From the NCBI RefSeq assembly GCF_028735875.1, contig NZ_CP117834.1, positions 1,228,001 through 1,292,000 on the forward strand: a DNA stretch of 64,000 nt, in the 5' to 3' direction. Positions 1-64,000 of this stretch are shown piece after piece (position 1 is the stretch's first letter; every line of letters begins with the position of its first letter). The notes beneath the pieces are model-generated. The model did no database searches and was not told the origin of the DNA. It saw nothing but the letters and a program-made list of their open reading frames with translations. Source of the DNA: Shouchella hunanensis (GTDB taxonomy: Bacteria; Bacillota; Bacilli; Bacillales; Bacillaceae_D). Both the position numbers and the translations under genes were made by a program.

Positions 1-32
1 CCACCTGTAACAAATATATATTTCGCTGACAT
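1..32 (-). CDS. pyrG: CTP synthase, N-terminal end only
   Basis: Only the first ten or so codons are in the window. They read MSAKYIFVTGG, the conserved start of CTP synthase, which makes CTP from UTP, ATP and glutamine. The start ATG is at 30-32 on the complement, behind a strong AAAGGAGG ribosome site. Its position just downstream of rpoE matches the usual Bacillus order rpoE-pyrG. The call rests on this short peptide plus the gene order and the typical pyrG leader upstream. Confidence 0.85.
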   Translation of the reverse strand, partial: MSAKYIFVTG

Positions 33-92
33 CCTACTTCCTCCTTTTAGCTTTTAAGGGGATCTTGCTCGAACATGTCTATCAAAAAAAAA

Positions 93-139
93 ACAAAAGT
101 GACACGTCGCCATAGGCATACTATGGGGCGCACTTTTGT
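93..139 (-). terminator. pyrG leader attenuator / rpoE terminator
   Basis: On the minus strand ACAAAAGTG (131-139) pairs with CACTTTTGT (93-101), with an inner CCATAG/CTATGG stem, and a run of ten T follows at 83-92. It is a strong intrinsic terminator lying between the pyrG promoter and the pyrG start codon, so it can end rpoE transcripts and attenuate pyrG. Its 5' arm contains CGCCCC, able to pair with a poly-G 5' end. Confidence 0.85.
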
Positions 140-170
140 TTATTATTTCCATTATATAAGCTCATGATAA

Positions 171-210
171 GCCCAAAAATGATTTTACCTAGTTATCACG
201 TAGAAGTCAA
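171..210 (-). promoter_or_regulatory. pyrG promoter initiating at GGGC
   Basis: On the minus strand a TTGACT -35 (205-210), a 17-base spacer and a TAAAAT -10 (182-187) are followed seven bases later by GGGC (174 to 171). In B. subtilis pyrG, initiation at GGGC allows reiterative G addition when CTP is low, and the G-extended 5' end prevents attenuation. The same parts are present here, with a leader of about 142 nucleotides. Confidence 0.8.
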
Positions 211-219
211 GCAGACTTT

Positions 220-738
220 TTAATCTTCCTCTTCTTCGCTTGAAGCTTCCTCGTCATCGTCAAAATCACCTAAGTCTTCATCTTCATCTTTATCCGTGAA
301 ATCATCGTCATCGTCTTCTTCTTCGTCATGGTCTTCCTCGTCAGCCAATTCGTCGAGCTCATCTTCCAAGTCTTCAAATTCGTCCTCTTCAAGCTCATCA
401 ATCGCATCAAAGTCCTCTTCATCATCGTCTGTTTTACGACGCTTCGGTTTAACAGAATGCGTAATCTCTTCTTCAGACTGCTCGTGTGGGTACCATGCTT
501 TCAGACCCCATTGGTTATCACCAAGCGTTAGAAAACGCCCATCGATATTTAAATCAGTATATAAGAAAGAAATTCTAGCCTCTGCTTCTGATCTCGACAG
601 ACCTTTTAATTTCGCTACTTCCTCTAGTAAATCATAGAAATTAAACGCCTTTTTCTGATCCACCATAATTGCAAACGCTGCTTCTACCATGGACATTTCA
701 TCGAGCTGTTCTTGATTCAAAGATTGCAAATCAACCAT
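220..738 (-). CDS. rpoE: DNA-directed RNA polymerase delta subunit
   Basis: A 172-residue protein with the folded delta-subunit domain at residues 1-95 (conserved segment [11 protein letters not shown], then WGLKAWYP) and a disordered tail made almost only of Asp and Glu. Delta binds core RNA polymerase in Firmicutes, lowers open-complex stability and helps polymerase recycling. The start is taken as ATG at 738, behind GGAGGGTG; an in-frame GTG at 750 would sit on top of the ribosome site. The neighbour downstream is pyrG, as in other Bacillaceae. Confidence 0.95.
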
Positions 739-878
739 AATCGGGCACACCCTCCATCATCTTCATAAATCGTACCATCTATTAGTGTAAGCCATTTACT
801 GCTAAAATCATACGTTCCATTATAAACAAGATTTACGTTTATTTCTAGCCATAATGAAAAACTCGCAGCAACCAATTA

Positions 879-1511
879 CTACGAGTCTAACAAAACATAC
901 GAAGAAAGTAACTGTTTAATTTGTAAATCACTGTATTCGTCGATATCCAACTGCTTTTGCATGGACCAACGCCTAAACGTCCACATCTGTCCTAAAACGA
1001 GAATATTATGAGCCAGTAAATGCTGCTGCTTCTCACTTATTTGCATATCTCCATTTTGCACACAAGCCCGAATAAAGGATTCCATTAGTGTTACCATCTC
1101 TAATTCTTTCTTTAAAACATATGGCAACGTTTCCTTTGGAAGAGACTTTGTTTCTTGATACATAACAAGCACTTCGTCTTGCTTTTCATCGACAACCGCT
1201 AAATACGCGCGAATCGCAATTTTTAAGCGATCTAACGGGGTACCGCTCTCATCAAGCAGCCGCTTCACACTCTCCATTACTTCATCGTAAATGGAGTCAC
1301 AGACAAGATAGAGCACATCTTCTTTCGTCCCAATGTATTCATAAAGCGTGCCTATACTGAAACCTGATTCTTTTGCAATTTCCCTTGTTGTCGTTCGATG
1401 AAATCCTTTTTCTATAAAAAGACTTACAGCACCTTTAATCATTTGCTGACGACGTTTTTTTATTAGTTTTTCATCTTTCACCATTGAAGGAATTACTTTT
1501 TTCCCAGCCAC
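879..1511 (-). CDS. TetR/AcrR family transcriptional regulator
   Basis: About 210 residues. Residues ~15-65 form a TetR helix-turn-helix (FIEKGFHRTTTREIAKESGF followed by IGTLYEYIGTKEDVLY); the rest is a ligand-binding helical domain. The start is taken as GTG 1511, eight bases after AGGAG; an upstream TTG at 1529 overlaps that site. It is the last gene after thiolase, hydroxybutyryl-CoA dehydrogenase and acyl-CoA dehydrogenase, so it probably senses an acyl-CoA and represses the cluster. It is not closely similar to B. subtilis FadR as I recall that sequence. A likely target is the 14-bp palindrome upstream of the thiolase. Confidence 0.85.
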   Translation of the reverse strand: MAGKKVIPSMVKDEKLIKKRRQQMIKGAVSLFIEKGFHRTTTREIAKESGFSIGTLYEYIGTKEDVLYLVCDSIYDEVMESVKRLLDESGTPLDRLKIAIRAYLAVVDEKQDEVLVMYQETKSLPKETLPYVLKKELEMVTLMESFIRACVQNGDMQISEKQQHLLAHNILVLGQMWTFRRWSMQKQLDIDEYSDLQIKQLLSSYVLLDS

Positions 1512-1575
1512 TACACCCACTCCTGTCAATACGATTCTACCATTTTAACACGGAGGGAATAAGCGCAAATCGTCT

Positions 1576-2718
1576 TTACGAGGAAAGTTGTCTCGATATA
1601 ACCATTTGCTGGATTTCACTCGTCCCTTCGTAAATCTCGCAAACCTTGGCATCTCGGAAATAACGCTCTACAGGGTATTCTTTCATATAACCATACCCAC
1701 CATAAACTTGAATGGCTTTCGTGGCAACATCCATTGCGGCTCGAGAGGCAAATAACTTAGCCATACTCGCTTCTTTTGCACAAGGAATATTCTTGTCTTT
1801 AAGAAACGCAGCAGAATACGTTAATTGTTTGGCTGCCTCTGTATCTGTTGCCATATCTGCTAATTTAAACGCAAGCCCTTGATGCTGATTTAATTTCTTT
1901 CCAAATTGTTTTCGTTCATTTGCATAATTTGTCGCCGCTTCAAGAGCAGCTTCTGCAATTCCTAGAGATTGCGCTGCGATCCCAATGCGCCCTGAATTCA
2001 AGTTAGCAAGGGCAATTTTCAACCCTTCGCCTTCTTCTCCTAAACGTTGGTCCTTTGAAATCCGACATTGTTCTAAGATAATTTCCGTTGTGGACGAACC
2101 GTACAGACCAAGCTTCTTTTCTTTTTTGCCAATAATGAGTCCTGGTGTACCGTCTTCTACAATAAAACACGATATTCCTTTTGAACCCGCTGTTGGATCA
2201 GTCACGGCAAAAATAAGGTAGGTCCCTGCCTCCCCACCATTTGTAATAAAGACTTTCGAGCCATCTAGCACATAGTCATCGCCGTCTTTGACTGCTCTTG
2301 TTTGTAACGCCTTTGCATCACTGCCTGCATTTGGCTCAGTTAAACAAAACGCACCAATCCATTCCCCTGCTGCAAGTTTTGGGACGTACTTTTTCTTTTG
2401 CGCTTCTGTGCCATATAAAACAATTGGAATGGTTCCCACTGAAGTGTGCACACTCATAATTAAGCCAATACTTGCGCTTACTTTCGAAATTTCATGAACG
2501 GCAATGATATAGGAAACAAAGTCCATTCCTGCGCCACCATATTTCTCGGGTACAGGAACCCCCATTAAACCTAGCTCACCCATTTGTTTGAGAATATCAC
2601 GCGGGAACCAGTCTTCCTCTTCCATCTTTTCGACTTTAGGCGCAATTTGTTCTCGTGCAAACTCTTGCACCATTTTTTTCATCATTACTTGCTCTTCATT
2701 AAAGAAAACACTACTCAT
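1576..2718 (-). CDS. acdA: Acyl-CoA dehydrogenase (short/butyryl-chain type)
   Basis: A 380-residue FAD flavoprotein that introduces the trans-2 double bond in beta-oxidation. Visible features: the flavin segment CLTEPNAGSDA, the C-terminal signature YGGYGYMKEYPVERYFRD, and the catalytic glutamate in IYEGTSEIQ (about residue 364). Length is the family norm. The ATG at 2718 has AGGGGG ten bases upstream and overlaps the mmgB stop by eight bases; a TTG at 2751 has no such support. Electrons probably pass via ETF to the FadF-like oxidoreductase upstream. Confidence 0.93.
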   Translation of the reverse strand: MSSVFFNEEQVMMKKMVQEFAREQIAPKVEKMEEEDWFPRDILKQMGELGLMGVPVPEKYGGAGMDFVSYIIAVHEISKVSASIGLIMSVHTSVGTIPIVLYGTEAQKKKYVPKLAAGEWIGAFCLTEPNAGSDAKALQTRAVKDGDDYVLDGSKVFITNGGEAGTYLIFAVTDPTAGSKGISCFIVEDGTPGLIIGKKEKKLGLYGSSTTEIILEQCRISKDQRLGEEGEGLKIALANLNSGRIGIAAQSLGIAEAALEAATNYANERKQFGKKLNQHQGLAFKLADMATDTEAAKQLTYSAAFLKDKNIPCAKEASMAKLFASRAAMDVATKAIQVYGGYGYMKEYPVERYFRDAKVCEIYEGTSEIQQMVISRQLSS

Positions 2719-3562
2719 ATTGGAAGAACCCCCTGCCTGCTTTTTTTCCAAGCCAACCTGCTTGCACGTATTTTTTTAGTAACGGACACGGGCGGTACTT
2801 ATCATCACCAAATCCTTCATGCAGCACGTTCATAATGGATAAACACGTATCTAATCCGATAAAATCAGCCAGCGTTAATGGGCCCATCGGGTGGTTCATA
2901 CCAAGCTTCATGACGGTATCAATATCTTCAGCTGTGGCAACACCTTCATAAAGAGTAAAAACCGCCTCGTTAATCATTGGCATTAAAATGCGATTTGAGA
3001 CAAAACCAGGAAAATCCTCTGAACAAACAGGCACTTTATCAAGCTGATAAGAGAGCGTTTCGATCGTTTGAAAGACTTCCTCGCTTGTAGCTAAGCCACG
3101 GATAATTTCAATTAATTTCATCCTCGGTACAGGGTTCATAAAGTGCATGCCAATAACGGCTTCTGGCCGATTGGTTACACTTGCTAAGTCCGTAATTGGT
3201 AAGGAAGATGTATTGGTAGCCAGAATCGCGCCCTCTTTGGCATAGCGATCCAACTCCTTAAAGATAAGCTTCTTAATGTCAACGTTTTCTGTAGCCGCTT
3301 CAATAATAAGATCAGCCGCTGCAGCTTGGCGCATATCCGAAATTGGCGTAATCTGAGCAAGAGTTGACGTGACATCTGTCTGCTCCATGTACCCTTTATC
3401 AACTAGTCGTTGCAGCCTTTTTTCCATACCGTCCACACCTGCTTGCGAAAGCTCTTGCTTTTGATCATGCAGCAAAACGACGTACCCTTTTGCTGCAAAT
3501 ACTTCCGCAATGCCAGACCCCATTTGCCCGGCACCGATTACCATTATTGTTTTTGTTTTCAT
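2711..3562 (-). CDS. mmgB: 3-hydroxybutyryl-CoA dehydrogenase
   Basis: 283 residues. N-terminal Rossmann fold with GAGQMGSGIAEVFAAKG, then the dehydrogenase body with IIEAATENVDIKKLIF, the HFMNPVPRMKLIEIIRG segment carrying the catalytic histidine, and the C-terminal domain with NHPMGPLTLADFIGLDT. It interconverts 3-hydroxyacyl-CoA and 3-oxoacyl-CoA with NAD(P). It shares one base with the thiolase stop and eight with acdA, so the three genes are translationally coupled. The order thiolase, dehydrogenase, acyl-CoA dehydrogenase is that of B. subtilis mmgABC; function in short-chain acyl-CoA degradation is inferred from this. Confidence 0.92.
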   Translation of the reverse strand: MKTKTIMVIGAGQMGSGIAEVFAAKGYVVLLHDQKQELSQAGVDGMEKRLQRLVDKGYMEQTDVTSTLAQITPISDMRQAAAADLIIEAATENVDIKKLIFKELDRYAKEGAILATNTSSLPITDLASVTNRPEAVIGMHFMNPVPRMKLIEIIRGLATSEEVFQTIETLSYQLDKVPVCSEDFPGFVSNRILMPMINEAVFTLYEGVATAEDIDTVMKLGMNHPMGPLTLADFIGLDTCLSIMNVLHEGFGDDKYRPCPLLKKYVQAGWLGKKAGRGFFQYE

Positions 3563-4749
3563 TAAGCAGTCTCCTCTACGTACAATAGCACGGCATCCCC
3601 TTGGCCACCGCCGCTACATATAGAAGCAATGCCATATCCGCCACCAATTCGCTTTAATTCATACGCCAATGTAAGAATGATTCTGGCACCACTAGCCCCA
3701 ATTGGATGACCGTAAGCAACCGCTCCACCATTAACATTTACTTTTGTTTCGTCTAACTCGGCTAGTTGATTACTTGCCAGGGCAACAGCGGCAAACGCTT
3801 CATTAATTTCAAATCGCTTAATATCACTTAAGGACACAGACGCTTTATCAAGAAGTTTGTTAATGACCAGACCCGGTGTTTTCGGAAAATCCTTTGGTTC
3901 CACAGCAATACGTTCATGACTAACAATCGTTGCAAGTGGAGACTTCCCTTCTTTTTTAGCACGTTCATCACTCATAATGAGCATGGCGCACGCACCATCA
4001 TTGACACCTGGTGCATTTCCAGCCGTAATCGTACCGTCACGTCCAAATACTGGTTTTAATTCGTTAAGGCTTTCCACTGTTGTACCTTTACGTGGGCTTT
4101 CGTCTTGTTCAATGATTGTCTTCTCGCCTTTACGCCCTTTCACTTCAACAGAAACGATTTCCTCTTTTGTGATACCGCTTTCAATTGCTTTGTTAGCTAA
4201 TTCTTGGCTTCGTGCAGCCCAGCGATCTTGTTCTTCTCGTGACAGGTTTAGATCTTCAGCAGTACTATTCCCATAAACCCCCATATGGACATTTGTAAAT
4301 GAACATGTTAATCCATCATAAACCATTCCATCAATAAGCGTGGTATCGCCCATCCTTGCTCCAAAGCGCGCTTTCGGCATATAGTAAGGCGCATTAGACA
4401 TGGATTCCATACCTCCTGCTAGAACCACTTCAGCTTCTCCAGAACGAATCGATAGATCTGCCATTGTTACTGCACGCATACCGGAAGCACACACTTTATT
4501 AATTGTCTCTGTTTTCACTTCCCAAGGAATTCCCGCTGCATGCATTGCCTGTCTGGAAGGTAATTGTCCTACTCCTGCTTGGAGGGCATTGCCCATAATG
4601 ACTTCATCAACAGCTTCCGGGTCTAGCTGACTTCGGTTTAATGCCTCTTTTAAAGCAAATCCACCTAAATCGGTTGCTTTGAATGAAGCCAATGCTCCAC
4701 CCATTTTTCCAATTGGTGTTCGTGCACCATCAATGATTACCGATTTCAT
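3562..4749 (-). CDS. mmgA: Acetyl-CoA acetyltransferase (thiolase)
   Basis: 395 residues, full length. The acylated nucleophile is Cys87 in INKVCASGMRAV; the second active-site elements are His348 in GHPIGASGAR and Cys378 in CSGGGQGDA. It cleaves or forms acetoacetyl-CoA. First gene of the coupled run mmgA-mmgB-acdA-tetR. A perfect 14-bp inverted repeat lies 16 bases upstream of the start codon and a terminator-like hairpin separates it from fadF, so this group probably has its own regulated promoter. Confidence 0.94.
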   Translation of the reverse strand: MKSVIIDGARTPIGKMGGALASFKATDLGGFALKEALNRSQLDPEAVDEVIMGNALQAGVGQLPSRQAMHAAGIPWEVKTETINKVCASGMRAVTMADLSIRSGEAEVVLAGGMESMSNAPYYMPKARFGARMGDTTLIDGMVYDGLTCSFTNVHMGVYGNSTAEDLNLSREEQDRWAARSQELANKAIESGITKEEIVSVEVKGRKGEKTIIEQDESPRKGTTVESLNELKPVFGRDGTITAGNAPGVNDGACAMLIMSDERAKKEGKSPLATIVSHERIAVEPKDFPKTPGLVINKLLDKASVSLSDIKRFEINEAFAAVALASNQLAELDETKVNVNGGAVAYGHPIGASGARIILTLAYELKRIGGGYGIASICSGGGQGDAVLLYVEETA

Positions 4750-4765
4750 AAGACACTCTCCTTAT

Positions 4766-4779
4766 CGAGCGAACGCTCG
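4766..4779. promoter_or_regulatory. TetR-type operator candidate upstream of mmgA
   Basis: CGAGCG-AA-CGCTCG is a perfect inverted repeat in the 73-bp gap between fadF and mmgA, directly downstream of an A/T-rich -10-like stretch and before the ribosome site. GC-rich palindromes of this style are used by several TetR-family acyl-CoA regulators. It differs from the TGAATG operator in front of fadF. Binding by the TetR protein at 879-1511 is inference. Confidence 0.55.
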
Positions 4780-4796
4780 GTCATTTTATTAAGCAG

Positions 4797-4823
4797 ATAA
4801 GATTCGCTTTACGCGAATCTTAT
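4797..4823 (-). terminator. Hairpin after fadF
   Basis: ATAAGATTCG (4797-4806) pairs perfectly with CGAATCTTAT (4814-4823) around a seven-base loop, touching the fadF stop codon. The downstream T-tract is poor, so termination may be partial and leave some read-through into mmgA. Confidence 0.5.
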
Positions 4824-6913
4824 TATGCTGGTTCTTCTAGAGACTTCTCTAAAATTTCAGCAACATCCATTGTCTGTACATCATCTTCTTTTTCCAATGC
4901 CTTCGTGCCATCGCTGAGCATGGTTAAGCAGTACGGACATGCACTACCAATCACAGATGGAGCAACTGCAAGGGCTTGCTCAGCCCGGGCAACGTTTACT
5001 CGTTGGCCTTTGTCTTCCTCCATCCACATCATGCCACCACCAGCTCCACAGCACATACCATTTTCACGATTACGCTCCATCTCTACAACATTCACACCCG
5101 GAATATGCTTCAAAATTTCTCTCGGCGGATCATACACATCGTTATATCGACCTAAATAACAAGAATCATGGAACACAATCGTTTCATTTACTTCTTTCGT
5201 CGGCGTCAGCCTTCCTTCCTGCAATAATGTTGCAAGAAGTTCTGTGTGGTGATAAACTTCGACATCTTCCAACCCAAATTCTGGGTATTCATTTTTCAAT
5301 GTGTTGTATGCGTGCGGGTCAATTGTAACAATTTTCTTCACATTATGCTTCTGAAATAACTCGATGTTAGCGCTTGCAAGTTCTTGGAACAAAAACTCAT
5401 TTCCTAGTCGTCTTGGCGTATCACCGGAATTCTTTTCTTTATTCCCAATAATCGCAAATGAAACACCAGCAAGGTTAAGCAACTTCGCGAATGATTGTGC
5501 GACTTTTTGACTCCGGTTATCGTAAGCACCCATTGAGCCCGCAAAGAATAGGTATTCAAACTCTTCCCCTTTTTTACTTAATTCTTTTACTGTTGGTACA
5601 TAAATATCTTCACGCCCATCTCGCCAATTTTCACGTTCCTTTCGGCTGATTCCCCATGGATTCCCCTGTCGCTCAATGTTTTGCATCGCACGTTGGGCAT
5701 CGGGATCCATTTTTCCTTCTGTTAAAACAAGGTAACGGCGCAAGTCAATAATTTTATCCACATGTTCGTTCATCACAGGACATTGATCTTCACAGTTACG
5801 ACATGTTGTACATGCCCAAATTTCATCTTCTGTAATGACATCTCCAATCAAACTGACATCATAACTAGCAGCTGCTTCTTCATGGCCTTTCGCCGCTAAG
5901 GAATTGGCTGCTGTATTTGAAAATGCGTAGGAAGGCATCCAAGGCGAACGTGACGTAATCGCGGCACCTTTTTCGGTTAAATGATCGCGCATTCTTAATA
6001 ATAAATCCATTGGCGACAGCATTTTTCCTGTTCCCGTTGCTGGACACATATTGGTACATCGACCACATTCAACACATGCATACAAATCAAGTAGCTGCTT
6101 TTGATTGAAGTCTTCAATTTTACCAACTCCAAAGCTTTCCGCATCCTCATCTTCAAAATTCACTTTTGCTAGTCTTCCGACTTTATGTGTCCGACCTAGA
6201 AAGACATTCGCAGGACCAGCAATTAAGTGCGCATGTTTTGACTGAGGGACATAGACTAGAAAGCTTAATAAAAAGAGAAGGTGCATCCACCAAAAAACAA
6301 AGAATAGTCCACCTGCAACCGTAACAGGGATCCAGCTCGTTACAAACGCCACAGAGGAGGCCAGAGGTTCAAAAAACGTTAATTCCTTTCCGAGCCATAT
6401 CATTTCCATTCCTTTTGCAATCGTCTTTGAAACCATTAATCCACCGATAAAAATAAGCACTAACCCAGCTTTCCAATTCCGCTTGAGACGTACTATTTTT
6501 TCAACATAGCGTCTATAAAAGGCCCATACGACGGCAATTAGAATCATCGCAACGACGAGTTCTTGGAATAAGACAAAGAACGGATAAACAGGGCCTAAGG
6601 GTAAATGACTACCAGGGTTTAACCCTTTCCATATTAAGTCCATTGCACCTAGTTGAACCATTAAGAAACCATAAAAAAACATGAGATGAATAATGCCGCT
6701 TTTTTTGTCTTTCATTAACTTCTTATGGCCAAATACATTTTTCCAGATGGCTTGCATACGTTCGTTTAGCGTATGTTCAAATTCTGCTTTTTTGCCCAAT
6801 TTAATAAATGTCATTCTCGTCCAGATGAGATTTGCAAAAAGATACACCGCGTAACCGGTTACAAGAAGAAATAAAACCCAATTCACCGTGAGTAGAGCTG
6901 TGCTAACTCCCAT
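4823..6913 (-). CDS. fadF: Fe-S oxidoreductase, FadF-like (acyl-CoA oxidation)
   Basis: 696 residues. The first ~230 hold six or so membrane helices of the nitrate-reductase gamma type. Two ferredoxin-like clusters follow: CVECGRCTNMCP near residue 280 and CTTCRNCEDQCP near 370. The C-terminal half has two CCG domains, with FHDSCYLGRYN and GMCCGAGGG, as in heterodisulfide reductase subunit D. It probably passes electrons from ETF to menaquinone. The ATG at 6913 lies six bases after GAGGAGG; the upstream TTG overlaps that site. It faces clsB across a FadR-like operator, as B. subtilis fadF and ywjE are also neighbours. Confidence 0.9.
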   Translation of the reverse strand: MGVSTALLTVNWVLFLLVTGYAVYLFANLIWTRMTFIKLGKKAEFEHTLNERMQAIWKNVFGHKKLMKDKKSGIIHLMFFYGFLMVQLGAMDLIWKGLNPGSHLPLGPVYPFFVLFQELVVAMILIAVVWAFYRRYVEKIVRLKRNWKAGLVLIFIGGLMVSKTIAKGMEMIWLGKELTFFEPLASSVAFVTSWIPVTVAGGLFFVFWWMHLLFLLSFLVYVPQSKHAHLIAGPANVFLGRTHKVGRLAKVNFEDEDAESFGVGKIEDFNQKQLLDLYACVECGRCTNMCPATGTGKMLSPMDLLLRMRDHLTEKGAAITSRSPWMPSYAFSNTAANSLAAKGHEEAAASYDVSLIGDVITEDEIWACTTCRNCEDQCPVMNEHVDKIIDLRRYLVLTEGKMDPDAQRAMQNIERQGNPWGISRKERENWRDGREDIYVPTVKELSKKGEEFEYLFFAGSMGAYDNRSQKVAQSFAKLLNLAGVSFAIIGNKEKNSGDTPRRLGNEFLFQELASANIELFQKHNVKKIVTIDPHAYNTLKNEYPEFGLEDVEVYHHTELLATLLQEGRLTPTKEVNETIVFHDSCYLGRYNDVYDPPREILKHIPGVNVVEMERNRENGMCCGAGGGMMWMEEDKGQRVNVARAEQALAVAPSVIGSACPYCLTMLSDGTKALEKEDDVQTMDVAEILEKSLEEPA

Positions 6914-6942
6914 TATATACCTCCTCAAGTTTCGTTAAGCGT

Positions 6943-6974
6943 AGTATATCACAACTTTAATGAATGAGCATTCA
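6943..6974 (-). promoter_or_regulatory. fadF promoter with FadR-like operator
   Basis: TGAATG-AG-CATTCA (6961-6974) is an inverted repeat close to the B. subtilis FadR consensus built on TGAATGA half-sites. On the minus strand a TGA-TATACT extended -10 lies at 6943-6951, so the operator covers the -35 region of fadF. Long-chain acyl-CoA release of FadR is known for B. subtilis; its action here is inferred from the site, and no fadR gene is in the window. Confidence 0.65.
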
Positions 6975-7055
6975 GTCAACAAAACTTTTTTCTCTATTTT
7001 TGGATGGTTTACCTTCTCTTCGGTAACGATAAAGAAGCAGAAAGGAGCATTCCCT

Positions 7056-8249
7056 ATGTTACTATTGCTCATGATCATCACCATTGGTTGTGCCATTTTC
7101 TTCTGGCTTCGGTTTGATTATCAGTTCGGACTAACCCATTTACGTAAGCATGAATCGGGTAACATTACCTCTTCTTATCCAAGCACAGCATCGTTACTTT
7201 CCGATGGTGAAGCGCTATTCGCCTGTTTACTAGCTGACATTGCAAAAGCAAAAGACCATATCCATATTCAGTTCTATATTTTTAGAAGCGATGGCATTGG
7301 TAAACGCGTGATACAGGCACTTTGTGATAAAGCTGAACAAGGCATAACGGTGCGCTTACTAATCGATCAATTTGGATGTAAACTTTCGAAATCAGATAAG
7401 AAAGCATTAAAGCAAGCAGGCGTACATTTTCAAACTTCTTCTAGAATACAAACGCCATGGATCTTTTTTTCAATGAACCGAAGAAATCATAGAAAACTTT
7501 CCTGTATTGATGGCCGTATTGGCTACATAGGAGGTTTCAATGTCGGGGATGAATATTTAGGTCGTAATCCATTTTTTGGCCATTGGAGAGATTTTCACAT
7601 TCGATTAACCGGTACAGGTGTGCATGCGATTCAATCACAGTTTATGAGTGACTTTGAAAAAGTAGAAGCAATCCCTAATCAGTCTAGACTCTTTCCCCAA
7701 TTAGAAGAAGGCTCTCAACACATACAGTTTTTCAGTACTCAAGGAGTGGGACTCGAAAAACAGTACTTAGACCTTATTCATTCAGCAACACAATCTATAT
7801 CCATTGGAACGCCTTATTTTATTCCAACAAAGGCACTTCAAAAAGCGTTGGTCGAAGCTTGTCAGCGAGGCGTACAAGTAACCATCCTACTACCTGAAAA
7901 AGCCGATCATCCTTTTGTGAAACATGCTGCAACGCCATTTATCATTACCATCATCCAAGCCGGGGCTATTGTCCATCATTACTACCGTGGCTTCTATCAC
8001 GTGAAGGTACTCATTGTTGACCATGCTACTTGTCTTATTGGTACTGCTAACTTTGATCAACGTAGCTTACATTTGAATAATGAGATGAGCTGTGTCACGA
8101 ATAATGAAGCATTCATAAACGATGTCGAAATACTTTTTCAGCGTGACCTCGAACGATCCATTACCATAACAGAGGAATCGTTAAAAAAGCGACCCAAACT
8201 GGATCGCTTAAAAGAAAAAGCTACAAAGCCTCTTATCAATTTCTTGTAG
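7056..8249 (+). CDS. cls: Cardiolipin synthase (phospholipase D family)
   Basis: About 397 residues: one N-terminal membrane helix (LLLLMIITIGCAIFFWL), then two phospholipase D domains with the HKD motifs HRKLSCID and HVKVLIVD. The second is followed by the usual GTANFDQRS. The start is ATG 7056 because AAAGGAG lies directly upstream; the longer reading from 6960 has no ribosome site and crosses the fadF operator. It joins two phosphatidylglycerols into cardiolipin. Divergent from fadF, as in B. subtilis where the homologue is ywjE/clsB. Confidence 0.92.
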   Translation: MLLLLMIITIGCAIFFWLRFDYQFGLTHLRKHESGNITSSYPSTASLLSDGEALFACLLADIAKAKDHIHIQFYIFRSDGIGKRVIQALCDKAEQGITVRLLIDQFGCKLSKSDKKALKQAGVHFQTSSRIQTPWIFFSMNRRNHRKLSCIDGRIGYIGGFNVGDEYLGRNPFFGHWRDFHIRLTGTGVHAIQSQFMSDFEKVEAIPNQSRLFPQLEEGSQHIQFFSTQGVGLEKQYLDLIHSATQSISIGTPYFIPTKALQKALVEACQRGVQVTILLPEKADHPFVKHAATPFIITIIQAGAIVHHYYRGFYHVKVLIVDHATCLIGTANFDQRSLHLNNEMSCVTNNEAFINDVEILFQRDLERSITITEESLKKRPKLDRLKEKATKPLINFL

Positions 8250-8250
8250 C

Positions 8251-8307
8251 AAAGCGCTAGAGTCAGACGTTCTCACAACTGAATTCGTCGTCATAGCGCT
8301 TTTGTTT
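8251..8307. terminator. Bidirectional terminator between cls and DUF456 gene
   Basis: AAAGCGCTA (8251-8259) pairs with TAGCGCTTT (8294-8302), with an inner GACG/CGTC pair. T-rich on the right end and A-rich on the left end, it serves the converging cls and DUF456 genes. Confidence 0.7.
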
Positions 8308-8312
8308 CTGTC

Positions 8313-8795
8313 TTAATTTAACCATACTTCAATAAAGAACCAAATGATCATCACCGTTTGTACAACGGCTTTAGCAAACGATCCGCTTAAAAACGCGAGA
8401 AAGGAAGCAAATGCAATTTTAATAGCTTCATTAAACGTTTTTTGCTGTAACAATTCCACTGCCAAGACGAGCACAAAGGGAACGAGAATTAAACCAAACG
8501 GTGGATAGATAAACGCACCAATGATTACACCGACTAACGCCATTCGTTCGCCCCATTTAGATCCTCCTGTACGTTTTACAAAGATAACATTTGCTAGAAA
8601 ATCAACAACTAATAAAAAGATCGTCATCACAGCCATACCGACCCAAAACCATGTGCTTAGGCTACCTGACAACCCAAAAAGGTAAATAAGGAAACCACCC
8701 CATAGTACGAGGACAGATGGAATAATGGGTACAATCAGTCCGATGTAGCTTGCAACGAAAAAGACGACAATCAGAAGCCACCAAAGGATTTCCAT
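8313..8795 (-). CDS. DUF456 family membrane protein
   Basis: 160 residues with four hydrophobic segments, beginning MEILWWLLIVVFFVASYIGL and containing the glycine-rich GVIIGAFIYPPFGLILVPF that is typical of the DUF456 family. The function of the family is not known. It begins two bases after the argS stop, so it is co-transcribed with argS and ends at a bidirectional terminator. Confidence 0.8.
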   Translation of the reverse strand: MEILWWLLIVVFFVASYIGLIVPIIPSVLVLWGGFLIYLFGLSGSLSTWFWVGMAVMTIFLLVVDFLANVIFVKRTGGSKWGERMALVGVIIGAFIYPPFGLILVPFVLVLAVELLQQKTFNEAIKIAFASFLAFLSGSFAKAVVQTVMIIWFFIEVWLN

Positions 8796-8797
8796 TG

Positions 8798-10468
8798 TTA
8801 CATCTTCTCAGGTGCATGAACGCCTAATAGAGCCAGTGCGTTCTTGATCGTTAGTTGTGTTGCTTTCATGAGTGCCAATCGTGCATAAGAAAGAGCTTCA
8901 TTGTCCCCATCAACAACACGATTGCCGTTATAAAAACTGTGCAGTGTTTGTGCAAGATCGTACGTATAATTGGCCATTCGTTGTGGGTTTTGCTTCTTCG
9001 CTGCATCAGCAACAGCAATTGGGAAGTCACCAATTACTTTTAATAACTCGTATTCCTTCTCACCATTAAGCAGTGTTAAATCAGCTTGATTGTAATCGGT
9101 CATACCTGCTTCTTCCCCTTGGCGAAGGATAGAAGAGATTCGAGCGTGAGCATATTGAATATAATAAACCGGGTTTTCATTTGATTTTGAAACAGCAAGG
9201 TCCATATCGAAGTCCATATGCGTATCAGCACTTCTCATTGCAAAGAAGTAACGCGTCGCATCAATTCCCACTTCGTCCATTAAATCCCTTAGTGTAACGG
9301 CTTTTCCAGTACGCTTACTCATTTTCACTTTTTCGCCGCCTTGGTACAAGCTAACCATTTGAATAATCTCAACATCAAAACGGGAGGCATCATAGCCTAA
9401 TGCTTGAATGGCTGCTCGCATTCGTGGGATGTAGCCGTGGTGATCGGCTCCTAGAATGTCAATTAAACGATCATGTCCACGATCATACTTATCGAGATGA
9501 TACGAAATATCTGGCGTTAAATACGTATAGCTGCCGTCATTTTTTACAAGAACACGGTCTTTATCATCACCATACTCAGTTGAGCGTAACCATGTCGCCC
9601 CGTCTTGCTCGTAGGTTTTTCCTTTTTCTTTCAATACGTCAAGTCCTCTTTCTACTTGACCAGACTCGTAAAGGGATGTTTCTGAAAACCAGTGGTCAAA
9701 CGACACCCGATACACGCTTAAGTCTTTTTTAATTTTCTCTAGCTCTTTGTTTAGTCCGTAGTGTCGCAAAATTTCTAGTCTTTCCTGTTCTTCTAATGTA
9801 GCATACTCATCGCCAACTTCCGCCTTTAACTGTGCGGCAATATCAATAATGTCGGCACCTTGATACCCATCTTCCGGCATAGGAAAATCATGCCCGAGCG
9901 CCTGCATATAGCGAGCTTGCAACGACAAAGCTAGATTATCAATTTGGTTTCCAGCATCATTAATATAGTATTCGCGTGAGACATTGTAACCGGCTTTTGC
10001 CATAATGTTTGCTAAAGAATCTCCAACCGCTGCGCCACGGGCATGTCCTAAATGCAAATCACCTGTTGGATTAGCAGAGACAAACTCGATTAATACTTTC
10101 TCTTGTTCACCAGCATCACTCTCACCATAACGCTCACCTGCAGCAAGCACCGTTGGAATAATGTCTCGTAAATAACTATTGTCTAAAAAGAAATTTACGA
10201 AGCCTGGTCCAGCAATTTCCATTTTTTCAATTTTAGCTTTTTCTTTATTTATTTGCGCAGTAAAGCTTTCTGCAATTTGACGTGGTGCTTTTTTCGCAAT
10301 ACGAGCCAGTTGCATCGCAATATTTGTAGCATAGTCACCATGGGCTTTCTCTTTTGGTACTTCCAAAAATACTTCCGGTACCTCTTCTTCCGTTGCTAGC
10401 CCGGCCTTTATAATGGCATGCTTAATTTCTGTTTGTAGTGACTGTTTCATTTGATCTAATGGATTCAT
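8798..10468 (-). CDS. argS: Arginyl-tRNA synthetase
   Basis: 556 residues, the same length as B. subtilis ArgS. Class I synthetase features: [17 protein letters not shown] (HIGH motif as HLGH), [10 protein letters not shown] (KMSKS-type loop), and an all-helical anticodon-binding C-terminus ending in [13 protein letters not shown]. It charges tRNA-Arg in the cytoplasm. The ATG at 10468 follows AGGAAG by six bases; an upstream ATG at 10495 lacks a ribosome site. The upstream neighbour is ywiB, as in B. subtilis. Confidence 0.97.
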
Positions 10469-10502
10469 GTTAGACTTCCTTTCCTTTACACTCATAGAAA
10501 AG

Positions 10503-10522
10503 GCAAGGGAACAATCCCTTGC
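10503..10522 (-). terminator. Hairpin between ywiB and argS
   Basis: GCAAGGGA and TCCCTTGC form a perfect eight-pair stem with a four-base loop; CTTTTCT follows on the minus strand. It could end ywiB transcripts or act as a partial attenuator for argS. No T-box features are visible. Confidence 0.6.
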
Positions 10523-10538
10523 TCTTTTGACCTGTCAT

Positions 10539-10973
10539 TTATTCTTCTTTGCGCTCAATGTTCAACCGAATCTCATGCTCGCCTGTTGCTTGCCCTTGTA
10601 AGAAGAAATGGTAGCGCACATAGATCTTCCCTTTGTTTTTATTTGCTTTAGGAAGTTGCACAATAAGGGTTTCAGTAATCGCTTTTGTTTCCCATGAAGC
10701 TTCGGGTGTGACATAACGTCCAAACGTTTCTTGTTTCGGTGCAAAACTCTGACGCATAATAATCCCACCTTGGCGAATCAGCATCAGTTCTTCACCATCC
10801 CATTTCATTGTTGAATACACATCTTGTCCATGAGTATGGGCTTCTTTAAAACGCAAATAAGAGGCGTTGTTTTTTATATAATAATCGCCTTCCGTTACAA
10901 AAGAGAAGGAATCAGGTGGCTGACCTTCTAAATATGTCATGGTTTGAAAAGAGATCTGGACTTTCCTCTTCAT
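10539..10973 (-). CDS. ywiB: DUF1934 family beta-barrel protein (YwiB-like)
   Basis: 144 residues, mostly predicted beta strand, with the segment FVTEGDYYIKNNASYLRFKE and a middle containing MIRQGGIIMRQSF. DUF1934 proteins adopt a small calycin-like barrel; their role is unknown. Placement immediately before argS matches B. subtilis ywiB. The ribosome site is weak (GGAATG). Confidence 0.8.
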   Translation of the reverse strand: MKRKVQISFQTMTYLEGQPPDSFSFVTEGDYYIKNNASYLRFKEAHTHGQDVYSTMKWDGEELMLIRQGGIIMRQSFAPKQETFGRYVTPEASWETKAITETLIVQLPKANKNKGKIYVRYHFFLQGQATGEHEIRLNIERKEE

Positions 10974-11094
10974 GATTTGTTCATTCCATTCTATTATTCA
11001 TACAATCATTACTTCCTTATCCATTTTACTTCGTTTATATACGTCTTGCAATTGAATAGAGTTTCCATTCTCAAAAAAAGGGCAATAAATGAAA

Positions 11095-11143
11095 AAGCGC
11101 TAGCAGTAAGTACTCCTCTACCGGAAACCTACCTTTAGCACTT
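11095..11143 (-). terminator. speB terminator
   Basis: On the minus strand AAGTGCTA (11136-11143) pairs with TAGCGCTT (11095-11102, one G-U pair), followed by TTTTTC. It lies 11 bases after the speB stop. Confidence 0.6.
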
Positions 11144-11154
11144 AACAGGTGTAT

Positions 11155-12033
11155 TTATCGTTTGTTTACCCATCCTAATAGCATTTCGCGCACAAACTTA
11201 CTAGCTGCAATGGTCGTTTGTTCCGTTGGATCATAGGCAGGAGCCACCTCAACAAGGTCTGCGCCAACAATAGAAAGATCTGCTTTTGCTAAATGAATTT
11301 GTGCTTCAAGCAATTCTTTTGATGTAATACCGCCAGCCTCAGCAGTGCCCGTACCTGGAGCATACGCCGGATCAAGTACGTCAATATCAATCGTTACGTA
11401 GACATGTCTCCCTTTTAGCTTAGGCAATACTCGCTTCAACGGCTCAACAACATCAAACTTAAAGAGATTCATCCCTGATTCCTTTGCATACGCAAATTCT
11501 TCACGCATGCCCGAACGAATGCCAAATGAATAGACGTTTTCTGGTCCAATTAATTCACACGCCTTACGAATTGGGGTGGAATGAGATAATACCTCTCCTT
11601 CATACTCCTCACGTAAATCTGCGTGTGCGTCAATATGAATAATCGCTAAATCTGGATATTTACGATACATGGCTTTAAAAATTGGCCATGATAAAAGGTG
11701 TTCGCCACCTAAACCGAGGGGGAACTTGCCGTCATTTAAAAGACCTTCCACGTATTCTTCAACCATGTCTAAACTCTTTGCTGCATTTCCAAACGGAAGC
11801 GGGATATCACCAGCATCAAAATACGCAACCTCTTCTAAATGCTTGTCTGCGTAAGGGCTGTATTCTTCTAATCCAAGAGAAGATTCTCGGATGCGGACTG
11901 GACCAAAACGGGAACCTGGACGAAAGGAAACGGTCCAATCCATCGGCATTCCGTAAATGACAGCATCAGCTTCTTCATAAGTTGCCCGGCTCATAATAAA
12001 GACCTTGCCAGAATAAGATTCATCAAATCGCAT
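11155..12033 (-). CDS. speB: Agmatinase
   Basis: 292 residues of the ureohydrolase family. Manganese ligands are visible in GLGGEHLLS, IIHIDAHADLR and VTIDIDVLDPAYAPGTG. It hydrolyses agmatine to putrescine and urea, the step that feeds spermidine synthesis. The start is ATG 12033, eight bases after AAGGAG; the GTG at 12042 overlaps the ribosome site. It lies 12 bases downstream of speE in the conserved speEB operon. Confidence 0.94.
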   Translation of the reverse strand: MRFDESYSGKVFIMSRATYEEADAVIYGMPMDWTVSFRPGSRFGPVRIRESSLGLEEYSPYADKHLEEVAYFDAGDIPLPFGNAAKSLDMVEEYVEGLLNDGKFPLGLGGEHLLSWPIFKAMYRKYPDLAIIHIDAHADLREEYEGEVLSHSTPIRKACELIGPENVYSFGIRSGMREEFAYAKESGMNLFKFDVVEPLKRVLPKLKGRHVYVTIDIDVLDPAYAPGTGTAEAGGITSKELLEAQIHLAKADLSIVGADLVEVAPAYDPTEQTTIAASKFVREMLLGWVNKR

Positions 12034-12045
12034 ACATGTCACTCC

Positions 12046-12873
12046 TTACTTCAATAAATCTTGCACAAATTTGGGTAATACAAAAGCAGCGTTGTGAATG
12101 TCTTTTGTATAGTATTTTGTGTCAATCTCATGAAAACGAGTCGCTTCCACTTTTAAAGGATCGTGTTTTTTTGAACCGATTGTGAATGTCCACATGCCAC
12201 TAGGATATGTAGGGATGTTGCATGTATACAAACGTGTAATCGGGAAAATTTCTTGTACATCTTTATATACATTTGTAATAAGGTCTTGATGGAACCAAGG
12301 GTTATCGGTCTGCGCTACGAAAATCCCGTCTTCTTTCAATGCTTTTGAGATCCCTTCATAAAAACCTCGTTCAAATAATTTAGCAGCAGGACCAACTGGC
12401 TCTGTTGAATCAACCATAATGACATCATATTCGTTTTCTGATTTTGCAATATGCATAAACCCATCGTCTACTTGAACATCCACACGAGCATCCTCAAGGG
12501 CACAAGCAATGGTTGGTAAATATTTTTTTGAGTACTCAATTACTTTTCCATCAATATCAACAAGAGTGGCTTTTTCAACTGATGGATGCTTAATGACCTC
12601 GCGAATCGCTCCGCCATCTCCACCACCTACTACTAGGACATGCTTTGGATTAGGGTGTGTGAATAATGGAACGTGTGTCACCATTTCGTGATACACAAAT
12701 TCATCCTTTTCTGTTGTCATCACCATACCATCTAATAACAACATATTTCCGAATTCTTCTGTTTCCACCATATCTAGTTGCTGAAACGCCGTCTTTTCAG
12801 AATGCAGCGTGCGTTTAATTTTCATCGTAATGCCAAATCGTTCTGTTTGTTTTTCTGTAAACCAAAACTCCAC
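12046..12873 (-). CDS. speE: Spermidine synthase
   Basis: 275 residues. N-terminal strand domain with [16 protein letters not shown], then the aminopropyltransferase fold with [17 protein letters not shown] (nucleotide site), [16 protein letters not shown], and the catalytic region [11 protein letters not shown]. It moves an aminopropyl group from decarboxylated S-adenosylmethionine to putrescine. The start is taken as GTG 12873 after GAGGTGAC; an in-frame GTG at 12882 is inside that site. First gene of the speE-speB operon. Confidence 0.96.
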
Positions 12874-12928
12874 TATTGTCACCTCATTTAGTTAAAACCA
12901 TGTGTACATGATTTCTTTGCTAAGAGCA

Positions 12929-12956
12929 AGTATAGCGGATGGGAGCGGAATTGCAA
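12929..12956 (-). promoter_or_regulatory. speEB promoter
   Basis: On the minus strand TTGCAA (12951-12956), a 16-base spacer and TATACT (12929-12934) form a sigma-A promoter about 55 bases upstream of speE. Confidence 0.7.
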
Positions 12957-12999
12957 CTCTTGTTTAAAAATCTGTTTTTTTTTCCAAACTAGTAAAGAG

Positions 13000-15117
13000 A
13001 TGATGAACGAAAGGGTGAGCAAGTTGATTCCAGCAACAAGAGGTCAAAAAAAACGCTTTAAACAAGTAAAATCGCTGGCTAAATACTGCCTAATTGCGAT
13101 TATGTGCATCATTATAAGCATCCTTGCTCTCTTATCCTATGCCAGAATGCAAGGTCCACCACCAATTGAACTTGCTTTCCCTAATCAATTCTTAGCGAAC
13201 GATGGTTCCATCATTGATAGTGAAGAAGCAGGTCAAAATCGAAAAACCGTCCCGTTAAACGAGGTATCACCCTATTTAATAGATGCTACAATTGCTGTGG
13301 AAGACCGGAAATTTTATTCCCATTATGGATTTGACCTTAAACGTATTGGTGGAGCGCTCCTAGCGAACCTGCAATCTGGTTCAAAAGGACAAGGTGCCAG
13401 CACAATTACACAGCAATACGCTCGTAACTTATATTTATCCCATGAGAAAACGTATGTGCGCAAGTGGAATGAGCTTGTTTATTCACTTCGATTAGAAATG
13501 AACTATTCGAAAGACGACCTTTTGGCAGGGTACTTAAATACCATTTATTACGGACATGGTAACTACGGTATTGAAGCGGCTTCTTCTCACTTCTTCGGCA
13601 AAAACGCAAAGAATCTCTCTTTAGCAGAGGCAGCCATGCTAGCAGGTGTGCCGAAAGGACCAAGCTATTATTCACCATTAAATGACTTGGAACGAGCGAC
13701 GTCCCGCCAGCATACCATCTTAAACAGCATGGTGGAGGCAGGCTTTATTACAACCGAAGAAGCTTCCTTAGCGAAAGAAGAAAAACTCCAATTTACCGAT
13801 CAAAAGGATCTTGAAGCACAAGAGCTTGCTCCTTATTTTCAAGACCATGTAAAAGCCTTCATGAAAGACTACACTCAACTTACAGAACAACAGTTGAAAG
13901 TAGGAGGATTAAGCGTTCAGACGACACTTGACCCCACTCTTCAGCAACAAGCAGAAGATCTTGTTGCGCACTATATGCCGGAAAGTGATTTGCAAGTGGC
14001 ACTTGTTGCAATGGATCCTCGAACAAGCGAAGTGAAAGCACTTGTAGGCGGAAAAGACTATGAAGATAGTTCATATAATCGAGCGACTCAGTCTAAGCGA
14101 CACCCTGGATCAACAATGAAACCATTTCTTTACTACGCAGCACTTGAGAATGGCTTCACGCCAATGACAACATTCCTTAGTGAACCGACCTCTTTCACAT
14201 TTGACGAAGGACGGGATTCATACGAGCCTAGTAATTATAACGATGTTTATGCGAACGATTTTATTACAATGCTGGAAGCGATCTCCTACTCTGATAACAT
14301 CTACGCGGTGAAAACCCATCTGTCTATCGGGGAGGAAGAACTGGTTCGAGTTGCAGAAACCGTTGGCTTAGGTAAACTTAAACAACTACCCTCTCTTGCA
14401 CTTGGTGCACAGCCCGTATCCATTATTGATATGGCAAATGCCTATACAGCGCTAGCAAACGGGGGAAAGATGAGTGAGCCTGTGTTTATTCGTCATATTA
14501 CGGATGGAGAAGGTAAGAAAATCTTTGAACCAAACAGCCCACAACGGCAAGTACTTCGGGCTGACACGGCGTATATTTTAACGGATATGATGAAGGGTGT
14601 TTTTGAACCTGAACTAAATAGCTACACGTCGGTAACTGGTGGCAGTGTTGCAAAGAAACTGACTCATCCGACTGCTGGTAAGTCAGGGTCTACGCCGCGA
14701 GATAGCTGGATGATTGGCTATACGCCACAGCTTGTCACAGTTGTTTGGACTGGCTACGATGAGAAGAAAGACATTAATCAATTTACAGAAGGCCAAATTG
14801 CTAAACGAATTTGGGCAGATTTCATGCAGTCAGCCATGGAAGATGAACTAACGCTTCCATTCACTCGCCCTCCTGGGGTTGTTATGAAAACAGTCGACCC
14901 TCATACTGGATTGCTCACGAATGAATCTTGCCCTGGTGGAAGACCTACCGCTTTCTTAATGGGGACCGAACCGCTCGAACCCTGTAGTAAGCTGGAAGAA
15001 TCAGAACCAATTGATGAAGAGCCAGAACAAGACAAAAGCATTTTTCGACGCTTCTTTCGCTGGATTGGTGGAAATGAAGTCGAAACAGATCAGTGGGAAC
15101 GACGAGATCAAGAGTAG
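13000..15117 (+). CDS. pbpG: Class A penicillin-binding protein (PBP2D/PbpG-like)
   Basis: 705 residues: a membrane anchor at ~28-48, a glycosyltransferase-51 domain (EDRKFYSHYGFD with the catalytic Glu, QGASTITQQYARNLYL), and a transpeptidase with SxxK at Ser371-Lys374 (HPGSTMKPF), SYSDN, and KSGS in place of the usual KTGT. It polymerises and crosslinks peptidoglycan outside the membrane. Divergent from speE as in B. subtilis, where the homologue works in the forespore. The start is uncertain: ATG 13000 has only a weak ribosome site, and an internal TTG after AAAGGGTG is possible. Confidence 0.9.
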   Translation: MMNERVSKLIPATRGQKKRFKQVKSLAKYCLIAIMCIIISILALLSYARMQGPPPIELAFPNQFLANDGSIIDSEEAGQNRKTVPLNEVSPYLIDATIAVEDRKFYSHYGFDLKRIGGALLANLQSGSKGQGASTITQQYARNLYLSHEKTYVRKWNELVYSLRLEMNYSKDDLLAGYLNTIYYGHGNYGIEAASSHFFGKNAKNLSLAEAAMLAGVPKGPSYYSPLNDLERATSRQHTILNSMVEAGFITTEEASLAKEEKLQFTDQKDLEAQELAPYFQDHVKAFMKDYTQLTEQQLKVGGLSVQTTLDPTLQQQAEDLVAHYMPESDLQVALVAMDPRTSEVKALVGGKDYEDSSYNRATQSKRHPGSTMKPFLYYAALENGFTPMTTFLSEPTSFTFDEGRDSYEPSNYNDVYANDFITMLEAISYSDNIYAVKTHLSIGEEELVRVAETVGLGKLKQLPSLALGAQPVSIIDMANAYTALANGGKMSEPVFIRHITDGEGKKIFEPNSPQRQVLRADTAYILTDMMKGVFEPELNSYTSVTGGSVAKKLTHPTAGKSGSTPRDSWMIGYTPQLVTVVWTGYDEKKDINQFTEGQIAKRIWADFMQSAMEDELTLPFTRPPGVVMKTVDPHTGLLTNESCPGGRPTAFLMGTEPLEPCSKLEESEPIDEEPEQDKSIFRRFFRWIGGNEVETDQWERRDQE

Positions 15118-15123
15118 CACGAA

Positions 15124-15158
15124 AAAGAGTATGGATCTATTTAAGATTCATACTCTTT
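15124..15158. terminator. Bidirectional terminator pbpG / GNAT
   Basis: AAAGAGTATG (15124-15133) pairs perfectly with CATACTCTTT (15149-15158), with extra GATC/GATT contact inside. Serves the converging pbpG and acetyltransferase genes. Confidence 0.75.
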
Positions 15159-15161
15159 ATT

Positions 15162-15983
15162 TCATGCTTTATAACGATAATATGCTTGGGCACCTTCTAC
15201 AGTGAACCCACATTTTTTATATAATGACAACGCCTGCTCGTTTGAGGTCACAACATCTAACCAAACTGTTTTTCCGTTTCGAACTTCACGATGGACAATA
15301 TCCGTTAACACAGCTCGACCAATACCTTTACCGCGCTCCTCTTTCTTAATGACGAAACCGTAAATCCAACTTTCATCTTTTTGACGCTGCACTCTTAATT
15401 TCCCAACTACTTCACCAGCAGCTTCAACGATATAAGTTCCATTTACTTCGTCTGGTCTCAAATGATTTGTTTCTTCCATCGATAAACCAAAACCCTCTTT
15501 ATCTAAGCATTGAATGGATGCTTGATCACTCGAAACAGCTGGACGAATTCGAATGCCCTCCTTTGAACAAGGCATTGGTATTTCGCGACAAACCATTTGA
15601 TGCTCAGAAAATTGATAGACAGCACCAACTGCCCGACAGAAAGCATGACCACTCGTAGCGTTTTCAGGAGTATTAATGAGAAAAGGCGCTGCCTGCTGAT
15701 GCCAATTGCTGAGCGCTTGAGTCATTAAATGGCGGGCAATGCCTCTCCGTCTGTATTCTGGGTCAACAAGACACAAACATTCGACTTTTTTCCCAAATGA
15801 AAAAACCGCCAAATAACCAAGTAACGTACCTTTTTCGTCATAATGAAAGTAATCTTCCGTTTTCGACTCGGAACGATTTTGTTGTGCAAGCATATCCCAA
15901 TTCATTTTTAACTTCGTCTTATCATAGTGTTCTACCTTTTGCTGCAGCGCGTGAATTGCTTTTCGTTGCTCTGGGGCAAGCAT
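15162..15983 (-). CDS. GNAT family N-acetyltransferase (two GNAT folds)
   Basis: About 273 residues. Two acetyl-CoA-binding signatures are visible: DPEYRRRGIARHLMTQAL in the N-terminal half and VIKKEERGKGIGRAVLTDIV in the C-terminal half. This is the duplicated GNAT layout seen in mycothiol-synthase-like enzymes. The substrate cannot be told. The ATG at 15983 follows GGTGGTG by about seven bases; a GTG at 15995 lies in that site. Confidence 0.8.
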   Translation of the reverse strand: MLAPEQRKAIHALQQKVEHYDKTKLKMNWDMLAQQNRSESKTEDYFHYDEKGTLLGYLAVFSFGKKVECLCLVDPEYRRRGIARHLMTQALSNWHQQAAPFLINTPENATSGHAFCRAVGAVYQFSEHQMVCREIPMPCSKEGIRIRPAVSSDQASIQCLDKEGFGLSMEETNHLRPDEVNGTYIVEAAGEVVGKLRVQRQKDESWIYGFVIKKEERGKGIGRAVLTDIVHREVRNGKTVWLDVVTSNEQALSLYKKCGFTVEGAQAYYRYKA

Positions 15984-16267
15984 CCTTTTCACCACCTTTT
16001 CTCATCAGTATAGCACAGAAAACAATTGTAATTTTCTTTTTAATTACGTATGTTCATCTCTTTTTCAAAAGATTTGAATGTTTCCGCATCTTTTGTCAAG
16101 AGATTAATCTGCCTAAAATGTTGATTTCAGTGAGGCATATTTCCGTTTAAAAGAAACGATTCGTTTCCTTTTATCTAATCCCGAAGCAGTTTTAAAGAAA
16201 TCTCTAATTAACAGGATTCCATTCTCTTAGTCAGAATAAAAGTTAGGATTTTTTAGCTATCCTTTAT

Positions 16268-16438
16268 TTATCCGTTTCTTTGATCATTCACTTTTTCTTT
16301 ATGCGCATAGAAAAATAATACGCCATATACTGGGATTACAGATATAAATATCATTATCCTATCTACTATTATTGATATTACTAGTGAAATTACAAGTATT
16401 ACTATTCCTAAGTAAGAATACATCTTTGCTTTAGACAT
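16268..16438 (-). CDS. Small hypothetical membrane protein, 56 aa
   Basis: Starts MSKAKMYSYLGIVILVISLV and continues as a second hydrophobic stretch around residues 28-45, ending with a charged KEKVNDQRNG tail. The ATG at 16438 is preceded by AGAGGTG nine or ten bases upstream. The two-helix pattern, the ribosome site and the charged tail suggest a real membrane miniprotein rather than chance. I do not recognise a family. Confidence 0.6.
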   Translation of the reverse strand: MSKAKMYSYLGIVILVISLVISIIVDRIMIFISVIPVYGVLFFYAHKEKVNDQRNG

Positions 16439-16785
16439 CAATTAACACACCTCTTTACAATAATGGAATAAGACGTAGATACAGCAGAATGTAGCTAGAG
16501 AACCATCAAAAATATTGGATCTATTTAAAATCGTATAGCTTCATCTCGATTCTTCTCACTGACGCAAACTTTTTATTTTTTGCTTTGATTCACTTACACT
16601 AGATATTTACGCCTCATAACAACTCTCGAACTTATAATAAAAGTTCAATATGTAACTCATTCAACGATAAAAAGTATATTCCTTTCTAATAAATACAAAC
16701 GTTCAACAAAAACACTTTTTAGAAGCTGTCAAATTACCATAAATGTTTTTAAAATCTCAGATTCAAACATAATTTACCGCTTGCG

Positions 16786-16794
16786 TGCTACACT
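16786..16794 (+). promoter_or_regulatory. pepF extended -10 promoter
   Basis: TGC-TACACT is an extended -10 element 38 bases before the pepF start; the -35 region is weak. The gene has an AAGGGGTG ribosome site. Confidence 0.5.
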
Positions 16795-16831
16795 AGAACG
16801 AATACGCTATTAACTTCGAAGGGGTGTCTAG

Positions 16832-18619
16832 ATGACGACATATTCAACACGAAAAGAAGTCCCTGATCACGAAAAGTGGGATTTGACCGATTTATTTAAC
16901 AATGAACAGGAATGGCGCGCTAAATTAGAAGAATGCGAAAGCATCTGTGACAAATTACAAACATATGATGGCGCTATTACTAGTGGCTCCGATTTGTTAG
17001 CATACTTAAAAACACAAGAAGAGCTTTCGTTTCATTTGCGAAAAGTATTTGCGTACACTATGTTTTTAACCGACATTGATACGAGGGATTCTCATGCGCA
17101 AACGTTAAGTGATCGCACAACAAAGCTTGGGGTGAAAGTAAGTGAATCAACCGCTTTTTTTATGCCATTCCTCTTAAGCTTAAATGAGGAAACACTTCGT
17201 TCTTACTTAAAAGAAGAAAAAGAACTCGAATATTTCGAAGACGAACTATGGAAATCGTTTCGGTTTAAAGACCACGTTCTTTCAAAAGAAAAAGAAGAAT
17301 TGCTTTCGCAACTGAGCGAATCGTTTCAAGCTCCTGGCGCAACATTTAGTATGTTGAATAATGCAGATATACAATTTGGTGATGTAACCGACGATAAAGG
17401 GAAAAAAGTTCAATTAACAAGAGGCATGTATGCAAAGTTGATTGAAGACGAGGATCGAAATAAGAGAAAAGAAGCGTACAAAGCTTACTATAAGCCGTAC
17501 ATTGAACTAAATAATACGATTGCTACAACACTCGGTGCGGAAATTAAAAAGAATGCAACCATGGCGAAAGTACGCAACTATGAGTCCGCTCTGCAAAAAG
17601 CTCTTTTTGCGGACGACATTGATCCAGCTGTATATGATCAGTTAATTGAGGCAGCGAGAAACCATATTCAACCATTACATGAATACAGCCGATTACGTAA
17701 GGAAAAGCTTGGTGTTGATGAACTGCGCCAATACGACTTAAATGCATCGATTGTACCTGGTGTCAAAGCAGACATTCCGTATGAGGAAGCATACAGCACG
17801 ATGATTCACGCTTTACAGCCATTAGGTGAAGAGTACGTTGAGCGATTAAAAGAGTTTAAAGATAAACGCTATATTGACGTAAGGGAAACACCTGCAAAGC
17901 GTTCAGGCGCTTACAATATGGGCGTTTATGGTGTCCACCCATTTGTTCTTTTAAATCATCACGATGATTTAAATAGCTTATTTACACTTGTTCATGAAAT
18001 GGGTCATGCACTACACAGTCATTATTCAAGCAAGCACCAGCCACAAATAACCGCAAGCTATCGCATTTTTGTTGCCGAAGTAGCATCAACGGTAAACGAA
18101 GTTTTGCTAATTAACTATTTGTTAAATGAAACGACGGATGAGAAAATGCGAGCTTACTTATTAAATCATTTCATCGAACAATTCCGCGGTACCTTTTTCA
18201 CGCAAGTAATGTTTGCTGATTTTGAAAAGCAAACTCATGAAAAAGCAGAAAACGGTGAATCGCTAAATGCAGAAAACTTAAACTCACTATATGAAGAGCT
18301 TTTCCGCCTTTATAACGGTCCAGATATTGTATTTGATGATGAGGTAAAATACGGATGGTCTCGCATTCCTCACTTCTATCGTGCCTTTTATGTATACCAA
18401 TACGCAACTGGATTCGCCTCAGCCATTCAAATTGCCACTAAGATTTTAGAAGGCGATAAAGACGTCCTTGAGTCGTATTTAACGTTCCTTAAAAGTGGAA
18501 GCTCAGCCGATCCATTGGAGCTCCTTAAAGCGGTAGGAGTCGATTTAACCACTCCTGAACCAATTGAAGCAGCAATGAAAAAATTCGCGGAGCTTGTAGA
18601 CGAATTGAAAAAACTATAA
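16832..18619 (+). CDS. pepF: Oligoendopeptidase F
   Basis: 595 residues, M3B metallopeptidase. The zinc motif HEMGH is at residues 388-392 (LVHEMGHALHSHYS), with the third ligand in the following helix (VAEVASTVNEVLL). The N-terminal half is the usual helical lid. It cuts short peptides in the cytoplasm. Single gene with its own promoter and a strong terminator. Confidence 0.96.
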   Translation: MTTYSTRKEVPDHEKWDLTDLFNNEQEWRAKLEECESICDKLQTYDGAITSGSDLLAYLKTQEELSFHLRKVFAYTMFLTDIDTRDSHAQTLSDRTTKLGVKVSESTAFFMPFLLSLNEETLRSYLKEEKELEYFEDELWKSFRFKDHVLSKEKEELLSQLSESFQAPGATFSMLNNADIQFGDVTDDKGKKVQLTRGMYAKLIEDEDRNKRKEAYKAYYKPYIELNNTIATTLGAEIKKNATMAKVRNYESALQKALFADDIDPAVYDQLIEAARNHIQPLHEYSRLRKEKLGVDELRQYDLNASIVPGVKADIPYEEAYSTMIHALQPLGEEYVERLKEFKDKRYIDVRETPAKRSGAYNMGVYGVHPFVLLNHHDDLNSLFTLVHEMGHALHSHYSSKHQPQITASYRIFVAEVASTVNEVLLINYLLNETTDEKMRAYLLNHFIEQFRGTFFTQVMFADFEKQTHEKAENGESLNAENLNSLYEELFRLYNGPDIVFDDEVKYGWSRIPHFYRAFYVYQYATGFASAIQIATKILEGDKDVLESYLTFLKSGSSADPLELLKAVGVDLTTPEPIEAAMKKFAELVDELKKL

Positions 18620-18624
18620 AAAAA

Positions 18625-18662
18625 CAGCCGAGGGGTATACGTACACCCTCGGCTGCTTTTTT
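18625..18662 (+). terminator. pepF terminator
   Basis: CAGCCGAGGG (18625-18634) pairs with CCCTCGGCTG (18646-18655), followed by a T-rich tract. Confidence 0.9.
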
Positions 18663-18682
18663 GTCCTAGCACTAGTAAGCGT

Positions 18683-18712
18683 AAAACAAAGACCTAAAAA
18701 GAACAATAGGTC
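18683..18712 (-). terminator. ywhD terminator
   Basis: On the minus strand GACCTA (18707-18712) pairs with TAGGTC (18691-18696), followed by TTTGTTTT. Confidence 0.6.
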
Positions 18713-18734
18713 TCATCCTTTATTCACAATTTGT

Positions 18735-19280
18735 TCAAATTTTTAGCGCTTCTTGCAACGTTGACGACGCATTCCAAATGTCTTCACTATGACCTTTTAA
18801 GAAATCAGCTAGCACTTTACGAGAAGAGGCATCCATGTCTTCAACCGAGACCTTCCCTTTTAATGCTTTGTCCATCTGATTCACATGCTCTGGCATGCTT
18901 TTATAGCCACGTTTTGCCCCTTTGTTTACTGTCATATAGCAGGCCGCAACGCCGCTGTAATAAGGTTTTTTATCCTTTGTCTCAATTGTAATCCAGATTA
19001 ACCAATAACGCTTCATGCCATCTGTTGGGACATCTTCAAGGGTTGGAATAAACTTCACCCGTTTTTCAACAGCAGAACGTGCATGAAGCGCCCCCATATC
19101 AACAAACGCTTCTTGCTCATCAATATTAATAAACAATGACGTCATATGATCTAAATTAATCAAGCCAGCCCCATATCCGCCATGACCATCTGTAGCATCA
19201 GAGTCGTTACTAAGAATCGTAAAGTTTGAAGACTTCTTCGCCTTCTTCAAATTATTATTATTGAGCAAATCCACGATCAT
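18735..19280 (-). CDS. ywhD: YwhD family protein
   Basis: 181 residues, starting at ATG 19280 with AAAGGG close upstream; a GTG two codons later has better spacing and may be the true start. It contains DATDGHGGYGAGLINLDHM and VDMGALHARSAVEKRVKF, which resemble the YwhD family. The function is unknown. Its place between pbpG and ywhB agrees with the B. subtilis order pbpG-ywhD-ywhC-ywhB. Confidence 0.8.
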   Translation of the reverse strand: MIVDLLNNNNLKKAKKSSNFTILSNDSDATDGHGGYGAGLINLDHMTSLFINIDEQEAFVDMGALHARSAVEKRVKFIPTLEDVPTDGMKRYWLIWITIETKDKKPYYSGVAACYMTVNKGAKRGYKSMPEHVNQMDKALKGKVSVEDMDASSRKVLADFLKGHSEDIWNASSTLQEALKI

Positions 19281-19447
19281 CCGCCCTTTCTAGTTTCATC
19301 ATTCATGATTTCATTGTATCATAAGTTGATTTTCAGATCAGCCAGTATGCCACACACGAATAATTTGGAGCATTTAGAAGGATTTTGTCGCATTTCTGTG
19401 CATATGCGAACTAATTCTAAAGTTTTTCTAAAATTTTCGATATTATG

Positions 19448-19477
19448 ATGACAAATGAAGGGATATCACTATATAAT
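19448..19477 (+). promoter_or_regulatory. Promoter of the acidic protein-sortase operon
   Basis: ATGACA (19448-19453), an 18-base spacer and a perfect TATAAT (19472-19477), 44 bases before the start codon. Confidence 0.6.
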
Positions 19478-19520
19478 TACCTTGCAAGAAAAATATGACA
19501 ACTGAATATAGGGGGAACAC

Positions 19521-20606
19521 ATGAAAAAATTATTGTCCTTATCACTTATTTTTACATTGCTTTTATCTCTTATTGCACCGAGTCTTAGTTTTGCCCACTC
19601 ATTAGATCAGGACGAGCTAAATGAGTACTTAGCGTACATAGACATGACTGAAGAAGAGCTTGAAATATATTTAAATGATCGCTGGCAAACCGCTTTAGAC
19701 GAGTTTAGTACAGTCGAAGAATTAGAGGATTATTTAGGTGACTTATTAACTGAAGAAAGTTATTATCAACTTTTAGAAGATTACGGAGTTTCTGAAGACG
19801 ACTTCTTAGCTTTATTAGAAGAGTTAATGATTTCAATGGATTACTTTATTTTCTATGATGACTTAGATATGTTCCTATGGGCACATTTTGGTGATGATGA
19901 CTGGTATGAGTTTCCTGACTTATCGGGTTACTTAAAAGAGTTTAGCCTTAGTGATGAAGAATTATGGAACTTAATGATGCACTTCCTTAAAGTAAGAGAA
20001 ACAAACCCACATTTATCAGCAGACTTAAACGCATTAAAAGAGCGTGGTTTTGCTTTCCGTGATGGCGCTTTTGAATCCATTACAGAATTAAACGCACAAG
20101 AAATCGCTGAACTTTTCGCAATTGGCGAAAAAGCAATTGATTTACTAAAATTACAACCAGCTTATTACGTTGACAAAGCTGGACAAGACAAAAAACCAGT
20201 CGATTTAGCTGCTTTAGCAAAATCCGGCATTGAAAAAGAATATAAGCTTCTTGTTGAATTGTATAATGAATCTGGCGACTTCTTAGCTGATTTTTATATC
20301 ACTCCAGAGATGTTTAACTCCCATTTCATTAAAGATATTTTAGATGATGTGAACAACATCGGTAAAGAAGTAGAAGAATCATTAAAAGAAACGCCGAAAA
20401 ACGGTGGCGAAGCACCAGCTAAAAAAGCACCTGTATCAGGTGGTCAAGATAGTAGCGACACATCTAAAAAGCTGACAAAAACGGTTGATGGTGCGAAAAT
20501 GCCTAAAACATCAAGCAACTACCCACTTTTCGCTTTACTTGGTCTTGGATTAATGGGCGCTGGCTTACTTGTATTCCGTCGTTCGATGAAAAAAGAGGCT
20601 GTATAA
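19521..20606 (+). CDS. Processed acidic surface protein, sortase substrate
   Basis: 361 residues. Signal peptide at 1-26 (KKLLSLSLIFTLLLSLIAPS then LSFAHS), a body very rich in Asp, Glu and Leu, a Lys/Ala/Pro linker near 300, and a C-terminal sorting signal: MPKTS at 327-331, a hydrophobic helix (YPLFALLGLGLMGAGLLVF) and RRSMKKEAV. This matches the known pairing of an acidic LPXTA-type protein with a class D sortase in Bacillus. Here the first residue of the motif is Met. The sortase gene begins four bases after the stop. The body may bind cations or buffer the cell surface (inference). Confidence 0.85.
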   Translation: MKKLLSLSLIFTLLLSLIAPSLSFAHSLDQDELNEYLAYIDMTEEELEIYLNDRWQTALDEFSTVEELEDYLGDLLTEESYYQLLEDYGVSEDDFLALLEELMISMDYFIFYDDLDMFLWAHFGDDDWYEFPDLSGYLKEFSLSDEELWNLMMHFLKVRETNPHLSADLNALKERGFAFRDGAFESITELNAQEIAELFAIGEKAIDLLKLQPAYYVDKAGQDKKPVDLAALAKSGIEKEYKLLVELYNESGDFLADFYITPEMFNSHFIKDILDDVNNIGKEVEESLKETPKNGGEAPAKKAPVSGGQDSSDTSKKLTKTVDGAKMPKTSSNYPLFALLGLGLMGAGLLVFRRSMKKEAV

Positions 20607-20609
20607 GTC

Positions 20610-21287
20610 GTGGCACGTTTTAAAAAGCGGAAACGAAACGTTAAAAAGACGGTCTTAACGATTTTTGCTGTTCTGTTAATCGCTTTTGGTGCTTATCTTA
20701 CAACAACAACCGGGTTCAAAATACTACATGGCTATGTCCTTTACAAGTTCATGCCTGCGGAAGAAACGTTGGTCGCCCACACCCTTTCAGGAAAAGGAGA
20801 GAGCGAGCCTGCTCTTGCCTCAACAATAAACCCTGAAGTGAGTGAGTGGCAGCCTGAAATCGGTGAAGTTATGGGGAAATTGAGCATTCCAGTCTTAGAC
20901 TCAAGCTGGCCAATCATTCATGGCACTGGTGATGAGGAGCTTGATCGAGGGGTCGGGCATTTCGATGGAAGTGTACTCCCTGGCGAAAATGACAACAGCG
21001 TCTTATCCGGTCATAACAACACCGTCTTTCATCATTTAGGTGATGTAGGTGAAGGAGACGAGATTATCGTCGAAACGAAGAGCGGTGTGTTTACCTACAA
21101 AGTCCATACCGTTCGCATTGTTGACGAGGATGATCGGACAGTCATTGTCTCCACAGACGATGCGCAATTAACGTTAACGACTTGTTATCCATTTCACGTT
21201 GTCGGTTTCGCGCCTGAACGTTATGTTCTTGTTGCAGATCTCGTTGATTCACAGTTTAATCAGTCTTTAGCCCTTTTTACTGAATAA
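20610..21287 (+). CDS. Class D sortase
   Basis: 225 residues, GTG start four bases after its substrate gene. One N-terminal membrane helix (~13-35), then the sortase barrel. The catalytic triad is visible as His135 (LSGHNNTVFHHLG), Cys192 (TLTTCYPF) and Arg204 (APERYVL). The TLTTC motif fits sortases that anchor LPXTA-like substrates. The adjacent acidic protein is the obvious substrate, and no other sorting signal occurs in the window. Confidence 0.92.
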   Translation: MARFKKRKRNVKKTVLTIFAVLLIAFGAYLTTTTGFKILHGYVLYKFMPAEETLVAHTLSGKGESEPALASTINPEVSEWQPEIGEVMGKLSIPVLDSSWPIIHGTGDEELDRGVGHFDGSVLPGENDNSVLSGHNNTVFHHLGDVGEGDEIIVETKSGVFTYKVHTVRIVDEDDRTVIVSTDDAQLTLTTCYPFHVVGFAPERYVLVADLVDSQFNQSLALFTE

Positions 21288-21290
21288 AAG

Positions 21291-21339
21291 AAAACTCCTT
21301 TCTGGTATACTCAACGTATGCTATAAGAAGGGAGTTTTT
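21291..21339 (+). terminator. Sortase terminator overlapping the ywhB ribosome site
   Basis: AAAACTCCTT (21291-21300) pairs with AAGGGAGTTTT (21328-21338), followed by T-residues. The 3' arm contains AAGGGAG, the ribosome site of ywhB at 21343. Read-through transcripts therefore end or hide that site. Confidence 0.75.
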
Positions 21340-21342
21340 TTC

Positions 21343-21528
21343 ATGCCAATTGTAACAATTCAAATGCTTGAAGGTCGCAGTGATGATCAAAAGCGAGCAC
21401 TCGTGGAGCAAGTAACTGCAGCGGTCTCGGAAACAACACAAGCTCCAAAAGAGCGTATCTCGGTTATCATTGATGAAATGAAGCCGACTAACTTCGGTGT
21501 TGCAGGGGTTCGACAAAGCGATCAATAA
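21343..21528 (+). CDS. ywhB: 4-oxalocrotonate tautomerase family protein
   Basis: 61 residues, as usual for this family of hexameric tautomerases. After Met removal the catalytic Pro1 is exposed (MPIVTIQMLEGRS), and a conserved arginine lies in ERISVIIDEM. The natural substrate in Bacillus is unknown. The gene sits directly after the sortase; a TATACT-like element inside the hairpin loop may serve as its own promoter. Confidence 0.92.
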   Translation: MPIVTIQMLEGRSDDQKRALVEQVTAAVSETTQAPKERISVIIDEMKPTNFGVAGVRQSDQ

Positions 21529-21530
21529 AA

Positions 21531-21569
21531 GTAAAAAGGAGCGTTCCCATTATGGACACTCCTTTTTAC
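21531..21569. terminator. Bidirectional terminator after ywhB
   Basis: GTAAAAAGGAG (21531-21541) pairs with CTCCTTTTTAC (21559-21569), with a further GT-CC/GG-AC stem inside. Confidence 0.8.
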
Positions 21570-21792
21570 TATGCGCATCTCTATGATGTTTGCGCACGTA
21601 GTGAGATATAAAAAACCAATTTAACAGAATGACCGCAACCACAGTCAATCCCATCATTGGTGAAGATAAAATTAAGATTAGAATTAACGGGATGCCCACA
21701 GCGAACATAAGTAGCATAAATGTAAAGCTGAGCAAAGATGGCGCCACCTTTCTTCTCTTGTCATGGTGTTCTCTTGCTTTTAGTGTATACAA
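21550..21792 (-). CDS. Small hypothetical membrane protein
   Basis: The frame is 80 codons long from a TTG. The hydrophobic core FTFMLLMFAVGIPLILILIL and a second helix (VVAVILLNWFFISHYV) are followed by a basic His-rich tail ending KKECP. The upstream TTG has no ribosome site and overlaps a plausible -10 (TATACA); an internal TTG near 21735 after AAGGTGG is a better start and gives about 61 residues. No family recognised. Confidence 0.5.
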   Translation of the reverse strand: MYTLKAREHHDKRRKVAPSLLSFTFMLLMFAVGIPLILILILSSPMMGLTVVAVILLNWFFISHYVRKHHRDAHSKKECP

Positions 21793-21838
21793 CGATACGC
21801 GCCATAACTACAAAACTGCTGTAAAATAAAATGTAAGA

Positions 21839-22339
21839 CTATGAACCTTCATAGAATATTTGACGCTCTCTTAGCATTGTTAAATAGGTTTCTGCATGAA
21901 GCCACTCTTGATCTGAATAGCGAGAGATGAGATGAGGATCACGAACACCATCGCCTTCCATTTGCTGAAAATACAGCAATGCCGCCATTTGTTCGAGGGT
22001 CGCTAGCGGCTGCTCATTTAACGCTTTATACATAGGGGTAAAGCTGTCTTCTCCTCTCTTTGTATGTAATGTATGTAAAAACCCTTCACCCTCTTCTGTT
22101 AGTACATAAACAGAATCAATGTCATGCTGTTCCTCTTGAAGAAAGTGGAGGTTGCACAGCTCTTCCAATCGTACGAATAAATCCTCTGAATATGGACCTA
22201 ATCGATGATAGCGATATTTTTCCGCAAAAGGGGCCCCAAAAGACTTAGCAATATAAATGATTTTCTGCAGTTTCTTATGTTCAATCGTATTCTCACATAA
22301 GGAAAAAAGGTTCAATACTTGTGCATGATGGGTTAGCAC
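21839..22339 (-). CDS. ywgA: YwgA family protein
   Basis: 166 residues from GTG 22339, six bases after GAGGAGG; the upstream GTG at 22354 overlaps the ribosome site. It contains KLQKIIYIAKSFGAPFAEKY and YHRLGPYSEDLFVRLEEL, a pattern recalling the SocA/GepA-like domain found in some antitoxin-type proteins. Its role is unknown. It follows ywfO by 11 bases, the same pair as in B. subtilis. Confidence 0.8.
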   Translation of the reverse strand: MLTHHAQVLNLFSLCENTIEHKKLQKIIYIAKSFGAPFAEKYRYHRLGPYSEDLFVRLEELCNLHFLQEEQHDIDSVYVLTEEGEGFLHTLHTKRGEDSFTPMYKALNEQPLATLEQMAALLYFQQMEGDGVRDPHLISRYSDQEWLHAETYLTMLRERQIFYEGS

Positions 22340-22350
22340 GTTAGCCCTCC

Positions 22351-23631
22351 TCACATTTGTTTCAGAATGGATTCGATTTTAAGCCTAATAGACGAATCAA
22401 GTGATGCAATCGTATCAGCTGGGTAATAAAGCTTATGATCCGTTCGTTTCTTCCCTGAGATCGATTCAACTACATCTGATTCGCTTGAAAGCTCCTTTAA
22501 TTGACCGTTTTTCATTAGCAGTTGAATCGGTACCCTCTGTTCTTCTCCTGGCCTGTACACGTCGTATGGCAAGTCTGAAGAGGAATCTATTTCCAAATAA
22601 TAATCGGCATCCATTCCAGCTTCCCAAAAAAGTTCTTGAAGAGCCATTATATCGGTTAACCGCTCGTTTGGATGGCATTCTACATATGCAAACAAACGAC
22701 GATTTAAAAACCGATGACATAAGTCTTCTAAGATTGGATCATCTTCTTTTTGCCAACACTGAAAATAATAATGCATGACAGATTCATCTAATTGTAAGTA
22801 ATCGTTGATTGTCATTGTGCCTGAGAAAATGGACTCAAAATGATGCGGAGGCTGTTTGAATGGATACCCCTCTTCGTGCAACGCTTTTACCCGTTTTAGA
22901 ATTTTACTCAGGATCACTTCAGAGCTTCTCGTAACCGGATGAAAATATACTTGCCAGTACATTTGGTAGCGACTCATAATATAGTCTTCTACGGCGTGCA
23001 TGCCACTTGCTTTCACAACGACTTGATCGTCCATCGGTCGCATCACCCGCAAAATTCGCTCCAGATCAAATTGACCGTAGCTCACACCGGTATAATAGGC
23101 ATCCCTTAATAAATAATCCATGCGATCCGCATCAATCTGACTTGAAATCATACTCGTTACAAGCTTGTTTGCAGACGTTTTCTCAATGACAGCGGCAACT
23201 TCTTTCGGGAAGTCTGCATGCACGTGACGGAGCACTTCATTCACCTCTGTATCGCCGAGGATGATTAGCCTCGTCCATTCCTCGTGATCGGTATCAAATA
23301 CTTTTTCAAACGAATGGGAGAACGGTCCGTGTCCAATGTCATGGAGTAAGGCTGCGCTAAGCGCTAGAAGTCGATCCTCATCATTCCACATCGGTTTATC
23401 GCTAAAGTTGGTAATCAATCGCCTCATAATCTCATACACACCTAAAGAGTGATTAAAGCGGGAATGCTCCGCACCATGAAAGGTAAACGATGTCGTCCCT
23501 AATTGACGAACCCTTCGCAAACGCTGAAATTCACTCGTCCCAATTAAATCCCATAGTAACTTGTCCTGCACATGTATGTAGCGATGAACAGGATCTTTAA
23601 ACACTTTTTCTTCTGTTAGCCTTATGGACAT
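22351..23631 (-). CDS. ywfO: HD-domain dNTP triphosphohydrolase-like protein (YwfO)
   Basis: 426 residues. HD superfamily metal site: EHSRFNHSLGVYEI (first His), ALLHDIGHGPFSHSFE (His-Asp) and SQIDADRMDYLLRDA (second Asp). The family includes SAMHD1-like and Dgt-like enzymes that cut dNTPs to nucleoside and triphosphate; B. subtilis YwfO is placed there. ATG 23631 follows AAAGGGGGGAG. It is first in the two-gene unit with ywgA. Confidence 0.88.
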   Translation of the reverse strand: MSIRLTEEKVFKDPVHRYIHVQDKLLWDLIGTSEFQRLRRVRQLGTTSFTFHGAEHSRFNHSLGVYEIMRRLITNFSDKPMWNDEDRLLALSAALLHDIGHGPFSHSFEKVFDTDHEEWTRLIILGDTEVNEVLRHVHADFPKEVAAVIEKTSANKLVTSMISSQIDADRMDYLLRDAYYTGVSYGQFDLERILRVMRPMDDQVVVKASGMHAVEDYIMSRYQMYWQVYFHPVTRSSEVILSKILKRVKALHEEGYPFKQPPHHFESIFSGTMTINDYLQLDESVMHYYFQCWQKEDDPILEDLCHRFLNRRLFAYVECHPNERLTDIMALQELFWEAGMDADYYLEIDSSSDLPYDVYRPGEEQRVPIQLLMKNGQLKELSSESDVVESISGKKRTDHKLYYPADTIASLDSSIRLKIESILKQM

Positions 23632-23696
23632 GCTTCTCCCCCCTTTTATCCCTCTTATTATAAAGTTTCTCCTCCTTTAAAAAAAGGCTTGATCTC

Positions 23697-23731
23697 ATAA
23701 AAAAAACTCAAACCGAAGGATCGGTTTGAGT
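23697..23731 (-). terminator. Symporter gene terminator
   Basis: ACTCAAACCGA (23706-23716) pairs with TCGGTTTGAGT (23721-23731); an eight-base T-run follows on the minus strand. Confidence 0.9.
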
Positions 23732-23744
23732 CTCGTTATTCATG

Positions 23745-24980
23745 TTAAGCAGAGATTTCTCCCCGCCGCTTTTCGTTTCGATCAACAATAACAGCTAGAA
23801 CCGCATCACCTGTAATGTTTACAGCTGTTCTCATCATATCAAGTAAACGGTCAATACCAATAATTAATCCAATTGCATCTGGTGGCAACCCTACTGAAGT
23901 TAAGACCATCGCAAGCATAATCATGCCGACACCAGGCACCCCTGCTGTTCCGATACTTGCCAGTGTCGCTGTTAAGACGATAATAAGCATTTGAGTGATC
24001 GTTAAATCGACCCCGTACACTTGGGCAATAAAGACTGTGGCAACAGCTTGCATAATGCCTGTTCCATCCATGTTGATTGTTGCTCCAAGAGGCTGAACAA
24101 ATCCAGAAACCTGTTTAGAGACACCTAAGTTTTCTTGAGCAGATTTCATTGATAAGGGTAGCACAGCATTTGAGCTTGACAAGCTAAATGCCATTGTCAT
24201 TGCTGGCGCAAAGCCTTTAAAGAACTTCACAGGACTCATTTTTCCTAAGAAGTACACAATCAACCCATATACGATAATACCATGGAAAATTAATACACCT
24301 GTAACGGTAAGGAAGTAAGACAACAGTGAACCAACTGCTCCCCACCCTGCTTCACCAAGAGCAGATGCAATTAGTGCAAACGCACCAATTGGAGCAAATG
24401 CCATGACAAACGTAACAATTTTCATCATAATGTCGTTAGCTTGTACAAAGAATACTTTGACTGTTTCTACTTTTTTACCGAGCATGGCCATAGCAAGTCC
24501 AACAAATATAGCAAACGAGATAATTTGAAGCATTTCCATATTCGCCATTGATTCAATTGGGTTATTTGGAATAATATTTACTAACGTATCCATAATTGGT
24601 ACAGAATCGGCTACTTCATAATCCTCAGCAATACCATCACCAAGAAGGCCCGGTGAACCTGGCTGAACGATTTGAGCGGCAATAATTCCAATAGTTAATG
24701 AGATAGCAGAAGTAGCGAGAAAAAAGATAACCGTTTGTATCCCCATTCGTCCAAGTTGCTTTGGGCTCCCTAAATCAGAAATACCTACAACTAGCGAGAA
24801 GAATACAAGCGGAACAACCACCATCATTATGAGACGTAAAAAGACCGTACCGGCTGGATCCAGGAGGTACTGGTTTAGCCAGTTAAATGCATCTTGCGAA
24901 AAATAAGGTAAAATTAGACCTAGTAATGCACCAAATAATAAACCTAATAAAATATTTCGTGTAAGCTTATTCTTATCCAC
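23745..24980 (-). CDS. Dicarboxylate/amino acid:cation symporter (DAACS family)
   Basis: 411 residues, about eight membrane helices plus two re-entrant loops. Family signatures: FSLSSSNAVLPLSM (serine-rich loop), GATINMDGTGIMQAV and GVPGVGMIMLAMVL. Members take up glutamate, aspartate or C4-dicarboxylates with Na+ or H+; which one cannot be read here. GTG start seven bases after GGGGG. Monocistronic. Confidence 0.9.
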   Translation of the reverse strand: MDKNKLTRNILLGLLFGALLGLILPYFSQDAFNWLNQYLLDPAGTVFLRLIMMVVVPLVFFSLVVGISDLGSPKQLGRMGIQTVIFFLATSAISLTIGIIAAQIVQPGSPGLLGDGIAEDYEVADSVPIMDTLVNIIPNNPIESMANMEMLQIISFAIFVGLAMAMLGKKVETVKVFFVQANDIMMKIVTFVMAFAPIGAFALIASALGEAGWGAVGSLLSYFLTVTGVLIFHGIIVYGLIVYFLGKMSPVKFFKGFAPAMTMAFSLSSSNAVLPLSMKSAQENLGVSKQVSGFVQPLGATINMDGTGIMQAVATVFIAQVYGVDLTITQMLIIVLTATLASIGTAGVPGVGMIMLAMVLTSVGLPPDAIGLIIGIDRLLDMMRTAVNITGDAVLAVIVDRNEKRRGEISA

Positions 24981-25178
24981 TTAATTTCCCCCAAACGTAT
25001 TCGACATTCTTTCTATTCCGTTTACTATTTTCTACAATCTTCACAAACATTTACTAAATCGCTTACTTTTTGTAAAACTTTTTTCAGTATAACGGCTGGA
25101 TTGAAATTGCGCAACTTCCTTTTTATAGGAAGGCTATTTACATGGTATACTAGTAGCGGCATGAAAGGAATGATTTTA

Positions 25179-26006
25179 TTGGCTAATGTATCACCATTCC
25201 AGTCTAAAGTGAGTACGTGGAAGCTTGTTGATCACAGCAAAGAATACTTACAAACCAGTGCTTTACATTCTTTTGCTTATGACGATTTGCTGTGCACTCT
25301 AGCCGGCAAAAAAAACCAACCTTCCCTCCGATTTTGGGTTCATCAAAATACAATTGTATTAGGGACACAAGACTCTCGCTTAGACTCTATAAATGAAGCA
25401 ATTACGTTTCTAGAAAAAAATAATTACCAAGTTGTTGTCCGTAATTCAGGCGGTTTAGCCGTTCTGTTAGACGATGGTGTTCTTAATCTTTCTCTTATTT
25501 TTCCTGGTGAAACAACATCCTCTATAGATGGTGGATACGAGCGTATGGTTGCGTTGATTCGGGCCATGTTTCCTCAAGCGACTATTCATACAGGTGAAGT
25601 GGTCGGATCTTACTGCCCTGGAAGCTACGACTTGAGTATTGACGGCAAGAAATTTGCAGGCATTTCACAACGGAGAATACGTGGCGGAATTGCTGTGCAA
25701 ATTTATTTATGTGTCACAGGCAGTGGAGCCCAAAGAGCTCACATCGTAAAACAAATGTATGAGCATGGGATTGGACAGTCAAAGCCTTCTTATACCGTTC
25801 CTTCCATTGATCCAGCCGTAATGGGTTCAATAAATGAATTACTAAATACGACCTATACGGTCGAAGAAATTGTTCAACGTACAATCGACACTGCGCTAAC
25901 CTTTGGTATTACGCTTGAACACCACGTGCTTTCAGAAGAAGAAGAGCTGCTTTTTGAAGCACAGCTTGAACGAGTAACGCAACGTCAAAATCGTTGTCTT
26001 CATTAA
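25179..26006 (+). CDS. lipL: Octanoyl-[GcvH]:protein N-octanoyltransferase
   Basis: 275 residues. The biotin/lipoyl ligase fold has RFWVHQNTIVLGTQDSR, VVRNSGGLAVLLDDGVLN, and the catalytic Cys146 in GSYCPGSYDLS, then KKFAGISQRRIRGG. LipL moves octanoyl from GcvH to E2 subunits by an acyl-enzyme. The start is TTG 25179, nine bases after AAAGGA; longer readings cross a TATACT promoter element. Gene order lipL-pta-hemQ is the B. subtilis ywfL-pta-ywfI order. Confidence 0.92.
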   Translation: MANVSPFQSKVSTWKLVDHSKEYLQTSALHSFAYDDLLCTLAGKKNQPSLRFWVHQNTIVLGTQDSRLDSINEAITFLEKNNYQVVVRNSGGLAVLLDDGVLNLSLIFPGETTSSIDGGYERMVALIRAMFPQATIHTGEVVGSYCPGSYDLSIDGKKFAGISQRRIRGGIAVQIYLCVTGSGAQRAHIVKQMYEHGIGQSKPSYTVPSIDPAVMGSINELLNTTYTVEEIVQRTIDTALTFGITLEHHVLSEEEELLFEAQLERVTQRQNRCLH

Positions 26007-26011
26007 GAAAA

Positions 26012-26043
26012 AAAGCTTTCGGAATGTAATCCGAAAGCTTTTT
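26012..26043. terminator. Bidirectional terminator lipL / pta
   Basis: AAAGCTTTCGGA (26012-26023) pairs perfectly with TCCGAAAGCTTT (26030-26041), with A-run and T-run flanks. Confidence 0.88.
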
Positions 26044-26044
26044 C

Positions 26045-27040
26045 TTATGCTTTTTGCGTTTCTGTTTGCGTAATAGCTTGCATAGCTGTAATCAAACTTA
26101 ACTTATACACATCGTCTACGTTACAACCACGTGATAAATCGTTCACTGGTTTATTTAAACCTTGTAAGATTGGTCCAATTGCATCGTAGCCACCAAGTCT
26201 TTGAGCAATTTTATAGCCAAGGTTACCTGACTCTAGGCTAGGGAAAATAAAGACATTCGCTTCACCTTTTAACGGTGAATCCGGCGCTTTCTTCTGCGCA
26301 ACTGCAGGGACAAACGCTGCATCAAACTGGAACTCTCCATCAATAACAAGGTCAGGACGGCTTTCTTGAGCGATCTTCGTAGCCGCAGATACCTTTTGTG
26401 TTTCTTGAGACGATGCAGAACCAAGGGTTGAGAATGACAACATGGCTACCTTTGGATCAATCCCAAACAATTTAGCCGTGTCTGCCGTTGCCGTTGCAAT
26501 CTCAGCTAACTCTTCTTCATTTGGTGAAATATTAATCGCACAATCACCGAACACAAACTTTTTGTCTTCCTTTACCATCACAAACACACCAGATGTGCGT
26601 TTAATGCCAGGTAATGTTTTAATAATTTGTAAAGCTGGACGAACCGTATCTCCAGTTGAATGGGCAGCACCGCTCACTAAGCCATCTGCTTTTTCCATGT
26701 AAACAAGCATCGTCCCAAAATAATTTACGTCCATAAGAAGTTCACGCGCCTGCTCTTCCGTTGCTTTTCCTTTACGTCTTTCAACGAAAGCTTCGACCAT
26801 GGCATCAAGGTGTGCATACGTCTTTGGATTATAAATAGTTACATCATCGATCTTTACGTTTATTTTATCAGCAAGAGACGCAATCTCGTCTGGATTTCCA
26901 ATTAAAATCGGTTCAACTACGTTATCCGCTGCAAGCTTAACCGCAGCTTCAAGAACACGTTCATCGGTTCCTTCTGGCAATACGATACTTGGTTTATGAG
27001 ACCCTACCTGCTGCTTAATATCAGCAAATAAATTACTCAC
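26045..27040 (-). CDS. pta: Phosphate acetyltransferase
   Basis: 331 residues, the short Pta form. Features: SIVLPEGTDERVLEAAVKL, the GLVSGAAHSTGDTVRPALQ loop near the active site, and NVFIFPSLESGNLGYKIAQR. It interconverts acetyl-CoA and acetyl phosphate in overflow metabolism. GTG start nine bases after AAGGAGG. A catabolite-responsive element lies upstream, fitting the CcpA activation known for B. subtilis pta. Confidence 0.96.
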   Translation of the reverse strand: MSNLFADIKQQVGSHKPSIVLPEGTDERVLEAAVKLAADNVVEPILIGNPDEIASLADKINVKIDDVTIYNPKTYAHLDAMVEAFVERRKGKATEEQARELLMDVNYFGTMLVYMEKADGLVSGAAHSTGDTVRPALQIIKTLPGIKRTSGVFVMVKEDKKFVFGDCAINISPNEEELAEIATATADTAKLFGIDPKVAMLSFSTLGSASSQETQKVSAATKIAQESRPDLVIDGEFQFDAAFVPAVAQKKAPDSPLKGEANVFIFPSLESGNLGYKIAQRLGGYDAIGPILQGLNKPVNDLSRGCNVDDVYKLSLITAMQAITQTETQKA

Positions 27041-27148
27041 GTTAAATAACCTCCTTCAGTTTTCGTTCTTCCTCTATTTTAGGATACCCTGCTTTAGAAG
27101 AAAAGGAAACAGACTCCTATAAAGCGTTAATTTTAAAAATTGACACAT

Positions 27149-27162
27149 TGATTACGCTTACA
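27149..27162. promoter_or_regulatory. Catabolite-responsive element (cre) between pta and crotonase gene
   Basis: TGATTACGCTTACA matches the cre consensus TGWNANCGNTNWCA with one mismatch. It lies about 110 bases upstream of pta, just before a candidate pta promoter, and also inside the spacer of a candidate TTGACA-17-CATAAA promoter of the crotonase gene. Confidence 0.6.
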
Positions 27163-27226
27163 CATAAATAAAGGGTTTTCATTTGTTATGATCGAATTAT
27201 GTAGAAAACCATTCTAGGAGGATTTT

Positions 27227-27976
27227 ATGAGTGACCAACTGGTAAAACTAGCTATTAAGAACAATGTCGCAACGATTACCTTAAATCGACCAGAAGTAAG
27301 AAATGCTTTAAACGATGAGGCTCACGAACAACTTTATAGAGCATTTGAAGAGGCCGACGAACATAGTGAGGTTCGAGTTATTGTGTTAACAGGAAGTGGA
27401 AATGCTTTTTGTTCTGGAGCCGACTTAAAATCCATTGACCCAGATGATCTAGAAAATGTAAATTACGGAAGAATTTTAAGAGAAACGTACAATAAATTAA
27501 TTACCCTTATGGCTCATATTGGCAAACCCATTATCGCTCATATGAATGGTGTTGCCGTAGGAGCAGGTCTTAGTATCGCACTTGCCTGTGATTACCGCGT
27601 TGCAGATAAAGAAGCCAGTTTTGGTTTAGGATTTTTGAAAATAGGTCTTGTTCCTGATGCAGGAATGTCTTACTATTTACCCCGGTTAGTTGGCTATCCT
27701 AAAGCATTAGAGCTCGCTATAATGAATACCATTACTAGTGAAAAAGCATTAGAAATCGGTCTAATTAGTAGTATTGATGATATTGATACAACGATACAAA
27801 ACTGTTTGGCGCTGCCACCAACGGCTTATCGGCTAATGAAGAACAATTTCAGGGAGAGCTTCGATCATCATTTAGCAGAGCTATTAGAAATGGAAGTAAC
27901 CGCTCAACGAGAAGCTAGTGAATCAAAAGAACACCGTGTAGCTCTTGACTATTTTGTGAATAAAAGCAAGCGATAA
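27227..27976 (+). CDS. Enoyl-CoA hydratase/isomerase family protein
   Basis: 249 residues, crotonase fold. Oxyanion-hole segments are FCSGADLKSID and NGVAVGAGLSIALACDYRVA. Instead of the paired glutamates of true enoyl-CoA hydratase it has GFLKIGLVPDAGMSYYLPRL, the aspartate-type active site of PaaG-like isomerases. So isomerase activity is as likely as hydratase. AGGAGG ribosome site seven bases before the ATG. Single gene, divergent from pta. Confidence 0.85.
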   Translation: MSDQLVKLAIKNNVATITLNRPEVRNALNDEAHEQLYRAFEEADEHSEVRVIVLTGSGNAFCSGADLKSIDPDDLENVNYGRILRETYNKLITLMAHIGKPIIAHMNGVAVGAGLSIALACDYRVADKEASFGLGFLKIGLVPDAGMSYYLPRLVGYPKALELAIMNTITSEKALEIGLISSIDDIDTTIQNCLALPPTAYRLMKNNFRESFDHHLAELLEMEVTAQREASESKEHRVALDYFVNKSKR

Positions 27977-28048
27977 CGTTTCTCATTCAGTATTTATCCC
28001 TCCTTATGGTATAGTGTATAGAGAGATCGTTAGAGGAGGATTTGTACG

Positions 28049-28798
28049 ATGAATGAAGCAGCTAAAACCCTTGATGGTTGGTATGTTTTGCACGATTTTC
28101 GCAAGATCGACTGGAGCTCATGGAAGGCGGTTCCACAAAGCGAGCGAGATGGTATGATTGAGGAATTCACGTCCCTATTAAACCAATGGAGCGATACAGA
28201 AGCAAATGGTAAAGGAAGCCACGCATTGTATTCAATCGTTGGTCAAAAAGCAGATCTTATGATCATGCTTCTTCGTCCAACGATGGAAGAATTAAATCAC
28301 ATTGAGCTTGCTTTCGATAAGTCTGGACTAGCCGATTACACGCTTCCGACTTATTCGTATGTTTCTGTTGTTGAATTAAGCAACTATTTAGCAAAAGAAT
28401 CTGATGAAGATCCTTACGAAAACCCGTATGTTCGCTCACGTCTTTACCCTGAACTACCTAAATGGAAGCATGTTTGTTTCTACCCGATGGACAAACGTCG
28501 TGAAGGCAACGATAACTGGTACATGCTGCCGATGGATGAGCGTAAAGACTTAATGCGTAGCCATGGCATGATTGGGCGCAGCTATGCAGGCAAAGTAAAA
28601 CAAATCATTTCCGGTTCTGTTGGTTTTGACGACTGGGAATGGGGCGTGACATTATTTTCTGACGATGTCCTTCAGTTTAAGAAATTGGTTTATGAAATGC
28701 GTTTTGACGAAGTGTCGGCGCGTTACGGAGAGTTTGGCTCTTTCTATGTCGGCAATCTATTAGAGACAGATGCGCTCTCTAAGTATTTTCATCTATAA
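28049..28798 (+). CDS. hemQ: Coproheme decarboxylase
   Basis: 249 residues, chlorite-dismutase-like fold. HemQ turns coproheme III into haem b with peroxide in the coproporphyrin pathway of Gram-positives. The radical-forming Tyr145 (FYPMDKRR) and proximal haem ligand His172 (MRSHGMIGR) are in place. Strong AGAGGAGG ribosome site. Next to pta as in B. subtilis (ywfI). Confidence 0.95.
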
Positions 28799-28802
28799 GT
28801 AA

Positions 28803-28838
28803 AAAGGTTCATCGCCATAGGCGATGAACCTTTCTTTT
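28803..28838. terminator. Bidirectional terminator hemQ / yidC
   Basis: AAAGGTTCATCGCC (28803-28816) pairs perfectly with GGCGATGAACCTTT (28820-28833). Confidence 0.9.
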
Positions 28839-29631
28839 ATGCACGGTCTTTTTCAACATCTTCTTTATTCAAATTCGGACGTACAATAATGAAGTAGGTT
28901 TGAACAATCATAAAGATGTTACCAATTACCCAGTAAAGCGCTAATGCTGATGGTAATGTTAATCCGGCAATGATAATCATCACAGGCATAATCCACAGCA
29001 TAATGTTCATTGGATTTGGCATTCCTTCACCTAACGGATTAGCAGGCATTTGACTCATCGACATTTTGAATTGAACAAAAGTCGTTATACCAGCAATAAA
29101 CGGAAGCACTGGGTCCATTTGTCCGAGATTAAACCAAAGGAAATCACTTTCAGGTCCTTGCCCAATCGCTTCCGTTCGCATTATCGCAAAATAAAGCGCC
29201 ATAACAATTGGAATTTGCACAAGTGCAGGTAAACAACCAGCGGCTGGATTAACGCCATGCTTTTGGTACATACCAATCATTTCTGACTGCACTTCTCGTT
29301 GTTTCTCAGGGTTCCCCTGTGCTTTTTTCATGCGCTCTTGAATTTCCTGCATTTCAGGTCTTAACGCCTGCATCGCTCGAGAACTCTTTTGTGATTTTAA
29401 CGCAAGTGGCAAGATCAGCAAACGAATCAGGATTGTTACAATGACAATCCCCCAGCCAAAATGACCTCCCGTCAAATCAGAGAAGAATTGAATTAAGAAT
29501 GACATTGGATAGACGAAAAATGAGTTCCAAAAGCCTTCAGAGTCAGCCGTTATAGGCTCGTCTATTCCACAGGCAGCTAGCACCACTGCCATAAAAAGTA
29601 AGCTTGTTGTTAAAAGAATTTTTCTTTTCAT
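28837..29631 (-). CDS. yidC: YidC/Oxa1 family membrane insertase, lipoprotein
   Basis: 264 residues. A lipoprotein signal peptide ends at LAACG. Five membrane segments follow, with the conserved arginine in [20 protein letters not shown] and a cytoplasmic hairpin ([20 protein letters not shown]). It inserts proteins into the membrane with or without SecYEG. The origin-linked spoIIIJ copy lies elsewhere, so this is probably a second paralogue like B. subtilis MisCB/YqjG (inference). The ribosome site AAAGGAGG is unusually far (14 bases) from the ATG. Confidence 0.92.
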
Positions 29632-29675
29632 ACGTTTCTCTATTTCCTCCTTTGTTGTCTCACATCGCTGTTTCT

Positions 29676-29936
29676 TTAGACAACAAAGTACAGTTCATCG
29701 TCATCTTGACAGCTCTTATCTCGAAAGTACGGAATCTTCGGGCGTACGCGAGTAGTAACTGGCGACGGAGGAAGATCAATGATTCTTCCTGTATTTAACG
29801 TTTTACGAACAGGACGTTTCATCTTCACATGCATTCTGTGGAGCTTAATATTTTCATATGCTAAACAAGCAAGAATAGGAAGCAATATACCAACATGAAT
29901 CCATATAAACGATAGCTCTAGAAATAAATCAATCAT
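29676..29936 (-). CDS. Hypothetical protein with one membrane helix, 86 aa
   Basis: N-terminal helix [20 protein letters not shown], then a basic, proline-containing cytoplasmic tail ([20 protein letters not shown]) and an acidic end. The ATG is behind a strong GGAGGTGATGGAGG, which supports a real gene. No family recognised. It lies between the ABC permease and yidC. Confidence 0.6.
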
Positions 29937-30020
29937 CCTCCATCACCTCCTCCGATACCTTTTCACAATATTCCCATCTTACCATACTCACTGAGCAAGA
30001 ACAAATCCGTTTTCATGTAT

Positions 30021-31274
30021 TTATTTTTCTTTTTTAGACATCGCAAGGGCTTGTTTAATATTTTTCTTAAAGGACAACTTTCCGTACATGAGCACGCCAC
30101 CTTTGTATACACGTGCTGCAATAACATTGATAATAATTGCGCTTATGACCATGATGGCAATTAACAACGCAATCTCAACTGGAGCAATTGAACCAACGCC
30201 CACACGTAAAATTAACAGTTGAGGTGTAAAAAATGGAATGTACGAGGCCACCGTAACAAAAGGAGCATCTGGTGAACCTTGACTGAATGACACAATAAAA
30301 AATCCAATCAATGCAAGGAAAATTAACGGCTGTACAGACTGATTAACCTCTTCCGTTCGACTGACAAGAGCGCCAAGCATAGCGGCAATCCCACCAAAAA
30401 TAAAGTAGCCAAGAACAATCGATACAATCCCGTAACCTATAAGTGTTAAATCAATCACATCAGATGATAGAAACTCTGTAAGGTTTTCACCAGCAATCGT
30501 CATACCAATAACAAACGCAACAAGCAACGTAAGCAAGTTTACGACACCAGCAAGGGCAATTCCTGTTAATTTACCAAACATCTGGACAACTGGATTGACA
30601 CTTGAAACGAGTAGTTCCATCACTCGAGACGATTTCTCTGTAGCAACCTCTGTTGCAATCATTGTGCTAAAAAGAATAACAATAAAGAAAATCACATACG
30701 TAATCCCGAAGACGGTAAAAAAGGAAGCCGCGCTTTCTTCTTCACTTTCTACTGCTTCGCCCTCTTCTATTGAAAGCTGTTCAAAGGCAATTGGCTGATA
30801 AACAGCAGCAAGTTGCTCTTCGTCAATATCTAGCTCACTCGTCAACACACCTTCTTTTAATCGCTGGATCTGCTGTTCGACATCCATAGCCACTGTAGTA
30901 GAATCATTATATAAAGAAACATTTAACGAATCAGTTGTACCTGTTAGTTGCACGACCCCATCATATGTACCTTCCTCAGCTTCATTTAAAGCGTCTTCTA
31001 GAGATTGATTATCCATTAGCACAAAGGTTGTCTCTTCATCAAATTCGCTCGGTGCTGTTAAACTTTGTGCGATAATACCTGCATCTTCGCTATCATCCAC
31101 GACTGCGATCTTCGTAGCGCTATCGCCATCTCCATCCGAAAATAAATCTATAATAGTTGTAATATTCGTTAAGCCAATAATAAGAAGCATCATAAATGCC
31201 GATGATATTAAAAATGATTTCGTGCGGATTTTTGCGCTTAATGTATGTGCGACAATTGTACCGAAATTATTCAT
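30021..31274 (-). CDS. ABC-2 type transporter permease (NatB/YhaP-like)
   Basis: 417 residues. One N-terminal helix (SFLISSAFMMLLIIGLT), a large acidic extracellular domain at ~40-175, and five more helices from ~185. This is the layout of NatB/YhaP-type permeases that export Na+ or other small compounds. The ATG at 31274 follows AGGAG by six bases; an ATG two codons upstream overlaps it. It overlaps the ATPase gene by eight bases. Confidence 0.87.
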   Translation of the reverse strand: MNNFGTIVAHTLSAKIRTKSFLISSAFMMLLIIGLTNITTIIDLFSDGDGDSATKIAVVDDSEDAGIIAQSLTAPSEFDEETTFVLMDNQSLEDALNEAEEGTYDGVVQLTGTTDSLNVSLYNDSTTVAMDVEQQIQRLKEGVLTSELDIDEEQLAAVYQPIAFEQLSIEEGEAVESEEESAASFFTVFGITYVIFFIVILFSTMIATEVATEKSSRVMELLVSSVNPVVQMFGKLTGIALAGVVNLLTLLVAFVIGMTIAGENLTEFLSSDVIDLTLIGYGIVSIVLGYFIFGGIAAMLGALVSRTEEVNQSVQPLIFLALIGFFIVSFSQGSPDAPFVTVASYIPFFTPQLLILRVGVGSIAPVEIALLIAIMVISAIIINVIAARVYKGGVLMYGKLSFKKNIKQALAMSKKEK

Positions 31275-32169
31275 TTGCATCTCCTCCTACTTTGTCGATA
31301 AAGATATCGTGTAAGCTTGGTTCTTCCACTTCAAACTTACGGACAAACCCTTTGTCGGCTAGAGTGTTAAAAATCTCTTTCGCCGCGTCTTCATTCTCGA
31401 CTTGAATTTTTACACCATTCTTCGTTTCCGTATAGTGGGTGACCTGGTGCTGGTCTTTTAAGAAACTCAAATCATAATCAGCAGAAATGGAAACGGTTTT
31501 AATACCGTATCCGCGTTTAATTTCGGTTAGATTTCCTTGCAGAACGGCTTTTCCACGTTTTAACATAATAATGTCTTCACACATCTCTTCTACATTATTC
31601 ATTTGATGGCTAGAGAACACAATGGTTGTTCCTTGATCTTGAATATGTCGCACTGCTGCTTTCAACATATCCGAATTTACTGGATCAAGACCACTGAATG
31701 GTTCATCTAATATGAGCAATTCCGGCTTATGTAAGACAGCTGCGATAAACTGAATCTTTTGCTGATTTCCTTTAGAAAGCTCTTCTACCTTCTTTGTTTC
31801 ATATTCCGTCACTTTAAAACGTTCTAGCCATGAACGCATTTCATCAATAATGACATTCTTTTTCATTCCTTTTAGCTTTCCTAAATAAATCAGTTGGTCT
31901 CTAACTGTAAGCTTAGGATAGAGCCCTCTTTCTTCTGGCAAATAGCCAATAAGATTTGTGTACTTGTACGAAAGCTTTTGTCCGTTCCATGTCACCGTTC
32001 CGTTTGATGGTTCTAATAGACCAATAATCATTCGAAACGTCGTTGTTTTACCTGCGCCGTTTGCCCCGAGCATGCCAAACATTTGCCCTTTTTCTACGCT
32101 TACTGAAATACCATCCACTGCTGTATGATTTCCAAACTGTTTTTCTACGTTATCAATAATTAACGTCAT
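31267..32169 (-). CDS. ABC transporter ATP-binding protein (NatA/YhaQ-like)
   Basis: 300 residues. Walker A GANGAGKTT, signature LSKGNQQKIQ, Walker B LLILDEPFSGLDP and the switch histidine in VFSSHQMNNVEEMC. A C-terminal DUF4162-type domain follows residue ~215. It powers the permease encoded directly downstream. The substrate is not readable; Na+ export by analogy with NatAB is only a suggestion. Confidence 0.92.
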   Translation of the reverse strand: MTLIIDNVEKQFGNHTAVDGISVSVEKGQMFGMLGANGAGKTTTFRMIIGLLEPSNGTVTWNGQKLSYKYTNLIGYLPEERGLYPKLTVRDQLIYLGKLKGMKKNVIIDEMRSWLERFKVTEYETKKVEELSKGNQQKIQFIAAVLHKPELLILDEPFSGLDPVNSDMLKAAVRHIQDQGTTIVFSSHQMNNVEEMCEDIIMLKRGKAVLQGNLTEIKRGYGIKTVSISADYDLSFLKDQHQVTHYTETKNGVKIQVENEDAAKEIFNTLADKGFVRKFEVEEPSLHDIFIDKVGGDANE

Positions 32170-32516
32170 TCAGGTCATCTCCTTCTATTTTAAATTCAGC
32201 TATTCACCACATAAACGGCTATCGTTTATCAGCCTTCTTTTGTTATTACGGTTCATTTCCCATATAGGTTTCACTCTTTTAGTATCACTCCTTATTAACA
32301 CTGCAATTGAAGATGGTCATTTTGGCTTAAAAAATGAATTAGCCCTTTCTATTTTACAGACTATTCTTCTTTTTTTCTATCTTAATTCATTTTTGATCTT
32401 TTAACGAGTAGACATATTTGTAACCCTTTATTCATATGATGGAACGAACCTATATGTGGTTTAACTCGACTTCCACTAACGAACAACGTCAGTCTATCTT
32501 TGCGGAGGTGTAAGGA
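32170..32516. other. 347-bp intergenic region before cwlJ
   Basis: AT-rich, between the divergent ATPase gene and cwlJ. It holds a sigma-E-like promoter at 32412-32440. I see no reading frame or RNA structure in the rest. Confidence 0.5.
32412..32440 (+). promoter_or_regulatory. Sigma-E-like promoter of cwlJ-gerQ
   Basis: ACATATT (32412-32418), a 14-base spacer and CATATGAT (32433-32440) approximate the mother-cell sigma-E consensus. B. subtilis cwlJ is transcribed by sigma-E. Confidence 0.5.
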
Positions 32517-32948
32517 ATGGCCGTTATAAAAGCAAATTCCAGTGACATTGATGTGTTAGCACGATTAATGCGGGCAGAAGCAGAAGGAGAAGGAGAAGAG
32601 GGTATGCTCATGGCGGGGAACGTCATGGTGAACCGTACAAGAGTGAGATGTTTAGACTTTGGAGGAGTTAATAGCATTCCCGACATGGCTTATCAGTCCC
32701 CAGGTGGTTTTGAAGCTGTTCAAAAAAGCTATTTTTATCAGCGAGCTCGTGAGCGAGATAGACGTTTGGCGAGAAGGGTTATTAATGGCGAGCGGTTTTA
32801 TCCAGCTGAATTTGCTTTATGGTTCTTCCGTCCAGACGGCCCTTGTCCAGCCGAATGGTGGGGACAGTGGAACACGGGGCGTTACAAAGCACACTGCTTT
32901 TATCAACCAACACCAGCTGAATGCGAAGAAGTCTTTAATACGTTTTAA
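32517..32948 (+). CDS. cwlJ: Spore cortex-lytic hydrolase CwlJ
   Basis: 143 residues with the SleB/CwlJ hydrolase domain from ~10 onward: RLMRAEAEGEGEEGMLMAGN and VMVNRTRVRC contain the active-site glutamate region, and the C-terminal half has FALWFFRPDGPCPAEWWGQ. No signal peptide, as expected for a mother-cell coat enzyme. It degrades cortex muramic-lactam peptidoglycan in Ca-dipicolinate germination. GGAGGTG ribosome site; gerQ follows 20 bases later. Confidence 0.93.
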   Translation: MAVIKANSSDIDVLARLMRAEAEGEGEEGMLMAGNVMVNRTRVRCLDFGGVNSIPDMAYQSPGGFEAVQKSYFYQRARERDRRLARRVINGERFYPAEFALWFFRPDGPCPAEWWGQWNTGRYKAHCFYQPTPAECEEVFNTF

Positions 32949-32968
32949 GATAAAAAAGGAGTGATTAC

Positions 32969-33460
32969 ATGTACCAAAATCAGTGGCAAAATCAAGGCGG
33001 TCAACAAGGTCAAGGCAGCGGGCAGGAGCATCACCAAGGTCAGCCTATGCAAGGCCAACCCATGTATGGTCAGCAATCTATGCAACAGCAATCTCCTCAG
33101 CCTTACTTCTCCTCACAAAATTACCAGACTCCAGGCTTTGTTCAACAGCAAATGTCTGGTGTAGACGCAAGCATGTTGCCAATTGAGCAATCGTTTATTG
33201 AGAACATTTTGCGTTTAAACCGTGGCAAACTTGTAACGGTTCATCAGACATTTGAAGGCAATAGCGAATGGAATGCCCGAGTTTTTCGTGGGCGCATTGA
33301 AGAAGCTGGACGTGACCACATTATTATCGGCAATCCAGAAACAGGAGAGTATTATTTACTTTTAATGGTAAATTTAGATTTTATCACATTTGATGAGCCA
33401 ATTGACTATACATACCAATATGGGTATGAACCAAGTTTATCCCAATACTCACCTCGATAA
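32969..33460 (+). CDS. gerQ: Spore coat protein GerQ
   Basis: 163 residues: a Gln/Gly-rich N-terminal ~60 residues (repeats around QGQPMQGQPMYGQQ), then the conserved GerQ domain with MLPIEQSFIENILRLNRGK and GRDHIIIGNPETGEYYLL. GerQ is a coat protein crosslinked by transglutaminase and needed to hold CwlJ in the spore. AAAGGAG ribosome site; same operon as cwlJ. Confidence 0.93.
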   Translation: MYQNQWQNQGGQQGQGSGQEHHQGQPMQGQPMYGQQSMQQQSPQPYFSSQNYQTPGFVQQQMSGVDASMLPIEQSFIENILRLNRGKLVTVHQTFEGNSEWNARVFRGRIEEAGRDHIIIGNPETGEYYLLLMVNLDFITFDEPIDYTYQYGYEPSLSQYSPR

Positions 33461-33464
33461 CACA

Positions 33465-33496
33465 AAACACCCCCTTCTACATTGAAGAGGGTGTTT
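33465..33496. terminator. gerQ terminator, also serves ywdK
   Basis: AAAACACCCCCTTC pairs with GAAGAGGGTGTTT across a short loop. It lies between two converging genes. Confidence 0.8.
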
Positions 33497-33507
33497 CTGC
33501 TGCTTTA

Positions 33508-33882
33508 TTACAAGTGCCGCATAGCCGCAATCCCTAGCAATACCCAACCAACAATAAAAGCAAGTCCGCCAATAGGTGTAATGGCACCAAGCTTCGTTAT
33601 GCCGGTTAGCGCCATAACGTATAGGCTCCCTGAGAATAGGACAATACCAATTAAAAACGCCCAACCTGCTCCATGAACCATTTGATTGCCGAGCATTTTT
33701 AACGACAGTATTCCTACAAACAGTAAACCAATACCGTGAATCATATGATACTGTACGCCTGTCTGGTAATTTTTCAACATTCGCTCGCTAATGCGCCCTT
33801 CCAATCCGTGCGCGCCAAATGCACCAATTGCTACTGATAACGCCATGACAATCGCACCAATGAAGATAAATAATCTTCCCAT
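33508..33882 (-). CDS. ywdK: DUF423 family membrane protein (YwdK)
   Basis: 124 residues, four membrane helices. GAIVMALSVAIGAFGAHGLE and MIHGIGLLFVGIL are typical of DUF423. Function unknown. Its place next to gerQ (ywdL in B. subtilis) supports the assignment. Confidence 0.9.
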   Translation of the reverse strand: MGRLFIFIGAIVMALSVAIGAFGAHGLEGRISERMLKNYQTGVQYHMIHGIGLLFVGILSLKMLGNQMVHGAGWAFLIGIVLFSGSLYVMALTGITKLGAITPIGGLAFIVGWVLLGIAAMRHL

Positions 33883-33990
33883 TTTCTAGCACTCCTTCAC
33901 ATTCAACACTTTTCACTCTTAAATCCCCATCCGTCGCCTTCCGTCAAGCCCCATGCTATGATAGGAAAAACGAAAAATGGAGGGAATGGT

Positions 33991-34596
33991 ATGATTCGCG
34001 TTCGTCCTTATACTTTAGCTGATTTCGATGGTTTATTACAAGTCCAAAAAGAAGCATTTCCACCACCTTATCCAGCGGAGCAACTCTGGAATAAAGACGA
34101 CATCTCAGCTCATGTTGACACCTTTCCAGAAGGGGCACTTCTTGCTGAATACAATAACATAATTGTTGGTTCGGCTACATCGCTATTAACAAATGCTGCT
34201 GACCGTTCTCATTCTTGGAGTGACATAAGTGATAACGGAACCATTCGACAAACCCATGACCCTAATGGTCAGACGTTGTATGGGATTGATTTATGTGTTC
34301 GCCCGACGTATCGAAAGCTCGGGGTTGCAAAAGCCCTTTATGATGCAAGAAAAGAAACCGTGCGAACGTTACAATTGCAACGCTATGCCGCTGGTAGTCG
34401 GTTACCAGGTTACCATCACTATGCACAAACATTAGCAATAGAAGAATACGTCGAACGCGTACAAGCTGGTAAGAGAACCGACCCTGTTCTTTCCTTTATG
34501 TTAAAACAAGGGTTAACCGTTGTTCGCATTGAAAAAGATTATTTACCTGACGAGGAATCACACCATTATGGTGTAATTGTTGAATGGCGGCCTTGA
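33991..34596 (+). CDS. GNAT family N-acetyltransferase
   Basis: 201 residues from ATG 33991, behind GGAGGGAATGG; the earlier ATG at 33958 has no ribosome site. Acetyl-CoA binding is seen in IDLCVRPTYRKLGVAKALYDA. A wide family; the substrate is unknown. Single gene with a terminator. Confidence 0.82.
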   Translation: MIRVRPYTLADFDGLLQVQKEAFPPPYPAEQLWNKDDISAHVDTFPEGALLAEYNNIIVGSATSLLTNAADRSHSWSDISDNGTIRQTHDPNGQTLYGIDLCVRPTYRKLGVAKALYDARKETVRTLQLQRYAAGSRLPGYHHYAQTLAIEEYVERVQAGKRTDPVLSFMLKQGLTVVRIEKDYLPDEESHHYGVIVEWRP

Positions 34597-34611
34597 ATAT
34601 CCTGTATATGT

Positions 34612-34651
34612 AAAAAAGGCGACCATCCACTTAAGGATAATCGCCTTTTTT
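34612..34651. terminator. Terminator between GNAT and ywdI
   Basis: AAAAAAGGCGA pairs with TCGCCTTTTTT around an inner CATCC/GGATAA bulged stem. Confidence 0.85.
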
Positions 34652-34665
34652 CCAATCAATCTTGT

Positions 34666-34959
34666 CTAAAAATCAAGCAAATTGCGTTTTTCTTCTCGTT
34701 CATCTGCTTCTGTCGTTGGTTGTTTAAGTACTGGTTTTTGTGGAGCAGGCTGCACAGGAGACTGCATAGCTGGTTTTTGCGGTGCTGGTGCTTGCAGCGG
34801 TTCATCTACTTGCTGACTGCCCTTTATTACGTGACAGTAACTTTCAATAATGGAGGCTGCTTCTTTAACATCCACCCAATTGTCCCTGTTTGTCGCTCCC
34901 TTCATGTTCTCTATTTGTCGTTCCATTTGTTCAATGAGATGTTCAACTTTAATGAGCAT
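34666..34959 (-). CDS. ywdI: YwdI family protein (DUF5327)
   Basis: 97 residues. N-terminal amphipathic helix KVEHLIEQMERQIENMKGA, a short second segment ASIIESYCHVIKG, then a low-complexity tail of Pro/Gln/Ala/Lys. Length and pattern resemble YwdI; the role is unknown. AAAGGAGG ribosome site. Confidence 0.7.
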   Translation of the reverse strand: MLIKVEHLIEQMERQIENMKGATNRDNWVDVKEAASIIESYCHVIKGSQQVDEPLQAPAPQKPAMQSPVQPAPQKPVLKQPTTEADEREEKRNLLDF

Positions 34960-35023
34960 AGTGTCCTCCTTTCGAACACAGCTCTATGATAGCATGCTTC
35001 AACCGTTCAATGCGAGAGTGTGG

Positions 35024-35737
35024 CTACTTTTTAGCAGCAAGCGCTTTGTATAAGTCAGATAGAGTTGAGTAGCCAGCATGATCGGCAACCACTAGGTGCT
35101 TCACCCATAATTGAGCGGCCATATGCGCATCTGCAAGAGCATGATGACGATTCCCTACTACAATATCGTACGCATGACACCACTCTTCTAACTGTTCAAA
35201 CGACTGATGTGCTGCTGTAAGCTGCGTCAAAAAGGATGTATCAATTAATCGATGTGTGAACGTTCGACCGAGTTCATGCCATGTAGCATGCCGCATAAAT
35301 CGTCGCTCATGGGCAGCATGGTGAGCAATAAGGGTTGATGAACCAACAAACTGGTAAAATGCCAATAAAACGTCCTTTAACGCCTCTGATTGTTCTAACT
35401 CTGCCGTAGTTAACCCGGTTAGTTGTAAAATTTCTGCAGATGGGGTCCGTTTTGGCTTAATCGTTTTATAGAAATGGTCATGTAAGATTGAAGAACCTTT
35501 AATTTTCACTGCTCCGATTGAAAGAATCGAATCACCATAATCTGGCTGAAATCCACTTGTCTCTAGGTCAAAAACAACCATTGGTAGTTCATGTAGCGGT
35601 TCATCCAGCACATCCTTTTGCGCTTCCTTTTGATAATGACGAAAGCGCGCCATTTGACTTGCTTGATCGGAGTTTGAGGACGAAACACCTGAAGTAAATC
35701 GTGCCGAAATTTGCCGCATGATTGTCATTAAGTTCAT
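35024..35737 (-). CDS. DEDDh-family 3'-5' exonuclease (DnaQ/PolC-type)
   Basis: 237 residues. A ~45-residue N-terminal tail, then the exonuclease: motif I VVFDLETSG (Asp57, Glu59), motif II LIAHHAAHERRF, and motif III HHALADAHMAA with His and Asp. Third gene of the unit amtB, DUF294 protein, exonuclease (12-base gap). DUF294-exonuclease pairs recur in bacteria; a role in signalling nucleotide turnover is possible but unproven. Confidence 0.88.
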   Translation of the reverse strand: MNLMTIMRQISARFTSGVSSSNSDQASQMARFRHYQKEAQKDVLDEPLHELPMVVFDLETSGFQPDYGDSILSIGAVKIKGSSILHDHFYKTIKPKRTPSAEILQLTGLTTAELEQSEALKDVLLAFYQFVGSSTLIAHHAAHERRFMRHATWHELGRTFTHRLIDTSFLTQLTAAHQSFEQLEEWCHAYDIVVGNRHHALADAHMAAQLWVKHLVVADHAGYSTLSDLYKALAAKK

Positions 35738-35749
35738 CGTACCACACGC

Positions 35750-36646
35750 CTATTCATGACTTTGTTGAATGCCCCGATAAAACGATCGCCCTTCTCGAAT
35801 ACATGCTTTAAGAAATTTCCGCTCCTCTTTTGTAAGGTTATTCGGAAAAACATGTGTAAATGTTCCATGATTCTCTCCCCATAGCACACGTTTATTTTGA
35901 ATCTCTAAAAAAGATGCCATTACATGTTGTTCGCTTGTCATAAATGCACTTTGCTGCATACGCGCCCATGTCGATGCCGATTCAATACCTTCCTGCAATG
36001 CAAGTAATCGCATCCCATTCACATAAGGAAAAAGCACCTGTTCTTTTAAATTGATCGTCCCTTGATACTCACCATAGTTATCTTCCAGCAATTGACCAAA
36101 CCCATTCAAACCCTTAGGGATTCTACCTGTATTTTCCGTAAAGCGACTCATCGGAATGTGCCCTTTTCTTATCTCAAAAAAGAGACGTTGCTTTAGGCGC
36201 TTGAGCCACTGATCATCACCTAACACAGTCCTAGCATCAAAGAACGTTAACAAATAGCGGACATGCTCAAATTGATTCTCTTTTATCCAAAAGTTAAGTT
36301 GTTCATTCCACTCCTCATAGGATCGACACCAGCCCTTATTTGAGGCCATAACCCCTCCTGTACACCGTTCGTATCCCTTATCTTCCAGTGCTTTAACGAT
36401 CTCCTCTCCTAAAAAGAGAAAATATCGTTGACACGCTTCTTCCCCGTCGTAAATGATGCCGTGATCTTGATCTGTTTGATAAAGCTGTTCCTCTCTTCCT
36501 GCACTACCCATAAAGAAAAACGCAAAGGGAGCAGGGATTTCTCCCAGCTCCTTAATCGTTTTATCTAAAGCAACTTGCACAGCATCGTTACGTCGCTGTT
36601 CTTGCTCACATAACCGCTGCTTCATTAATTCTGACATCTCCACCAT
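35750..36646 (-). CDS. DUF294 nucleotidyltransferase (GlnD-like)
   Basis: 298 residues. The catalytic motif is MGSAGREEQLYQTDQD, with G47-S48 and the acidic pair Asp59/Asp61. A DUF294_C-type helical domain follows from ~150. It has no CBS or cyclic-nucleotide domain, which most relatives have at the N-terminus. GlnD-related enzymes modify PII proteins. The start shares one base with the amtB stop, so it is co-translated with the ammonium transporter. Its protein target is unknown. Confidence 0.82.
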   Translation of the reverse strand: MVEMSELMKQRLCEQEQRRNDAVQVALDKTIKELGEIPAPFAFFFMGSAGREEQLYQTDQDHGIIYDGEEACQRYFLFLGEEIVKALEDKGYERCTGGVMASNKGWCRSYEEWNEQLNFWIKENQFEHVRYLLTFFDARTVLGDDQWLKRLKQRLFFEIRKGHIPMSRFTENTGRIPKGLNGFGQLLEDNYGEYQGTINLKEQVLFPYVNGMRLLALQEGIESASTWARMQQSAFMTSEQHVMASFLEIQNKRVLWGENHGTFTHVFPNNLTKEERKFLKACIREGRSFYRGIQQSHE

Positions 36647-37926
36647 TATGAGCCTGTCTTAGAAGAACGTTCTTGTTCTTGTTGCACATTTTCAGGATAG
36701 CCGTACGAACCATGTTCACTCATATCTAGACCAAGAATCTCTTCCTCTTCAGTCACACGTAACGTACCACCAACAAGACTCTTTGTAAGTAAAAGCAATA
36801 CGTAAGAAGCACCAAATGCAAATGCGGCACATACTACAACGCTTAAAGCTTGCACGCCTAATTGATCGAATCCACCGCCATAGAATAAACCAGCTCGACC
36901 ACCATTTAATGCTGCAAGTTCTGGTGTAGCGAAAAAACCTGTTGAAAGTGTGCCCCAAACGCCTGCCACTCCGTGTACGCTAAGCGCAAAAATAGGATCA
37001 TCAATTTTTAACTTGTCAAACATTCTCATACTAACTACTACTATTAGTCCACCAATCATACCAATCACAACCGCAGCCCAAGGATCAACGAAAGCACACG
37101 ATGCAGTAATGGCAACAAGACCTGCTAAAGCCCCGTTTAATGTAGTTGGAACATCAGCTTTACCACTCATTGCCCAAACTAAGAATAACGCTGCGATGGT
37201 TCCTGCACCTGCTGCTAGTTGTGTATTTAACGCAACAAAGCCAAAAAATGCTCCATCAAGTCCACCTGTTGAACCGGCATTAAACCCAAACCAACCAACC
37301 CAAAGGATTAATACACCTAAAGCTGTGTATACTTGGTTATGTCCAGATAAATCGTTCACTTTTCCGTTCTTACCATATTTACCGAGGCGAGGTTTTAATA
37401 AAATAGTCGCTGCAAGTGCCGCCATCGCACCTGTTAAGTGAACAACTGTTGAGCCTGCAAAGTCTTGCTTCCCTAAATCAGCAAGCCAACCTTGATCTGA
37501 CCAAATCCAGTGTGCCACTAATGGATATACAAATGCTGAAAATAAAACCGCAAAGATTGCGTAAGCAGCAAGCTTTCCTCTCTCAGCAAATCCGCCGAAG
37601 GCAATGGTTAATGCAATCGCCGCAAATGTTAATTGAAAGAAGAAATCGACAGAACCAATTCCATCCGCCGCACTACCGTAAAAGAAATTAGAAAGACCTA
37701 TAATTGCATTTCCTTCTCCATATATAAATCCGTAACCTACTGCCCAGAATACTAATGAAGCGACCCCTACCGTAAAAATAGTCTTTCCAGCAATATGACC
37801 AGCATTCTTCATTCGGGTAGAACCTGCTTCAAGAAGAATAAATCCCCCTTGCATTAATAGAACTAGGACGGCCGCAACCGTTAGCCACAAATTATCTACT
37901 AATACCAATGCTTCATCTCCACTCAT
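36646..37926 (-). CDS. amtB: Ammonium transporter
   Basis: 426 residues, eleven membrane helices with the extracellular N-terminus. Family marks: MQGGFILLEAGSTRMKNAGH, the pore segment STVVHLTGAMAALAATILL with the first twin-His, and SVHGVAGVWGTLSTGFFA with the second. It takes up NH4+/NH3. Strong GAGGGGGA ribosome site. A TnrA-like box centred near -50 suggests activation in nitrogen limitation. In B. subtilis the partner gene is glnK (PII); here it is a GlnD-like enzyme. Confidence 0.95.
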   Translation of the reverse strand: MSGDEALVLVDNLWLTVAAVLVLLMQGGFILLEAGSTRMKNAGHIAGKTIFTVGVASLVFWAVGYGFIYGEGNAIIGLSNFFYGSAADGIGSVDFFFQLTFAAIALTIAFGGFAERGKLAAYAIFAVLFSAFVYPLVAHWIWSDQGWLADLGKQDFAGSTVVHLTGAMAALAATILLKPRLGKYGKNGKVNDLSGHNQVYTALGVLILWVGWFGFNAGSTGGLDGAFFGFVALNTQLAAGAGTIAALFLVWAMSGKADVPTTLNGALAGLVAITASCAFVDPWAAVVIGMIGGLIVVVSMRMFDKLKIDDPIFALSVHGVAGVWGTLSTGFFATPELAALNGGRAGLFYGGGFDQLGVQALSVVVCAAFAFGASYVLLLLTKSLVGGTLRVTEEEEILGLDMSEHGSYGYPENVQQEQERSSKTGS

Positions 37927-37966
37927 CTACAATCCCCCTCGTATAAAATGGTTTATCTATAAAGTC

Positions 37967-38017
37967 ATTATAAGCGGATGTCAAAATTGTTCCATAAGTC
38001 CGTCAGTTTATCTGACA
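37967..38017 (-). promoter_or_regulatory. amtB promoter with TnrA/GlnR-type box
   Basis: On the minus strand TGTCAGATAAACTGACG (38001-38017) matches the TnrA/GlnR consensus TGTNANAWWWTMTNACA except at two positions. A TATAAT -10 is at 37967-37972, placing the box centre near -50, the position used by TnrA to activate. The -35 is weak, as usual at activated promoters. Confidence 0.65.
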
Positions 38018-38061
38018 TTCTTTCTTCCTTTTTTTGACCAACATAGGATTGGTTTTGGATA

Positions 38062-38070
38062 CATACACTA
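38062..38070 (+). promoter_or_regulatory. Sporulation -10 element (sigma-E/sigma-K) of coat gene
   Basis: CATACACTA fits both the sigma-K -10 (CATANNNTA) and the sigma-E -10 (CATACANT). It lies 41 bases before the start of the coat protein gene. Confidence 0.55.
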
Positions 38071-38111
38071 TACTCGGCTTGATCAACACATTTTGCATAG
38101 GGGGCATTTAA

Positions 38112-38750
38112 ATGATGAATCAACAACCATCAGGACACGTTCACTCTTCACAGGTAGCACCTACGTTAAACCACGGAGGACATGATTTATTCGACAGCCA
38201 CGAAATTATAGCTGGGATGATCAATGTGCTTGATCAATATATGATCTTTCGCACGTTTATGACTGATCAAGAACTTATCTCTTTACTGGATCGTCAATAT
38301 ACCTTTATTGAAAGCCAGTATAATGTTCTTGCTGAAGCGTTCTCCACTGGTCAACCACCAAGCCAGTCAACAGGTGTATATAAAATGACGCTTTCTCACG
38401 ATGTTCAGTTTGGTCTTACACCAAGTCAGCCGAAAAAGCCAAACCGAAACATTTCAGAAGTGAAAGAGGCAGGGTTGTCTGCTCATATGCTCGGTTTGAT
38501 TAAAGGACAAGCATCATTAATGGGGATGGCTGCTTCTGAAATTACGAACCCAATTGTTCGCCGAATCGTAGCAGATACGGTACCAAACTTCATCGAATTA
38601 GCCTATGAAATTTTTCTGTATCAAAATAAGCATCAGTATTATCAAGTTCCACAGCTCAACGACCGTGATGCCCAAGCTATGACAAGTGCGTATCAGCCAG
38701 TTATTGGCCAAAAGGCAACAATGCCACAGCCAAAGACACCTATACAGTAA
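38112..38750 (+). CDS. Spore coat protein, CotF-like
   Basis: 212 residues. The coat-F domain at ~25-190 contains LFDSHEIIAGMINVLDQYM and GQASLMGMAASEITNPIVRR. The N- and C-termini are Gln/Pro-rich, as in coat proteins. GGGGG ribosome site seven bases before the ATG pair. A sporulation-type -10 element supports mother-cell expression. No partner gene in the operon. Confidence 0.8.
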   Translation: MMNQQPSGHVHSSQVAPTLNHGGHDLFDSHEIIAGMINVLDQYMIFRTFMTDQELISLLDRQYTFIESQYNVLAEAFSTGQPPSQSTGVYKMTLSHDVQFGLTPSQPKKPNRNISEVKEAGLSAHMLGLIKGQASLMGMAASEITNPIVRRIVADTVPNFIELAYEIFLYQNKHQYYQVPQLNDRDAQAMTSAYQPVIGQKATMPQPKTPIQ

Positions 38751-38753
38751 TAA

Positions 38754-38790
38754 AAACAGCTGCTTTTCTAGGAAAAGCAGCTGTTTCTTT
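38754..38790. terminator. Terminator coat gene / AbrB-like gene
   Basis: AAACAGCTGCTTTTC (38754-38768) pairs perfectly with GAAAAGCAGCTGTTT (38772-38786). Confidence 0.9.
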
Positions 38791-39823
38791 ATTGTTTTAT
38801 TGGTTTCTTCGCAAACCACTTTAATAAAAAAGGTAAGGCTAGAAACAGGCCAAGCACTCGTAACATTTGCAACGTCGCCACAACAGTCGCATCGAGCTGT
38901 AATGTCGCAGCGGTAGAGGCCATTTCAGCAGCTCCTGCTGGAACAATAGCTAGTAGCGTTGTATAAAACGGAAGCGGACTTAAAAAGAAGAAGATTAAAG
39001 CCAACCCTATACTCATGAAGACATACAACAAAAGCGTCACCGCACTAGCTCCACCAATTCGCTTTAATTCTTTCACTGTTTTCCGGTCAAACCTCATTCC
39101 GATCAACGAACCAATTAGCACTTGTGCCATCCCCATTACAACGTTTGGCATAGCATAATCTGGAACAACAAGTTGATGAGCAGTAAAGCCAAACAGAATC
39201 GCAACAAACATCGGCGCACCTGGAAAAGAAAGAAAACGACTAAGAAAGAACACCAGAATAGCTAAACCGAAGGCGAGTCCAATTAATCCTCCATCAGTCC
39301 ACAGCCCTTGTGGCTCTTCTATAATAGGTACAGCGTTAGCCCTTGAACCAACGCCAACGATCAACGGCACCGAAAACACAAATAAAGTAATGCGCGCTGT
39401 ATGAAATGCTGCAACAATTCGTTGATCAGCTTGGTACCGTTCACTAAGCGCAATGACTTCTGATGCTCCTCCTGGTAAACAACAAAAGAAAGCTGTATTC
39501 CCTTCAAGCTTCGTCCATCTACCAAACAGCTTCCCAAGAGCAATACCACCAATAAGCGTGAGTACTAATGATAAAAGGAAAGCTGGTAATAGTGTTCGAT
39601 ATGCCCAGACCTCTTCTGGAACAACCATAAACCCAATTACCACACCAACAAGAGCAAGAGATAACGTAAACAACTCGCTCCGAAAGATGAGCTTATCTAT
39701 GAAAAAAGACCAAACCATTCCTGTTAACAGGGCACCAAGCAGCCATCCAGCTGGTAGCCCAGCCCATTGAAAAAGCCAACCGATTAAAAAAGATGTTGTA
39801 AAAAAAAGCAGCTTACTCCCCAT
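38789..39823 (-). CDS. AbrB-type membrane protein (two-repeat AbrB family)
   Basis: 344 residues, nine or ten membrane helices in two repeats. Family segments: [37 protein letters not shown] and [21 protein letters not shown]. The family has no relation to the B. subtilis AbrB DNA-binding protein and is of unknown transport function. The ATG at 39823 follows AAAGGA by four bases and lies inside the end of ung, so both are co-expressed. Confidence 0.85.
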
Positions 39824-40514
39824 TTGATCCTTTCCCCTCAATCGTTAATGGTAGCTGCCAATCAATGGGGGACTCCTCTATTGACACAAGCCACTCATTA
39901 ATTTTTGAGAATGGGCGACTTCCAAAAAAGCCTCTATGGGCCGAAAATGGACTCGGGTGTGGCGATTGGATAATAAAGTGCTTGCTCTCATCAATTAACG
40001 CTAATTTTGCTTGTGCATGCTTTCCCCACAGTACAAAAGCTACTGGTTTCTCACGTTTGTTTAGTGTAGCAATGACGTTATTTGTAAAGACTTCCCACCC
40101 TTTCCCTTGGTGAGAACCTGGTTGTTTTTGACGAACCGAGAGCACGGTATTCAATAACAACACGCCTTGATTGGCCCAGGACTCTAGAAAACCGTGTTCG
40201 GGTGGTTGACAACCTATATCCTCTTCTAGCTCTTTATACATATTTTTTAAAGAAGGGGGTGTTTTCACGTCAGGCTTAACGGAAAAGCTTAATCCATGAG
40301 CCTGATTTGGTCCATGGTAAGGATCTTGACCAAGAATAACCACCTTTACGTCTTTATAAGGAGTAAGATGAAGCGCATTAAATAAATCATGCATAGGTGG
40401 ATACACCACTTCATTTGCATATTCGTGCTTCAAAAATTCCCGTAGCTGAACATAATACTCTTTTGAAAACTCTTGACCGACATAGTCGTGCCAATCGTTA
40501 CGTAAAATCGTCAT
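39813..40514 (-). CDS. ung: Uracil-DNA glycosylase
   Basis: 233 residues, family 1. The water-activating Asp64 is in [18 protein letters not shown] and the minor-groove loop in [18 protein letters not shown]. It removes uracil from DNA. Position near ywdI/ywdK and pdxK agrees with B. subtilis. The end overlaps the AbrB-like gene by 11 bases. Confidence 0.97.
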
Positions 40515-40583
40515 CTGTTTACTCCTTCCCTATCCAATTCACTTCAATCATACGCCTCTCCGCATATGTTGACAAACAGAAGA

Positions 40584-40605
40584 GAACTGACGCGATCCGC
40601 CAGTT
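40584..40605 (-). terminator. yjiH-like gene terminator
   Basis: On the minus strand GAACTGGCG pairs with CGTCAGTTC (one mismatch), followed by TCTTCTGTTTG. Confidence 0.55.
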
Positions 40606-40612
40606 CCCTGTC

Positions 40613-41965
40613 TTATAAAAGCAAATGCCCCATTAAAACAATAATTGGTAACGTAATAATGGTTCGAACCAAGAAGATCAACACAGCATCTAAAAATGTA
40701 ATTGGAATCTTAGAGGCAACAAGAACGCCACCTGTTTCCGACATGTAAATGAGCTGTGACACAGATAATGTTGCGATAACAAACAAGGTTAATTCACTTG
40801 TAATGCCAAAGGACTCTGCCAAGATAGCAGGCAGTAACATATCAGCAAACCCAATTAAAAGGGTTTGGCTGGCTGCAGCCGCTTCTGGTATGTTCATCCA
40901 TTCCAAAACCGGTACGAACGGTACTGCTAACCATTCAAAGACTGGCGTGAAGTTAGCAACACCTGCCGCAATCGTACCAATTGCCATGACAACAGGCAGG
41001 ACTCCAAACCATAAATCAAAGACCGTTTTGAAGCCGGTTTGAAGATTCTTTCCTTGTTTAAAGCTTTCTTCAGCACGTAAGGATGCCTGAGCAAAGCCAT
41101 TTTTTATGACGTTTTTTTCTTTTGGCTCTTCTTGACCTTCGCTCCCATCAATATACGTATTGGCTTTACGCGATAACGGTGGAATCCTTGGCGTAATCAC
41201 TGCCGCTACAAAGCCAGCAATAAATAGTGTTAAAAAGAATTGCCAGAACAAATGAGAAATCCCTAATCGACCTAATATCGAAATACTAAACGTAATGGAA
41301 ACAACAGAAAAGGCAGAAGCAACGATAGCAGCCTCTCTCGCTGTATACTTTCCTGCTTCGTATTGGTTGTTGGACATCATTATACCTACTGTACCGTCTC
41401 CAACCCAAGAAGCCATAGAATCAATGGAAGCCCGACCTGGTAAACGGAACAGCGGTCTCATAACATTCTTTAACAATGAGCCGAAGAATTCCATTAATCC
41501 AAAATTCAATAGCAATGGTAAAAGCAAGCCTGCAAACAAAAAGATTGAGAATAGGAACGGTAGTAAGTCAGTTAACAATAATTGCCCTGTATCTTCCGAA
41601 ATTAAGAATTCGGGACCAACGTTCATAAACACAAGGATAGCTAGTATAGCACCTACGATTCGAACGACAATCCAAACAGGTGTTGTCGCAAAGATGCTTA
41701 CCCAGAAAGATTCCGTTTGGCTTTGTTTCTTCACACGAGTGGCAATGATGGAAACAATAGCTGTCACAATGAGGAGAATGGTCACAATAATTGTAATGAC
41801 CTCAACCGATAGCAAGTCCATCAAAAAATCAGAAGCAAACATGACAGGTAGTTGAACGGATCTACCATCCTCTGTATCAATGGGGATTGGGGTCATAAAT
41901 AGAAAAATTCCAAGTATAGACGGAATGATAAACATTAATGCATTTTTAACTGTTACGTTATTCAT
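40613..41965 (-). CDS. YjiH family membrane protein with nucleoside-recognition (Gate) domain
   Basis: 450 residues, ten or more helices. The Gate-type motif is in ASIDSMASWVGDGTVGIMMS, and the C-terminal half has SQLIYMSETGGVLVASK. These proteins are relatives of nucleoside transporters and SpmA/SpmB, but the substrate is unknown. A soluble charged loop lies at ~265-300. GGAGGAC ribosome site. Single gene. Confidence 0.82.
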   Translation of the reverse strand: MNNVTVKNALMFIIPSILGIFLFMTPIPIDTEDGRSVQLPVMFASDFLMDLLSVEVITIIVTILLIVTAIVSIIATRVKKQSQTESFWVSIFATTPVWIVVRIVGAILAILVFMNVGPEFLISEDTGQLLLTDLLPFLFSIFLFAGLLLPLLLNFGLMEFFGSLLKNVMRPLFRLPGRASIDSMASWVGDGTVGIMMSNNQYEAGKYTAREAAIVASAFSVVSITFSISILGRLGISHLFWQFFLTLFIAGFVAAVITPRIPPLSRKANTYIDGSEGQEEPKEKNVIKNGFAQASLRAEESFKQGKNLQTGFKTVFDLWFGVLPVVMAIGTIAAGVANFTPVFEWLAVPFVPVLEWMNIPEAAAASQTLLIGFADMLLPAILAESFGITSELTLFVIATLSVSQLIYMSETGGVLVASKIPITFLDAVLIFLVRTIITLPIIVLMGHLLL

Positions 41966-42025
41966 AAATAGTCCTCCGACCGGATAATAATAAGCAATAA
42001 TGAATCATTATACAGTGTCTTTTCT

Positions 42026-43414
42026 TTAAGCGCTATGGGAAATCTCAAGATTTAAGTTTTCTTTTTCTTCGCTTTCTTCTGTCGATGTCTTTTTTAATAA
42101 TTTTGTCACGCTTGAAAGCTCTTCCACCGCTATCTCAATCGTCTTTACTTTTTTAATGACTTCTTCCATTATACCTACTTGTTCACTTGCTAACGTAACA
42201 CCATTTCTTGATTCTTCCCCACTTGCTTCACTCGCTTGTTTTAAAGAATCAATTTGCTCTACTAACGCCAGTGTGCTAAACGCAATCGATTGAGTGGAAG
42301 AAGAGACAGAATAAATATCACGATTTAAGCCGTTGCACGCTAAATGAATTTCCCCCAGTATTGTTTCCACTTCTGTATTAGCTGTAAGCCCATGTTGAAT
42401 ACCTTCATTTCCACGGCTTACTTCATCTAGTACAGTTTGAACGTCGCTTTGCACCGTATGAATAACGGTTCCCATTTGACTTGCCGCTACTTGAGATTCA
42501 GCCGCTAACTTTCTCACTTCCTCAGCTACTACGGCGAATCCCCTTCCTTGTTCTCCTGCATGCGCTGCTTCAATTTCTGCATTCAATGCAAGTAAATTTG
42601 TTTGATTCGCTATTGCAGAGACGGTTTGTACCGTTTCATATAAACGCTTTGAACGCTCATACAGTTGATGAACCACTTCAAATGTGCGTTTATTATTTTC
42701 TGCAATCGCTCCCATGTAAGAGGTGGAATCATTTGCCTTCTTGTTTCCATCCTCAACAAGGTTGCGCACCGATTCTGTCGCATTTTCAGCAGCTGCTAAC
42801 GCGACTGTAATTTGTTCCACTTTTTCTGAAAGGTCATCTGTGGAACGAACACTTTCTTGCGACGTTACCACTTGAGCTTGCACCGCACTCATCATTCTTT
42901 GATTTCCCTTTTCAATGGAAGCCGCAGATTGTAACGTTTTGTTAGATTGGTCTGTCAGGTAAGTGGTAGAAGAAATAAGAGTTTGCGCTACAGTCGACGC
43001 TCTTTCCATTGTTCTTTTTAATTCTTCCGTCATCTGGTTAAACGCATGTGTAAAATGGGCAAATTCATCCTCTCCAACCACTGGAAGAGGCTTGTGTGAG
43101 AAATCACCTGTTGCGAGTTGATTGGCTCTTTTTACTAATCGCTTTAATGGAATAAGAACAATACGAGCTTGGTGTCTTGCTATCCATGCACCGATGATGA
43201 TGAACACGACAAGTACGATCCAAATGAACAGTAACTGTGCTGATAACGATTGCTGCAACGCAGTTAATTGCTCAACGTGTTCACTCCCTACTTCCCCCGA
43301 AAGTTGCTCTACCGTTTGGTTCGTTCTTCTCATAAAAAATGTAACAAGTGCGCCAAACAAGATCATGAAGCCTGCTATCACACTGTACCCTTTCACTAAT
43401 TTCTTCTGTATCAA
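42026..43414 (-). CDS. Methyl-accepting chemotaxis protein with minimal sensor
   Basis: 462 residues: helix at ~10-28, an extracellular part of only about 35 residues, a second helix at ~60-78, HAMP at ~82-135, then the signalling domain with the tip sequence [20 protein letters not shown] and [10 protein letters not shown]. Without an extracellular ligand domain it may sense through the membrane or HAMP, or relay another signal. Single gene far from other chemotaxis genes. Confidence 0.9.
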
Positions 43415-43552
43415 GACGTCTCCTCCTTAATCTACTGTTCTTCTCCTATATATCGGAAAATTGATCGATCCTTTCCATATGAGTAACATACTTTCCCTGT
43501 CGTTTTTTTTCTACTATAATAGACACAACAGAGATAAAGGAGAGACTAAATC

Positions 43553-44362
43553 ATGAAGCGATATAAAGCGTTAACGATTGCAGGATCGGATACAAGCGGT
43601 GGAGCAGGAATTCAAGCCGACTTAAAAACGTTCCAAGAGTTACAAGTATACGGAATGAACGCCCTTACGACCATTGTTGCTCAAAATCCATTTGAAGGCT
43701 GGGCACATGAAGTCTTCCCACAAGATCCCGCTATTGTTGCTAAACAAATTGATACGGTGTTGAAAGGCATTGGCGTAGATGCAGTCAAAACAGGAATGCT
43801 CGGTTCGATTGAGATTATCAACATCGTCGCTGAAAAAGTGGACCAATACGGCGTTGATCAACTCGTTGTTGATCCAGTAATGGTATGTAAAGGTGCTGAT
43901 GAGGCGTTAAATCCAGAAACGGATGCATGCTTACGAGACGTGCTTGTACCAAAAGCATTTGTGGTAACACCGAATTTATTTGAAGCGACACAATTATCTG
44001 GTGTAGCTATTTCTTCTCTTGAAGATATGAAAACCGCAGCAAAAGCCATTCATGGGCTTGGTGCTAAGCATGTGGTCATTAAAGGCGGTAGTAAGCTTGA
44101 ATCCAATCAAGCTGTTGATGTATGGTACGACGGTGAAGACTTCCACCTACTCGAATCAGATGAAATTAACACAACGTATACCCACGGTGCAGGCTGCACA
44201 TTCGCAGCTGCGATCGCCGCTTCATTAGCGAAAGGACACGATGTAAAAGAAGCGATTTATACAGCAAAAGCTTTCGTTACAGCTGCTATTAAACATGGTA
44301 GCCGATTAAATGACTACGTTGGCTCCGTTGCCCACGGTGCTTATAACGTTGAAAATAAGTAA
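43553..44362 (+). CDS. pdxK: Pyridoxine/pyridoxal/pyridoxamine kinase (ThiD-like)
   Basis: 269 residues, ribokinase fold. TIAGSDTSGGAGIQADLKTF binds the substrate; VVDPVMVCKGADEAL and the C-terminal THGAGCTFAAAIAA contain the Cys that marks the B. subtilis-type PdxK. It phosphorylates B6 vitamers and may also act on hydroxymethylpyrimidine. In B. subtilis this gene also lies near ung and ywdI. GGAGAG ribosome site; TATAAT about 25 bases upstream. Confidence 0.92.
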   Translation: MKRYKALTIAGSDTSGGAGIQADLKTFQELQVYGMNALTTIVAQNPFEGWAHEVFPQDPAIVAKQIDTVLKGIGVDAVKTGMLGSIEIINIVAEKVDQYGVDQLVVDPVMVCKGADEALNPETDACLRDVLVPKAFVVTPNLFEATQLSGVAISSLEDMKTAAKAIHGLGAKHVVIKGGSKLESNQAVDVWYDGEDFHLLESDEINTTYTHGAGCTFAAAIAASLAKGHDVKEAIYTAKAFVTAAIKHGSRLNDYVGSVAHGAYNVENK

Positions 44363-44368
44363 GAACAG

Positions 44369-44404
44369 AAGAACGCATGATGACACGATTATGCGTTCTT
44401 TTCT
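44369..44404. terminator. Terminator pdxK / hutH
   Basis: AAGAACGCAT (44369-44378) pairs with ATGCGTTCTT (44391-44400), followed by TTCTTCC. It reaches into the last codons of the converging hutH. Confidence 0.75.
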
Positions 44405-45876
44405 TCCTTAAGCCACGTAGCAAGGGCCTCAATATCCTTGGCAAACATACGATCTTTTGTAATGGCGGAAACGATCTTCCTCATTTGAACGTGCCACCCA
44501 CTGGTAGCTGTCGCCATTTTCTCCGTACCTCGATAAGAAGTCGCCTCCATTGCGCAAATTGCTTCAATCGCATAAACATGCCTCACATTCGCAACGATTT
44601 CCAATGCATGACGAGCTCCAATTGTCCCCATACTCACATGGTCTTCTTGATTTCCCGAGGATGGGATTGAATCGACACTTGCAGGATGGGAGAGCGTTTT
44701 GTTCTCCGACACCAAGGCTGCCGCCACATACTGCATAATCATCGCACCAGACTGCAACCCAGGCTCTGGACTTAAAAATGGAGGCAAATCACTAAGCTGC
44801 GGATTCACTAACCGTTCAATTCGTCGTTCAGAAATATTCCCAAGCTCTGCCATCGCAATTGCCATAAAATCCATTGCCAATGCAATCGGCTGACCATGAA
44901 AATTCCCTCCTGAAATGACTTTTTTTCCACCTTCAAAAATAAGAGGATTATCAGTTGCTGCATTCATTTCAATGATGAGCTTCTCTTTTACATAGCCTAG
45001 AGTCTGCCATGTTGCCCCATGTACTTGCGGAATACAGCGTAATGAATAGGCGTCTTGAACCCGCTTTTCCCCTTGAGTGGTCACTAACTGACTATCCTTT
45101 AAATACGCTCTTATACGAGCTGCACAAGCCATTTGCTCTGGATACCCTCTAGCTCTATGAATAGATTCATCAAACGCATCCATAATTCCTTCTAATCCTT
45201 CTAAAGTTAAAGAAGCGATCTTCTCTGCATCATAAGCTAGCTTTTCTGCTTCTAAGTACGCTATAACTCCTGTTGCAGTCATTGCTTGAGTACCATTAAT
45301 GAGCGCCAATCCTTCTTTTGCTTGTAAACGAATCGGTGCCATACCAAGCATTTGCAAGACCTCAAGAGTCGGTCTCTTTACACCTCTATACCACACGTCC
45401 CCTTCACCAATTAATGGCAGGGATAAATGAGCGAGCGGTGCTAAATCCCCACTAGCTCCAAGGGAACCTTTCTGAGGCACGCACGGATAGACATCCATAT
45501 TAACAAAATCAAGGAGCCGCTGTATCACCTCTATTCGAATGCCAGAGTACCCTTTTACAAGTGCATTTGCCCGTAACAGCATCATCGTCTTTGTTACAGC
45601 CTTCTCAAAGAACGGACCGACTCCACACGCATGGGACACTAACAAATTACGTTGTAACTCTTCTACATCCTCTTTGTCAATTCGGACATCACTAAACTTA
45701 CCAAAACCAGTATTGATTCCGTAAACCGTCCGTTGTTGATCCACAATTTCCTCGACAGCCGCCCGACTGTTATCAATGGATGGGATACATGAAGAATCAA
45801 TCGCCACTTGTTCGCTTTGCCGTAAAACCTTTTGCACATCTTCCATTCCTAATGTTTTTCCAGTTAAATAAATCAT
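44389..45876 (-). CDS. hutH: Histidine ammonia-lyase
   Basis: 495 residues. The Ala141-Ser142-Gly143 triad ([17 protein letters not shown]) forms the MIO cofactor; other marks are [13 protein letters not shown] and [10 protein letters not shown]. It turns histidine into urocanate and ammonia. The other hut genes (hutU, hutI, hutG, hutM, hutP) are not in the window, which is unusual for Bacillus. The start follows GAGGGGTGAAG. Upstream lie a strong promoter, a leader peptide and a terminator, so expression is probably attenuated. Confidence 0.95.
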
Positions 45877-45902
45877 AGCTTCACCCCTCTAGTTCATTAA
45901 AG

Positions 45903-45956
45903 CTATAAAAAAGAAGCTGCCCGCTGAAATGAACTTCATTTCAAAGCGAACAGCTC
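45903..45956 (-). terminator. Attenuator terminator in the hutH leader
   Basis: On the minus strand GAGCTGTTCGCT (5' arm) pairs with AGCGGGCAGCTTC (3' arm), extended by the perfect inner stem GAAATG/CATTTC, and is followed by TTCTTTTTTAT. It lies between the promoter and hutH. Its 5' arm can instead pair with GAACAG just upstream (45957-45962) to form GAACAG-GAG-CTGTTC, a competing hairpin. Confidence 0.8.
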
Positions 45957-45997
45957 CTGTTCCTTATAACGAGATACCGACAAGATCGAACATTCAT
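45941..45997 (-). CDS. Leader peptide of hutH, 18 aa
   Basis: An 18-codon frame, MNVRSCRYLVIRNRSCSL, with ATG at 45997 eight bases after GGAG. Its final codons overlap the 5' arms of both the terminator and the competing hairpin. This is the classical layout of translation-dependent attenuation. It contains no His codons; Arg (4), Cys (2) and Ser (3) are frequent. The inducing signal is unknown. Confidence 0.6.
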   Translation of the reverse strand: MNVRSCRYLVIRNRSCSL

Positions 45998-46032
45998 GTC
46001 TTTCACTCCATTTCGATCATTCTAATAACTAA

Positions 46033-46061
46033 AGTGTAGGGTTTCATGCTACAATTGTCAA
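46033..46061 (-). promoter_or_regulatory. hutH promoter, overlapping a divergent promoter
   Basis: On the minus strand TTGACA (46056-46061), 17 bases, TACACT (46033-46038): a near-consensus sigma-A promoter. On the plus strand TGC-TACAAT (46048-46056) inside the same spacer is an extended -10 for the membrane protein gene at 46089. Confidence 0.75.
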
Positions 46062-46088
46062 CGACTGACATGAAAGGGAGAACAACTG

Positions 46089-46916
46089 ATGACTCATCCT
46101 AAAAGACGAATTGCACAGCATCATCCACACCAATTAACAAAACAAATTCTTTCAATTGATTCTGCTTTACTCATTGCCTCTGCGACAATCCTCGGTTACT
46201 TAGTTGCCTACCGTTATCAAATGGGGCAATTTGACTATTACCAAATCAATGAAATCCTTTTTGGACAAATTTATTTAAATCATATCATCATCGCCATGAC
46301 TGCGGTTTTTATTTTTATTATTGCCATTCTGGTCATTCAAATTGTACTAAACTGGTATTATAAACAGCTACCTTATTTTTGGTCAAAAGTAGCGCGACAC
46401 ATTTTTCCTTGGTTTCTTTTTTATCCAGCTATTGCGTTTTTGTACGACCAATCGATCTTTTACTTTATTCCTTTTGCCATTGCTGCTTATTATTTCATCG
46501 TTCCTTTATTTTATGGACGCATAAAGAATTATAAAACCATTTTTTTAGAAAAATTAATCATCCCATATGACGATTGGAATTGGCGCGATTATGTGCCAGC
46601 CTTTATAAAAGATACAAAACTAGAGAAACAGCTCTTATTTAGCATCGTTATTCTAATCCTTCTCCCGCAACTTTCTTTTTTTATTGGTCATTATCTAGCT
46701 AGTAATCAGACAGACTACTTGTTATTTAATCATGAAGAGAGAACTCATATCGTTTTGACGACAACGAACGATTCTCTTATTGTCGCACCTTTTAATGCAG
46801 AGGACCTTACATTCGAGCAAGAATACACCATTGTTCCGTATAACGGCGTATCAGCGTCTTTGTATTCGTTTGATCCTGTCTCCTTACCATCCGGAATTAA
46901 GCCTCAGAGCGAATAA
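46089..46916 (+). CDS. Hypothetical membrane protein, 275 aa
   Basis: A basic, His-rich N-terminus (MTHPKRRIAQHHPHQL), about five membrane helices between ~25 and ~205, then a ~65-residue extracellular domain beginning LASNQTDYLLFNHEERTHIV. AAAGGGAG ribosome site, eight bases. I do not recognise the family. It is divergent from hutH with an overlapping promoter and ends at its own terminator. Confidence 0.75.
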   Translation: MTHPKRRIAQHHPHQLTKQILSIDSALLIASATILGYLVAYRYQMGQFDYYQINEILFGQIYLNHIIIAMTAVFIFIIAILVIQIVLNWYYKQLPYFWSKVARHIFPWFLFYPAIAFLYDQSIFYFIPFAIAAYYFIVPLFYGRIKNYKTIFLEKLIIPYDDWNWRDYVPAFIKDTKLEKQLLFSIVILILLPQLSFFIGHYLASNQTDYLLFNHEERTHIVLTTTNDSLIVAPFNAEDLTFEQEYTIVPYNGVSASLYSFDPVSLPSGIKPQSE

Positions 46917-46917
46917 A

Positions 46918-46946
46918 AAAACCACTGACTCGTGTCAGTGGTTTCG
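46918..46946. terminator. Terminator membrane gene / glnA
   Basis: ACCACTGAC (46921-46929) and GTCAGTGGT (46934-46942) form a perfect stem, with A- and T-rich flanks. Confidence 0.88.
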
Positions 46947-46956
46947 TTAGGCTGTC

Positions 46957-48315
46957 TTAAAACTTGCTTTGGTAAGCTGTAAGCTCCCATGCATGAACAC
47001 TTGTGCGGAAATCATCCCACTCGCCACGTTTTAACTCAATATACTCGCCAAACGCATGCTCACCAAATGTTTCGCGCCCAATAGAACCTGCTTCGAAGCG
47101 GTCGATAGCTGATTCCAAGCTTGTTGGTAGGTTTTCAATCCCACGCTCACTAATTTCCGCTAGTGACATGTTAAAAATATCTGCGTCAACAGAAGCCGGA
47201 CATTCTTTTTCATTTTCCACACCGTCTAAACCAGCTGCAGCCACAACGGCAAATGCAAGATATGGATTTGCAGATGGATCTGGACAACGAATTTCTACTC
47301 TCGTCCCTGCTCCTCTTGTCGCTGGAATACGCACAAGCGCTGAACGGTTTGAAGCAGACCAAGCAATATAACAAGGCGCTTCGTAACCAGGAACAAGACG
47401 CTTATAGGAGTTAACAAGCGGATTTGTCACCGCAACAAAGTCTTTTACGTTATCAAGCAATCCAGCAATAAAGTGATACGCTGTTTTGGATAGTGCGATC
47501 TTGTCGTCTTCGTTATAGAAGCTGTTCTCTTGCTTCTCGATATCAAATAGAGACATGTTCACGTGCATACCATTTCCGTTTTCCCCGCCAAGTGGTTTTG
47601 GCATAAACGTTGCATGTAGACCGAATTGCTTTGCTACTGTTTTTACGACCCATTTATAAGTTGTCGCTGCATCGGCAGAGCCAAGAGCGTCAGAATATTT
47701 AAAATTAATTTCGTGCTGTCCAATCGCTACTTCGTGGTGAGACGCTTCAATTGTGAAGCCCATCATACGTAGTGCTTTATAGATTGCTAGTCGTACTTTC
47801 TCCCCATCATCTTTAGGTGACGGTTCAAAATAACCGCCGACATCCTGTGTGCGAAGCGTTGGTTGACCAAATTCGTCTGTATCAAATAAGAAAAACTCTA
47901 GCTCAGGCCCGACACTGATTGAATATCCTTTGTCTGCTGCACGCTTAACCGTTTTCTTTAAAATGTTACGAGGATCTCCATCAAAATCAGAGCCATCAGG
48001 CTTTTTTACGCTACACAAAAATCTCGCTTCTGAATAGCCTTCTTCCTCTGTCCAAGGTAACACAGCAAATGTCGATAAATCAGGGTTTAAATAAAGATCT
48101 GACTGATTGATTGGTGTGAAACCCGTAATTGAAGAGCCATCAAACATCGTTTGCCCGTTTACAGCTTGATCCAACTGATCCGCTGTAATCGTTACATGCT
48201 TTAGCATCCCTTCAATATCAACGAATTGCATATGAAGTAGCTCCACATTCTTCTTTTCAATTGTTTCCCGAATCGTCTCTAACAAACTTTCTCTCGTCGG
48301 CGCTTGAGTTGCCAT
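46957..48315 (-). CDS. glnA: Glutamine synthetase type I (GSI-alpha-like)
   Basis: 452 residues. Beta-grasp N-domain with MFDGSSITGF, then the catalytic barrel: GPELEFFLFD, EASHHEVAIGQHEINFKY, HATFMPKPLGGENGNGMH, and NSYKRLVPGYEAP with the active-site glutamate flap. It makes glutamine from glutamate, NH3 and ATP. The start is ATG 48315, nine bases after GGGGAG. There is no glnR upstream, so it is probably an extra copy next to a glnRA operon elsewhere. The residue aligned with B. subtilis Arg62 (feedback and GlnR/TnrA signalling) is Pro68 here. Confidence 0.94.
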   Translation of the reverse strand: MATQAPTRESLLETIRETIEKKNVELLHMQFVDIEGMLKHVTITADQLDQAVNGQTMFDGSSITGFTPINQSDLYLNPDLSTFAVLPWTEEEGYSEARFLCSVKKPDGSDFDGDPRNILKKTVKRAADKGYSISVGPELEFFLFDTDEFGQPTLRTQDVGGYFEPSPKDDGEKVRLAIYKALRMMGFTIEASHHEVAIGQHEINFKYSDALGSADAATTYKWVVKTVAKQFGLHATFMPKPLGGENGNGMHVNMSLFDIEKQENSFYNEDDKIALSKTAYHFIAGLLDNVKDFVAVTNPLVNSYKRLVPGYEAPCYIAWSASNRSALVRIPATRGAGTRVEIRCPDPSANPYLAFAVVAAAGLDGVENEKECPASVDADIFNMSLAEISERGIENLPTSLESAIDRFEAGSIGRETFGEHAFGEYIELKRGEWDDFRTSVHAWELTAYQSKF

Positions 48316-48404
48316 CTCGAAACACTCCCCTAGATTAGTAGATGTTATGCTCATCTTTTTCTTACTACTACTCTATGACGGATATGACATGCGCGCAATC
48401 GTTT

Positions 48405-48421
48405 TGTTAGATAATCTGACA
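48405..48421. promoter_or_regulatory. GlnR/TnrA box upstream of glnA
   Basis: TGTTAGATAATCTGACA matches the consensus TGTNANAWWWTMTNACA at every position. It is centred about 98 bases before the glnA start codon; a possible -10 (CATAGA, minus strand, 48372-48377) would put it near -50. Confidence 0.75.
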
Positions 48422-48547
48422 CACTATTCACTCTGTTAAGATAAAGGATCGCTATTTAAAAAATTTATTCAATGCCCGTCGTTAACGTTTTATTTATACA
48501 ATTTCAAAGCTCGTGAACCTATGAATAAAGCCGAACGTTTCAAAAGT

Positions 48548-48641
48548 AAAAAATGCGGAAGCTTGCCTCGGAGGTACGGGTAAGCCGTCGCTTCGCTAGT
48601 CTTCCCTCGCCCCTTTTTCCGCAGGCGTCACCGCATTTTTT
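48548..48641. repeat. Palindromic intergenic repeat element (Bacillaceae REP-like)
   Basis: A 94-bp GC-rich block in AT-rich surroundings, bounded by AAAAAATGCGG and CCGCATTTTTT and containing complementary internal segments. Such folded, G/C-rich elements with this style of sequence occur in many copies between genes in Bacillaceae. Only one copy is in the window. A conceptual reading frame across it is not a gene. Confidence 0.6.
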
Positions 48642-48735
48642 GCTTCAAGTTAAAACAAACAATGAAGAAATAAATATAAATAATCGTTCGTTCAACTCAG
48701 TTTTATCTACTTATAAATTTGACTCCATTGCATTC

Positions 48736-48794
48736 AAAAAACGCTATAAGCCATTGGATTTTCAAAAAATCACCCGAGCTTATAGCGCTTTTTT
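48736..48794 (-). terminator. Terminator of the DUF4064 gene
   Basis: AACGCTATAAGC pairs with GCTTATAGCGCTT, with A/T runs on both flanks and a loop of about 26 bases. It lies seven bases after the DUF4064 stop codon. Confidence 0.75.
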
Positions 48795-48800
48795 CAAATA

Positions 48801-49280
48801 TTAAACTTGATCTACTGGCTCTAACGGTTCTTTTGGCTTACGCACAAGCGCCATGATACCTGCAATTAAATAGAGGATTAATGGCACTGCAGGAAGAATA
48901 AACGCTACTAATAAGAAGCTCGTCGCTCCATAAAAAATCGCCGATCCTAAAAACAAAATACTAGCAACGATTGGCTTCTTTTTCACCATCACGACCGCTA
49001 CAATACCAGCGATTGCCGGGATAAGAGATCCTGCCGTTAACAATCCGAAGTTCACCATTTCAATCATTTCTAACATTTCATTTGCTTGCTCTTCATTTAA
49101 TGGGTCTTGACCAGGTTCTAGTAACTCACTATTTTCATTTGTTGCTTCTAAAACAATTTCCTCAAATAATCCCTGATCAGCACCAACTGCTAACGCACCC
49201 AAAAATAATGTACCTAGAAAAAACAAAACAATGCCTATAATACCAAGAACTCTTTCGCCTGTTCGTTTAATCACTTTCAT
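48801..49280 (-). CDS. DUF4064 family membrane protein
   Basis: 159 residues, four membrane helices; starts MKVIKRTGERVLGIIGIVL, with an acidic extracellular loop (NENSELLEPGQDPLNEEQAN) between helices one and two. The layout fits DUF4064. Function unknown. AAAGGAGAG ribosome site. Single gene between glnA and cshA. Confidence 0.78.
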   Translation of the reverse strand: MKVIKRTGERVLGIIGIVLFFLGTLFLGALAVGADQGLFEEIVLEATNENSELLEPGQDPLNEEQANEMLEMIEMVNFGLLTAGSLIPAIAGIVAVVMVKKKPIVASILFLGSAIFYGATSFLLVAFILPAVPLILYLIAGIMALVRKPKEPLEPVDQV

Positions 49281-49400
49281 CTCTCCTTTTTCAATCCCCT
49301 TGCTTATGTATGATACAAATTATACTTTTATGATCGTATCATAATTCTTCAATTGTTTACAGAAAAAACCTGCCGATAAACGACAGGTTTTTTCACACTG

Positions 49401-50888
49401 TTAAGACGAGCGCTTCGCCCATTGGCGTTTTTGACCGCCTTTTGGCTGATCGCTTCTGCTACGCTTCTGATTAAAAGCGTTGCGACGATCTTTGCTTCGT
49501 CCATCACGACGACGGTTTCCACCGTTTCCACCGTTTCCACCACGACCATCATGACGCTTTTTCGAACGAAGCGGTGCTTCACTTGTTAGTGCTACAGGCG
49601 TTTCATTCGGCTCTTTTGTTAAAAGCTTCAGTGCTGCTGATAAGGCAGTCACTGCATCTGTTTCTTGTAATATTTCTTTTGCTTCCACACGGTAATGGTC
49701 CTGATCGCCTTCCGTCGTTAACTCACGAAGCTGGTTGAGTACAAGTTGTTTCTGTCCAGCTAACGCTTCATCATACGTAGGTTTCGGACGCGCCGTCATA
49801 CGCTTTTTCGAAACTTTTTCAATTAACTTCACGTGGTCACGCTCTGGCTTCGTTGAAAGGGTAATCGCAATACCTGATCTCCCAGCACGACCTGTACGTC
49901 CAATTCTGTGTACGTAGCTCTCAGGATCCTGTGGTAAATCAAAGTTAAATACGTGTGTTACGCCGCTAATATCGAGTCCACGTGCAGCCACATCTGTTGC
50001 AACTAAGATGTCAATTAAGCCACTCTTAAATTTACGCAAGACGCTGTTACGCTTCGCTTGATTTAAATCACCATGTAAGCCCTCTGCACGGTAGCCACGC
50101 TTGATAAGTGCTTCTGAAAGCTCATCTACACGACGCTTCGTACGACCAAAAACGATTGATAGTTCAGGTGTTTCTAAGTCAAGTAAACGACAGAACACAT
50201 CGAACTTCTCACGCTCGTGCACTTCAACATACTGCTGAGCAATGTTTTCCATTGTTACTTCTTTTGCTTTAACCGCAATACGTTTCGGGTTTTTCATAAA
50301 TTTGCTTGCTAGTGACTCCATACGGCGAGGCATTGTCGCTGAAAACAGAAGCGTTTGTCTTGTATCTTGTGGCGTTTCCGCTAAGATCGTTTCAATATCT
50401 TCAATGAAGCCCATGTTTAGCATTTCGTCTGCTTCGTCAAGCACAACCGTCTCAATCGTTTGCAAACGAACCGTACCTCTACGCATATGGTCCATTAAAC
50501 GTCCTGGCGTTGCAACAATGACATGCGGCTTTGCTTTTAATGCGCGAATTTGCTTCCCAAAATCTTCTCCACCGTATACAACAACGGTACGAACCCCTTT
50601 TTCACGTCCAAACTGGCGAACAGACTGTTCTACTTGGTTCGCAAGTTCACGAGTAGGTGCTAGCACAAGTCCTTGTAAAACTGGTTGCGATGCATCAATA
50701 CGATCCACCATCGGAATTCCGAATGCGCCTGTCTTTCCTGTTCCGGTTTGCGCTTGCCCGATGACGTCCTCACCGTCTTTTACAAGTTCTATTGTTTGCT
50801 GTTGAATAGGCGTAGGCTCTGTGAAGCCCATATTTGTGATGGCTTGAACAACACGTGTGTCCAGACCAAATTGATCAAACTGTGTCAA
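49401..50888 (-). CDS. cshA: DEAD-box ATP-dependent RNA helicase (CshA-type)
   Basis: 495 residues. Motifs: Q motif [42 protein letters not shown], and the C-terminal [15 protein letters not shown] and [10 protein letters not shown]. From ~435 a Gly/Asn/Arg-rich RNA-binding tail follows. CshA works in the RNA degradosome and in ribosome assembly at low temperature. TTG start ten bases after GAGGAG. The 5' untranslated region (~175 bases) has a long hairpin. Confidence 0.95.
49515..49541. repeat. 9-bp tandem repeat inside cshA
   Basis: Three exact copies of GTTTCCACC, encoding a Gly-Gly-Asn repeat in the RNA-binding tail of the helicase. Copy-number change would keep the frame. Confidence 0.8.
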
Positions 50889-50939
50889 GTGTTAAAAACT
50901 CCTCATATTTTTAAATTTAAGCGCCTTAAACGCATCGAA

Positions 50940-51000
50940 AAGGCTGTCTTGATGCAAAAAGCCAGTGAAGTCGGCTCGCTTTGAACATCGAGACAGCCTT
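50940..51000 (-). other. Long hairpin in the cshA 5' untranslated region
   Basis: AAGGCTGTCTTGATG (50940-50954) pairs with CATCGAGACAGCCTT (50986-51000) with one mismatch; an inner AGCC/GGCT stem is possible. The transcript continues with only TTTTCG, so it may be a folding or stability element instead of a terminator. Confidence 0.6.
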
Positions 51001-51067
51001 AAAGCTCTCTTGATTGCTTAAAATCTACAACTATACATCATAGGCGCTCATCTGTACTCAAGCAAAT

Positions 51068-51096
51068 ATCTTACCATACTATTTAAATATCCGCAA
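51068..51096 (-). promoter_or_regulatory. cshA promoter
   Basis: On the minus strand TTGCGG (51091-51096), a 17-base spacer ending in TGG, and TAAGAT (51068-51073): an extended -10 sigma-A promoter. Upstream to the bdbD terminator I see nothing further. Confidence 0.6.
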
Positions 51097-51301
51097 TAGC
51101 TGCTTTCCTTTTAACAGTCAACATTCATCCACTGACTGACTTACGTATCGCTCGTACCAGCGGTCCCTACACTTAGTTTAACCAATTTAAAAAAATAATA
51201 ACACGGTTTTTTCTGCCCAATGGCTACCCATACATCTTACGACCAGCATGGACTTTACCACATTCGCCGCCTCTTGCTGCAGTTACCAACTGCGTCCGCT
51301 C

Positions 51302-51336
51302 ATAAAAGAAAGCATGCGCTACGGCAGCGCATGCTT
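51302..51336 (-). terminator. Terminator of the thiol-disulfide operon
   Basis: AAGCATGCGCT (51310-51320) pairs perfectly with AGCGCATGCTT (51326-51336); TTCTTTTATG follows on the minus strand. Confidence 0.85.
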
Positions 51337-51345
51337 ATTATGTTC

Positions 51346-51819
51346 TTATGAACTAGGGACTTCTTCACCATTTAAAAAGGCTCTGAATGTCTCTGGCGGC
51401 TGGTTTCCAACAACACGACGGACTTCTTCACCATTTTCAAACGCAATTAACGTAGGCGTTGATTGGATGTTATACGTTGCTGAATCGTATTCTAGCACGT
51501 TGTATTGGTCAACCGTTATCTCTTCATCACCTGCAACATCCATTAAAACCGGTGTCGCTTCTTTACAATAGCTACACACAGGAGAAAAGAAATAAACAAT
51601 GGCATCTTCGCCATTTGCAAGTTTTTCTTCTAAATCGTCCGGCATAATAATATTTTGATAGTTTGGATCATCAAGCTGATCAATCGTTGCTGAATCCAAA
51701 TCATCTGTGTCGTACTGTGTATTATTTTCAAGCTGCTGACTTTGCCCCATATTCTGTATCACAATCAAAATAATAAAAACGGCAACAACAGCGCCACCAA
51801 TCCAAAGTAATTTCTTCAC
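51346..51819 (-). CDS. Membrane-anchored thioredoxin-like protein (BdbA/BdbD-like)
   Basis: 157 residues: one N-terminal helix (LLWIGGAVVAVFIILIVIQ), an acidic linker, then a thioredoxin fold with the active site CSYC in YFFSPVCSYCKEATPVL and the cis-Pro in IQSTPTLIAF. At this length it is a thioredoxin-type partner, shorter than the DsbA-type BdbD. It probably forms disulfides in exported proteins, reoxidised by the BdbC-like protein whose gene overlaps by four bases. Confidence 0.85.
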   Translation of the reverse strand: MKKLLWIGGAVVAVFIILIVIQNMGQSQQLENNTQYDTDDLDSATIDQLDDPNYQNIIMPDDLEEKLANGEDAIVYFFSPVCSYCKEATPVLMDVAGDEEITVDQYNVLEYDSATYNIQSTPTLIAFENGEEVRRVVGNQPPETFRAFLNGEEVPSS

Positions 51820-52250
51820 GCAACTTCCTCCTTACGCTTTTTAATCGTGTATAGACTTGTAATAAAAATAAGAATAAATGCGGTTCCTGCAAGAAATGGA
51901 ATCGTAATAAATCCTAACCAGTTTATATATTCTCCTGAACAAGAGACAAGGCCACAACCAAGCACATCATCTTCATTTACCGGAAGCTTTTGAATAGCGT
52001 AATGGTAAATAGAAATGACCATACCAATTCCTGATAAAATAGCTGAATAGATGGCGACGCCTGTATCTTTACGAATAATACCGACTCCAATTAGAAGAAC
52101 AAGTGGATACATAAAAATTCGCTGGTACCAACAAAGCGCACAAGGCTCGAATCCTTTAATTTCAGAAAAATAAAGCGATCCAAGTGTTGCGACGAGCGAT
52201 ACAAGCCATGCAAACAAAAGACTGTTTTCAATCTTCTTACTCACAAACAT
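51816..52250 (-). CDS. bdbC: Disulfide bond formation protein BdbC/DsbB-like
   Basis: 144 residues, four membrane helices. Two cysteine pairs are visible: CALCWYQRIFMYPL and a second pair in CGLVSCSGEYINWLG. It reoxidises the thioredoxin-like partner and passes electrons to menaquinone. The ATG at 52250 follows GGAGG closely; a GTG two codons later is an alternative, while the longer frame to 52292 overlaps the ribosome site. Confidence 0.9.
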   Translation of the reverse strand: MFVSKKIENSLLFAWLVSLVATLGSLYFSEIKGFEPCALCWYQRIFMYPLVLLIGVGIIRKDTGVAIYSAILSGIGMVISIYHYAIQKLPVNEDDVLGCGLVSCSGEYINWLGFITIPFLAGTAFILIFITSLYTIKKRKEEVA

Positions 52251-52430
52251 TTCGCCTCCCACGAACCAAACTTTCGTACAATTGTACTCCAATTAAAGCT
52301 ACTATAACATGTCAATATCTCGAACATTCGATTAGAATTCTCTTTCCTCTCCTGTTTTTCTTCTGTTTCATGTCTAAAAATTGCCAGACTGGTCAATTGT
52401 AATAAGAGAAAAAACTTTGGAGGCTCGAAT

Positions 52431-53948
52431 ATGAGTGAAATGAAACAACCATTAACATCCATTTGGCAACTGTCTTCTCACGATAAGCCTTACCCCCATT
52501 TAACCCAAGATATCGACGTTGATATCGCTATTGTCGGCGGTGGTATAACCGGTTTAACCTCAGCTTATTTACTTGCTGAATCTGGAAAACAAGTGGCGGT
52601 TCTAGATGCCACATCATTCGGACGAGGTACCACAGGTCATAGCACAGCCAAGTTAACCGTTCAACACGATTTTATTTACGATGAACTTCTTTCTCATGTA
52701 GGAAAAGAAAAAGCACAGCAATACTACCAATCTCAAAACGATGCACTTGCTTACGTACGTAAGCTTGTGAAAGACAAGCAAATAGAGTGCGGATTCTCAG
52801 ATGAAGACACCTACCTTTATGCAACCACACATCACGGCGAACACCGGTTAAAGCGTGAAAAAAAGGCATATGAACAGTTAGCCATCCCACACGAATGGGT
52901 GACAGAACTACCAATCAATCTTACCATACGTGCAGCTTTAAAAGTACCAAATCAAGCGCAGTTTCACCCACTCGCATACATATCCTTCCTATGCGATGAG
53001 TTAAACAAAAAAGGTGCCCAACTGTTTGAACACACCGTTTGTCAAAAAGTGAGTCATGACAACGGTTCCGCTATCGTACACACGAAAGACGGTCATACGG
53101 TCACTGCCAAAAAAGTCATTGCTGCTACACATTTTCCGTTCATTGATGGCGGCGGGCTTTATATGACACGATTAAAAGCGGACCGCTCATACGTTGTTGC
53201 TGGCACAACGAGTGAAGCTTGGGCTGGTGGCATGTACCTGAGTGCTGAACAGCCAAAACGATCGCTTCGTAGCGCAGAAATGAATGGAAAAACCTACATT
53301 CTAGTAGGAGGGGATCACCACAAAGCCGGACAAGGAATGGATGCTCGAAATCATTACGACGCCTTGCGCACTTTTGCAGATGAACAATTTAGCAATTTTA
53401 CAGCCGAACAGGAGTGGTCTGCACAGGATTTAACGACTCTAGATAATATTCCATACATTGGACCACTCTCCTCCTTACAAAAGAATGTATTTATCGCAAC
53501 TGGCTATCGAAAATGGGGGATGACAGGTGGCATATGCGCAGCACAAGTACTCACTGATTTAATTGTCGATGGAAATAGCCTGTATTCAGACTTATACAAA
53601 CCAATGCGCTTCCATTCCGACCCAAGCATTAAACATTTTCTGACTGAAAACGCAGACGTTGCCAAACACTTGATACAAGGGAAAGTACAAAATGATTATG
53701 AAGACGTCACTGAACTAGAAAATGGTCAAGGAGCAGTTGTTAAACACGACGGCAAACGAGCTGGAGCGTTTAAAGATGAGCGAGGGAACCTTCACCTAGT
53801 TGATACAACTTGTACCCATATGGGGTGCGAATGCAACTGGAATCATGCCGACCTCACATGGGATTGCCCATGCCACGGCTCCCGCTTTTCCTATAAAGGA
53901 GAGGTCATTGAAGGCCCCGCAAAGGAACCACTTAAAAAACTAGATTAA
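52431..53948 (+). CDS. FAD-dependent oxidoreductase with C-terminal Rieske domain (YhfW-like)
   Basis: 505 residues. Residues 1-~400 are a DAO-type FAD enzyme (DIAIVGGGITGLTSAYLLAE; GRGTTGHSTAK), then a Rieske [2Fe-2S] domain at ~420-505 with CTHMGC and CPCHGSRFS. The same architecture is found in B. subtilis YhfW. The substrate is unknown; amine or amino-acid oxidation is a guess from the fold. Single gene with a TTGGAGG ribosome site and a terminator. Confidence 0.88.
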   Translation: MSEMKQPLTSIWQLSSHDKPYPHLTQDIDVDIAIVGGGITGLTSAYLLAESGKQVAVLDATSFGRGTTGHSTAKLTVQHDFIYDELLSHVGKEKAQQYYQSQNDALAYVRKLVKDKQIECGFSDEDTYLYATTHHGEHRLKREKKAYEQLAIPHEWVTELPINLTIRAALKVPNQAQFHPLAYISFLCDELNKKGAQLFEHTVCQKVSHDNGSAIVHTKDGHTVTAKKVIAATHFPFIDGGGLYMTRLKADRSYVVAGTTSEAWAGGMYLSAEQPKRSLRSAEMNGKTYILVGGDHHKAGQGMDARNHYDALRTFADEQFSNFTAEQEWSAQDLTTLDNIPYIGPLSSLQKNVFIATGYRKWGMTGGICAAQVLTDLIVDGNSLYSDLYKPMRFHSDPSIKHFLTENADVAKHLIQGKVQNDYEDVTELENGQGAVVKHDGKRAGAFKDERGNLHLVDTTCTHMGCECNWNHADLTWDCPCHGSRFSYKGEVIEGPAKEPLKKLD

Positions 53949-53980
53949 GCTGTGTTGCCATAAGCACACAGTTTTTTCTT
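53947..53980 (+). terminator. Terminator of the FAD/Rieske gene
   Basis: AAGCTGTGT pairs with ACACAGTTT (one G-U), followed by TTTCTTTTTT. Confidence 0.75.
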
Positions 53981-54045
53981 TTTTGCTTTTATTTACAGCC
54001 AAAGAAGGGTATGGAAAACTACAACTAAAAAGGAAGGTGTTCTAA

Positions 54046-54213
54046 ATGGCCATTGGCGCTATAATGCTATCATTACTATACTGGATTTGGATGATCGCCT
54101 TGGCGATTACCGTCATTGCAGTAGGTGTTTACGTTGGCATGCAGACCCATTACCGAAAAGTTAAAAAGATCGAAGCGCAAGAGCGCCACACATCACGTTT
54201 GCGTGAAAGGTGA
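54046..54213 (+). CDS. Small hypothetical membrane protein, 55 aa
   Basis: Starts MAIGAIMLSLLYWIWMIALA and continues as one long hydrophobic segment to residue ~32, then a basic tail with VKKIEAQERHTSRLRER. The ATG lies six bases after AAGGTG. One-helix layout with a positively charged cytoplasmic end. No family recognised; it stands between two unrelated genes. Confidence 0.6.
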   Translation: MAIGAIMLSLLYWIWMIALAITVIAVGVYVGMQTHYRKVKKIEAQERHTSRLRER

Positions 54214-54282
54214 GGAAACGAAAAGTTGAAATAAGAAAACGGCTGCTTAGCTTGTCGATAAAGTTTCATAGGAGTGTTAATT

Positions 54283-54858
54283 TTGGAAACGCGTATTTAC
54301 ATGATAAGACATTGTGAATCACCAAAACTGGGTGGTAGTGAAGAACGAAGAGGTCTAACTCGAAAAGGAAAAATTGATGCGAGTAAGTTAACTACATTGT
54401 TAGGGAATGAAGATATAGAGATTTTTATTTCAAGTCCTTATACTCGTGCTCTTCTTTCAATAGAGGAATTAGCTACTGAATCTGGAAAGGAAGTACTACT
54501 ATGCGAAAACTTTAAAGAGTGTACATTTTCAAAAGGTGACAAAATTGTACCTAATGAGCAAGTTTACCCTCTTGTAAAAAAAATGTTTTTAAACCATGAT
54601 TACGCAATATTAGGCGGCGAAACGTATAATCAGTGTCTAGACAGAGCTATATTTGAATTGGAAAGAGTACTAAGAAACTTTAAAGGAAAAAGAATTGCGA
54701 TTAGTACTCATGGATTTGTTATGACAATAATGATTCGCTATTTTATTAAAAATATCGGTTTTGACTTTCTAATGGAGACTACAAAGCCCGATGTCTTTCT
54801 ATTAACATTCGATGGAGTGACAGTAACTGAGTTTACTAGAATTTGGCGAGGAGTTTAA
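54283..54858 (+). CDS. Histidine phosphatase family protein
   Basis: 191 residues from TTG 54283, eight bases after GGAG. The catalytic loop reads IRHCESPK, with Cys where RHGE is the rule; the second histidine is in ISTHGFVMT, and an arginine lies in SSPYTRALLS. Phosphoglycerate-mutase fold, substrate unknown. AT content appears higher than in its left-hand neighbours, in line with an accessory region. Confidence 0.82.
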   Translation: METRIYMIRHCESPKLGGSEERRGLTRKGKIDASKLTTLLGNEDIEIFISSPYTRALLSIEELATESGKEVLLCENFKECTFSKGDKIVPNEQVYPLVKKMFLNHDYAILGGETYNQCLDRAIFELERVLRNFKGKRIAISTHGFVMTIMIRYFIKNIGFDFLMETTKPDVFLLTFDGVTVTEFTRIWRGV

Positions 54859-54984
54859 TTGAGTGGTAACTGTTTTCAAAAAATTATTAAATTTATTTTT
54901 GGTCTAGTCTCACATAAACGATTCCAGTTATTGGTTCATGAGGCATGATAGAATAGTTTTATCACAAATGAAAGGTTGGATTAG

Positions 54985-55914
54985 ATGAGAAAGTTCTTGG
55001 TTTTATCTTTTGCATGCGGCTTTTTAGTTGCTTGCGGGGGCAATGCAAGCGAAGAAACAAGCAGCGACAATGAAGAGCAGTCCAATTCTACTGTTCATGA
55101 ATCAGAGGAAGAAGAGGTTACAAACAATTCAAATCAAGCAGACTCACAAACAACGACCGAAGGTGATGAGAAAGAACCTACAGATACATCAAATGAAGAG
55201 CTTAGTGAGAGCGAATTGGAAGCGCTTCGAATTCCAACCGTACCGATGGAGTCCCCTTACGACGATGATGGGAACATTAAACACGCGCATACTCAAATTG
55301 AGATTGTAGATGAGTATATGGACGAGGACGGTCGTATTTATTTTGGTTTAGACGAAGATCCGGTACGAAACATTACAAACCCAGAAGACGAGAATATCGT
55401 CCATGTCACCAATTATTCAGATGTTTTTATAAATATAGTAGAAGCAGAGGCTTTTCAACTGGATGAGGACTTGCGTGAAGAAGCCTACAAATTCGTCATG
55501 CTTTCACCGCCACAAGAGCTTGAAGGAAAAGATCCCTCAGAATACCGAACATGGGAGGAAGCCACAAACTTAGAAAGAGGCGTCATGCAAATGATTTACC
55601 TCACCACTGCACCTATTCATAACATAGACTATATTGTTCACGAAGATCTGTATAACCATGATGCCCTCCCCATTCTATTAGAAGAATTTGAAAAGCTTGG
55701 CTCTCCGATGGTTCTCTTCCCTGCACCTCAAACGGTGAATGACATGCAATTATTTGAACTTATACAAGTACTGCATCAAATGTGGGGACAATTAGGGCAA
55801 TTCGAAAACCCAGCAGAGAATAAAGAAGAATTCGAAGAGCTTTACTTTCAAGTTAGACAAGAAACGAACGACTTAATTGTCCGAATGAATTTCTTACTGA
55901 GTGAAGAGATGTAA
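54985..55914 (+). CDS. Acidic lipoprotein of unknown function
   Basis: 309 residues. Lipoprotein signal: KFLVLSFACGFLVACGG, with the modified Cys near residue 18. A ~60-residue linker of Ser, Thr, Asn, Glu follows, then a folded acidic domain with SYDDDG-type and EYRTWEEATNLERG segments. It should be anchored to the outer face of the membrane. Family not recognised. AAAGG ribosome site nine bases upstream. Confidence 0.75.
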   Translation: MRKFLVLSFACGFLVACGGNASEETSSDNEEQSNSTVHESEEEEVTNNSNQADSQTTTEGDEKEPTDTSNEELSESELEALRIPTVPMESPYDDDGNIKHAHTQIEIVDEYMDEDGRIYFGLDEDPVRNITNPEDENIVHVTNYSDVFINIVEAEAFQLDEDLREEAYKFVMLSPPQELEGKDPSEYRTWEEATNLERGVMQMIYLTTAPIHNIDYIVHEDLYNHDALPILLEEFEKLGSPMVLFPAPQTVNDMQLFELIQVLHQMWGQLGQFENPAENKEEFEELYFQVRQETNDLIVRMNFLLSEEM

Positions 55915-56057
55915 GACAACGACTCATGTATTGTCGCTCGCTTTTTACATATATCGAGTTTTCTTTTTCATCGTAAGTTAAAATCTTCGAGTAGGAATCA
56001 AAAAGGGGGTTTTGCTTTTGATGAGGAATAGAAAAGAAAGAAGGGGGTTTTCAATAT

Positions 56058-57071
56058 ATGTCTTTACTATCGCGGAACAACTTCTTGATCGTTCGAAATT
56101 CAGTAAAAAAATCATTTAAAAAGCTTGATTGCACTGGGGCTGCCCTTATGATTCTACACAATAATGAGCTAGTTGTAGAAGAATACTGGGGAACACACTC
56201 TAAACAAGAGAACGCTCGATTAATTCAAGCAGATTCAAAGTTCCACCTTGCATCATGTAGAAAAAGTTACATAGGCTTTGCAGTTGCTTATGCTGCTCAT
56301 CATGGTTATATTCAATCTATTGATGAAGAAATCACTTGTTATCTTCCTACTTCACAACAAAAAGCTGTGTTTGAAGGAACGACGATTCGTCACCTATTAA
56401 CGCATTCACATGGTTTAATACAACGAAATAACCAGATAGATCGTGAATTTCCAGCTGGCACTGGGTGGGCATATCGAGGAATCAATATTGAATTATTATC
56501 TAAAATCGTTAACTATACTACAGGGAAAACAATTGCAGCTATTGTAAATGATGAAGTTTTTCGACCATTAAACCTAACAGAAACAAATTGGTATAATCAA
56601 TTTGACAACACTTTCGTAGAAGTCATACGTAAACCTAAAGATAAAAACTGGTCCGCAAATGAGCATATAGATGGCAGTAAAATGAATATGTATGCTTCTG
56701 TTCGTGAACTAGCAACATGGGGACAATTGCATTTGAATAAAGGAGTTGTAAAAGGGAAACAACTTGTAAACCCTAACATACTTGAATTAGCTACATCGTT
56801 GCAAAGTCCAAGGTTTAAAAATCAAGATTTCCCTCAAAATGGCTTTTTGTGGTTTGTCAAAGACTCTTCAGCAAAACATTCAGAAATAGGTCCATTAGTA
56901 CCTAAAGGGGCGTTTCAGATTCTAGGGTATACGGGTGTTACCTTACTAGTTATACCGGAAAAGAAGATTGTGGCTGTACGAGCATTTAATAGTTTTGGGT
57001 CCCCTGAAGGATATCATTACTTGGAGGATGTTAGAGATTTCGGAAATGCTATTATGCAATCCTTCAATTGA
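56058..57071 (+). CDS. Serine hydrolase, class C beta-lactamase-like
   Basis: 337 residues. The nucleophile motif SxxK is SCRK in FHLASCRKSYIGFA; IRHLLTHSHGL is the usual following segment; the second motif, normally Y-x-N, reads WAYRGINIELL. No signal peptide, so it is likely cytoplasmic and not a true beta-lactamase; an esterase or peptidase is more probable. AGGGGG ribosome site. Confidence 0.82.
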   Translation: MSLLSRNNFLIVRNSVKKSFKKLDCTGAALMILHNNELVVEEYWGTHSKQENARLIQADSKFHLASCRKSYIGFAVAYAAHHGYIQSIDEEITCYLPTSQQKAVFEGTTIRHLLTHSHGLIQRNNQIDREFPAGTGWAYRGINIELLSKIVNYTTGKTIAAIVNDEVFRPLNLTETNWYNQFDNTFVEVIRKPKDKNWSANEHIDGSKMNMYASVRELATWGQLHLNKGVVKGKQLVNPNILELATSLQSPRFKNQDFPQNGFLWFVKDSSAKHSEIGPLVPKGAFQILGYTGVTLLVIPEKKIVAVRAFNSFGSPEGYHYLEDVRDFGNAIMQSFN

Positions 57072-57088
57072 TAAAACAAAACCAGCTA

Positions 57089-57120
57089 AGCCCGATTGAC
57101 GTTTCCGTTCAATCGGGTTT
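57089..57120 (+). terminator. Serine hydrolase gene terminator
   Basis: CCCGATTGA (57091-57099) pairs with TCAATCGGG (57109-57117), followed by TTTATTA. Confidence 0.75.
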
Positions 57121-57143
57121 ATTATGGCTGCTCTTTTAATTCA

Positions 57144-57407
57144 TTACAAACCGACCATAGCCCATTCATGGATTTCGAAACCTCTTGCTCCTTTCAATAC
57201 ATAGGGATCGTTCTGAACAATCTCTTTCACTTCTTCTAAAGAACTTACTTGATAGATAACCAATCCACCGGTTCCATCAACAAAAGGACCGTTTACAAAA
57301 ATCTTGCCTTCATCTCTTTTTTGCTCTAGATAATCAAGATGCTGCGGTCGATATTTTTGACTTTTTTCCAAATCAAGTAAAGGTAAAAACACCGCATAGT
57401 AAATCAT
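57144..57407 (-). CDS. YciI family protein
   Basis: 87 residues, ferredoxin-like fold of the YciI/YCII family: RPQHLDYLEQKRDEGKIFVN holds the conserved His and the strand before GPFVDGTGGLVIYQV. The active-site-like Asp is present. Some relatives cleave or isomerise chlorinated or lactone compounds; the role here is unknown. It precedes the serine hydrolase terminator in the opposite direction. Confidence 0.85.
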   Translation of the reverse strand: MIYYAVFLPLLDLEKSQKYRPQHLDYLEQKRDEGKIFVNGPFVDGTGGLVIYQVSSLEEVKEIVQNDPYVLKGARGFEIHEWAMVGL

Positions 57408-57455
57408 CCGTATTCGTCCTCCTTCTTTATGATTTAGTAAATTGATTATTCCATA

Positions 57456-58145
57456 TTAATGAATAAATGTATATCCATTCTCTTCAAGGGTTTTTTCAAT
57501 ATTTTTTGCAAGCGTACTATCTTTCCAATTGCCACTTTGTATGATTTCCATTGATTCATTCTCATTTTTAATTAACGTTTCAACTTTTGCCAAGATACCT
57601 TCAGCCTCTAAAGGTGGAATAACTACAATGCCATCTTCATCCCCTAGTATGATGTCTCCTGGATGTACAACCTGCCCCCCACAAGAAATATCTACATTTA
57701 CTTCACCGGGTCCATTTTTATAAGGTCCTCTTCCTGTTACACCGGCAGCAAACACAGGGAAATCTTCCTGTTGAAGGTAATCAACATCACGAATACACCC
57801 ATCAACAACGAATCCGGCAATGTTCTTACTTTTTGCAATCGAATACATAATATCTCCACATATACTATGATTCATATCTCTTCCAGCCTCAACTACAATG
57901 ACATCACCAGGCTGCGCCATAAGGAGTGCTTGGTGAAATAACATATTATCAGCAATGGATGCTTTGACAGTTAAAGCCTGACCTAATAGCCTTTTTTGTT
58001 TGCCGAATGGCTTGATATAGGCATTCATGCTATACAACCGTTCCATACAATCAGATACATTTGCTGAAGGATATTCCCTAAAGCGATCCACTAAAGCCGG
58101 ATTCAAATTCTCTCTATTTGTGTAAATTCGCTTCCCTACGCTCAT
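57456..58145 (-). CDS. RraA family aldolase/decarboxylase
   Basis: About 229 residues. RraA-type marks: PSANVSDCMERL, the phosphate/oxyanion loop GDVIVVEAGRD, the metal-site segment GFVVDGCIRDVDYL, and GDIILGDEDGIVVIPP. Such enzymes cleave 4-hydroxy-4-methyl-2-oxoglutarate or relatives to pyruvate and also decarboxylate oxaloacetate. The start is ATG 58145, seven bases after AAGGAG. It follows the dehydrogenase by 14 bases, so both should act in one pathway. Confidence 0.87.
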   Translation of the reverse strand: MSVGKRIYTNRENLNPALVDRFREYPSANVSDCMERLYSMNAYIKPFGKQKRLLGQALTVKASIADNMLFHQALLMAQPGDVIVVEAGRDMNHSICGDIMYSIAKSKNIAGFVVDGCIRDVDYLQQEDFPVFAAGVTGRGPYKNGPGEVNVDISCGGQVVHPGDIILGDEDGIVVIPPLEAEGILAKVETLIKNENESMEIIQSGNWKDSTLAKNIEKTLEENGYTFIH

Positions 58146-58159
58146 AAACATTCTCCTTT

Positions 58160-59089
58160 TTAAAGAACACTATAATTTGGTTTTTTATCCCTCAATACAA
58201 GAAGCACTTCGTTCACTACGGTAGACCCCATAAGAGCCATTGCTTCATGGGTGTTGGCTCCAATATGAGGTGTAGCAACAAAATTATCCAAGCTTAAAAG
58301 CTTGTTCTCACTCGTTGGTGGTTCTTTTACAAAAACATCACTTGCTGCAGCGTAAATATGTTTATGAATTAAAGCGTTATATAGAGCTTCCTCGTCCACT
58401 ACTCCACCCCTAGATGTGTTGATAAGAATCGCACTTGGTTTCATTAATTGAAGCTTCGATTCATTAATTAGGTGCTTGGTATTCTCCGTCAATGGAACAC
58501 TAATCGAAACGAAGTCGGATGAAGTCATCAATAAATCTAAATCAACTTTTTGAATACCTAATTGATCACACTCTTCTTTAGAAATGTATGGATCATAGGC
58601 AAGGACTTCCATATTAAATCCTTGTTTTGCAATCGTAGCTGCTATTCTACTAATTTTTCCCGCACCCACAATACCAAATGTTTTTTTACTTAATTGATAC
58701 CCCGTTAGTTCTTTTGGCGCGATTGTTTTATTTTTGTCTTGCTTTCCTCTTTCGAAGCTCAAACTCACATTACGAGCCATGTTCATGGCTAACGCAATAA
58801 TTAATTCACCTACAGATTGAATATTCGCTTGTGGGGTGTATACAACGTTGATGCCATATTCTTTTGCTGCTTTAATGTCAATCGAATCGTACCCAACACC
58901 ATGTTTTCCAATGACTTTTAAGTTTTTTGCTTTAGCAATCATGTCCCGAGTGACTTTTTCAGCTCTAATGATCATACCGTCAACAACATCAATCTCATTA
59001 ACATCCTGTGTAATGGTACAATATTCTTCAAGTGTTTTAATTGCGTTTTCGTCAATATGCTCCGTTAAGAGAATTTTAAATGGTTTCAC
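58160..59089 (-). CDS. D-isomer-specific 2-hydroxyacid dehydrogenase
   Basis: 309 residues. NAD fold with GIVGAGKISRIAATIAKQG; catalytic Arg in NTSRGGVVDEEAL, Glu in DVFVKEPP, and His in TPHIGANTHEA. Nearest to hydroxypyruvate/phosphoglycerate dehydrogenase-like members without an ACT domain. GTG start after GAGGTG. First of a two-gene operon with the RraA-like aldolase, behind a perfect cre and divergent from a LysR regulator. It probably oxidises a 2-hydroxyacid taken up by the nearby 2HCT transporter. Confidence 0.88.
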   Translation of the reverse strand: MKPFKILLTEHIDENAIKTLEEYCTITQDVNEIDVVDGMIIRAEKVTRDMIAKAKNLKVIGKHGVGYDSIDIKAAKEYGINVVYTPQANIQSVGELIIALAMNMARNVSLSFERGKQDKNKTIAPKELTGYQLSKKTFGIVGAGKISRIAATIAKQGFNMEVLAYDPYISKEECDQLGIQKVDLDLLMTSSDFVSISVPLTENTKHLINESKLQLMKPSAILINTSRGGVVDEEALYNALIHKHIYAAASDVFVKEPPTSENKLLSLDNFVATPHIGANTHEAMALMGSTVVNEVLLVLRDKKPNYSVL

Positions 59090-59107
59090 CTGTACACCTC
59101 GTCATCT

Positions 59108-59121
59108 TGATAGCGTTATCA
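59108..59121. promoter_or_regulatory. Catabolite-responsive element (cre), dehydrogenase-aldolase operon
   Basis: TGATAGCGTTATCA matches the cre consensus TGWNANCGNTNWCA at every position. It lies just after a TACAAT -10 of the minus-strand operon, where CcpA binding would block transcription. Confidence 0.8.
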
Positions 59122-59210
59122 TTGTATTAAGTTTATCTAGTTCGTTTATTAATGTAAAATAGGTATTAAGCTTATTAAATAACACTAAATATGTTATAAG
59201 GTGGTCTGTT

Positions 59211-60101
59211 ATGAATTTAAATTTTATAGAAACATTTTTAGCTGTTGTTAAAAAGAAGTCATTAAGTGCGGCAGCAAAAGAGCTCCACATCGCACAAACC
59301 ACCATTAGCCAAAGACTTATGATCGCTGAGACCGAATTAGGATTTAAGTTAATAGAACGAGGAAAAGGTGTTAAAGAAATTAAGCTAACGCCTGCTGGAG
59401 AAGAATTCCTGAGATTAGCAGAACAATGGGATCACATTGATAAAGAAATGGATTTATTAAAGAAACGTGGTCCTAAATCGGTCTTAAGCGTAGGTTCAGT
59501 TGATAGCTTCAATACTTTTTTTCTTCCAGAAGTTTATAAAGAGATTAGTACCCTTACTTCTTCCTTATTTTTATCAACGCATACCTTACATTCAAAAGAA
59601 CTCTACGATGAAATTGAAAACCGTTCCATTGATGTGGGCTTTTCTCTAGCCATTAGAAACAGCCCAAACGTCAATGTAAGTAAATATTTTGAATCACCAC
59701 TTGTTGTTATAAGTGCGAAGAAATACCTAGGTGGGAAAAGTTTAAACATTAGCGAGCTAGATTCAAAATATGAACTCTATATGCCATGGGGAGAAGACTA
59801 TAGAAGGTGGCACGAATATTGGTGTGGGGAAATGATTCACCAGCAGTTCAAATTAGATAACATGAACATCCTACTCGGTGTACTGGAAAACTCAAAATAT
59901 TGGGCGGTTGTTCCTGAATGGATAGCCCATAAGATCGCTATGGAAAGAAAGCTATATAGTTATCAGTTGGAAAACAATCCGCCACCCTATATTTGTTATC
60001 AATTAACTCACAAAAAACCGTTCATCTCTAAAAAACATTCTCTTGAGCTATTTACTTATGTGTCTAAAAAAAACCTTGAAGAAACGAACATTCACAGATA
60101 A
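59211..60101 (+). CDS. LysR family transcriptional regulator
   Basis: 296 residues. The winged helix-turn-helix at 1-60 includes FLAVVKKKSLSAAAKELHIA and TTISQRLMIAETELGFKL; the effector-binding domain follows from ~90. It is divergent from the dehydrogenase-aldolase operon and beside the transporter, so it probably activates both in response to the substrate. GGTGG ribosome site six bases before the ATG. Confidence 0.93.
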   Translation: MNLNFIETFLAVVKKKSLSAAAKELHIAQTTISQRLMIAETELGFKLIERGKGVKEIKLTPAGEEFLRLAEQWDHIDKEMDLLKKRGPKSVLSVGSVDSFNTFFLPEVYKEISTLTSSLFLSTHTLHSKELYDEIENRSIDVGFSLAIRNSPNVNVSKYFESPLVVISAKKYLGGKSLNISELDSKYELYMPWGEDYRRWHEYWCGEMIHQQFKLDNMNILLGVLENSKYWAVVPEWIAHKIAMERKLYSYQLENNPPPYICYQLTHKKPFISKKHSLELFTYVSKKNLEETNIHR

Positions 60102-60104
60102 AAC

Positions 60105-60136
60105 AACACCCCCTGTCACAAAACAGGGGGTGTTTA
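60105..60136. terminator. Terminator lysR / transporter
   Basis: AACACCCCCTGT (60105-60116) pairs with ACAGGGGGTGTT (60123-60134). Confidence 0.9.
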
Positions 60137-60141
60137 CTAAA

Positions 60142-61461
60142 CTACGTTGCAGATAATAAACTCATAACGACAATGGTGAGAACGCCACCTATTCTCGTGG
60201 TAATCTGAAGAAATGGAAAGAGCTGCATTCGTTCACTTGCTTTTAACACTGCTACATCTCCTACTCCACCCATGTCTGCTAAAGCCAATCCTGAGATAAT
60301 GGACGATTCCACGAAGTAGAAACCAATAATCCACCCTGCAAAACCTGCAATGGTTGCAATAATCACCACGACCATTACCGTTACAAACATATTTGTTGGA
60401 TTCGTTATTAAATCTAGTACACGATTTACGTCTATTAGGCTGGCACTTATCGCTACAAGGACGGCAGGAACCCATACTCTACTAATAAAATTAAACCACA
60501 CTTCGGCCCCACTATTAATTTGATTCGGTAGCAAGTTCGTCAGTTTTAAAATGGCAGCTAAAACAATTAACCATACAAAGGTATGGAAGAAAGGAAAAAG
60601 CCCGTTTAGTAGGACACCTGACATGTAAAGACCGCCAGCTACCATTATGCCTATTCCTATATTTTTAATGGATTCAACTAAACGATTTCCTTCTTCCACT
60701 TTAAAAGAATCGTTTTTTACTCTTAATGGATTACCATTTCCTGAGAAACCTTTAAAAGGTGTTTTCTTTCTTTTTCCGAGGAAATTAAGAATGGATGCTA
60801 ATAAAATACAAATAATATTGGAGACCATGACGGCAGGTGCTAGAATATCAAAGAAATCAGAAGGTACACCACCCATGTTGTCTGCATATATTTGCGATAA
60901 TGGAATGGCACCCGTCGTTAAACCACTTGCCATAATGGGAGCGACAATCAATAATATTGTGTATTTAAAACCTAAACCAAATAACTGACCTAATAACCCA
61001 CCTACTAATGCACCTAATAAAATGGTTGTCATAAGAGGAATAAGCATCTTCAAACCAACTGTAATTAGAACTTCTCTTTTAATACTTAAAATACTCCCAA
61101 CAATTAATCCAGCTACGATAAAATCTTGAAATCCAAATCCACTATAAAAATTTTGAGCAATCTCTGACATTGATTCTGGCAAGACCCCAACAAATATGAG
61201 CACCGCAGGTAAAAAAATGCAGAGTAATGTGCCTCCCCCAAACTCTGAAAACTTAGGAATCGAATCTCCAATCCATAGAAACAGCCCACCTAATCCCATG
61301 GTAATCATTAATCCTGTAATAATATTTATTGGTAAAATATTTAAATACAAACAAAGAATTGCCGGAATCAATAGAGCCAAATATAAAGGCAACCTTATAC
61401 CATAGATCTCATCCGTTAAGAATCGATTCCGTCCTGTTTCTTTTAATTTCAAATCACTCAT
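60142..61461 (-). CDS. 2-hydroxycarboxylate transporter family (CitS/MaeN-like) symporter
   Basis: 439 residues, about eleven helices. The family signature is in the C-terminal re-entrant region: ADMGGVGDVAVLKASERMQL and QITTRIGGVL; the first repeat has LTTGAIPLSQIYADNMGG. Members take up citrate, malate or similar 2-hydroxy acids with Na+ or H+. GGAGG ribosome site. A near-perfect cre upstream and an adjacent LysR gene tie it to the dehydrogenase-aldolase operon. Confidence 0.92.
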   Translation of the reverse strand: MSDLKLKETGRNRFLTDEIYGIRLPLYLALLIPAILCLYLNILPINIITGLMITMGLGGLFLWIGDSIPKFSEFGGGTLLCIFLPAVLIFVGVLPESMSEIAQNFYSGFGFQDFIVAGLIVGSILSIKREVLITVGLKMLIPLMTTILLGALVGGLLGQLFGLGFKYTILLIVAPIMASGLTTGAIPLSQIYADNMGGVPSDFFDILAPAVMVSNIICILLASILNFLGKRKKTPFKGFSGNGNPLRVKNDSFKVEEGNRLVESIKNIGIGIMVAGGLYMSGVLLNGLFPFFHTFVWLIVLAAILKLTNLLPNQINSGAEVWFNFISRVWVPAVLVAISASLIDVNRVLDLITNPTNMFVTVMVVVIIATIAGFAGWIIGFYFVESSIISGLALADMGGVGDVAVLKASERMQLFPFLQITTRIGGVLTIVVMSLLSAT

Positions 61462-61478
61462 TCCATATTCCTCCTGAT

Positions 61479-61492
61479 TGATAGCGCTTTCT
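61479..61492. promoter_or_regulatory. Catabolite-responsive element (cre), transporter gene
   Basis: TGATAGCGCTTTCT matches the cre consensus with one mismatch (last base) and shares its first eight bases with the cre before the dehydrogenase operon. It lies 18 bases upstream of the transporter start codon. Confidence 0.65.
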
Positions 61493-61815
61493 TTATTGAT
61501 AACTTATTCTAAGGATAATATTATTTTTCTTATTGTAAAGTAGCAAATTCACCTATTAAATAGCATAAATGTAGATATTAAATGGATTTATTCCACTCTA
61601 CGTATTCATGCTCAGAACCAAAAAAGCAGCCCTAATGGCTGCTCCCCATGCCTATCATGGTAATATTTACCTCTCAGCCTTTTAGATCATTGCTCCTGTT
61701 AATAGGTTCTTGTTTGGAGATAGTCAGATTCATCACAACTATAACTACACGAACAGGGTTCTAACAAGTAAGCAACCACAAGAAAGTATCCTAAGCGCCT
61801 ATTTTTACATCAAAA
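61493..61815. other. Intergenic region with possible remnant
   Basis: Contains a minus-strand hairpin with T-tract (61625-61643) and a 26-codon Cys-rich minus-strand frame (61699-61779) with a weak AGGA ribosome site, reading EPCSCSYSCDESDYLQTRTY near its end. This might be a degraded element or a spurious frame. No further gene is seen. Confidence 0.35.
61625..61643 (-). terminator. Second terminator downstream of phr genes
   Basis: AGCAGCC and GGCTGCT form a seven-pair stem with a five-base loop; TTTTTT follows on the minus strand. Confidence 0.65.
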
Positions 61816-61848
61816 AAAGACTGGAGCCTTTTACAAGGTGCAGTCTTT
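61816..61848 (-). terminator. Terminator of the rap-phr-phr operon
   Basis: On the minus strand AAAGACTG pairs with CAGTCTTT with an inner CCTT/AAGG-type stem, followed by TTTT. It lies 14 bases after the distal phr stop. Confidence 0.75.
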
Positions 61849-61861
61849 GATAAATTGAATA

Positions 61862-61981
61862 TTAGTGACCAGCCACAGGTTGTACATATATTTCAATGTC
61901 ACCATTTGCTACTGATTGATTTGGTGCCGGGGACACGGCAATTACTCCAACCATCATCAAAGCTATTAGAAATTTCTTCAA
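61862..61981 (-). CDS. Phr-type signalling peptide precursor (distal copy), 39 aa
   Basis: TTG start, ten bases after GGAG. Residues 1-18 are a signal peptide (MKKFLIALMMVGVIAVSP); the C-terminal part ends NGDIEIYVQPVAGH. Phr precursors are exported, trimmed and re-imported as C-terminal penta- to hexapeptides that inhibit Rap proteins. It resembles the proximal copy closely in the leader and ribosome region but differs in the last residues. The active peptide cannot be told exactly. Confidence 0.75.
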   Translation of the reverse strand: MKKFLIALMMVGVIAVSPAPNQSVANGDIEIYVQPVAGH

Positions 61982-62065
61982 TCTGATCCAACTCCTAACG
62001 TTAACGATTTTTGTTTGGCACTGCAGGAATGTACAGGTACATTGTGAGCTTTAAATCATTTTGTT

Positions 62066-62185
62066 TTAGTAACCACCAACTGGTTGGGTATGTGTATCAA
62101 TTTCTCCATCAACTAAAGCTTGGCTTGCTGTTGGAGATACAACAATTATTCCTATTACAGTCATTGCTATCAACCATTTCTTCAA
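62066..62185 (-). CDS. Phr-type signalling peptide precursor (proximal copy), 39 aa
   Basis: The TTG start overlaps the rap stop (TTGA), ten bases after GGAG, so translation is coupled to rap. Signal peptide MKKWLIAMTVIGIIVVSP, then TASQALVDGEIDTHTQPVGGY to the end. Same length and layout as the distal copy; the C-termini are QPVGGY and QPVAGH. It is probably the cognate inhibitor of the Rap protein encoded just upstream. Confidence 0.82.
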   Translation of the reverse strand: MKKWLIAMTVIGIIVVSPTASQALVDGEIDTHTQPVGGY

Positions 62186-63282
62186 TCCAAACCAACTCCT
62201 AACGTTAGCGTTTTTTGTTTCACACGATAGGCACGCTTCATTAAATTAAGCGCTCTTTCCACATCATGCTGTTCATGAAAAATAACTGATAACTCTAGAG
62301 AGAGCTCTTCACATGTATATAACATATTCTGTTCTTCTAATAAGTTCAAATCTTTTTCAATGCCCTCATAATCTATTTCTAAAAATAATTTCTTCAAAAT
62401 ACTGCATTTTATTAAAAACTCTTCGTTATTATGCTTTTTCAATTCACGGATCGCTCTTTCAAGCTCTTTTTTCGCTTCTTCCTTAATTCCTAACATAAAA
62501 AGAGCTCTAGCTAAACAGTAACGAGCTTGTGCCGTCACAGAATAATCTTGAAAATCTTTAGACAAGGTGTTTTGCTCAAGAAATTTTTTAGCACTAGTAT
62601 AATCTTTTTCACGATAAGCATTTATTCCCATTGTGAAGATAACCAGATGCTTTGAATAGGGAAATCCTTCACTCAATAAAAGGTTCTCATCAAGAATTTC
62701 TTTTGCCTCTTCATGCATATCTGATATTGAATAAATACCTGCTAAGATGTTAGTTGAAAAGATAATTCGCTCTGTATACCCTAATCGCTTAAACGTAACA
62801 ATGGCTTCTTCTAAGTATGAGCAGGCGTAAGCATTGTGATTTATTCTCATTAGTGCCATGCCCATGAAATATTGAAATTCAGCCTCTTCTGCCTCATCTT
62901 TCACATATTCAAGCAATCGCTCGGCTTTACGAAATAAGCGAATGGCAGAACGATAGCGATGGTGCATAAACTCATGTTGACCGCTTACAAAATAGTACAT
63001 ATACCTTAACAGATGGTCAAGTGATTCACTTACTGCTGGGGACACACGTTCGATCATCTCGTCTCCAGCTTTTTCATCAGTCGTTTGATCTCTCATCATC
63101 GTATACCGGTACTCTACAAGCGAATAATAAGCCAAAATGCTGTCACTAGGCTCCATCCTTTTTAGCATTTGCTTAATTTCCTCATGTAATAGAATGGCTT
63201 CATCTGTTGATCGTGCAATAATGCAACTATACCATTCTACAATTTTGGCACCGACTTCCTCTGATGGTATCGTTATTTGCAT
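62182..63282 (-). CDS. Rap family response regulator aspartate phosphatase-like protein
   Basis: 366 residues, the usual Rap length. An N-terminal three-helix bundle (to ~70) is followed by TPR repeats, e.g. FQYFMGMALMRINHNAYACS and YSVTAQARYCLARALFMLGI. Rap proteins dephosphorylate Spo0F or block ComA and similar regulators, and are inhibited by Phr peptides. AAAGGAGGTGG ribosome site. A 26-bp palindrome overlaps its promoter. The target cannot be told from the sequence. Confidence 0.9.
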   Translation of the reverse strand: MQITIPSEEVGAKIVEWYSCIIARSTDEAILLHEEIKQMLKRMEPSDSILAYYSLVEYRYTMMRDQTTDEKAGDEMIERVSPAVSESLDHLLRYMYYFVSGQHEFMHHRYRSAIRLFRKAERLLEYVKDEAEEAEFQYFMGMALMRINHNAYACSYLEEAIVTFKRLGYTERIIFSTNILAGIYSISDMHEEAKEILDENLLLSEGFPYSKHLVIFTMGINAYREKDYTSAKKFLEQNTLSKDFQDYSVTAQARYCLARALFMLGIKEEAKKELERAIRELKKHNNEEFLIKCSILKKLFLEIDYEGIEKDLNLLEEQNMLYTCEELSLELSVIFHEQHDVERALNLMKRAYRVKQKTLTLGVGLD

Positions 63283-63308
63283 CCTACCACCTCCTTTTTG
63301 TTATTATG

Positions 63309-63342
63309 GTTCTATTTTACTGGTAAAATAGAACAAATGTAA
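63309..63342 (-). promoter_or_regulatory. rap promoter with 26-bp palindromic operator
   Basis: GTTCTATTTTAC-TG-GTAAAATAGAAC (63309-63334) is a perfect 12-bp inverted repeat. On the minus strand TTACAT (63337-63342), 17 bases and TAAAAT (63314-63319) form a promoter whose spacer and -10 lie inside the palindrome. It is A/T-rich and has no T-tract, so an operator is more likely than a terminator. Confidence 0.65.
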
Positions 63343-63758
63343 GATAAGTTAGATATTTCCCAATATACATTTTGTTAATTTTTGTAACTATTTATGTTAA
63401 TCTGCTCTTCTACTTTTTCTATTCGTCAAGTTTCTACAGAATCCCTGTTTTTTCTATACATTCGTATCTGACAGAAGATTGACTCACAAAATTTAGTGAA
63501 GAATTTTTCAGTCAATTTTTGTATAAATAAGGAAATACCCAATCATGATCATCGTCTTATGTTCGTACTCGCCGTGCTAAACTGCCGGAACTCCTTTATC
63601 ACTCCTCCATTTTACTTTTACCCCTTCGTTATTTGTATTTTTTTTTTATAGTTTTTGCTGTTGTCTTCACTCTCTACGAAATTTTAATTCATTTTCATGA
63701 AACTTCATCCCCTACTTGAGGCGTATATAAAGTAGACTTAGGTAAAGGAGGAATTTAT
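63343..63758. other. 416-bp intergenic region between rap and yuaF-like gene
   Basis: AT-rich. Near its right end TGAAAC (63698-63703) and CGTA (63722-63725) resemble a sigma-W promoter, but the spacer is 18 bases where 16 is usual. No reading frame or RNA structure of note in the rest. Confidence 0.4.
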
Positions 63759-64000
63759 ATGGAGCTCACAACGATTTACTTCACAATCCTTCTAGTTAGT
63801 GGTGGGTTGACCGTTTTATATGTCTTGTTGTCAGATATATTGGATGGCATTTTTGACATCTTTGATGGCTGGCTCTCACCGACGTTAATCCTTTCTACAC
63901 TTGCTTTCTTTGGTGCTTCTGCTTACATATTGGAGCGATTTTCACCGTTTGATAGCCTTGTAGCCGGTCTTATTGCTGCTGCAATTGCGTTAGGTTTGGC
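63759..64000 (+). CDS. YuaF/NfeD-like membrane protein, N-terminal part
   Basis: Eighty codons before the window ends. Starts MELTTIYFTILLVSGGLTVL, a first helix, then LSDILDGIFDIFDGWLSPTL and two more helices. The SD-x-x-D-G-I-F-D pattern recalls YuaF, the NfeD-like partner of flotillin FloT. AAAGGAGG ribosome site. The expected floT gene would lie to the right, outside the window. Family assignment is moderate. Confidence 0.6.
   Translation, partial: MELTTIYFTILLVSGGLTVLYVLLSDILDGIFDIFDGWLSPTLILSTLAFFGASAYILERFSPFDSLVAGLIAAAIALGL

Follow-up and report, generated by a model that had tools for sequence, protein, structure and literature searches.

The hut operon of Bacillus is controlled by HutP-dependent antitermination, and no leader peptide is known to be involved. 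In Shouchella hunanensis, hutH is preceded by a small open reading frame (ORF) that ends inside a predicted transcription terminator, and the genome has no match to HutP, which raises the question of how transcription into hutH is controlled at this locus. A sequence-only reading of the window, that is, the whole stretch of 64,000 nucleotides that was analysed, had proposed a ribosome-controlled attenuator, in which two alternative hairpins compete and the leader peptide senses something other than histidine. The analysis presented here favours, with a probability of about 0.6, a transcription attenuator that is gated by translation and that stands where relatives have a HutP-controlled one; we are less sure that this attenuator responds to translation competence instead of being a fixed bypass.

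The hutH locus and its leader

The gene hutH (44389-45876, minus strand) encodes a histidine ammonia-lyase of 495 amino acids, whose residues 9-466 match PF00221 with an E value of 1.3e-195; it is the sole match to this aromatic amino acid lyase family in the 4.06-Mb genome. Its 5' neighbour (46089-46916, plus strand) is divergent and its 3' neighbour (43553-44362) convergent, and the hairpin described below therefore serves the hutH transcript. The divergent gene encodes a protein of 275 amino acids without a Pfam match, and 28 bp separate its start from the -35 box of hutH. A urocanase gene is found in a separate cluster of the genome (L055, G000:C1:1946500-1957500), behind another ORF, presumably hutI, and the regulator divergent from this cluster is one that we take to be of the LacI type. 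Shouchella miscanthi AK13 (L031) has a base-identical hutH leader, and its HutH differs at a single one of the 495 residues. A search of the genome_contigs collection gave seven loci.

All elements of the leader lie on the minus strand. The predicted promoter TTGACA-17-TACACT (46033-46061) has its -35 box at 46061-46056 and its -10 box at 46038-46033, followed by a GGAG Shine-Dalgarno sequence (46006-46009; -10.8 kcal/mol when paired with the 16S end) and the leader ORF MNVRSCRYLVIRNRSCSL* of 18 codons (45941-45997). The last codons of this ORF and its stop codon lie within the 5' arm of a terminator hairpin of -27.1 kcal/mol (45912-45958), whose T run (TTTTTT, 45905-45911) marks the predicted 3' end of a short RNA. 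The hutH Shine-Dalgarno sequence GAGGGGTG follows at 45882-45889. The fold of the 150-nt leader is more stable than expected from its own shuffles (z -3.73; one of 200 shuffles was as good). A simple scan listed 24 promoter-like sites compared to 25.8 in shuffled sequence, hence no excess, and did not list the window hairpin at 45958-45912 because its stem is bulged. The promoter call therefore stands on conservation in the genus, where the -35 box, the spacer piece CAATTG and the -10 box recur 5' of hutH, and the hairpin call on its predicted fold and on base pairs that have changed on both sides within the genus. Promoter, ORF with its own ribosome binding site and overlap between ORF and terminator are thus present as the sequence-only reading had described them. 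Its statement that hutP, T-box and histidine codons are lacking is likewise borne out: HutP (PF09021) gave no match in the window genome, with B. subtilis as positive control; no Rfam family, be it T-box, riboswitch or other, reached the gathering score in 38000-54000 of the window; and the leader ORF contains no histidine codon.

Leaders of the genus Shouchella

HutP is missing from 12 of the 13 genomes of the genus, the window's included; the exception is G007. All 11 genus genomes that have hutH but lack HutP carry an ORF that is preceded by a Shine-Dalgarno sequence and runs into the hairpin. These ORFs differ in sequence, in length (18 to 42 codons) and in their ends: the ORF of the window species has 18 codons, those of G003 and G005 have 20, and those of G001, G006 and G011 have 35 to 42, pass the hairpin and stop near the hutH Shine-Dalgarno sequence; the ORF of G001 starts with TTG. 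With the best start, the hairpin sequence TTGAAA is read as Leu-Lys in the leaders L002, L003, L004, L005 and L007; it is not read in this way in L001 and L006, in both of which the ORF stops in the hairpin. A 12-nt insertion that distinguishes L007 from L009 keeps the frame. The sequence of the leader peptide is thus unconserved even inside the genus, and what is kept is the Shine-Dalgarno sequence, the start codon and a frame that stays open until it has entered the hairpin. Conservation of the peptide had been set beforehand as a check on the sequence-only reading; it holds for the presence and the position of the peptide and fails for its sequence.

The hairpin itself is well preserved. 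In seven genus rows, all nine basal pairs are kept, and four of these pairs have changed on both sides. The genus alignment had put the 3' arms out of register; the pair changes were therefore counted by a base-anchored script, with the register set by hand.

Survey of the order and beyond

The order was sampled with 397 genomes; hutH is present in 251 of them at an E value of 1e-100 and HutP in 192, and comparison of the two lists leaves 60 with hutH but no HutP. Leaders from 56 of these 60 genomes were counted; G071 and G375 (contig edges), G399 (place unlisted) and G023 were left out. G023, which stands outside the counts, has a hairpin, no adjoining hutP motif and no visible ORF into the hairpin. 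Five genus members lacking HutP were added, together with G029 and L034, which were judged by the missing adjacent hutP alone. This gave 64 leaders from 63 loci, as G057 was entered twice. A terminator of at most -15 kcal/mol that ends 20-90 nt before hutH was found in 49 of the 64 leaders, which form 39 clusters; the 15 other leaders include cases in which hutH lies close behind another gene and cases of a stand-alone hutH without a terminator.

The start codon was picked as the one with the best Shine-Dalgarno duplex within 100 nt before the hairpin, irrespective of frame, and the null came from 300 dinucleotide shuffles of the sequence upstream of the hairpin; the terminator bounds of L003, L067 and L070 had been trimmed by hand before the count. 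An ORF like that of the window, open into the hairpin, was present in 32 of the 39 clusters without hutP, compared to a shuffle mean of 11.7 and a maximum of 19. With an ATG start and a duplex of at most -6 kcal/mol, 25 clusters remained compared to 2.3 (maximum 7), and with a stop codon inside the hairpin in addition, 20 compared to 1.2 (maximum 6); the combination of Shine-Dalgarno sequence, start codon and frame into the hairpin is thus found far above the level of shuffled sequence. Seven clusters lack the ORF (L062, L063, L092, L095, L096, L100 and L112), and two of the 32 are doubtful (L064 and L108, with no clear promoter and another gene close by on the 5' side). When 40 leaders had been examined before this count, 33 had frame 0 open, compared to 8 and 21 for the other two frames, the frame with 8 being handicapped because ATGA contains TGA. 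The 32 ORFs stop inside the hairpin (at least 6 nt in) in 25 cases and past it in seven, and they use all three stop codons (12 TGA, 11 TAA and 8 TAG; L085 has none). In L085 (G266) and L093 (G068), the leader ORF extends beyond the terminator and continues in frame into hutH without a stop codon.

A sample of the class gave 164 hits, from which 39 leaders of genomes outside the order were fetched by hand. A HutP motif adjoined hutH in 14 of these, 16 had neither motif nor terminator (among them g144, presumably Staphylococcus, as we assume from a hutH near the contig start), and nine had a terminator without adjacent hutP; outside the order, 16 of the 25 leaders without adjacent hutP thus have no terminator. 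The script opened an ORF into the hairpin in six of the nine, of which five were counted (L179, L193, L194, L195 and L199); the sixth, L169, is doubtful: it starts with TTG, 29 nt ahead of a hairpin that is weak.

A single predicted hairpin and no support for a codon sensor

The sequence-only reading had described an attenuator with two alternative hairpins, which would correspond to a classical attenuator that works by codon sensing or by an arrest peptide. A competing hairpin of 6 bp (GAACAG-GAG-CTGTTC) can indeed be drawn between the terminator arm and GAACAG (45957-45962). However, compared to shuffles of the sequence upstream of the terminator in the window, its pairing with the 5' arm of the terminator proved to be ordinary (z +0.28 for pairing, +0.17 for the fold), and in the sister species S. 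oshimensis (G003), an extra base breaks the pairing partner (GAATCAG); GAACAG was thus rejected as an antiterminator. Nor did an alternative hairpin of the his/trp type find support across the 39 leader clusters: the mean z was +0.52, with a standard error of 0.16 on the assumption of independent clusters, and none fell below -2, so that upstream sequences pair with the 5' arm slightly less than their shuffles do. What we see in the predicted folds is a single hairpin and not two states.

The peptides tell a similar story. They share no common sequence across clusters, and a Pfam scan of eight of them gave no match. Residues were counted in 35 ORFs, with L064 and L108 excluded and the five from outside the order included. 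Histidine accounts for 26 of 579 residues in frame; this exceeds the 17.5 expected from base composition (p 0.034), but the difference from the other frames, with 30 of 1041, is not significant (p 0.12), and 17 of the 35 ORFs have no histidine codon before or at the hairpin edge. A role of histidine codons as the sensor had appeared possible at first look (5.2% vs 2.6% in one other frame) and was dropped after this fuller count. A histidine codon run as in his/trp-type attenuators is absent from the window ORF, and the class-wide histidine excess is insignificant against the other frames. Arginine is more frequent than in the other frames (p 0.012, uncorrected) and cysteine is not raised, and sensing through the frequent arginine, cysteine and serine codons, as had been suggested from the window alone, finds no backing in peptides whose sequence is unconserved. 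A classical attenuator therefore appears very improbable: it can call on the drawable hairpin and on the histidine and arginine values, but arm pairing is at chance level, the histidine signal is lost against the other frames, no peptide sequence is shared and the choice of stop codon is free. Of the proposed ribosome-controlled attenuator for hutH, the ORF that overlaps a terminator without HutP, T-box or histidine run is retained, while the second hairpin and codon sensing fall away.

A probable route from HutP to a leader ORF

At 18 distinct hutP loci (19 of 20 hutP rows gave a distance), 22-71 nt separate the stop codon of hutP from the terminator, and 14 of the 18 distances are 22-28 nt. 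With hutP ending no nearer than 22 nt to the terminator, termination at these loci would be left to HutP. In one genus (g25), G053 with hutP and G101 without it align from upstream of the promoter through the Shine-Dalgarno sequence to the first hutP codons, where the start regions read MLKHERD in G053 and MRMHEKN in G101, which then continues without the hutP body. The terminators of both genomes are alike by eye; the aligner placed that of G101 within hutP. G101 and G053 form a pair in the hutH tree (support 93), and both group with G343, which also has hutP (99). G101 is thus nested among members of its genus that have hutP, which points to a loss of hutP in G101.

Traces of HutP were also sought in the peptides themselves, by comparing 28 leader peptides with six HutP N-termini, with 100 shuffles each. 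The leader ORF L081 (G210) resembles the HutP N-terminus with a score of 40, compared to a shuffle maximum of 34, and L065 scored 31 compared to 29, so that these two beat all 100 shuffles. The scores of L003, L069 and L107, which were reached by 4, 5 and 8 of their 100 shuffles, are suggestive, and the other 23 show no likeness to HutP; for the Shouchella leader L001, 46 of 100 shuffles were as good. From these similarities, the leader ORF would seem to be a stump of hutP in at least one or two cases, and a HutP attenuator has probably become translation-gated in more than one lineage; the ORFs of other lineages, Shouchella included, may have the same origin. A quick tree built from 89 hutH proteins requires at least ten changes between the hutP-adjacent state and the state with an ORF in the hairpin, and 11 changes, four of them forced by well-supported branches, between the ORF state and all others; these numbers are provisional, as is the direction of the changes. 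L159 was scored as lacking hutP: its genome has hutP, but this hutH copy has a leader ORF and no adjoining hutP. G261, a genome with hutP, has a second hutH copy (L121) with no hutP beside it, and the leader ORF of this copy ends in the terminator.

These relatives also raise the possibility that another RNA-binding antiterminator acts on the leaders in place of HutP and that the ORFs are incidental. Such a protein could be missed by the Pfam model, and HutP itself sets the example. The motif searches covered 31 leaders, after eight of the 39 clusters had been taken out by hand. Spaced NAG triplets, which we take to be the type of site bound by HutP, were found in none of the 31, the window included, with the pattern used (null 2.1). 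As no Rfam family was found in the window region either, and as the ORFs would be left unexplained, we consider a protein antiterminator improbable.

Proposed gating by translation

The leaders show the layout expected of translation-gated attenuation, namely an ORF with a ribosome binding site that ends in or past the hairpin, and one hairpin with no rival structure. That the ORF is translated and that its translation matters for hutH is what we infer, with somewhat better than even confidence, from this layout. RNA polymerase would first transcribe the leader ORF and then the single strong terminator. A ribosome that reaches the end of the ORF inside the 5' arm would cover this arm and block the hairpin, leading to readthrough into hutH; if no ribosome is there, or if it comes too late or stalls upstream, the hairpin would form and transcription would stop near 45905. 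The ribosome itself would thus be the antiterminator, and the peptide sequence would be irrelevant as long as the ribosome reaches the hairpin. The arrangement would have arisen when the hutP body was lost and the leftover start region ran into the terminator. The signal, if there is any, would most likely be translation competence or amino-acid supply.

Gating by translation is not new in itself, because pil1 of Streptococcus gallolyticus and pyrBI of E. coli are precedents. Like the hutH leaders, pil1 is described as having a ribosome binding site and a leader ORF ahead of one intrinsic terminator (PMC3894217). Expression is reported to be mainly low when 28 nt or more separate the leader stop codon from the hairpin that follows and mainly high, through readthrough, when the stop codon lies just before, in or past the hairpin; a start-codon mutant is low, and chloramphenicol lowers the high variant to wild type (PMC3894217). 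The systems differ in that GCAGA repeats switch the ORF length of pil1 and thereby cause phase variation of the pilus (PMC3894217), whereas the hutH leaders have the reaching form fixed, precede a catabolic gene, occur in many genera and stand in place of HutP. For the E. coli terminator tR2, suppression is reported if a stop codon is close and full activity beyond about 27-30 nt (PMC4824070). Measured by these two yardsticks, hutP leaders and ORF leaders would fall on opposite sides, the many hutP distances of 22-28 nt being near the border. The pyrBI leader is alike in its ORF through the terminator and in readthrough by ribosome-polymerase coupling without a codon run (as described in PMC4824070), and differs in polymerase pausing that is governed by UTP. 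The HutP attenuator of Bacillus hut shares the position before hutH and, in g25, promoter, start region and terminator with the ORF leaders; it differs by the presence of hutP and by a stop codon that stays at least 22 nt before the hairpin, which the ORF leaders enter. Leader-peptide attenuators of Firmicutes his biosynthesis genes and hisS likewise combine an ORF and a terminator at a histidine-metabolism gene (PMC9413887, PMC2965389), but are described as having stretches of histidine codons, with three to five in a row and antiterminators in PMC9413887; neither such stretches nor antiterminators are found in the hutH leader. PMC9413887 mentions hutH once, for a regulator of Oscillibacter, and the main text of PMC2965389 does not contain 'hut'. 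Neither a leader ORF at hutH nor a replacement of HutP by an ORF was found in titles and abstract openings of the open-access literature.

In B. subtilis and other Bacillota, RNA polymerase is reported to leave the ribosomes behind (PMC13323073), and a catch-up of the ribosome within the first 100 bp is described as unlikely unless the polymerase pauses (PMC4824070). The main difficulty for gating by translation is thus timing, the polymerase being ahead of the ribosome. TTNTTT, presumably the NusG pause motif and the pause signal scanned for, occurs in 8 of the 31 leaders compared to a null of 8.7; this motif shows no excess, and a pause signal like that of pyrBI was not found with it. Other points that speak against gating are the seven clusters that lack the ORF and the two doubtful ones, the leaders that have neither hutP nor a terminator, the many hutP stop codons near the distance at which ribosomes still interfere in E. 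coli, and the missing likeness of the Shouchella ORF to HutP.

It is also conceivable that the ORF merely cancels an old terminator after the loss of hutP and that the promoter alone sets hutH expression. Such a bypass without regulation would fit an ORF whose sequence is free to vary and whose constant feature is that it reaches the hairpin, and CodY-like boxes with at most three mismatches occur in 7 of the 31 leaders (null 1.1, maximum 4), so that promoter control exists in some of them. A relic hairpin should decay, however, and the genus keeps it, with both sides changed in four of nine pairs and with its T run; the hairpin is also strong in all 39 clusters, though these were chosen for a strong terminator. 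We regard the bypass as unlikely, but as the most serious of the competing explanations. The CodY-like boxes belong to L066, L067, L069, L071, L085, L089 and L096; the window has none, its best site having six mismatches.

Returning to the translation-gated attenuator, we tentatively suggest a wider reading, which we hold to be rather less probable than gating itself: Bacilli might repeatedly have turned the histidine-sensing HutP attenuator into a ribosome-based one by shrinking hutP to its start region, and the product would sense translation, hutH being read only while ribosomes keep pace. As these organisms are thought to transcribe far ahead of translation, such gating would need a coupling device in the first ~120 nt of the message. 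If this is true, there is a simple way for a ribosome to take over the role of a regulatory protein, in which the gene body is lost, the start codon is kept and the frame enters the terminator. Furthermore, natural coupling of transcription and translation at leaders would be widespread in Bacillota, where uncoupling is held to be the rule, and dozens of natural leaders would be at hand for measuring when the ribosome catches RNA polymerase. For annotation, it would mean that leader ORFs without conserved sequence may act by position alone.

Further elements of the hutH leaders

Some smaller elements recur in the leaders. Between terminator and hutH, the window has CTTTA, a few bases and TAAAG or its relic (CTTTAATGAACTAGAGG; 45885-45899), a small inverted repeat that is common to many hutH leaders with or without hutP. 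The promoter spacer within 46033-46061 is alike in several Shouchella leaders (TTGACAATTGnnnCATG), beyond what a plain promoter needs, and is possibly an operator. Right after the -10 box, AGTTATTAG or a near-match is present in 5 of the 31 leaders without hutP (46023-46031 in the window; L061, L117, L118 and L122), compared to a null of 0.6 with a maximum of 4, and, by eye, a similar sequence is also found 5' of some hutP genes.
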